A stretch of DNA of 32,308 bases from assembly GCA_016931115.1 (NCBI GenBank), contig JAFGFM010000171.1, forward strand, positions 1 through 32,308. Direction: 5' to 3'. The DNA is from Deltaproteobacteria bacterium (GTDB lineage: Bacteria; Desulfobacterota; DSM-4660; Desulfatiglandales; HGW-15). Positions 1 to 32,308 of this stretch are shown here, one piece after another (the stretch's first letter is position 1; the number at the start of each line of letters is the position of its first letter). The position numbers and the translations under genes are program-made. The notes beneath the pieces were generated by a model. It ran no database searches and was not told the origin of the DNA. It saw only the letters and a program-made list of their open reading frames with translations.

Positions 1-97
1 CTTTTGATATGGCCTTTTATAAACATAGTTATTTATATCTCTATTATATTAATGGGAATTTAAAATAATTTACTATTTTTACAGGGAGGGTGAAAAC

Positions 98-1633
98 ATG
101 TCTTTCAAAAAATTATCGGTATCACTATTCATGATATTTTTGTCTGCATGGATTATTTTATCAGGCTGCACAAAGCCTCAAGAAAGAATCGAAAAAGCGG
201 TTGAACCTGAATCTTTATCGGATCCATTAAAGATAGATACCGGGTATATCTCAGGGACCATGGTGGGTGATATCGATAACCCCATAAGGGCCTATCGCGG
301 GATACCCTATGCAGCACCTCCGGTTAACAATTTAAGATGGAAACCGCCGCAACCGGCCACTCCCTGGAAAGAGATACGTCAGTGTACTGCATTTACAAAA
401 ACGCCTCCACAGGCAGGAATGGAAGGGTTAAAGCAGGAGCCACAGGGTGAAGACTGCCTCTATCTTAATGTAATGACCCCTTCTAAAAAAGTGGGGGAAC
501 GCTTACCTGTAATGGTGTGGCTGCACGGAGGAGGGTATTCTTCTGGATCAGGTAATGATAATCTCTGCAATATGCCTCGCCTGCCTCAACATGGTGTGGT
601 TGTCGTTACAGTTACAATGAGACTTAATACATTCGGCCTTTTGGCCCATCCCCTTTTGACCTCTGAATCACCTGACCATTCTTCAGGAAACTATATGTTC
701 CTGGATATGATAGCGGCATTAAACTGGGTTAAAAGAAACATATCAGTCTTCGGCGGAAATCCTGATAATGTTACCATATTTGGTGAATCAGGAGGCGGGT
801 CAAAGGTCTCAACCCTGATGGCATCTCCAATGGCAAAGGGTCTGTTTCACAGGGCCATCTGTGAGAGCGGAACTTCCATAGGGGGTTTTCTAAATGGTAG
901 AAGCCTGAAAGAGATGGAGGAACTGGGGGGTAAATTATTTACAAAACTTGGTGTCGACAAAGAGGCCGATCCTTTGAAGGCTGCAAGGGCACTTCCATTT
1001 GAAAAGATCATGGAGGCAAGAGACGCCATGATGAAGGAAATGCAGGGTGACAGAACGAGTATGGGCCTTGATGAAGCAACTATTGACGGATGGTTTCTAC
1101 CCAAATCACCTCTGGAACTTTTTGAGTCAGGAAATTATAACGCTGTTCCTTTAATCACAGTGGCCAACCTGGGCGAAATTACCGGGCCGGGAGGCTTACT
1201 CTTGCCTCAGCTTATACCCGCCTATGTGAACATGCATGAATTCCAGAATAAGGCTGGTGTGAAGAGCTATGCAGCCATATTTGATCAGGTCCCGAGCAAG
1301 TGGAGAGCAGCAGGTGCAGTATCCACACATGCTATGGAGGTGCTGTATGTATTCGGGGATTACGACAATCGGAGCGGATGGTGGCCTTTAATGTATGGCC
1401 TCGCAAAACAGTCAGGTGCTAAAGATCCGAATGATCCTGGTCTCACTGAAGCTGACAAAAGGGTCTCTGAAGCAATGATGAAAATGTGGGCCCAGTTTGC
1501 AAAGACAGGAGACCCCAATGTTGAGGGGATGGCACAGTGGCCGGTTTATGATAAAAAAGAGGATAGATATTTGTACATTGCAGATCCCCTTGAGGTAAAG
1601 AGCGGGTTCTCAAATATCAAGCCCAAAATATAA
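98..1633 (+). CDS. Type B carboxylesterase, predicted lipoprotein
   Basis: Predicted serine ester hydrolase of the carboxylesterase/cholinesterase alpha-beta hydrolase family, 511 aa, a normal family length. A lipoprotein signal peptide is visible: basic start, hydrophobic stretch, then lipobox LSGC with the acylated Cys at residue 24, so it should be membrane-anchored outside the cytoplasm. Family marks seen: EDCLYLNV, oxyanion-hole WLHGGG, nucleophile motif GESGG with Ser231, a candidate acid Glu360 (LGEITG) and a candidate His411 (STHAMEVLYVFG). The ATG is preceded by a strong GGGAGGG ribosome binding site. It is the first gene of a tight three-gene run of exported proteins (45 and 30 base gaps). 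The substrate cannot be read from sequence; para-nitrobenzyl-esterase-like activity is only a family-level guess. Confidence 0.9.
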   Translation: MSFKKLSVSLFMIFLSAWIILSGCTKPQERIEKAVEPESLSDPLKIDTGYISGTMVGDIDNPIRAYRGIPYAAPPVNNLRWKPPQPATPWKEIRQCTAFTKTPPQAGMEGLKQEPQGEDCLYLNVMTPSKKVGERLPVMVWLHGGGYSSGSGNDNLCNMPRLPQHGVVVVTVTMRLNTFGLLAHPLLTSESPDHSSGNYMFLDMIAALNWVKRNISVFGGNPDNVTIFGESGGGSKVSTLMASPMAKGLFHRAICESGTSIGGFLNGRSLKEMEELGGKLFTKLGVDKEADPLKAARALPFEKIMEARDAMMKEMQGDRTSMGLDEATIDGWFLPKSPLELFESGNYNAVPLITVANLGEITGPGGLLLPQLIPAYVNMHEFQNKAGVKSYAAIFDQVPSKWRAAGAVSTHAMEVLYVFGDYDNRSGWWPLMYGLAKQSGAKDPNDPGLTEADKRVSEAMMKMWAQFAKTGDPNVEGMAQWPVYDKKEDRYLYIADPLEVKSGFSNIKPKI

Positions 1634-1678
1634 ATTTTAATCCATTTTTATATAATTTTTTATTATAAGGGAAATATT

Positions 1679-2230
1679 ATGAAAAATTTGATTATCCTGT
1701 CCGTATGTTTTGGTCTGACATTTTTTTTGTTCATCAATATGGTATTTGCCGACACTTGCGCCGACGCTTACGCTAATGATCGCACTGCTATTATGGAGCT
1801 GCAAAGCCGCTATCTTTTTGCCCTGGATTTCAGGGATGCTGAAACATATGCATCTACCTTTACCGAGGATGGAGCACTTCACTGGGCCAGAGGCGAAATA
1901 AAAGGACGCAAGGCGATTTACGATTTCATTGCATCAGGGATATATAACCCTGCGGGCAGCGCTGAGAAAGGAAAATGGCCTGCTGCCTCACGCCATTTTG
2001 TAACAAATCAGATTATTAAGGTGGATGGCAATACAGCCAGGTCATTCAGTTACTGGTTTGAGGCAACAAATAACACAGCAGACCGGAAAACAATGGTACT
2101 GGGATTGTTTGGCCATTATGAGGATGAACTGGTAAAAATAGATGGCCAGTGGTATTTCAAGAAACGTGCTATATACAATGAAGGGCTTGAAGGCCGTCAT
2201 AAGGCAGGAGAAGAAAATCCTGCCAGGTAA
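1679..2230 (+). CDS. Exported SnoaL/NTF2-like protein
   Basis: A 183 aa protein with a Sec signal peptide (hydrophobic residues 4-22, likely cleavage after VFA at residue 24) followed by one SnoaL-like (NTF2 fold) domain of about 130 residues. Typical features are the N-terminal helix with RTAIMELQSRYLFALD, the FTEDGALHW segment and the C-terminal strand GQWYFKKR. Relatives include small polyketide cyclases, dehydratases and steroid isomerases, but many are uncharacterised; no catalytic function is assigned here. It lies between the lipoprotein carboxylesterase and an exported aldose epimerase and is probably cotranscribed with them. A second exported protein of the same fold and with a near-identical GRWYFKKR end is encoded at 24109-24684 on the other strand. 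Confidence 0.8.
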   Translation: MKNLIILSVCFGLTFFLFINMVFADTCADAYANDRTAIMELQSRYLFALDFRDAETYASTFTEDGALHWARGEIKGRKAIYDFIASGIYNPAGSAEKGKWPAASRHFVTNQIIKVDGNTARSFSYWFEATNNTADRKTMVLGLFGHYEDELVKIDGQWYFKKRAIYNEGLEGRHKAGEENPAR

Positions 2231-2260
2231 TTTTTATAAAAAGAGAGTAAAGAGTAAACT

Positions 2261-3439
2261 ATGACCTATTTTTTTAATTTTTTTATATTGATTGTAATTT
2301 TTATATTTTCATTCGGGTGCGGTGGGACTACTCAACCTGATACCAGTAAACCTTTTATCAAAGAAGGCACAAAAGATATGACAGTTGTTAAGGAAACCTT
2401 TGGTGAATTTGAAGGCAAAAAAATTGATCTATATACACTAAAAAACTCCAATGGTATGGAGGCAAAAATAACCAACTATGGAGGTATTGTTACATCCATA
2501 AAGGTGCCTGATAAAAAAGGCAATCTCAGTGATGTTGTCCTGGGGTTTAATAATCTAAAGGATTACCTTAGCAACAGCAGTTATTTTGGGGCCATCATAG
2601 GAAGATATGCCAACAGGATAGGTAATGCAAAGTTTTCTCTTGATGGTGTAGAGTATACACTGGCCAAAAACAACTGGGCGAACAGTTTACACGGTGGGGT
2701 CAAGGGTTTTGATAAGGTCCTGTGGGAAGCGGAACCGGCCTTCGGTAAAGAGGGCCAGTCCCTGAAACTTACCTATATGAGTAAGGATGGAGAGGAAGGG
2801 TTTCCAGGGAACATGGATGTCACTGTAACCTACACCCTTAAGGATGATAATTCCTTTCGAATAGACTACCTTGCCACCACGGACAAAACTACTGTTGTAA
2901 ACCTTACTAACCATACCTACTGGAATCTTGCAGGGGAAGGGTCAGGGAATATTCTTTCTCATCAGTTGATGTTGAACGCTGGCGCCTTTACACCTGTGGA
3001 CCGCGGGTCAATACCTACCGGAGAAATCCGGCCCGTTGAAGACACACCCATGGATTTCAAAAAGCCTAAAGCTATCGGCGATAGAATAGGCTCAGATTAT
3101 GAGCAGTTGAAGTTTGCTAATGGTTATGACCATAACTGGGGAATAGATTCCAGTGATGAAGAGAAACCGGCACTGGCTGCTACTGTTTATGAACCAATCA
3201 GCGGAAGATATATGGAGGTGTATACAACAGAACCTGGAATCCAGTTTTACAGCGGCAATTTTTTGAATGACAGCATTATTGGAAAAAGCAGCAAGGCCTA
3301 TGGCGCCCGCAGCGGGCTATGCCTTGAGACACAGCATTATCCTGATTCGCCTAACAAGCCAGAATTTCCGCCGGTGGTTCTGGAACCCGAAGAGATATAC
3401 AGGTCAACAACAATTTATAAGTTTTCAGTTATAAAGTAG
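2261..3439 (+). CDS. galM: Aldose 1-epimerase (galactose mutarotase), predicted lipoprotein
   Basis: Interconverts alpha and beta anomers of aldoses. The protein is 392 aa: a lipoprotein-like leader (hydrophobic residues 4-18, Cys20 in FSFGC), a short linker, then a full GalM domain from about residue 40. Catalytic-type residues are visible: His144 (NSLHGG), His218 (NLTNHTYWN) as the likely general acid and Glu356 (CLETQHYPDSPN) as the likely base; the NRI and PFGN-like surroundings of the family are also present. Cytoplasmic GalM lacks the leader, so this is an exported form like the mro-type enzymes. It is the last gene of the carboxylesterase operon, 30 bases after the SnoaL-like gene, which suggests extracytoplasmic processing of sugars or sugar esters (inference). 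Confidence 0.9.
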   Translation: MTYFFNFFILIVIFIFSFGCGGTTQPDTSKPFIKEGTKDMTVVKETFGEFEGKKIDLYTLKNSNGMEAKITNYGGIVTSIKVPDKKGNLSDVVLGFNNLKDYLSNSSYFGAIIGRYANRIGNAKFSLDGVEYTLAKNNWANSLHGGVKGFDKVLWEAEPAFGKEGQSLKLTYMSKDGEEGFPGNMDVTVTYTLKDDNSFRIDYLATTDKTTVVNLTNHTYWNLAGEGSGNILSHQLMLNAGAFTPVDRGSIPTGEIRPVEDTPMDFKKPKAIGDRIGSDYEQLKFANGYDHNWGIDSSDEEKPALAATVYEPISGRYMEVYTTEPGIQFYSGNFLNDSIIGKSSKAYGARSGLCLETQHYPDSPNKPEFPPVVLEPEEIYRSTTIYKFSVIK

Positions 3440-3527
3440 ACAGGATCAGGCAAAATATATCCAATGTCAATGGGGAGCCCCGATCCTTCCCGGCATCGTT
3501 GTTCCTTTTAAAAAAGAAATAAAATGG

Positions 3528-3547
3528 ATTCCCGTTTTCACGGGAAT
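3528..3547. repeat. Short palindrome between convergent galM and mnmE
   Basis: Perfect 8-bp inverted repeat ATTCCCGT / ACGGGAAT with a TTTC loop, in the 185-base gap between convergent genes. It resembles the GGATTCCCG...CGGGAAT dispersed palindromes common in bacterial genomes and may act as a bidirectional transcription end for the two convergent operons, although no long T run follows. Nothing else coding is seen in 3440-3624. Confidence 0.55.
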
Positions 3548-3624
3548 AAGGTTGGTGTGGCGGGTTTCCTGAAATTAAATAAACAAACACATCAGAGAAG
3601 ACATTTTTTGTAGAAGATATCTGA

Positions 3625-5010
3625 TCATTTACCCAGGCAGAAGTTACTGAATATCCGGTCATAGAGATCGTCTCCAGATGTTTCACCGGTTACCTCTTCA
3701 AGATTTTCAATACCGCTTTTAAGATCAACCGCTATAATCTCCATAGGTTGCCCTTGCCTCAGATTTGAGACCGCATTATGGAGGTGTTCAAGTGCCTTTG
3801 ATAATGCGCTCTTCTGCCTTATGTTCGGGACAAGATGGTTTTCAATGCCTGTGTCTGTTTCAGATATCTTTTCAACTATTGCTTCCTCAAGTAAATCTAT
3901 CCCTTCACCTGTCAGGGCAGATATTTTCACAATATCAGATTTACCTGACAGCTCTCTTACCTCCTCTTCATTTACAGCCTTTGGCAGATCAACCTTGTTA
4001 AGTATGATGATACACTTACTGCTATCCATACCTGAAAGCAACTCCCTGTCATTTTCATCCAGAGGCCTGCTCTGGTCTATTACAGCAAGTGCAATATCAG
4101 CCTCTTTGAGCCTCTTTCTGGCAAGGTCGATCCCTATCAGCTCAATCGCATCTTTGCCTTCCCTGAGCCCTGCCGTGTCGGTTATCTTAAGAGGGATTCC
4201 CTTAATATAGAGTGTTGTCTCTATAAGGTCTCTTGTTGTGCCTGGTATTGGCGAGACTATTGCCTTTTCCTCCTTGATAAGACGATTCAAAAGGCTTGAC
4301 TTACCCGTATTTACCCTGCCTGTGATTACCGTATCTATACCCTCTATCCAGATTTTTCTGGAAGAATGGGATGCGATGATTTTTTCAACAGGAGAAATAA
4401 TCCCATTTGTGAGCTCGTAAAGAATGGCCTCATTACTGTGGGTGATGGATTCCTCTTCAGGGTAGTCAATAGCAACCTCTGCCATTGCCAGCAGGTCAAG
4501 TGCCTTATCCCTGAGGCCTCTTATCTCTTTTCCTGACTCCCCGCTCAACTGGCGGTTTGAAAGGATAATCCCCCTTTCAGACTTTGCATTGATAAGGTCC
4601 ATTACTGCCTCGGCCTGGATAAGATCAATCCTGTTGTTCAGAAATGCCCTGAATGTGAATTCGCCGGGTTTTGCCAGCCTTACACCCTGTGCAAGGACTA
4701 CCTGAAGTATTTTTGAAAGCAGTACAGGGCCGCTGTGGGAGTTTATTTCAACAATATCCTCTCTTGTGTATGTGTGCGGGGCATTCATGTATGAGAGAAG
4801 CACTTCATCAATAACTTCATCAGATGATGGATCAAGAAAATGACCATGATAGAGCCTGTGACTTTCTATTGATCTGTTTTTTGAGGATCTAAAAAGCCTT
4901 TCTGCAATAGTCAATGAAAGAGGCCCACTTATCCTGATTATCCCGATACCGGCCATGCCGTAGGGGGTAGCTATTGCAGCAATCGTGTCATTCTCTTGAA
5001 GGTTTGACAT
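3625..5010 (-). CDS. mnmE: tRNA uridine-5-carboxymethylaminomethyl modification GTPase MnmE
   Basis: With MnmG, MnmE installs the (carboxymethyl)aminomethyl group at position 5 of wobble uridine-34 in tRNA, using GTP and methylene-tetrahydrofolate. The 461 aa length is standard. Visible parts: the N-terminal folate-binding domain starting ENDTIAAIATPYGMAGIGII, a helical domain, an inserted G domain with P-loop GRVNTGKS (residues 231-238), DTAGLRE switch II and NKVD specificity motif, and the invariant C-terminal FCLGK with the catalytic Cys458. It ends the rpmH cluster, 75 bases after jag, separated from it by a strong hairpin (5033-5072). The GGAAAAA before the ATG is a modest ribosome binding site. 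Confidence 0.97.
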   Translation of the reverse strand: MSNLQENDTIAAIATPYGMAGIGIIRISGPLSLTIAERLFRSSKNRSIESHRLYHGHFLDPSSDEVIDEVLLSYMNAPHTYTREDIVEINSHSGPVLLSKILQVVLAQGVRLAKPGEFTFRAFLNNRIDLIQAEAVMDLINAKSERGIILSNRQLSGESGKEIRGLRDKALDLLAMAEVAIDYPEEESITHSNEAILYELTNGIISPVEKIIASHSSRKIWIEGIDTVITGRVNTGKSSLLNRLIKEEKAIVSPIPGTTRDLIETTLYIKGIPLKITDTAGLREGKDAIELIGIDLARKRLKEADIALAVIDQSRPLDENDRELLSGMDSSKCIIILNKVDLPKAVNEEEVRELSGKSDIVKISALTGEGIDLLEEAIVEKISETDTGIENHLVPNIRQKSALSKALEHLHNAVSNLRQGQPMEIIAVDLKSGIENLEEVTGETSGDDLYDRIFSNFCLGK

Positions 5011-5032
5011 TTTTTCCGGTTTGACCTGGGTA

Positions 5033-5072
5033 AACAGGCATCAGCGTATAAGGGCTATACCCGATGCCTGTT
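5033..5072. other. Strong intercistronic hairpin between jag and mnmE
   Basis: A perfect 10-bp inverted repeat (AACAGGCATC at 5033-5042, GATGCCTGTT at 5063-5072) is extended by an inner GTATA/TATAC stem. In the direction of transcription (minus) it is followed only by TTTACC, so it is not a canonical terminator; on the plus strand a short TTTT follows. It could be an RNA-processing or partial-termination element that lowers mnmE expression relative to the upstream genes (inference). Confidence 0.6.
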
Positions 5073-5085
5073 TTATCAGATGGTT

Positions 5086-5868
5086 TTATCTTTTAGGGAT
5101 TATAACAACCCTTTTAAGAAGCCCTTCACCCCTGCTTCTGGTTTCCAGCTTTTCCACATTCTTGAGGGCCAGGTGTACTATACGCCTGTCATGGGGGTTT
5201 AACGGGCTTGTTGAAAAGGGTTTTTTATATTTCCTGGCCTTGTTGCCTATCTTGATCGCCATCTCTGTGAGGGATTCAATTCGCCTCTCTCGGTAATTTT
5301 CAGAGTCTATAATTACCTTTATCTTCTTGTCTGTATCCTTGTTTATAATTTTATTAATGATGTACTGAAGCGCATCCAGTGTCTTACCCTTTCTGCCTAT
5401 CAGGATGCCAGAAGTCTCACCTTCAATAACAAGGGAGATTTTACCCTTTGAACAGCTCCCCTTAACCCTTGTCTCAACAGGTATGAGTTTAAGTATATTA
5501 TCCAGCGCATTGATCGCGATGTTCAGATAAGAGATATACTCTTCATCATCTGCACTATCTTCTTCATCGACATCATCCTCATCATCGATATCATCTTCAT
5601 AATCAATCTTTTCGGCCTCTTCACGCTCTTCACGCGGGCTGTCAAATGATTCAAGATCTTCATAATCCTCAAAATTATCATCGTCATCATCAGATTCTTT
5701 TATGGTTACCCTTATCTTTGTTTTTCTTATACCAACAAGGCCGAAAATACCTGCTGAACCCGGTTCGATAATTTCAAACTCCAGGTTTTCAGGCGATATC
5801 TTTAGTTCACGTGAGGCATTATTGATAGCCTCTTCAGTGGTCTTTCCTTCAAATTCATAACTGTCCAT
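5086..5868 (-). CDS. jag: Jag/KhpB RNA-binding protein with Jag-N, KH and R3H domains
   Basis: RNA-binding protein of the Jag (SpoIIIJ-associated, KhpB/EloR) family, usually encoded next to yidC. Domains in order over 260 aa: Jag-N (residues 1-55, containing GSAGIFGLVG), a very acidic linker (about 59-112, runs of Asp/Glu), a KH domain (about 118-188 with GRKG at 158-161) and an R3H domain (about 192-258, with Arg228 and His232 in PHDRRIVH). The start is 16 bases after the yidC stop, so they are cotranscribed. In Firmicutes the homologue affects cell elongation and division; the role in this lineage is less clear. The long acidic linker is the unusual part. Confidence 0.93.
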   Translation of the reverse strand: MDSYEFEGKTTEEAINNASRELKISPENLEFEIIEPGSAGIFGLVGIRKTKIRVTIKESDDDDDNFEDYEDLESFDSPREEREEAEKIDYEDDIDDEDDVDEEDSADDEEYISYLNIAINALDNILKLIPVETRVKGSCSKGKISLVIEGETSGILIGRKGKTLDALQYIINKIINKDTDKKIKVIIDSENYRERRIESLTEMAIKIGNKARKYKKPFSTSPLNPHDRRIVHLALKNVEKLETRSRGEGLLKRVVIIPKR

Positions 5869-5884
5869 GTATATCCTCCAATTT

Positions 5885-7555
5885 TTATACCGGCTTTTTA
5901 TTTATATAGTACTGCTGACCTATAGAAAGGATATTTTGTGTCAACCAGTAGAGCACCAGGCCGGATGGGAAATTAATAAACATTACTGTGAACATTATCG
6001 GCATAAACATCATTATTTTCGCCTGGGCAGGGTCTCCTACCATGGGCTGCATTTTCTGCTGGATAAACATTGATAACCCCATCAAAAGGGTGAGCACCGG
6101 TATACCGTATGGAGGCTCCATAAATGGAATACCGAAAGGCAGGCTGAATAATCTGTCCGGAGTAGAGAGGTCCTTTATCCAGAAGGCAAAGGGTTCATGT
6201 CTCAGCTCTATAGCGCTGCTCAAGACTGAATACAGGGCGATAAAGACAGGGATCTGGATAAGCATGGGAAGGCACCCGCTCATGGGGTTGACCTTGTAGG
6301 TCCGGTACAGCCCCATAAGCTCCTTGTTCATCATCTCCCTGTTGTCCTTGTATTTTTCCTTTATCTTGGCCATTAACGGCTGAAGTTTCTGCATCTCCTT
6401 CATGGATTTCTGACTCTTATGAGTGAGCGGCCAGAATATTATCTTGATAATTATAGTTACCAGGATGATTGAAAATCCAAAGTTTTTTAAATATTTGTTA
6501 AAATAGACAAGCACATGATGCAGGGGCTTGGCAATCACATCAAAAAAACCAAAATCTATGGCTGAATCAAGATTATTACCGAATTTTTTTAATGTTTTGA
6601 TCTCTTTTGGCCCAAGAAACAGGGTATAATTCTTCAGTATCTCAGCAGATGGCAGTATCTCCACTGATTCGGAGAAATGTGTTGCAGTAATCACGCCTGT
6701 TTTTTGCATCGTCCCTATATATCGTGCCCCCTTTTTTTCTTCAGGGGCAACCGCAGTTATAAAATATTCATCTTCATAGGAAAACCAGGCTATGCTGCCT
6801 GTAATGTCTGTGTCCTCTTCATCTTCAAGATCTTTGGGCTTAAATTGCTTGAGGTCATTATCAGCAAAAACCGCTGTTCCTGTAAATGAGTAATATTTAT
6901 CTTTTCTTTGTGCATGTAGATTGCTGATTACTGACTTGATATTCCCGGTGGCAACGTTTACTGAATTATTTGAAACCTTTACGTTTACCCCGATATCATA
7001 TTTGTCCGGTGAAAAACTAAAGCTCTGTTCAATGGTTATTCCTTCAGGAGAAGTATATCTAAATTGCAGTGTCTCCATTTTCTGACCCTGGAGAAGGTTT
7101 ATATTCTCTTTATCAGCGGTAAAAAACAGATCAGAACCCTCTTTTATCTGAGGATTGTTATAAAGAAAAGAAACATGATTTTTTACCTGTTCATTCTCTT
7201 TGAAGATTTCAAAATATGGTGACCCCGGGTCAATTGAATCTCTGTATTTTTTAAGTTGAAACCCTGTAATTGCCGGGCCTTTATTTGTAAAGGTAGCCTT
7301 ATAAAGAGGTGTCTCAATGGTGATTATTTTTTCAGCAACAGAATTGCTCAACACCTCTTTATCGGTATTATTTAAGAGATGCTCAGGAGTTGCCGCTGGC
7401 AAATCTGCGGATTCATCTTTTATGACCTGCACGGCTTTTTCTTCTATCTTCGGGGCCTCATTCACAGGGATATTTGTTTTTGGTATAAAAAACTGTGCCC
7501 AGATGATAAAAACCAGGAAGGACAGTATGAAGGCCAAAATTGTTCTTTTTTCCAT
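5885..7555 (-). CDS. yidC: Membrane protein insertase YidC
   Basis: Inserts and folds inner-membrane proteins, alone or with SecYEG. The 556 aa length and layout match the Gram-negative type: an N-terminal membrane anchor (about residues 5-22), a large periplasmic domain (to about residue 340), then the conserved five-segment insertase core. The core shows recognisable family sequence such as FWPLTHKSQKSMKEMQKLQP, KVNPMSGCLPMLIQIPVFIAL and FPSGLVLYWLTQN. It lies between yidD (80-base gap) and jag (16-base gap) in the classic order. Confidence 0.97.
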   Translation of the reverse strand: MEKRTILAFILSFLVFIIWAQFFIPKTNIPVNEAPKIEEKAVQVIKDESADLPAATPEHLLNNTDKEVLSNSVAEKIITIETPLYKATFTNKGPAITGFQLKKYRDSIDPGSPYFEIFKENEQVKNHVSFLYNNPQIKEGSDLFFTADKENINLLQGQKMETLQFRYTSPEGITIEQSFSFSPDKYDIGVNVKVSNNSVNVATGNIKSVISNLHAQRKDKYYSFTGTAVFADNDLKQFKPKDLEDEEDTDITGSIAWFSYEDEYFITAVAPEEKKGARYIGTMQKTGVITATHFSESVEILPSAEILKNYTLFLGPKEIKTLKKFGNNLDSAIDFGFFDVIAKPLHHVLVYFNKYLKNFGFSIILVTIIIKIIFWPLTHKSQKSMKEMQKLQPLMAKIKEKYKDNREMMNKELMGLYRTYKVNPMSGCLPMLIQIPVFIALYSVLSSAIELRHEPFAFWIKDLSTPDRLFSLPFGIPFMEPPYGIPVLTLLMGLSMFIQQKMQPMVGDPAQAKIMMFMPIMFTVMFINFPSGLVLYWLTQNILSIGQQYYINKKPV

Positions 7556-7635
7556 TAGTAAACCAGATTCAATAATTTATTCACATGCGCCATTTTCAGT
7601 CTGATATTTATGACTTTCAGCAACCTCGTGATAAA

Positions 7636-7905
7636 TTAGGTTAAAGGATTATACCCACCGGGGTGAAATGGATTACATTTGATAATTCTAATTACCGCCA
7701 ATAACCCTCCCTTAAACACCCCGTATTTTTTAAAAGCAAGGCAGGCATAAGTTGAACAGGATGGATAAAACCTGCAGGAAGGTCCTATAAGAGGGGAGAT
7801 AATCTTCTGGTATAAGTATATACACCCTATTGGCAAATACCTAAAATTATATATCAGATCCTTTATCCAGGATAATTTCACCCAGTTCCTCTTTAATATC
7901 TGCAT
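7636..7905 (-). CDS. yidD: Membrane protein insertion efficiency factor YidD
   Basis: Small membrane-associated protein that assists YidC-dependent insertion. Family hallmarks are clear: [29 protein letters not shown] and the C-terminal [10 protein letters not shown] with conserved cysteines. From the ATG the product is 89 aa and the gene overlaps the end of rnpA by 59 bases. A GTG at 7881-7879 preceded by AGAGGA is an attractive alternative start and gives 81 aa, closer to the usual length, so the first eight residues are uncertain. Confidence 0.93.
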
Positions 7906-8197
7906 AGTTCAGAAGGAAGGAATTCTTTTTCCCTATAATAACAAAGTCATATCCAATGGAAAAACTATTTTTATTCAGTCTGTAATACTCTCTTAAAAGC
8001 CGTTTGACCCTGTTACGTCTAACTGCATTGCCTGTTTTTTTAGTTGCAGTAATTCCAAATCTGCGTATGCCTGCATGGTTTTCTTTTATTATGACTAAAA
8101 AGTGTTTAGTATGAGATCTTTTCCCTAATCGATTTAGATTGACAAAATCCCTTCTGTTCAATAACCTTTCTCGCTTAGGGAATGAGTTCTGTCTCAT
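7847..8197 (-). CDS. rnpA: Ribonuclease P protein component
   Basis: Protein subunit of RNase P, which removes 5' leaders from pre-tRNAs together with the RNA subunit RnpB (not in this window). The 116 aa length is standard. The family RNR signature lies in [18 protein letters not shown], preceded by the [10 protein letters not shown] strand and followed by the YDFVIIGKK strand. It starts 9 bases after rpmH and overlaps the start of yidD, so translation of the three is probably coupled. Confidence 0.96.
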
Positions 8198-8206
8198 GAA
8201 TAAAAG

Positions 8207-8341
8207 TTAAACAGTCAGTCTTTTTCGACCTTTAGCTCTTCTTCTTTTTAGCACTTTAATGCCGCCAATGGTGCTCATTCTTGCCCTGAAACCATGAGTT
8301 CGGACTCTTTTGATATTGCTTGGTTGAAAAGTTCGTTTCAT
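8207..8341 (-). CDS. rpmH: Ribosomal protein bL34
   Basis: A 44-codon reading frame translated by eye from the minus strand. It begins [18 protein letters not shown], contains RARMSTIGG and ends with the basic tail [13 protein letters not shown], which is unmistakable for large-subunit protein L34. The ATG is preceded by GAAAGAAGG. It is the first gene of the rnpA-yidD-yidC-jag-mnmE cluster, and a consensus-like promoter lies 45-73 bases upstream of its start. dnaA, the common upstream neighbour of rpmH, is not here. Confidence 0.97.
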
Positions 8342-8385
8342 TTTAATGCCTTCTTTCAAAAGATTGTATGTAAAAATAAACGGCT

Positions 8386-8414
8386 ATTTAACCGTAATAA
8401 GTTTTTTTTGTCAA
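8386..8414 (-). promoter_or_regulatory. Sigma70-like promoter of the rpmH operon
   Basis: Read on the minus strand: a perfect -35 TTGACA (8414-8409), a 17-base spacer and -10 TTAAAT (8391-8386), about 45 bases before the rpmH ATG. Placement and spacing are ideal for driving the whole rpmH-to-mnmE cluster. Confidence 0.7.
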
Positions 8415-8428
8415 GATCATAAAAACAT

Positions 8429-8457
8429 TTTACTGTAGCATAATAAAGGTCTATAAG
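8429..8457 (+). promoter_or_regulatory. Candidate promoter of the mreB operon
   Basis: TTTACT (8429-8434), a 17-base spacer and TATAAG (8452-8457), about 40 bases before the mreB ATG. Both hexamers deviate from consensus, but spacing and position are right. It stands back-to-back with the rpmH promoter in a 155-base divergent intergenic region that holds nothing else obvious; no DnaA-box cluster was seen. Confidence 0.5.
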
Positions 8458-8484
8458 TATTTTAATATATATTTTTATTTCTGA

Positions 8485-9531
<1,047 letters not shown>

Positions 9532-9606
9532 ACCGGTTTATTTTACCGGAGGTTGGCCGGGGTATAAATAACACCGCTTATGGTAATACATCTTATCAAA
9601 GTATAT

Positions 9607-9625
9607 CCTGCTGCCCTGCAGCAGG
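9607..9625 (+). other. Hairpin between mreB and mreC, possible partial terminator
   Basis: Perfect 8-bp stem CCTGCTGC / GCAGCAGG around a CCT loop, followed by GTATTTCATTTC, a T-rich but interrupted tail. A weaker CCGGT/ACCGG hairpin lies just after the mreB stop (about 9533-9549). Together they could attenuate transcription into mreCD (inference). Confidence 0.5.
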
Positions 9626-9674
9626 GTATTTCATTTCAATTCTGATATATCGGCTCAGGAGGCTTACATTCCAA

Positions 9675-10520
9675 TTGCTTTCAGATAAGAGGATAACAAG
9701 AATCTGGATATTGGTTTTTCTGATATTCCTTGCCCTGATATTTCTTTCCTCTAATGCCGGGAAGTCAAAATCATGGAATCCTGTAGTAAAGGTGTTAATT
9801 GAGCTTCTTGCCCCTGTTCAGAAATCAGTAAAGGAAGGCGTTAATTATTCAACAGGTTTATGGGATAAATATGTAGCGCTTATAGGCACACATGAGGAGA
9901 ATAAAAGGCTTAAGGCTGAAATCAACAGGCTTGTTATTGAAAATTCCAGGCACAGGGAGTTGATTTCAACCTATGAACGCATCCAGAATATGTTAAAGGC
10001 AAGAGATTTCGCTGCGGGAGATTATCTGGCCGCTCAGGTAATAGGACGTGATCCGACCGGGTGGTTCAAGTCTGTTATTATTGACAGGGGTAAAAATTCA
10101 GGCATAAAGGAAAGTATGCCTGTTGTTAATGCGGATGGGGTTGTAGGGCAGATTGTTTCGGTGTCATATCATTATTCAAAGGTGCTGCTGCTGATAGACC
10201 AGAACAGTGCTGTTGATTGTATTATTGAACGGTCCCGTGACAGCGGGATTGTTAAAGGTATTTCTTCTGAGAAATGTACACTTGATTATGTGCTTAAAAC
10301 CAGTGATGTACGTCCGGGAGATACTGTTATAACGTCCGGGCTTGACCGGGTATTTCCGAAGGGTAATCATATCGGAAAGGTTATCGAGGTTAAGGATGCG
10401 CCTGGTGGACTTTTTAAGGATATAAAAATAAAACCATCAGTTGACTTTGCAAGACTTGAAGAAGTTCTGGTAATATTGAGGGAGGACCCGCTATTAAACT
10501 CTTCGAACGAAAAGCAGTAA
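9675..10520 (+). CDS. mreC: Rod-shape-determining protein MreC
   Basis: Bitopic inner-membrane protein whose periplasmic domain scaffolds the elongasome. 281 aa: one membrane segment (about residues 9-26), a coiled-coil helix (about 70-112), then the two beta-barrel MreC domain with typical ARDFAAGDYLAAQVIGRDP, VINRG-like VIIDRGKNSGIK and GVVGQI segments and a TSGLDRVFPKG motif. The only plausible start is TTG, with AGGAGG ending 12 bases upstream, a slightly long spacing. The 3' end overlaps the start of mreD. Confidence 0.93.
   Translation: MLSDKRITRIWILVFLIFLALIFLSSNAGKSKSWNPVVKVLIELLAPVQKSVKEGVNYSTGLWDKYVALIGTHEENKRLKAEINRLVIENSRHRELISTYERIQNMLKARDFAAGDYLAAQVIGRDPTGWFKSVIIDRGKNSGIKESMPVVNADGVVGQIVSVSYHYSKVLLLIDQNSAVDCIIERSRDSGIVKGISSEKCTLDYVLKTSDVRPGDTVITSGLDRVFPKGNHIGKVIEVKDAPGGLFKDIKIKPSVDFARLEEVLVILREDPLLNSSNEKQ
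10481..10495 (+). promoter_or_regulatory. Ribosome binding site and ATT start codon of mreD
   Basis: A perfect GGAGG at 10481-10485 sits 7 bases before ATT at 10493-10495, in frame with mreD. The frame is closed by TGA at 10457-10459, and no ATG, GTG or TTG occurs between that stop and the TTG at 10640, which would truncate the first membrane segments. The site therefore argues for initiation at ATT (or, less likely, CTG at 10529). Confidence 0.65.
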
Positions 10521-11023
10521 TCAATATCCTGCTTGTCTGGTCTATATCTGTCATCTTTATATTAATCAAAGGTAATCTGTTACACTCATCGCTCACAAAA
10601 GGGATAGATATTGATCTTGTAATAATTTTTACAGTTTTTTTGCTCGCCTCAGGTGAGTCAAGTCCTGGTATATTTGTCTTTTGCCAGGGTTTTTTGCTGG
10701 ATATCCTTTCAGGCGGTGTAATAGGGTTGCATACCTTTCTCTATCTGATTGTCTATTGTATTATCCGACTGCTTTCCCATCCTGTTGATCTGTTTTCGCC
10801 TGCAGGCAGGACATCGGTCATTTTTATAGCTGTTATGGCAAAAGAGCTGCTGCTGGTATTACTTCTTAATCTTTTTTCTCTTCATAATGATTTTTCTCTG
10901 GACTCTTTATATAAATTTTGTATTTCATCGATTATAACAAGTATAATATCCATATTTATTCTTCATTTTTTCAAGATCACCCCTTCAGAGATCCCGCGTG
11001 GAGGTAAAGATGAAGAAAAATAA
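10493..11023 (+). CDS. mreD: Rod-shape-determining protein MreD
   Basis: Small polytopic inner-membrane partner of MreC in the elongasome. Read from ATT at 10493 the product is 176 aa, beginning (M)KLFERKAVINILLVW and containing about five hydrophobic segments, which fits the family's usual 160-180 residues. The family-like region LLASGESSPGIFVFCQGFLLD lies near residues 50-70. Starting at the first ordinary codon (TTG 10640) would give only 127 aa and lose a membrane segment. It overlaps mreC by 28 bases, and the GGAGG lies inside mreC, so translation is probably coupled. Identity rests on hydropathy and position; MreD sequences are poorly conserved. Confidence 0.85.
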   Translation: MKLFERKAVINILLVWSISVIFILIKGNLLHSSLTKGIDIDLVIIFTVFLLASGESSPGIFVFCQGFLLDILSGGVIGLHTFLYLIVYCIIRLLSHPVDLFSPAGRTSVIFIAVMAKELLLVLLLNLFSLHNDFSLDSLYKFCISSIITSIISIFILHFFKITPSEIPRGGKDEEK

Positions 11024-11053
11024 TGGTAACATTCAATATATGTTTATTTTAAG

Positions 11054-12883
11054 GTGCAACATTTGAGAACTTCAGGATTTGACCCTATTCTGGCCGAGAT
11101 AATTGGCAGGCGCTTAAGGATTGTAACAGTCTTTGTTATCTTTTTTATTGCCATCCTTATTTCAAGACTCTGGTTTCTCCAGATTATCAAAGGTCCCATG
11201 TACAGGGTAAAATCAGAAAACAACAGGATACATCTTCAGAGCATCCCCCCTTTCAGAGGTCTTATTATGGATCGGAACGGCGAGCTGTTAGTTGATAACA
11301 GACCTTCCTATGACCTTTATGTTATACCTGAAGATATAAAGGATCCTGAAGAGCTTCTTCTAAAACTAAGGCCTTTGATATCTTTAGACCCGGCCCAGTC
11401 CGAGGGCTTTTTAAAAAAAATAAAAACCGGGCGCTCTTTTAATCCAGTTTTACTCAAAAAGAATATGTCCAGGGAAGAGCTTGCAGTAATTGAGGTGAAC
11501 CGTTTTAATCTTCCAGGGGTGTTTCCAGAACCCAGTTCCCAGCGCAATTATATCTATGACACCTTTGCATCACATATCATAGGATACCTTGGGGAAATAG
11601 ACGAAAGACAGCTTAAAAGCGGGAAATACATGCGGAACCGTCAGGGTGACCTGATCGGTCAATATGGGATAGAGGGGATCTGGCAGAATGAACTGAATGG
11701 AAGGAGCGGAGGGAGACAGGTTGAGGTGGATGCTGTTGGCAGGAAACTAAGGACCATATCAGAAAAACCGCCAGTACCAGGGTACAATATCTATCTCACA
11801 ATTGATAAAGGTCTACAGTTGATTGCTGAGGAATCCCTTAAAGGTAAAACCGGCGCGATTGTGGCCCTTGATCCGAATAATGGTGAGGTGCTGGCACTTG
11901 CAAGCAGCCCGGTCTTTGAACCCAAAAAATTCGTGACAGGTATCAAACAAGAAGAATGGAACACTCTGAGAACCAGCAAAGAGTCCCCTCTTCAGAACAG
12001 GGCAATCAGGGGGCAATATCCGCCCGGGTCTATTTATAAAATAATTGTGGCACTTGCAGGGCTTGAAGAGGGTGTCATAGACCCCAAGGAGGAGTTATAC
12101 TGTCCCGGCTATTATAAACTTGGAGACCATACTTTCGGATGCTGGAAAAAGGGTGGTCATGGCAGCGTTAATCTGCACAATGCAATACGGGAGTCCTGTG
12201 ATGTTTATTTTTACCGCACAGGAAGAAAGCTAGGCATTGATAAAATAGCACACTATTCCAGGATGTTTGGTCTGGGGAGAAAGATTGGTATAGACTTGGA
12301 TAATGAAGAGGCTGGTCTGATACCTGATTCAAACTGGAAAAAGCGGAGGTTTGGTGTAGCATGGCAGCAGGGTGAAACCCTATCATGTGCAATAGGGCAA
12401 AGCTATGTTAATGTCACACCTGTTCAAATGGCCAGCATGATATCCATTGTTTTTAATGGTGGCTTGATTTATAAACCAAGGGTGGTAAAAATGGTGGTCA
12501 GCGATGAGAGTAAAATTATTCAAATTGCCCCGGAGCAGCCTGAAAAGATCGATATCAAAAGTGAAAACATTGAGATTGTTAAACAGGCCCTTATAGCAGT
12601 AGTAAATGATCCAAAAGGTACAGGTAAAAATGCAAGGGTTAATGGGGTAACTGTTGCTGGAAAGACAGGCACAGCGCAGGTGATCAATCTTAAAAAGGCA
12701 AAGAGCCTGACCATTGAAGGTGAAATTCCTGAAGAATATAAAGATCATGGATGGTTTGTGGCTATAGCCCCAGCTGTGGATCCAAAAATCGCAATTGCAG
12801 TACTTATAGAACACGGGGAAAGCGGCAGCGGTGCAGCTGCCCCTGTTGCAGGCAAACTTATTTCCCATTACTTGAAAAAATAA
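11054..12883 (+). CDS. mrdA: Penicillin-binding protein 2 (elongasome transpeptidase)
   Basis: Monofunctional class B PBP that cross-links peptidoglycan during cell elongation, working with RodA. 609 aa from GTG: cytoplasmic tail, one membrane segment (about 22-42), a PBP dimerisation domain (about 60-235) and a transpeptidase domain. Active-site motifs seen: SxxK as SIYK with nucleophile Ser326, SxD as Ser381-Cys-Asp383 in ESCDVYFYRTG, and KTG at 537-539 in GKTGTAQV. A TTG at 11063 with AAGG eight bases upstream is a better-supported start than the GTG and would remove three residues. It sits between mreD and rodA, 18 bases before the latter. Confidence 0.95.
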   Translation: MQHLRTSGFDPILAEIIGRRLRIVTVFVIFFIAILISRLWFLQIIKGPMYRVKSENNRIHLQSIPPFRGLIMDRNGELLVDNRPSYDLYVIPEDIKDPEELLLKLRPLISLDPAQSEGFLKKIKTGRSFNPVLLKKNMSREELAVIEVNRFNLPGVFPEPSSQRNYIYDTFASHIIGYLGEIDERQLKSGKYMRNRQGDLIGQYGIEGIWQNELNGRSGGRQVEVDAVGRKLRTISEKPPVPGYNIYLTIDKGLQLIAEESLKGKTGAIVALDPNNGEVLALASSPVFEPKKFVTGIKQEEWNTLRTSKESPLQNRAIRGQYPPGSIYKIIVALAGLEEGVIDPKEELYCPGYYKLGDHTFGCWKKGGHGSVNLHNAIRESCDVYFYRTGRKLGIDKIAHYSRMFGLGRKIGIDLDNEEAGLIPDSNWKKRRFGVAWQQGETLSCAIGQSYVNVTPVQMASMISIVFNGGLIYKPRVVKMVVSDESKIIQIAPEQPEKIDIKSENIEIVKQALIAVVNDPKGTGKNARVNGVTVAGKTGTAQVINLKKAKSLTIEGEIPEEYKDHGWFVAIAPAVDPKIAIAVLIEHGESGSGAAAPVAGKLISHYLKK

Positions 12884-12901
12884 AGGAAGGCGCGAATACT
12901 C

Positions 12902-14002
12902 ATGTTTGACAGAAGGCTGATTCAGAATTTTGACTGGGTTTTAGTGCTTTTGCTCCTGCTGATCACAGCGGTCAGCCTTATAAACCTTTACAGTGCAACC
13001 TATCCGATATGGGATGCAGGGGGACGTAATATTTTCCTGAAACAGATATACTGGTTCCTGATAGGTTTTGCCTTCTTCTTTATAATAGTCCTGTTTGATT
13101 ATCATATTATCGAGCGTATGGCATATCCCATTTATATCTTATCTCTGGGGCTTCTTGTTGTTGTTCTTATTATAGGTAAGGTGTTTTCCGGTTCACAGAG
13201 CTGGATCAGCCTGGGAGGAATAACATTTCAGCCTTCTGAATTTTCAAAGGTTGCCCTTGTAATCATCCTTTCAAAATATTTTGCGGGTCAGGAATATACA
13301 GAGTACAGGCTCAGGGACCTCTGGCGACCTTTTTTGCTTGTTGCCATCCCTTTTTTATTGATTATAAAACAACCGGATCTGGGCACAGCCCTTATGCTTT
13401 TTATTATTTCATCATCAATAATCATTTTTATGAAGGTAAACTGGCGTTCATTGCTGATTGTATTTTTCATGACAGCCCCGGTAATCCCCTTTATATGGTT
13501 TACACTGAAGGATTATCAGCAGAAGAGGATACTTACCTTTATCAACCCTGAAAATGACCCTCTGGGTTCAGGGTATAATATCATCCAGTCAATGATCGCT
13601 GTAGGGTCAGGATTTCTTTGGGGGAAAGGTTATCTCAAGGGTACACAGACAAGGCTGCATTTTTTACCGGAACAGCATTCGGATTTTGCATTTTCCGTTC
13701 TTGCTGAGGAGTGGGGTTTTGCCGGATCATTTAGCCTGATTTTACTTTATCTGATCCTGATTCTGTGGGGCCTCAATATTGCCAAAAACTCAAAGGATAT
13801 GTTCGGGTCTGTTCTTTCTATCGGCATTGTCTCCATTGTATTCTGGCAGCTTGTAATAAATATAAGTATGACCATAGGCCTCCTCCCTGTTGTCGGTATC
13901 CCTCTTGTATTTTTCAGTTCAGGCGGATCATCCATTATCAGCACTATGATCGGGATGGGCCTTTTAATGAGTATAAGCATGAGACGATTCATGTTTCAGT
14001 AG
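12902..14002 (+). CDS. rodA: Peptidoglycan glycosyltransferase RodA
   Basis: SEDS-family polymerase that extends glycan strands from lipid II during elongation, paired with PBP2. 366 aa with about ten membrane segments. Family features: GGITFQPSEFSKVALVIILS, IKQPDLGTALM, the loop LGSGYNIIQSMIAVGSG with GKGYLKGTQTRLHFLPEQHSDF (written here in two parts), and the C-terminal GIPLVFFSSGGSS. The ATG follows AGGAAGG. This is the last gene of the rod-shape operon; a weak terminator follows. Confidence 0.96.
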   Translation: MFDRRLIQNFDWVLVLLLLLITAVSLINLYSATYPIWDAGGRNIFLKQIYWFLIGFAFFFIIVLFDYHIIERMAYPIYILSLGLLVVVLIIGKVFSGSQSWISLGGITFQPSEFSKVALVIILSKYFAGQEYTEYRLRDLWRPFLLVAIPFLLIIKQPDLGTALMLFIISSSIIIFMKVNWRSLLIVFFMTAPVIPFIWFTLKDYQQKRILTFINPENDPLGSGYNIIQSMIAVGSGFLWGKGYLKGTQTRLHFLPEQHSDFAFSVLAEEWGFAGSFSLILLYLILILWGLNIAKNSKDMFGSVLSIGIVSIVFWQLVINISMTIGLLPVVGIPLVFFSSGGSSIISTMIGMGLLMSISMRRFMFQ

Positions 14003-14018
14003 CAGAATCAGCAATCAT

Positions 14019-14048
14019 ATGCCTTGCCTTGAATCAGTAGGCATTTTT
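14019..14048 (+). terminator. Weak terminator after rodA
   Basis: A 6-bp stem ATGCCT / AGGCAT with a 14-base loop, directly followed by TTTTT. The short stem and large loop make it weak, so some read-through into the bactofilin gene is possible. Confidence 0.4.
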
Positions 14049-14107
14049 GCTTGCTTTAAAAGGGCCGTTATGGTATTTCACCAAAAAAAATAAAAAAGGG
14101 GAATAGC

Positions 14108-14476
14108 ATGAAAAACAAAGATGAACTGAATGCATTCCTGACCAAGGACACGGAATTTGAAGGTAAATTATCCTTTAAAGGTTTCGTAAGAATTGACGGG
14201 AGATTTACCGGAGAAATAGTCTCGGAAGGCACATTGAGCGTTGGAGAATCAGCAGTAATCCGCTCTGATATACATGTTTCAAATATAATCATCAGCGGTG
14301 AAATCAGAGGCAATATTATAGCCGATAAGAAAATACAGATCCATGCCCCGGGTAAGGTCTTCGGCAATATCCAGGCCCCTGCTGTAATTATAGAGGAAGG
14401 CGTTATCTTTGAAGGTAATTGCCGAATGCAGAAGGTTGATAAAGATCAGGATAAAAAACTTGCTGTAGTCAGCTGA
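14108..14476 (+). CDS. Bactofilin family protein
   Basis: Polymer-forming cytoskeletal protein with a single right-handed beta-helix domain (formerly DUF583). 122 aa. The domain spans about residues 8-108 with the repeating short strand pattern, including FKGFVRIDGRFTGEIVSEG, GEIRGNIIADKKIQIHAPG and GKVFGNIQAP; the lysine-rich tail is short. The ATG follows AAGGGGAATAGC. Its place directly after rodA and before the ATP synthase operon is consistent with a cell-shape or localisation role, but no specific partner can be read. It may share transcripts with either neighbour. Confidence 0.92.
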   Translation: MKNKDELNAFLTKDTEFEGKLSFKGFVRIDGRFTGEIVSEGTLSVGESAVIRSDIHVSNIIISGEIRGNIIADKKIQIHAPGKVFGNIQAPAVIIEEGVIFEGNCRMQKVDKDQDKKLAVVS

Positions 14477-14559
14477 ATTTGAATAAATTGACCGGGTGTT
14501 TTTCTTTTGCCTTCCTTTCAAATACAGATATTCAATCCTGATTTTTTAATGAGAGTATT

Positions 14560-14988
14560 ATGCCTGAAATAAACTATACTGTTATTATCCAGATAGTAAA
14601 CTTTATCCTGCTTCTTTTTCTGCTCAATGTCATAGTCTACAGGCCGATCAAAGGTGTGCTCAGCAATCGACAGGAAGAAATTGATTCTGCTGCAATATTG
14701 ACTGAAGAGTGGACAAAAAAAATAGAAAGCTATTCCCTTGAGATAGAAGAAAAAATTGGTAATGCAAAAAAACAGGGCGCAAAAGAACGTCTAAGCATCA
14801 GGAATTCTGGCATTTCGCATGAGAAAGAGCTGTTTCAGGATGCAAGTTTGCAGGTTGAAAGAGAAATAGACAGTGCCAGAAATGAGATCAGGGAGAAGAT
14901 AGAGAGGGCCAGGGCATCTCTTCAGGGGGAAATAGAAAGTTTCTCAAAAGAACTGGCGGAAAAAATACTCGGGAGATCCCTGGTGTGA
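14560..14988 (+). CDS. atpF': ATP synthase F0 subunit b' (peripheral stalk)
   Basis: One of two b-type stalk subunits that tie F1 to F0 in the inner membrane. 142 aa: membrane helix at about residues 8-28 (FILLLFLLNVIVYRPIKGVL, the typical b/b' start), then a long charged coiled-coil to the C-terminus. It begins the atpF'-F-H-A-G-D-C cluster and overlaps atpF by 4 bases. The separate b' and b genes resemble cyanobacterial and deltaproteobacterial operons. Confidence 0.9.
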   Translation: MPEINYTVIIQIVNFILLLFLLNVIVYRPIKGVLSNRQEEIDSAAILTEEWTKKIESYSLEIEEKIGNAKKQGAKERLSIRNSGISHEKELFQDASLQVEREIDSARNEIREKIERARASLQGEIESFSKELAEKILGRSLV

Positions 14989-15644
14989 TGCATTATAAAA
15001 AAAGATATAAGGTATTTATTGCGGTTTTATGTGCCCTTTTTTTTATACTGGCGGCCCCTTTATACAGCAGTGAACCCGCTAACCCTTCAGTTAACCATCA
15101 GACAGATGCCAATCCTGTGGATGAGTCAGGCCATGAAAAGAGTCATTCATCTGACAGGAGCGGTGATTATTTAGACCTTTTATATCGCTTTATAAACTTC
15201 GGGGTGCTTATTGTAATCCTCGTAATAGTATTTAGAAAGGCTAGGATTTCCCATTACTTTGAAGCCAGGAGCGAAGAGATCGCAAAAAGGATGGCGGACC
15301 TTAAAAGGGACAAAGATGAGGTGGAAAAGAGATATAAAGAGATTGAGGGTCAGTTAAAAAGCATAGCAGAACAGAGCAGAGATATCATAGCGCAGTGCCG
15401 GAAAGAGGGGATCGCTGAAAAAGAGAGGATCATTTTAGGCGCAAAGGAGAGGGTCAGGCAGATCCTGGAGCAGGCGGAAACAACCATACAGAGGGAAGTT
15501 GAATCTGCAACAGGTGAATTGAGGCAGGAAATACTGGAGAGGGCATCACAAAGGGCACAGGAGATCCTGGCAGGAGAAATTGGAGAGAAAGAACAGGACA
15601 GCATGGTATATGAATTTATGGAAAAGATAGGCAGGGTGAAATGA
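14985..15644 (+). CDS. atpF: ATP synthase F0 subunit b
   Basis: Peripheral stalk subunit. 219 aa from GTG (ATG at 14988 is one codon later and equally possible). Unlike E. coli b (156 aa), it has an extra leader: a hydrophobic, signal-like segment (about residues 10-28, ending LAAPLYSSEP), a polar His/Ser/Asp-rich linker (30-58), then the usual membrane helix (about 64-82, LYRFINFGVLIVILVIVFRK) and a coiled-coil. This long form is familiar in deltaproteobacterial ATP synthases. It overlaps both b' (4 bases) and atpH (4 bases). Confidence 0.92.
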   Translation: MMHYKKRYKVFIAVLCALFFILAAPLYSSEPANPSVNHQTDANPVDESGHEKSHSSDRSGDYLDLLYRFINFGVLIVILVIVFRKARISHYFEARSEEIAKRMADLKRDKDEVEKRYKEIEGQLKSIAEQSRDIIAQCRKEGIAEKERIILGAKERVRQILEQAETTIQREVESATGELRQEILERASQRAQEILAGEIGEKEQDSMVYEFMEKIGRVK

Positions 15645-16201
15645 GCAGTTCAAGGATCTCCAAAAGATATGCAAAGGCTCTTTTTATCCTTGGACAGGAG
15701 GATGGCTCTTTTATAACCTATGGTAAGGAACTTGAAGAGTTTAGAAATTTTTATACTGAAAACCCTGATTTCAGAAACGCCTTATCAAATACAGTATATA
15801 AACTTGAGGAAAGAAGAAATGTATTAAATTATGTGCTGAATAAAAGCGGTTTTTGCGGGATTGTGAAGAATTTTTTTCATCTTCTCCTGGAAAAAAACAG
15901 GATAAATATCATAAAGGAGATAACTGAAAAATATGCCGCCTTCACTGATGAGGCCATGGAGATTACCAATGCCGAGATTATTACAGCCAGGCCTTTACGG
16001 TATGATACATTGCAGAAGGTGATAAACTCGCTTAAGGAAATGACATCAAAGGATATAAGGTCAAAGGTAATTGAAGAGCCCGGTCTGATAGGCGGTATTG
16101 TGGTAAAAATAGGGGATATTGTTATGGATGGCAGCGTAAAGGCCCAGTTTAAAGGGCTTAAAGAATCTTTTAAAAGGGGTGGGCAGACCTCATGGAAATA
16201 A
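15641..16201 (+). CDS. atpH: ATP synthase F1 subunit delta
   Basis: Connects the b stalk to the top of the alpha3beta3 hexamer. 186 aa, standard length. It begins [18 protein letters not shown], matching the family's RYAKAL start, and ends with [23 protein letters not shown], the conserved C-terminal signature. ATG overlaps the atpF stop (ATGA), and its own 3' end overlaps atpA by 10 bases, indicating coupled translation. Confidence 0.95.
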
Positions 16202-17706
16202 AAGCAGAAGAGATAAGTCAGGTTATTAGAGAGCAGATCAAGGATTATGAAAAAAAGATGAAGGTCAGCGAGACAGGCGTTGTACTTTCAGTCGGTGACG
16301 GCGTTGCCAGGGTGCACGGGGTACAGAATGCAATGGCAATGGAGATGCTTGAATTCCCGGGCGGGATTTACGGCCTTTGCCTTAACCTTGAAGAGGACAA
16401 TGTCGGTGTTGCTATTATGGGCGATGACTCAAAAATAAAAGAGGGTGACATCGTAAAAAGAACCGGTAGAATCGCTGAGATACCTGTTGGAGAGGCAGTC
16501 CTTGGGAGGGTTATTGATGCGGTCGGTAACCCCCTTGACGGTAAAGGCCCAATAAACGCAAAGGAATACAGAAGACTTGAAATGGTCGCCCCTGGTGTTA
16601 TCGCCCGAAAACCTGTTACAGAGCCCATGTATACCGGGATAAAGGCCATAGACGCCATGACCCCTGTTGGCAGGGGACAGAGGGAGCTTATCATCGGTGA
16701 CAGGCAGATCGGGAAGACTGCGATAGCTGTTGATGCAATCTTAAATCAGAAAGATACAGATATCTTCTGCATCTATGTTGCAATAGGACAGAAAAAATCA
16801 ACTGTTGCGCAGGTTGTTGATGTACTGGAGAAGGCAGGGGCAATGAAATACACAACCGTAGTTGCTGCCTGTGCAAGTGATCCTGCCACCCAGCAGTACA
16901 TGGCCCCCTATGCAGGATGTTCAATTGGTGAATACTACAGGGACAGCGGCAGGCATGCCCTTATCATATATGATGACCTGTCAAAACAGGCGGTTGCATA
17001 CAGACAGATATCACTGCTTTTAAGAAGACCGCCCGGAAGAGAGGCCTTTCCCGGTGATATATTTTATAACCATTCAAGGCTCTTAGAGAGGGCCGCAAAG
17101 CTTAATGATGAACTTGGAGGCGGCTCTCTTACCGCACTTCCCATTATTGAAACCCAGGCAGGTGATGTTTCTGCCTATATCCCTACCAATGTTATTTCAA
17201 TCACTGATGGTCAGGTATATCTTGAACCGAACCTCTTCTTTTCAGGTATTCGGCCTGCCATCAATGTGGGTCTGTCAGTATCAAGGGTGGGAGGGGCGGC
17301 CCAGACAAAGGCAATGAAAAAGGTTGCAGGCACACTCCGTACAGAGATGGCCCAGTTCAGGGAACTTGAGGCGTTTGCCCAGTTCGGAAGTGATCTGGAC
17401 AAGGCGACCCTTCAGCAGATCAACAGGGGCAGAAGGCTGGTTGAGGTGCTTAAACAACCGCAGTACCAGCCCATCTCCTCCGAAAAAGAGGTAATGATAC
17501 TTTTTGCCGCTGCAAACGGGTATCTTGATAAATGGCCTGAAAACAGTATATCTGAATACGAATCCCGAATGCTTGAAGAGATATCAGTAAAAAGGCCTGA
17601 GTTACTCTCCGAGATCAGGGAGAAGGGGCAGATCAGTGATGACCTGGAGAGCAGGCTGAAGTCCTTTCTGGATGGTTTTGAGATTGAATTTCAGCCATCA
17701 GCATAG
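16192..17706 (+). CDS. atpA: ATP synthase F1 subunit alpha
   Basis: Non-catalytic nucleotide-binding subunit of F1. 504 aa. It carries the beta-barrel N-domain ([13 protein letters not shown]), the P-loop GDRQIGKT (Ile where many homologues have Thr), the Asp-containing segment [15 protein letters not shown], and the arginine-finger signature [17 protein letters not shown]. The C-terminal helical domain is complete. It overlaps the end of atpH and is followed by a 79-base gap with no visible signal before atpG. Confidence 0.98.
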
Positions 17707-17785
17707 AGGGCTGCATTTGAATGGAATATTCTAATGTTGAAAACAGACATCGCAAACCTGCAACAGGCAGGCCTGGATAAATAAC

Positions 17786-18658
17786 ATGGCTGCACTTAGA
17801 GATATTAAGATAAAAATAAAGGCAATTAAAAAAATAGAGCAGATCACAAGGGCAATGAGCATGGTTGCCAGCGCTAAACTGCGCAATACCCAGGGTAAAA
17901 TGGAGAGATTCTCACCATATGCGCGCAAGTTTGAAGAGATCATGGGCAACCTTGCAGGTCGAATAGACCCTGATGTCCATCCATTATTAATGAAAAGAGA
18001 GGGTGTCACAAATGTTGAACTCCTGCATTTTTCCTCTGACAAGGGCTTATGCGGTAGTTTTAACATGAATAATATAGCCCTTTGCGAAAAGTGGGTGAAT
18101 GAACAGAGAGAAAAACAGACTGGATATAAACTTAATCTTATTGGGAGAAAAGGACGGGAATATTTTACAAAGAGAGGCTTCAATATTTCATCATCTCATA
18201 TTCATGTTTACGGGAATGTGAATATCTCCTTTGTGAATAAGATGACGCAGGATTTTATCAGTAAATATATGAATGGTGAGATTAATGAACTTTACATGGT
18301 CTATTCCAGATTCATAAACCTCTCAAAACAGATTCCAACACTGGTAAAGTTGATCCCTGTAGAGCCTCCAAAGGCAGAAAAAGATTCAGGGGAGGCCTCT
18401 AATGAATACCTTTGTGAGCCAGGCATAAAAGAGCTGTTAGCCGTGCTGTTGCCAAAACATATCAGCGTACAGATCATGAATGCCTTTTTCCAGAACGAGG
18501 TCAGCGAATATGCTGCAAGGATGGCAGCAATGGATAATGCTAAAAAAAATTGTAAGGATATGGTTAAGGAGCTGACCCTGACATTCAACAAGGCAAGACA
18601 GGCGGCAATAACCGCTGAGCTTATGGATATTGTTGGCGGCGCTGAGGCCATATCATAA
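17786..18658 (+). CDS. atpG: ATP synthase F1 subunit gamma
   Basis: Central rotary shaft of F1. 290 aa, typical. Both terminal helices, the most conserved parts, are present: DIKIKIKAIKKIEQITRAMS at the start and TLTFNKARQAAITAELMDIV plus GGAEAIS at the end. The Rossmann-like middle shows SSDKGLCGSFN. It lies between atpA and atpD as in nearly all F-type operons. Confidence 0.97.
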   Translation: MAALRDIKIKIKAIKKIEQITRAMSMVASAKLRNTQGKMERFSPYARKFEEIMGNLAGRIDPDVHPLLMKREGVTNVELLHFSSDKGLCGSFNMNNIALCEKWVNEQREKQTGYKLNLIGRKGREYFTKRGFNISSSHIHVYGNVNISFVNKMTQDFISKYMNGEINELYMVYSRFINLSKQIPTLVKLIPVEPPKAEKDSGEASNEYLCEPGIKELLAVLLPKHISVQIMNAFFQNEVSEYAARMAAMDNAKKNCKDMVKELTLTFNKARQAAITAELMDIVGGAEAIS

Positions 18659-18663
18659 TTTAA

Positions 18664-20094
<1,431 letters not shown>

Positions 20095-20108
20095 GGGCAA
20101 AATTAATC

Positions 20109-20519
20109 ATGGGAAAACTGCATCTTGAGGTCATAACGCCCGCCGGGGTCGTTGCCAGTGTTCAGGCTGATATGGTTGTTGCCCCCGGAACAGATGGCAA
20201 GTTCGGTGTTCTACCCGGCCATATAAAATTTCTATCCGGTATTGTACCCGGTGAGTTACATTATACAAATGGCAATAAAACCGAATACATGGCCGTTTCA
20301 TCAGGCTTTGCCGAGGTTAATAATAACAGGGTTTCTATCCTGGTAGATTCCGCTGAAATAGCTGGCAATATAGATATAAAAAGGGCCATGTCCGCGTTGG
20401 AAAGGGCAAAACAAAGGCTCACAAAAAAGTTGGATACAGGGGATACTGACCTGGCCAGGGCAGAGGCATCTTTAAAAAGGGCAGATTCAAGGTTAAAGGT
20501 CTCTGGCAAAAGCAGTTAA
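20109..20519 (+). CDS. atpC: ATP synthase F1 subunit epsilon
   Basis: Rotor subunit that couples gamma to the c-ring and can inhibit hydrolysis. 136 aa, with the N-terminal beta-sandwich (KLHLEVITPAGVV, APGTDGKFGVLPGH) and a two-helix C-terminal part (about residues 88-132), so the full-length inhibitory form is present. Last gene of the operon, 14 bases after atpD, and followed by a canonical terminator. Subunits a, c and AtpI are not in this window. Confidence 0.96.
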   Translation: MGKLHLEVITPAGVVASVQADMVVAPGTDGKFGVLPGHIKFLSGIVPGELHYTNGNKTEYMAVSSGFAEVNNNRVSILVDSAEIAGNIDIKRAMSALERAKQRLTKKLDTGDTDLARAEASLKRADSRLKVSGKSS

Positions 20520-20548
20520 CCGGAAAAGAAAAACAGTAAATAGAATTA

Positions 20549-20573
20549 GGCAGGCCTGTAGCCTGCCTTTTTT
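20549..20573 (+). terminator. Rho-independent terminator of the ATP synthase operon
   Basis: Perfect 7-bp GC-rich stem GGCAGGC / GCCTGCC with loop CTGTA, followed immediately by six T residues. It lies 30 bases after the atpC stop. Confidence 0.9.
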
Positions 20574-20574
20574 A

Positions 20575-20603
20575 TTGACTTTTTTTTGATGGAAAGATTA
20601 TAA
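20575..20603 (+). promoter_or_regulatory. Sigma70-like promoter for zapB-zapA(-rny)
   Basis: TTGACT (20575-20580), a 17-base spacer and TTATAA (20598-20603), immediately after the ATP synthase terminator and about 70 bases before the zapB-like ATG. It gives the division genes their own transcription start. Confidence 0.65.
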
Positions 20604-20677
20604 GTGTAAACTCGAAGTTTAGTTTGTATCTATTCGAAAGAAGTGAAAAAACATGGAACAGTAAAAATGGGGGCATT

Positions 20678-20914
20678 ATGGAATTTACCATTGAGACAGA
20701 TTATTTTAAACTCCTTGAAGATAAAATTAACGACCTGATAAACAGGATACAGGAAGTAAAGGCTGAAAAGGATTCATACCTTAAAACAATCAATGAACAG
20801 AAAAGCCGGATTGATATATTAACCGATGAATTAACTGCGCTTCGTGAAAGCAAAAAGCAGGCAAAGGAAAGAATAACTACAATAATAGAAAAGATTGATA
20901 AACTTGCTGTTTAA
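20678..20914 (+). CDS. zapB: ZapB-like short coiled-coil cell-division protein
   Basis: A 78 aa protein, nearly all alpha-helical coiled coil after the first ten residues (KLLEDKINDLINRIQEVKAE and following heptads). Size, coiled-coil character and position directly before zapA fit the ZapB/YiiU group of FtsZ-ring stabilisers; sequence identity in this group is low, so the name is inferred from context. An upstream TTG at 20624 would add 18 residues, but the ATG at 20678 has a GGGGG site six bases upstream and is the better start. Confidence 0.7.
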   Translation: MEFTIETDYFKLLEDKINDLINRIQEVKAEKDSYLKTINEQKSRIDILTDELTALRESKKQAKERITTIIEKIDKLAV

Positions 20915-20931
20915 ATCCCTGGAGTAATCTT

Positions 20932-21219
20932 TTGGATAGGCCTATCAAAATAAAGATTCAGGATAATGAATACCTTATCAGAAGCAAGGGAAATGATACG
21001 GATAATGTCTATAAGATTGCAGAGTATGTTAATGAAAAGCTGAGAGAAACAGATGAGATAAGCAAGGGGATGTCAGAAAAAAGGGCGGCAATCCTGACCG
21101 CACTGAATATTGCCAGTGATTATTTCAGGGTGGTTGATGAAAGAGACAGGTTGTTGCAGGAGATACAGGATAAATCACAATCACTGATATCGGTTATAAA
21201 CAGCAGGATAAAAGATTAA
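20932..21219 (+). CDS. zapA: Cell division protein ZapA
   Basis: Bundles and stabilises FtsZ filaments at mid-cell. 95 aa: N-terminal alpha/beta head beginning RPIKIKIQDNEYLIRSKG, followed by AAILTALNIASDYFRVVDER and a C-terminal coiled coil, all as in ZapA. The start is TTG with GGAG seven bases upstream. It follows the zapB-like gene by 17 bases. Confidence 0.92.
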   Translation: MDRPIKIKIQDNEYLIRSKGNDTDNVYKIAEYVNEKLRETDEISKGMSEKRAAILTALNIASDYFRVVDERDRLLQEIQDKSQSLISVINSRIKD

Positions 21220-21280
21220 GGATTGTTTGTTAAGTAACATTGAGTTAAAATGGGAAAGATATCTATATAAACTGAATATG

Positions 21281-21304
21281 TCTGTTTTTGATAATAAAAA
21301 CAGA
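21281..21304 (+). other. AT-rich hairpin downstream of zapA
   Basis: Perfect 9-bp inverted repeat TCTGTTTTT / AAAAACAGA with a 6-base loop, 61 bases after the zapA stop. It is not followed by a T run and has few GC pairs, so termination is uncertain; it may mark the 3' end of the zapBA message. Confidence 0.45.
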
Positions 21305-21431
21305 TATCGGGATGAATGAATAATAAAAGGGTTAAAGATTTTTTATATGGCATCAGAAGAAAAAATTTTAATACACTTTCCGGCTGCTAGACCCTGATTT
21401 ATTATCAGGTGATACGGCCTATTATTTTAAA

Positions 21432-21604
21432 TATCCTGTTCCTTTCAGTCCTTTCAATGCAGTATCATTCCCTGAGTTTACTGGCGTTTAAAATTACTAA
21501 AGAGGTACGGGGCAAATGCCCTATTAAACTAACACCTGAAAAGGCCTGGCTAAAAAAGGTTGTGAAAAAAACAGATAAAAGAGCAACCTGATTTGAGACA
21601 GGAC
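21432..21604 (+). ncRNA. ssrS: Candidate 6S RNA (ssrS)
   Basis: The 410-base gap between zapA and rny holds no credible gene. Within it, TCCTGT at about 21434-21439 pairs with ACAGGA at 21598-21603, giving a closing stem about 170 bases apart, the usual 6S size. Just inside is TTCCCTGAG (21469-21477), like the CCCUGAG segment on the 5' side of the 6S central bubble. An apical hairpin GGGC-AAAT-GCCC (21510-21521) and a purine-rich return strand with AAGGCCTGGC follow. 6S RNA is encoded next to zapA in many proteobacteria. If correct, it binds sigma70 RNA polymerase and down-tunes transcription in stationary phase. Boundaries are approximate and the call rests on manual folding. Confidence 0.45.
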
Positions 21605-21629
21605 TTATACAGAAGGAAGGTGAGACGAT

Positions 21630-23198
21630 ATGGATACAATCATGATTATTGGCGGGATAGCTGGTATCATTTTAATAATAATAGTCGGTTTTGCAGGGTT
21701 TCTATATGGCAAGAGGAAGGTAGAAAAACAATTTGAATCTATCACAGTATATTCAAAAAAGATCATCAATGAGGCCCACAGGCAGGCCAAGACAATTAAA
21801 AAAGAGGCCATGTTAAGGGCAAAGGATACTATCTATCAGTTAAAGAATGAACTTGACAGAGAGGCAAAGGAAAAAAATGAGCTTCTCATAGCCCAGGAAA
21901 GCAGGCTGGTTCACAAGGAGGAAAGCCTTGATAAAAAGATAAACCAGGTTGAAAGCAGGGAAGGCCTCATTTTAAAGCGGGAGAAAAACATCAATAAAAT
22001 AGAGGAAGATCTTCAATTAAAAAATGAAGAATATAATAAAATTATTGCCGAGCAGAGGGTTCAGCTTGAAAAGGTGGCAGGGATTTCAAGTGAAGAGGCA
22101 AAAAAACTTCTGGTAATCTCTATGGAATCAGAGGCAAAACATGATGCTGCCAAACTTATAAGGAAAATCGAAAACGAGGCAAGGGAGACATCCAAAAAGA
22201 AGGCACAGGAGATAATTGCCCTTGCAGTAAAACGATACGCAGGCGATTATATTTCTGAGAACACCGTCTCTGTTGTTGACCTGCCAAGTGAAGAGATGAA
22301 GGGGCGCATAATAGGAAGAGAAGGCCGCAATATCAGGGCGATTGAGGCTGCAACAGGGATTAACCTCATTGTTGATGATACACCTGAGGCAGTTATCCTT
22401 TCCGGATTCAACCCGGTAAGGCGTGAGGTAGCAAGAGTCTCTTTATTAAGGTTGATAGAGGATGGCAGGATACACCCTGCAAGGATCGAAGAGATTGTTA
22501 AAAAGGTGGAAAAAGAGATAGATGCAAGTATAAAAGAGGCTGGTGAACAGGCCACCTTTGATGTTGGAGTGCATGGTATTGACCCGGAAATAGTTAAACT
22601 GATAGGCAGATTGAAATACCGGTCAAGCTATGCCCAGAATGTACTGGCGCATTCAAGGGAGGTGGCATTTATCTGCGGTGTGATGGCCTCTGAACTGGGT
22701 GTTAATGTCAAAAAGGCAAAACGTGCAGGGCTGCTTCATGATATAGGCAAGGCAGTTGATCATGAAATCGAAGGCCCCCATGCAATTATTGGCGCTGATC
22801 TGGCTAGAAAATATCATGAACCGGCAGATATTGTGCACGCAATACAGGCCCATCATGAAGATATTCCCCCGGATACAATACTTGCAGTGCTGGTCCAGGC
22901 GGCTGATACACTTTCAGGCGCAAGGCCCGGGGCAAGACGTGAGATGATAGAGTCTTACATAAAAAGGCTGGAAGAGCTTGAAAAAATAGCCATGTCCTTT
23001 ACCGGTGTAAGCAAGTCCTTTGCTATACAGGCAGGCAGGGAGATAAGAATTATGGTGGAGGGTGATCAGGTTGATGATGATCAGTCTGCAATCATATGTA
23101 AAGATATCGCAAGCAAGATAGAAAAGGAGTTAACCTATCCCGGGCAGATCAAGGTTACTGTTATAAGGGAGACAAGGTCTGTTGAATATGCCAAATAA
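21630..23198 (+). CDS. rny: Ribonuclease Y
   Basis: Membrane-anchored endoribonuclease that starts mRNA decay. 522 aa, standard. Domains in order: N-terminal membrane helix (about 3-24), long coiled coil (about 30-200), KH domain (about 212-275) with [11 protein letters not shown], and HD phosphohydrolase domain (about 335-430) with the metal-binding His370-Asp371 in [12 protein letters not shown]. The C-terminal [20 protein letters not shown] ending is typical. The ATG follows AGAAGGAAGGTGAG. Confidence 0.97.
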
Positions 23199-23242
23199 AT
23201 GGTGTTTTGATAATTAAGCTTTCTTTTTAAAAGGGGGCATTA

Positions 23243-23650
23243 TTGGAGAGGGCATTTTTTAACAAGAATGGTGATGCTGTAGCGTACCTGGCTGATGATT
23301 ATGATTCAACTATCTATATGTGGCATGGTCAGCAGGTGGCCTATCTCTATAATGAAAGGTTGATTTATGGGGTCAATGGAAAACACCTCGGCTGGTATAT
23401 TGACGGCATCATATTTAACAACAGTGGAGAAAGGATAGGCTTTACATCATCATCCTGCCCTATTGCACCATCAATTGAACCTGTAAAACCGAAAAAGTTC
23501 ATGAAATATGAGTTACAGCCAAGATGGAAGGAAAACCCCCTGCCGAAACTTAAATATACCTGTGCTGATGCAGACCTGTCAGAATTTTTATTGGCTGGCG
23601 AGATTTATAACCCCAGACGCAGCAAAGCTACTATTAAAAAAACAGCCTGA
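23243..23650 (+). CDS. Small protein with repeated beta-strand units, function unknown
   Basis: A 135 aa protein starting at TTG, with GGGGG five bases upstream. Not assigned to a function. Residues 1-70 consist of repeated short units of the type 'xxNxxGxxVAYLxD', e.g. FFNKNGDAVAYLADD, MWHGQQVAYLYNE, GVNGKHLGWYIDG and FNNSGERIGFT, suggesting a small meandering beta structure. It recalls the group annotated '4-fold beta flanker', but I am unsure. The C-terminal half is Pro/Lys-rich, with no membrane segment or signal peptide. It lies 44 bases after rny and may be cotranscribed. Confidence 0.7.
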   Translation: MERAFFNKNGDAVAYLADDYDSTIYMWHGQQVAYLYNERLIYGVNGKHLGWYIDGIIFNNSGERIGFTSSSCPIAPSIEPVKPKKFMKYELQPRWKENPLPKLKYTCADADLSEFLLAGEIYNPRRSKATIKKTA

Positions 23651-23686
23651 TGAGCAGATGATATTAAACCTTCAGACAGTCTAGTA

Positions 23687-23717
23687 TGTAGGTCGGGTTA
23701 AGCGAAGCAACCCGACA
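23687..23717. repeat. REP-like palindrome (GTCGGGTT...AACCCGAC)
   Basis: TGTAGGTCGGGTT followed by AAGCGAAGC and AACCCGACA: an 8-bp perfect stem with the GCGAAGC loop. This GTCGGGTTA-GCGAAGC-AACCCGAC type of palindrome recurs as a dispersed repeat in many unrelated bacterial genomes. It lies 36 bases after a gene end, a typical place. Confidence 0.75.
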
Positions 23718-24108
23718 TTATTCGGCATTATCTTCTCCGCGTCACCATTCCCGACCTGCCTGCCAGCTGTAGCGTCTCCGATACTTAACTTGTATTCTGA
23801 AATAGTTATCAAATGAAGGTGGAAGGTTTCGCGAAAGTAGTTAGCGAAGGCCGGATCGGGAATCCATTTGTTTTCACCTTATAATTACTTTTCCACCTCG
23901 GGTGGATAGGAATCTGTCCAATGCGATTTTCGCACCCACATCTATTGGCGACAGGATGGGCCTTTTAAGTATAAGGAAGATAAGAGGCTCTTATCATTTT
24001 TACTATTACATTTGCTTTTAATTTCAAGAGCTATTCGGAGACCCCTTTAAAAAAAGCCTTAACCTTTATTACCTTCCCGGTCTTTGGCTGCTCCCGTTTG
24101 GTTTTTGC
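23718..24108. other. Non-coding stretch with inverted-repeat remnants
   Basis: No credible gene, tRNA or promoter is visible. An 8-bp inverted repeat AGGTGGAA (23817-23824) / TTCCACCT (23891-23898) frames a 66-base segment containing TTTCGCGAAA and CGGGAATCC, and CCACC-TCG-GGTGG (23893-23905) forms an adjoining small hairpin. The segment looks like decayed palindromic repeat DNA. Confidence 0.5.
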
Positions 24109-24684
24109 TTATCTGAATTTTCGGGGTTTATAGGTCTCCTTCCATACCGGAGGCAGATTGCTGTCCGAAGTAATAAACCTCTTTTTAAAATACCAGCGGC
24201 CATTAATTTTGACTAACTCGCTGTATTCACGGCCCTGATCAACAATCACAGGTGGTTTATTAATATCCGCATTTAAAACGCCGCTCCAGATTGCCCAGAC
24301 TGTTGCAGTATCCCCTTCTACAGTAATAATCGGGTTGTTAAGCAGCATATGAAGCCTGCTTCCAACATGGGCGTTATCCTCATCCAGTCCGCCGTACATT
24401 TTTGCAATAGCCTCACGCCCTTTGGCAATCATTCCATTGACATCAAATTCCGCATCCTCAGTAAAGTACTGTGAGAGATTATGTCCGGAGCCTGCCGATA
24501 TATCCACATAGTATCTTATAAGGATATCTTCGATCTGAATCCTGTCGAGAAGAGTCTCCTGCGTTACTATCTTTTCAGATGCAGCAGCAGGCAAAGTAAT
24601 TATTAATATCAAAACTGCTGAAACGATTGATACGATACGAGATAAAACACCTGGTTTAATTAAAGAGATACTTATCATGTTCAT
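24109..24684 (-). CDS. Exported SnoaL/NTF2-like protein
   Basis: 191 aa. N-terminal signal peptide with a hydrophobic core (about residues 16-32) and a likely cleavage in LPAAASEK near residue 36. The rest is one SnoaL-like domain: helix DRIQIEDILIRYYVDISAG, FTEDAEFDVNGMIAKGREAI, a central strand with TVWAIWSG, and the end INGRWYFKKRFI. The fold is shared with small cyclases, dehydratases and isomerases, but no catalytic residue set is diagnostic, so function is unassigned. GAGGAGG precedes the ATG. It lies 143 bases downstream of thiC on the same strand; a hairpin in the gap suggests separate transcription. Related in design to the protein at 1679-2230. Confidence 0.8.
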   Translation of the reverse strand: MNMISISLIKPGVLSRIVSIVSAVLILIITLPAAASEKIVTQETLLDRIQIEDILIRYYVDISAGSGHNLSQYFTEDAEFDVNGMIAKGREAIAKMYGGLDEDNAHVGSRLHMLLNNPIITVEGDTATVWAIWSGVLNADINKPPVIVDQGREYSELVKINGRWYFKKRFITSDSNLPPVWKETYKPRKFR

Positions 24685-24778
24685 GATTATTTATCCTCCT
24701 CTTATAGTTTTAAAACCAAATACTCCTCTTTTTTACCTCCAGCCTCTTATGCAATAGAAATTAATAACGATATCTTTG

Positions 24779-24800
24779 AGCGGGTGAATTTTTACCCGCT
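24779..24800. other. Hairpin downstream of thiC
   Basis: Perfect 7-bp stem AGCGGGT / ACCCGCT around an 8-base AT-rich loop, 27 bases after the thiC stop (minus strand). No T run follows in the direction of thiC transcription, so it is at best a weak or Rho-assisted end. Confidence 0.4.
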
Positions 24801-24827
24801 GCATTTGATGTTTTATGATTTCAAACA

Positions 24828-26111
24828 CTAGCTGTTAAAATATTCTCTCACCTGTTTTATCGCGCAAAACTTACCGCACATGGTGCAGACATCGCTCTCA
24901 CCAGGAGGGTTTTCACCCCTTACTCGTCTTGCCTTTACTGGGTCAAGTGCGCACTGCATCTGTGTTTCCCAGTCAAGATTTCTTCTGGCCTCTGCCATCC
25001 TTCTATCACGTTCAATGGCGCCTCTGTTCCCTCTGGCAATATCCGCCGCATGGGCTGCTATCTTTGTAACGATTACCCCTTCACGAACATCATCAATGGT
25101 GGGCAGAGATAAATGTTCAGAAGGTGTTACATAACATAAAAAATCCGCGCCTGCCTCACCAGCAACAGCCCCTCCTATTGCACAGGCAACATGATCATGG
25201 CCCGCTGCAATATCTGTAACAAGAGGCCCAAGCACATAAAAGGGGGCATTTTTACAGAGCTGTTTTTCAAGCATGATATTTGCCCTGATCTGATTCAGGG
25301 GTACATGCCCCGGGCCTTCTATCATAACCTGCACATCTTGTGCCCATGCAGCCTCAGTAAGCTCTCCCAGGGTCATAAGTTCATGTATCTGCGCACGGTC
25401 TGTTGCGTCTGCAAGGCATCCGGGCCTTAACCCGTCTCCAAGGCTTAAGGTTACATCATATTTTTTTGCTATCTCTAAAAGCCTGTCATAGTTTTCATAG
25501 AGGGGGTTTTCTTTATCATGATGCAGCATCCATGTGGTTAAGAGTGCCCCTCCACGGCTCACAATATTGGTGATCCTCCCCTGCCTTTTAAGCATTCCAA
25601 GCGCAGCCCTTGTGAGGCCGCAATGCACAGTAATAAAATCCACACCCTCTGCTACCTGTGTCTCTATTACCTCAAATATCTTATCAACTGTGAGATGTAT
25701 CACCCCTCCCCTGCTGTTAATGGCCTCTACCACAGCCTGATATATGGGGACTGTACCGATTGGCGCTGTAGAGGCATCAATTATTTTTTTCCTGCACGCA
25801 TTTATGTCTCCTCCGGTGGAGAGATCCATAACCGCATCAGCCCCGGCATCTATTGCAACCTGCATCTTCTCAAGCTCTTCATCAATATCAGCATGGTCTG
25901 ATGATGTACCGATATTTGCATTAACCTTTATGGAGAGCCCTTCACCTATCCCGCACGGGCTCAATTTTTTATGATTAATATTGGCAGGTATTACAACTCG
26001 CCCCTTGGCGATATTATCCATCAGCGAATGCACATCGATATCTTCCTTTTGTGCCACTATCTTCATTTCAGGCGTAATAATCCCGGCCCTTGCGCTTGAT
26101 AATTGTGTCAT
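24828..26111 (-). CDS. thiC: Phosphomethylpyrimidine synthase ThiC (short form)
   Basis: Radical SAM enzyme that rearranges aminoimidazole ribotide to the hydroxymethylpyrimidine phosphate of thiamine. 427 aa, the short form seen in anaerobes and archaea (E. coli ThiC is about 630 aa). Conserved segments: GIGEGLSIKVNANIGTSSD, GADAVMDLSTGGDI, FITVHCGLTR, EGPGHVPLNQI and YVTPSEHLSLP. The [4Fe-4S]-binding cysteines are Cys409, Cys412 and Cys416 (CTMCGKFC) near the C-terminus. AAAAAGG precedes the ATG. No TPP riboswitch is seen in the 164 bases upstream. The short-form family also contains the BzaF/HBI synthase paralogues of anaerobic B12 lower-ligand synthesis, which cannot be ruled out by eye. 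Confidence 0.9.
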   Translation of the reverse strand: MTQLSSARAGIITPEMKIVAQKEDIDVHSLMDNIAKGRVVIPANINHKKLSPCGIGEGLSIKVNANIGTSSDHADIDEELEKMQVAIDAGADAVMDLSTGGDINACRKKIIDASTAPIGTVPIYQAVVEAINSRGGVIHLTVDKIFEVIETQVAEGVDFITVHCGLTRAALGMLKRQGRITNIVSRGGALLTTWMLHHDKENPLYENYDRLLEIAKKYDVTLSLGDGLRPGCLADATDRAQIHELMTLGELTEAAWAQDVQVMIEGPGHVPLNQIRANIMLEKQLCKNAPFYVLGPLVTDIAAGHDHVACAIGGAVAGEAGADFLCYVTPSEHLSLPTIDDVREGVIVTKIAAHAADIARGNRGAIERDRRMAEARRNLDWETQMQCALDPVKARRVRGENPPGESDVCTMCGKFCAIKQVREYFNS

Positions 26112-26136
26112 TTTAAAACCTTTTTCTTTTATAGAT

Positions 26137-26142
26137 ATTATA
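26137..26142 (-). promoter_or_regulatory. Candidate -10 element for thiC
   Basis: A perfect TATAAT on the minus strand, 25-31 bases before the thiC ATG. The hexamer 17 bases upstream is CTTTCT, a poor -35. A TTGACA at 26198-26193 (minus) is a further possible -35 with a weak partner. Confidence 0.35.
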
Positions 26143-26198
26143 GACTATATTCGAATAATAGAAAGATGGAAGCTAACAATATGAATACATTATGTCAA

Positions 26199-26227
26199 TT
26201 GAATTCCTTGTATTTACTGGATAATAT
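26199..26227 (+). promoter_or_regulatory. Sigma70-like promoter for the CHASE2 cyclase
   Basis: TTGAAT (26199-26204), a 17-base spacer and TAATAT (26222-26227), about 49 bases before the ATG. Its -35 directly abuts a minus-strand TTGACA (26193-26198) in the divergent thiC/cyclase region. Confidence 0.55.
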
Positions 26228-26275
26228 TGATATATTTCAAATCATCTCAGCCCAACCCATACTGGAGATAAAAAC

Positions 26276-28702
26276 ATGAAAAAATTCTTCAAGTGCTTTT
26301 TATCATTTAATCCTGTTTCCATTTCTACCTTCGTTATCCTGTTTACCTGCATTATGCTCGGTTATGGTATCGAGATTTTTAATCTGTTTGAACTCAAGAC
26401 ATATGACCAGAGACTTAAATGGAGGGGGACAAGGCCCTCATCAGGCAATGTTGTTGCGGCTGTTATTGATGAAAAAAGCCTGGACAAGGAGGGCATGTGG
26501 CCATGGCCCAGATGGAAAATGGCAGACATTGTAAACAGGCTCTCTGATGATGGCGCCAAGGTTATTGGCATGGATGTCTTTTTTACTGAACCTGATAAAA
26601 GCATAAATCTTGAAATCATTGATCAGCTCCAGAAAAGGCTCAGCGAATTAAATATTACAGACAAGGGCATCAGTGAATACCTGGAAGAAAAAAAACAGCT
26701 TTCAGACAGTGATGCTGTTTTCGCTGAAGCAATAAAGAATTCAAAGGCAAAGGTTGTAATGCCCTACTTCTGGCATGGCAGCAAAGAAAGCCTTGGATAT
26801 GAGATAGATAAGGAAGAGCTCGAAAAAAGATTTAAATTGATCGGGAACTCCGTTTACTCAATGATGGATTATGATGTGGCGCTTAATGATGAGTATGACC
26901 CCTTTGAAGGCGCATATATCAACCCTCATGCACCTGAGGTAAACCTGGAGGTACTCACAGAACCCTCAGCAGGGTCAGGGTATATTGATCCTCCGCTAAC
27001 AGATGATGGTATCATACGCAGGATGCCCCTTGCTGTTAAGCATAAGGAGAGGGAAGATGTCTACACTGCATTTTCATTGCAGTGTGCATGGCACTATCTT
27101 GACTGCCCCCCGCTTATTTTGCAGATCACCAAATACTATGGAATTGATGGGGTAAGGATAGGCAGGCTATTTGTACCAACCGATGAAAAGGGGGGCCTGC
27201 TTATTAATTATTACGGGCCAGGTGGCTCCATTCCCCATTATTCTGTAACAGACATACTTCAGGGGAAGATTGAAAAAGGCACATTTAAGGACAAAATTGT
27301 TATCGTGGGCTCTACAGCACAGGGCGCCCATGATTTAAGAAATACCCCTTTTGATTCAGGCCAGCCCGGCCTGGAGGTGCATGCCGCAGTATTAGAAAAT
27401 ATTATCAGCCATGACTTCATTGCCAAGACAATAAATGTGCCTGAATATGATTATCTGGCGATTATAATCCTGGGCCTCATTATTGCCCTGATCCTGCCAA
27501 GGACAGGCGCAATAACAGGGTTGGTTGCAACTGTAGGTGTCATGATCGGCTATATCTATCTTTGCATGTGGTTGTTCTCAGAATTCGGGATATGGGTAAA
27601 TATGGTGTACCCGGTCTTTGGCGCAATCCTTTTATTATATTCATCACTTACGGCATATCGCTATCTTGTTGAAGAAAAGAGCAAGAGATTTTTGCATTCA
27701 ACCTTTTCAAGCTATCTCTCTCCAGAGCTTATTTATGAGATGGTTACAAGCAAGACAATGCCAGAGCTTGGCGGTGAAGCGAGGATAATGACAGCATACT
27801 TCACTGATATACAGAATTTTTCCGTGTTTTCCGAAAAGCTTACTGCACCCCAGCTTGTTGAACTGTTAAACGAATTACTCTCTTCAATGACAGAGATCCT
27901 GCTTGAACAAAAGGCAACACTTGATAAATATGAAGGGGATGCGATCATAGCATTCCTGGGCGCGCCTGTTCATATACCTGATCATCCGCTTCGAGCATGC
28001 AGGACAGCTGTCAATATGCAGGCAGAACTGAATGAGCTGCGCAAAAAATGGAGTACCGAAAAATTACAGCCTGGCGCGCCATTAAGAAACATAAAAGGCC
28101 TCCCACCTAACGAATGGGCACCCGGCGATAAATGGCCAAAGGTGGTACATGATATAATGATGCGCATAGGCATCAACAGCGGCGAGATTGTAGTGGGCAA
28201 CATGGGGAGCAAAATGCGTATGAACTACACCATGATGGGTGATGCGGTTAACCTGGCAGCACGCATTGAGGCAGGGGCAAAACAGTATGGCATCTACACA
28301 GCAGTGAGTGAATATACCCTCAACCTGGAATATATTAATGAAACGGGTGAAAAGGATCGTGCTATTAATCATGTGGAGGCGCGTTTTATTGACAACATTA
28401 TTGTTGTAGGCAGATCAAATCCTGTAAAGATTTATGAATTATGCGCCATGAAGGGCGCCCTCACAGAGCATGAAAAGGAGCTTTTTAACCTGTTTAATCA
28501 GGGAATGAAGTATTATCTCAACATGCGATGGAAGGCTGCAATAGAATGTTTTGCGGAATCCCTTAAATTTGAACGTATCCCTGCTGAGGCAAAAACAAAC
28601 CCCTCGGAGGTGTATATTAAAAGATGTGAAGAGTATCTTAATAATCCACCTGTAGCACTAGGAGAAAAATGGGATGGAGTATACAGGCTGACTGAGAAGT
28701 AG
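26276..28702 (+). CDS. CHASE2-domain class III adenylate/guanylate cyclase
   Basis: Transmembrane receptor that probably makes cyclic AMP in response to an extracytoplasmic signal. 808 aa: one membrane helix (about 18-38), an extracytoplasmic CHASE2 domain (about 40-395, with VAAVIDEKSLDKEGMWPWPR near its start), three membrane helices (about 398-465), a linker, then a class III catalytic domain (about 500-725). Catalytic residues seen: metal-binding Asp511 (FTDIQNFS) and Asp555 (YEGDAIIAF), Lys551, Thr652 and the Asn659/Arg663 pair (GDAVNLAAR). Lys plus Thr at the purine-recognition positions matches class IIIb adenylate cyclases. About 30 extra, Trp/Pro-rich residues (around 592-622) interrupt the catalytic domain. 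A TPR-like helical tail follows (about 735-790). The gene is apparently monocistronic. Confidence 0.92.
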   Translation: MKKFFKCFLSFNPVSISTFVILFTCIMLGYGIEIFNLFELKTYDQRLKWRGTRPSSGNVVAAVIDEKSLDKEGMWPWPRWKMADIVNRLSDDGAKVIGMDVFFTEPDKSINLEIIDQLQKRLSELNITDKGISEYLEEKKQLSDSDAVFAEAIKNSKAKVVMPYFWHGSKESLGYEIDKEELEKRFKLIGNSVYSMMDYDVALNDEYDPFEGAYINPHAPEVNLEVLTEPSAGSGYIDPPLTDDGIIRRMPLAVKHKEREDVYTAFSLQCAWHYLDCPPLILQITKYYGIDGVRIGRLFVPTDEKGGLLINYYGPGGSIPHYSVTDILQGKIEKGTFKDKIVIVGSTAQGAHDLRNTPFDSGQPGLEVHAAVLENIISHDFIAKTINVPEYDYLAIIILGLIIALILPRTGAITGLVATVGVMIGYIYLCMWLFSEFGIWVNMVYPVFGAILLLYSSLTAYRYLVEEKSKRFLHSTFSSYLSPELIYEMVTSKTMPELGGEARIMTAYFTDIQNFSVFSEKLTAPQLVELLNELLSSMTEILLEQKATLDKYEGDAIIAFLGAPVHIPDHPLRACRTAVNMQAELNELRKKWSTEKLQPGAPLRNIKGLPPNEWAPGDKWPKVVHDIMMRIGINSGEIVVGNMGSKMRMNYTMMGDAVNLAARIEAGAKQYGIYTAVSEYTLNLEYINETGEKDRAINHVEARFIDNIIVVGRSNPVKIYELCAMKGALTEHEKELFNLFNQGMKYYLNMRWKAAIECFAESLKFERIPAEAKTNPSEVYIKRCEEYLNNPPVALGEKWDGVYRLTEK

Positions 28703-28704
28703 TA

Positions 28705-29154
28705 TTAGAATATTTTATCACTATCAATCAGGATGGTAACAGGGCCGTCATTAATCAGGTGCACATCCATTGTCGCCTGGAAAATTCCTGTAGCCACCTC
28801 AATATTCTGCTCTTTTATCAGCCCGATAAATTTTTCATAAAGCGGGTTCGCCTTTTCAGGCCTTGCCGCCTCAATAAATGATGGCCTTCTGCCCTTGCGG
28901 CAGTCACCCCACAGGGTAAACTGGGAGACAACCAGCATAGCCCCTTTTATGTCTGTAAGAGAAAGGTTCATAAGGTCATCTGCGTCAGGGAATATCCTCA
29001 GGTTGATTATCTTGTTTGCCATATACTCGCAATCTTTTTCTGTGTCTCTTTCACCTACACCTAAAAAGATAAGAAGACCCTTTGATATGGCGCCCACGAC
29101 CTTATCATCTATCTCTACCCTTGCCTCTTTTACCCTTTGAATCACTGCCCTCAT
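28705..29154 (-). CDS. dtd: D-aminoacyl-tRNA deacylase
   Basis: Proofreading enzyme that hydrolyses D-amino acids (and glycine mischarged on tRNA-Ala) from tRNA. 149 aa, normal length. Signatures are complete: [16 protein letters not shown] at the start, [20 protein letters not shown] with the SQFTL active-site motif, and NDGPVTI carrying the Gly-cisPro loop. Its stop codon lies two bases from the cyclase stop on the opposite strand, leaving no room for a separate terminator. Confidence 0.97.
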
Positions 29155-29247
29155 ATTTTTTCCTGCTCCTTGATTAATATGGTCAAACCTATTATGTTAC
29201 GTGTAAGTTTTCAAGAAAAACAAAATCATTATTGAATTCTATAGAAG

Positions 29248-29319
29248 GGGTGGACCTGTGTGTCCACCCGGTATTTGAGGATGTTATCGGGATCATCGGG
29301 CAGGCACACAGGCCTGCCC
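29248..29319. repeat. Pair of GC-rich palindromes
   Basis: Two hairpins 28 bases apart: GGGTGGAC / GTCCACCC (29248-29269, loop CTGTGT) and GGGCAGGC / GCCTGCCC (29298-29319, loop region with ACACA), the second followed by CTAC. Sequences of the form GGGCAGRC-ACAYAGG-TCTGCCCCTAC are widespread dispersed repeats in bacterial genomes. They occupy the 265-base gap between dtd and the radical SAM gene, where nothing else is evident. Confidence 0.7.
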
Positions 29320-29419
29320 CTACATTACTTAAAATGTTTTTATACGCTTTTGAAAATGTAACATCCCTGATTAAAGGAAGAATATTTTTAAATTAGAAAA
29401 AAAATTATAAGGTTTGTTA

Positions 29420-30781
29420 ATGGATAGTCTGATACTTATCAACCCCTGGATATACGATTTTGCTGCCCATGATTTGTGGTCAAAACCCCTTGGCCTGCTT
29501 TATATTGCAGGATATTTAAGAGGTTTGGGGCTGAATGTCCATGTGATCGACTGCATGGATAAAAACAACCCTGATATGCTGAATAGCTTTTCAGCCAAAA
29601 AACCGGTGGTAAAAAGATATGGCACAGGAAAGTATTACATGGAGGAGATAGAAAAGCCTTCTGCATTAAAGCATGTACAGCGTAAATATAGCAGGTACGG
29701 CATTCATCCTGATATTTTTAGAATATTATTAACATCAATTGAGAAACCTTCTGCAATACTGGTAACATCGCTTATGACATACTGGTACCCCGGGGTAATA
29801 GATTCAATAAGGATTGTAAAAGAGATACACCCCGGTGTCCCTGTAATCCTTGGAGGAATCTACGCAAGGTTGTGTCCAGATCATGCGAGAAACTTTTCAG
29901 GTGCAGATAATGTGGCAAGTGAAATAAACCTGGATAACATCTCATCGTTACCCGATATCCTTGCCAGTTTTAACATCTCTGTAGAGACAAGGCATGCCTT
30001 GTCTCTACGGGGTGCTAGTGCCTTTTACCCAGCGTTTGATACATACAACAAAATTGATTATATTACCATCCAGACATCAACAGGCTGCCCATACAAATGT
30101 AAATACTGCGCAAGCAGGTTTCTTTATCCTGTCTTTAAAAGGCGAGACCCTGACGATGTTGTCTCTGAAATCATACACTGGCATACCGGATATAATGTGA
30201 TCGACTTTGCCTTTTACGATGATGCCCTGCTTATTGATTCAGAGAGGCATATTGTTCCTATCCTCGATAAATTAAAAACCAATAACATCAGGGTCAGGTT
30301 TCACACACCCAATGCCCTTCATGTAAAGGAGATCACATCGGATATAGCAAGGCTGCTCTTTTCTTCAGGGTTCACCACTATAAGACTCGGTCTTGAGACA
30401 TCAGATATGGATATGCACAGAGAGCTGGATAAAAAGATCGCCCTTGGTGATTTTGAGACCGCGGTAAGGAATCTACGAGAGGCAGGATTTACCAAAAAGG
30501 ATATTGGTGCATATATACTGATGGGGCTCCCCGGTCAATCAGTAGAATCAGTTACAGAGACTGTGATGTTTGCTGATAAAGCTGGTGCAATGCCCTATCT
30601 TGCCGAATATTCTCCACTTCCTGAAACACCTTTATGGGAACCATCAGTAGCATGCGCAAGATTTGACCTTAAAAGCGACCCCATATTTCAAAATAACTCT
30701 CTTTTATCCTGCTGGAATGATGATCAGTTAAAAAAATTACCTGAACTGAAAGCCGTTGTCAAAAAGATAAGAGAGGCATGA
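29420..30781 (+). CDS. B12-binding-domain radical SAM protein
   Basis: 453 aa from the ATG at 29420, chosen because AGG lies seven bases upstream (a TTG two codons earlier is possible). The N-terminal part (about 1-165) resembles a cobalamin-binding domain, with KPLGLLYIAGYLRGLGLNVH and VILGGIYARL. The radical SAM core follows, with the cluster motif Cys223-x3-Cys227-x2-Cys230 in TGCPYKCKYCASRF, then FAFYDDALL, IRLGLETSD and GAYILMGLPGQ. The classical DxHxxG corrinoid motif is not evident, so B12 may not be bound. Family members methylate or rearrange many substrates; none can be chosen here. A perfect 28-base palindrome sits in frame at the domain boundary (codons about 188-197). A UroD-family gene follows 104 bases later. 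Confidence 0.88.
   Translation: MDSLILINPWIYDFAAHDLWSKPLGLLYIAGYLRGLGLNVHVIDCMDKNNPDMLNSFSAKKPVVKRYGTGKYYMEEIEKPSALKHVQRKYSRYGIHPDIFRILLTSIEKPSAILVTSLMTYWYPGVIDSIRIVKEIHPGVPVILGGIYARLCPDHARNFSGADNVASEINLDNISSLPDILASFNISVETRHALSLRGASAFYPAFDTYNKIDYITIQTSTGCPYKCKYCASRFLYPVFKRRDPDDVVSEIIHWHTGYNVIDFAFYDDALLIDSERHIVPILDKLKTNNIRVRFHTPNALHVKEITSDIARLLFSSGFTTIRLGLETSDMDMHRELDKKIALGDFETAVRNLREAGFTKKDIGAYILMGLPGQSVESVTETVMFADKAGAMPYLAEYSPLPETPLWEPSVACARFDLKSDPIFQNNSLLSCWNDDQLKKLPELKAVVKKIREA
29981..30008. repeat. Perfect 28-base palindrome inside the radical SAM gene
   Basis: Half-site GTAGAGACAAGGCA followed by its exact inverted copy, no loop. GTAGAGAC...GTCTCTAC palindromes are widespread dispersed repeats, normally intergenic. 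Here the element is read through in frame, coding for VETRHALSLRG, between the N-terminal domain and the radical SAM core. Confidence 0.85.
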
Positions 30782-30885
30782 TGATTACTTTTTTCACTGT
30801 TGACAATCATTAAGTAATATTAAATTATCAGAACGATTGGTTTTAAAGACAAAACTGGTAATAGTCATTGATGTGGGAGGTCAAA

Positions 30886-32220
30886 ATGGAAACAGAATGG
30901 GCAAAACTTACCGCCGAAGAAAAGAGGGAAAAGAGATTCAGGAGCTGGCTTTATCCTGAGAATATTGCATTTAATACCCCTGAAGCACAGGAGGCTTACA
31001 GGGCAAGGGTCAAAAGGATAATTGCCGCAATAAAGGTTGAAGAATCTGACAGGGTACCGGCTATATCTCACCCCGGTTATGCGCCTGCCTTTTATGCAGG
31101 GTTTACTATTAAAGAGGTAATGTACGATTCAGAAAAGCTCTTAAAGGCCTGGTTTAAGTTTATGGATGATTTTGACCTGGATGTGCTGCCTGACGCATAC
31201 CTTATACGAAGCGGCAGGGCCATGGAGATAACAGGTGTAAAGACAACCAAGTGGGCAGGATGCGGCCTCCCGGATAATGTATCGCACCAGCATGTGGAGA
31301 TAGAGATTTTAAAGGCCAGTGAATGGGATCACTATGAAAATGACCGCTCCGATTTTAACTTACGAGTCATGCTCCCCAGGACACACAGGGCAGCAGAGCC
31401 CTTTGCAAAACTTCCGCCGCTCGCCATGTTAGGGGGTTTTGGCGGAGCAAGTTCGCTGGCAGCCTTTGCAGCCCCTGATGTGCAGGCAGGTTTCAAGGCA
31501 TTTGCTGAGGCCAATGAGATAGAAAAAGAGTGGCACAAGGCATTAGATGCCATTACTGATCGCGGTCTAAAAATGGGCTTCCCCAATTTTTTCAGGTTTG
31601 ACATAGGCGGAGGCGCACCACTGGATGCCCTTGGGGCCGGATTAAGAGGTACCAAGGGGACTATAATGGACATGTTTCAAAGGCCGGAAAGACTCCTTTC
31701 CAACATGGATAAGATGGCGGATATGAGTATAAAGATGGCCGCCATGATGCCATTTGCAGCAGGCACACCAGTGGTATTTATCCCCCTGCACAGGGGTGCA
31801 GACGGCTTTATGTCTGAAACACAATTTAAGACATTCTACTGGCCCTTCCTTAAAAGGGTGGTAGAGGGATATATCAATGAAGGGCTTGTGCCCCTTCTTT
31901 TTGCTGAAGGGGGTTACAACTCGCGGCTTGAGCTCATACAGGATCTGCCTGACAGGGGAGTTATATGGTATTTTGACCAGACCGATATCTTTAAAGCAAA
32001 GGAGATACTCGGTAGCAGGTTCTGTATAATGGGGAATGTGCCCACATCAATGATGGTTACCGGAAAGGCAGCTGATGTAAAGGCCTATTCAAAGAGGTTG
32101 ATTGAGAAGGTTGGCAGGGGTGGAGGTTATATACTTGCACCTGGCGCAACCGCTGATGAGGCAAAATTTGAAAACATCAGGGCCATGAATGAGGCGGCAA
32201 GGGAGTGCGGTAAAAAGTAA
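30886..32220 (+). CDS. Uroporphyrinogen decarboxylase (UroD)-family protein, possible corrinoid methyltransferase relative
   Basis: 444 aa from ATG 30886, which has GGGAGG five bases upstream (earlier in-frame TTG/ATG codons at 30868-30873 lack a site). The C-terminal two-thirds look like the UroD TIM-barrel family: MFQRPERLLSNMDKMADM, IPLHRGADGFMSETQFKTFY, LIQDLPDRGVIWYFDQTD and CIMGNVPTSMM. The N-terminal extension of about 60 residues is outside the haem-enzyme pattern, so it is more likely a relative of the methyltransferase branch (MtaA/MtbA/CmuA type) than HemE. However, the His-x-Cys zinc motif of that branch is replaced by FAEGGYNS. Substrate unknown. It ends just before a group II intron boundary. 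Confidence 0.82.
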   Translation: METEWAKLTAEEKREKRFRSWLYPENIAFNTPEAQEAYRARVKRIIAAIKVEESDRVPAISHPGYAPAFYAGFTIKEVMYDSEKLLKAWFKFMDDFDLDVLPDAYLIRSGRAMEITGVKTTKWAGCGLPDNVSHQHVEIEILKASEWDHYENDRSDFNLRVMLPRTHRAAEPFAKLPPLAMLGGFGGASSLAAFAAPDVQAGFKAFAEANEIEKEWHKALDAITDRGLKMGFPNFFRFDIGGGAPLDALGAGLRGTKGTIMDMFQRPERLLSNMDKMADMSIKMAAMMPFAAGTPVVFIPLHRGADGFMSETQFKTFYWPFLKRVVEGYINEGLVPLLFAEGGYNSRLELIQDLPDRGVIWYFDQTDIFKAKEILGSRFCIMGNVPTSMMVTGKAADVKAYSKRLIEKVGRGGGYILAPGATADEAKFENIRAMNEAARECGKK

Positions 32221-32227
32221 ATTCAAG

Positions 32228-32308
32228 ATTTCCGGGTAGAATTGGGAAGTTTCCTTCCCAATCCCCCCACAGACCCGTACGAGCGCGATTAACGCATACG
32301 GTTCCTCA
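32228..32308 (-). mobile_element. 3' end of a group II intron (domains V and VI), cut by the window edge
   Basis: Read on the minus strand from the right edge. A domain V-like hairpin comes first: GAGGAACCGTATGCG with the return strand CGCTCGTACGGGTC, i.e. CCGTA/TACGG lower stem, short asymmetric bulge, GCG/CGC upper stem. Then GTGGGGGG joins a domain VI-like hairpin: ATTGGGAAG, GAAA loop, CTTCCCAAT (32241-32262 on the plus strand), with TCTACCC after it placing a candidate branch-point A at 32237. This arrangement is characteristic of bacterial group II introns. The reverse transcriptase gene would lie beyond 32308. The exact 3' splice point (about 32222-32234) is estimated. Confidence 0.7.

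Follow-up and report, generated by a model that had tools for sequence, protein, structure and literature searches.

A perfect 28-nt palindrome that is dispersed through the genome is read in frame as protein inside the gene of a B12-binding-domain radical SAM protein. The gene lies near the end of the window, by which we mean the whole 32,308-nucleotide stretch of DNA that was analyzed (contig JAFGFM010000171.1 of assembly GCA_016931115.1, from a Deltaproteobacteria bacterium). Very probably, a REP-like repeat inserted into the linker between the two domains of the protein before the host species split from its sister, and it has been translated as passive linker ever since.

A Palindrome Is Read in Frame Between Two Protein Domains

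The initial annotation, made from the window alone, described a perfect 28-base palindrome within coding sequence at a domain boundary. This was confirmed: the arms of the element pair without a single mismatch, the ORF runs uninterrupted to 30781 (with TTG at 29414 as an alternative start), and the palindrome sits between the B12-binding and the radical SAM matches (Table 1). All rows of a 39-row alignment share the radical SAM cysteines C223, C227 and C230. The element, GTAGAGACAAGGCATGCCTTGTCTCTAC, is the sole perfect palindrome of at least 16 nt in the window, from whose base composition 0.00016 perfect 28-mer palindromes are expected. With residues counted from the ATG at 29420, its in-frame translation is VETRHALSL (residues 188–196) plus the first base of the codon for R197; of the peptide originally given, VETRHALSLRG, the final G therefore falls outside the element. 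Two of the three reading frames of the palindrome are free of stops. Since 28 nt is not a multiple of three, a plain insertion of this length would shift the frame. As RNA, the palindrome folds into a hairpin of 12 bp (−18.6 kcal/mol, z −6.6).

Table 1. Features of the radical SAM gene and its upstream region (window positions).
Feature	Position	Strand	Remarks
B12-binding-domain radical SAM protein gene, 453 aa	29420..30781	+	from ATG 29420
B12-binding match, residues 108–163, N-terminal side of linker	29741..29908	+	PF02310, E 5.1e-11
Perfect 28-nt palindrome GTAGAGACAAGGCATGCCTTGTCTCTAC	29981..30008	.	one of 43 genomic copies
Radical SAM core, residues 218–384, C-terminal side of linker	30071..30571	+	PF04055, E 6.2e-17
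Separate GTAG-REP GTAGGGGCAGGCCTGTGTGCCTGCCC, GTAG outside stem, upstream of gene	29298..29323	-	
Second hairpin GGGTGGAC..GTCCACCC, upstream of gene	29248..29269	.	

The GTAG-REP and the hairpin upstream of the gene, the second of which is possibly the partner of the first, are context and separate from the intragenic element. Neither has a counterpart in the short upstream region of the sister species.

The Palindrome Belongs to a Repeat Family Expanded in the Genus

That the element is a dispersed repeat, as had been suspected from the one copy, is borne out by the genome of the host (5.18 Mb in 240 contigs): far from being unique, it occurs in 43 copies with at most 3 mismatches, 21 of them perfect, and a reversed control pattern gave 0 matches. 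Related elements that share its arms but differ in the center are also present. The genome of the sister species likewise holds 43 copies at this threshold. The pattern GTAGAGAC-N8-16-GTCTCTAC was found in 8 of the 99 genomes searched, with 39 occurrences in the host genome, 35 in that of the sister and 1–4 in each of six genomes from another family of the order; it was absent from all 15 genomes of other genera of the same family. These counts indicate that the repeat expanded in the genus, with copies scattered elsewhere.

Many copies adjoin, or sit between, hairpins ending in CTAC, which are of the GGTCGGGAATAAATCCCGACCCTAC and GGTGGNNTATAAAANNCCACCCTAC types (BLAST clusters that are loosely linked), and composite arrays around palindrome copies are seen at L005-L042 and L159-L193. 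With a strict pattern, a hairpin was detected within 60 nt of 4 of the 43 host copies and 5 of 42 sister copies, as against 1 of 4000 random positions. The copy in the window is solitary, with no such hairpin adjoining it. Two rearranged copies were also observed. At L022:973-1024 of the host genome the palindrome carries 24 extra nt in its center and is uninterrupted at the sister locus L160; at L164:5245-5295 of the sister genome there is a partial head-to-tail duplication, GTAGAGAC..CTACGAAAAGGCATGCC..CTAC, where the host locus L034:4001 has one copy. The open-access literature matches listed included no paper on the palindromic repeat or on the radical SAM gene, and those listed for bare 8-mers were only unrelated papers.

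Coding Sequence Is Otherwise Avoided by the Palindrome

As ca. 88% of the window is coding, random placement would put ca. 38 of the 43 copies in genes. Stop-to-stop ORFs of at least 100 codons overlap only 11, mostly at ORF ends. The expectation that such elements are usually intergenic thus holds here, and coding sequence is otherwise avoided. The copy in the window is alone among the 43 in having recognized domains on both sides. Pfam analysis of the overlapping ORFs covered 10 ORFs from nine loci (L010:5762 was left out); the ORFs at L025 and L042:4001 had no Pfam match. Six loci were rejected as intragenic cases: in L005, L014, L016 and L026 the palindrome precedes the likely start codon, as judged by eye, and in L013 and L024 the stop codon of the ORF is the TAG of GTAG.

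One further copy is read as protein, within the C-terminal tail of a SAM methyltransferase (ORF L040:3106-4146 of the host genome). The methyltransferase at the sister locus L175 ends in ...EADGTFCYTFFKAVGLV-stop, with the repeat lying beyond it. Compared with L175, a 56-nt deletion took the end of the methyltransferase and its stop codon in the host genome, and the ORF continues through the repeat, reading the 3′ palindrome copy as RRDKACLVS. Deletion of a stop codon thus gives the repeat another way into protein.

The Insertion Is Shared with the Sister Species and Absent from Other Homologues

The orthologue of the radical SAM protein in the sister species is 84% identical to it. The two genes share 83% of nucleotides over the alignment and 68% at third positions, so the gene has remained conserved between the species with the element in place. 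The same codons of the sister gene read PLSRHALSLHD in an open frame. Here the palindrome is eroded: its right 19 nt are identical to those in the window, and the left arm has been altered by substitutions and a 3-nt deletion. Since there are 16 identical runs of at least 19 nt in this gene pair, the 19 identical nucleotides prove no constraint.

Homologues were compared in an alignment of 111 rows (91 distinct), of which 108 are from outside the genus; most of the named records bear the title Deltaproteobacteria or Desulfobacteraceae. None of these 108 rows has RHAL in the linker. Apart from the window and the sister species, RHAL occurs in one row, L128, at a position outside the linker. The insertion is thus missing from other homologues, as had been anticipated, and homologues that lack the element do not carry its residues either. 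Being common to both species at the same site and absent elsewhere, the insertion is older than the species split.

The length of the linker, measured from LGG to PAFD, is 60 residues in the window and 59 in the sister species, compared with 51–57 residues in the 108 rows (57 in 64 rows and 54 in 30). Among nine rows from other genera of the same family, in which several genomes recur under a second locus number, the linker has 57 residues in eight, as read by eye. An insertion of about ten residues had been proposed; the segment was indeed inserted, but the linker is only about three residues longer than in those eight homologues, and host sequence was lost as well. Set against a 28-nt element, a net gain of 9 nt implies that the linker lost ca. 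19 nt, either during insertion or shortly afterwards, an estimate derived from other genera at ca. 53–59% identity. The frame was thus kept because of the net length and not because of the element's own length. If the ancestral linker had 50–51 residues, 27 or 30 nt could simply have been inserted; a linker as short as 51 residues occurs in 1 of the 108 rows. No clean empty site, that is, the same gene in the same genus without the element, was found, and two further DNA searches for empty sites in the sister species ran into contig ends and broken synteny.

In the AlphaFold2 model built from the 39-row alignment (mean pLDDT 89.4, pTM 0.89), residues 194–197 are the only segment below 50 pLDDT, which may be due in part to nearly empty alignment columns. 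They are placed in coil between predicted helices 171–182 and 199–202, so that in the model the insertion site is a loop between the domains. The site is a hypervariable linker of variable length. The position in the linker, its variable length and the low-pLDDT coil support the original proposal of an insertion into a tolerant linker.

We consider the following course of events very probable. A REP-like palindrome dispersed in the genus would have landed in the B12-binding radical SAM gene before the species separated, at a disordered, length-variable linker between the two domains. Some 28 nt would have been gained and some 19 nt of linker lost, and with a net change of +9 nt the frame would have survived; both the order and the size of these indels are inferred. 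The segment would then have been translated as passive linker, with the palindrome staying intact in the host species; in the sister species, the left arm would have decayed by substitutions and the 3-nt deletion while the frame stayed open. The element itself probably spread by means of a RAYT-type (REP-associated tyrosine) transposase or by template switching.

Conservation of the Palindrome and Alternative Explanations

For 15 of the 43 host copies, both flanks were present in the sister loci fetched. A copy with at most 6 mismatches was found at 12 of these sites and not at three (L016, L025 and the window, whose counterpart in the sister gene is the eroded copy described above); L040 and L175 were paired later and stand outside the 12. 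None of these 12 orthologous pairs is in the interior of a gene; across them, 9 of 336 element positions differ, and the flanks (up to 700 nt) match at 76–93%. In two pairs both ends carry matched changes (GCAG..CTGC and TTAG..CTAA).

Such conservation raises the thought that the palindrome is the core of a genus-specific composite repeat held as DNA or RNA, copies of which genes capture repeatedly. We regard this broader picture as a tentative one, with the odds well against it. If true, the repeat would be one with a fully paired GTAG..CTAC center, often beside REP-like hairpins and nearly perfect across species; its capture would proceed by insertion with linker loss, as in the radical SAM gene, or, as in the L040 methyltransferase, through a deletion that removes the stop codon; and new protein segments would arise from a repeat kept for another reason.

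In the radical SAM gene, too, the palindrome could be kept as a binding site in DNA or as a hairpin in RNA, with the peptide a by-product. The low divergence of the 12 pairs relative to their flanks, the matched changes and the strength of the RNA hairpin all point this way, but the sister loci had been fetched because they hold copies with at most 3 mismatches, which biases the pairs towards conserved ones. Moreover, palindromes can be kept perfect by template-switch repair even in the absence of selection, and the sister copy in this very gene has lost its left arm. We therefore consider maintenance at the DNA or RNA level unlikely.

Less likely still is domestication proper, in which the residues encoded by the palindrome gained a function, for instance in domain spacing, interaction or regulation, and selection on the protein maintains them. 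Both species retain the frame and RHALSL although the neighboring residues differ (SVET or PLS before, RGASAF or HDNFSF after), as such selection would predict. Against this stand the commonness of identical runs this long in the gene pair, the location of the segment in the coil that the model predicts with least confidence and the fact that homologues do without it. The element had initially been called domesticated; what is evidenced is tolerance only, with no sign that the segment has a function.

The two remaining explanations are highly improbable. The net linker length, just 2–3 residues off most homologues, would suit ancestral linker residues turned palindromic by chance or codon drift, but this is refuted by the copy number together with the absence of RHAL from the linkers of all 108 rows, and the 43 copies and the low expectation for 28-mers rule out a chance palindrome. 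Misplacement of a repeat into the gene during assembly is conceivable, given that both assemblies are fragmented and that several contig ends of the sister genome have the repeat nearby, but a diverged copy occupies the same codons in the sister assembly, which is independent. Passive carriage of an old insertion in the linker is thus the reading that we retain.

Comparison with Known Repeat Systems

PF01797 (RAYT-family) matches number six in the host genome, some of them fragments or with stops, and seven in the sister genome, five of which are in open frames of 327–344 aa. No palindrome copies were found beside RAYT genes in the flanks fetched, several of which are cut by contig ends; the motif scan of these flanks left out L047 and L048, which were covered for GTAG..CTAC palindromes. 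One RAYT gene of the sister species, L201, has REPs of the GTAGGGGC type, a different family, around and inside it. Its ORF (L201:1444-2073, minus strand) translates one such REP (1691-1716) in frame into GQPQGVAPTY. More GTAGGGGC/GCCCCTAC motifs lie at 2041 and 2105.

In the REPtron (TnpA-REP, or RAYT) system, as presented in PMC8266576, hairpin repeats with GTAG are recognized by a single-strand tyrosine transposase. Our repeat resembles that system in its GTAG-bearing hairpins and in the occurrence of PF01797 genes in both genomes. It differs in that no palindrome copy lies at the RAYT genes fetched and that one of them, in the sister species, is accompanied by the GTAGGGGC.. family.

Intragenic REPs, tagged with GTAG or CGTC, 20–40 bp long and mostly intergenic, are the subject of PMC3733652 (Di Nocera et al. 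2013); some are read through in genes, and the authors suggest that such copies may have no effect where they fall in flexible linkers or loops. In GTAG-REPs as described in that article, the tag is at one end and unpaired. The main text there does not contain the word start "Desulfo" and does contain the abbreviated D. alkenivorans. Like those repeats, ours is a short dispersed palindrome (28 nt, 43 copies) that is mostly intergenic, with one domain-flanked copy and one in a C-terminal tail, and that is read through inside a gene. Unlike the GTAG-REPs so described, it is a full palindrome whose GTAG is base-paired with the terminal CTAC, and we therefore do not file it as a GTAG-REP, though it works like a REP.

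A parallel for the in-frame reading is provided by the Rickettsia palindromic elements (RPEs, RPE-1 to RPE-7), which lie in ORFs without disrupting the frame and occupy the same site in orthologues (PMC3767692). They encode solvent-exposed segments, and several RPE types are frequent in ORFs. Compared by description, our element is likewise a palindrome within an ORF, with the frame intact and the same site occupied in the orthologue; it differs from the RPEs so described in belonging to another lineage and in having one interior case among the 43 host copies. Since it is dispersed, lies in a conserved ORF, keeps the frame and is found at the same site of the orthologue, it has the properties of in-frame intragenic palindromes. 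The phenomenon is known from other bacteria, and the radical SAM gene is a new example of it, otherwise an ordinary case. It adds a well-documented instance, from outside Rickettsia, of a dispersed palindrome that is translated, and it corrects the tempting reading that the element is a multiple of three, the frame having been saved by net length (28 nt gained and ca. 19 nt lost). What can become of such a segment is illustrated by the sister copy, in which the palindrome has decayed and the frame is still open.
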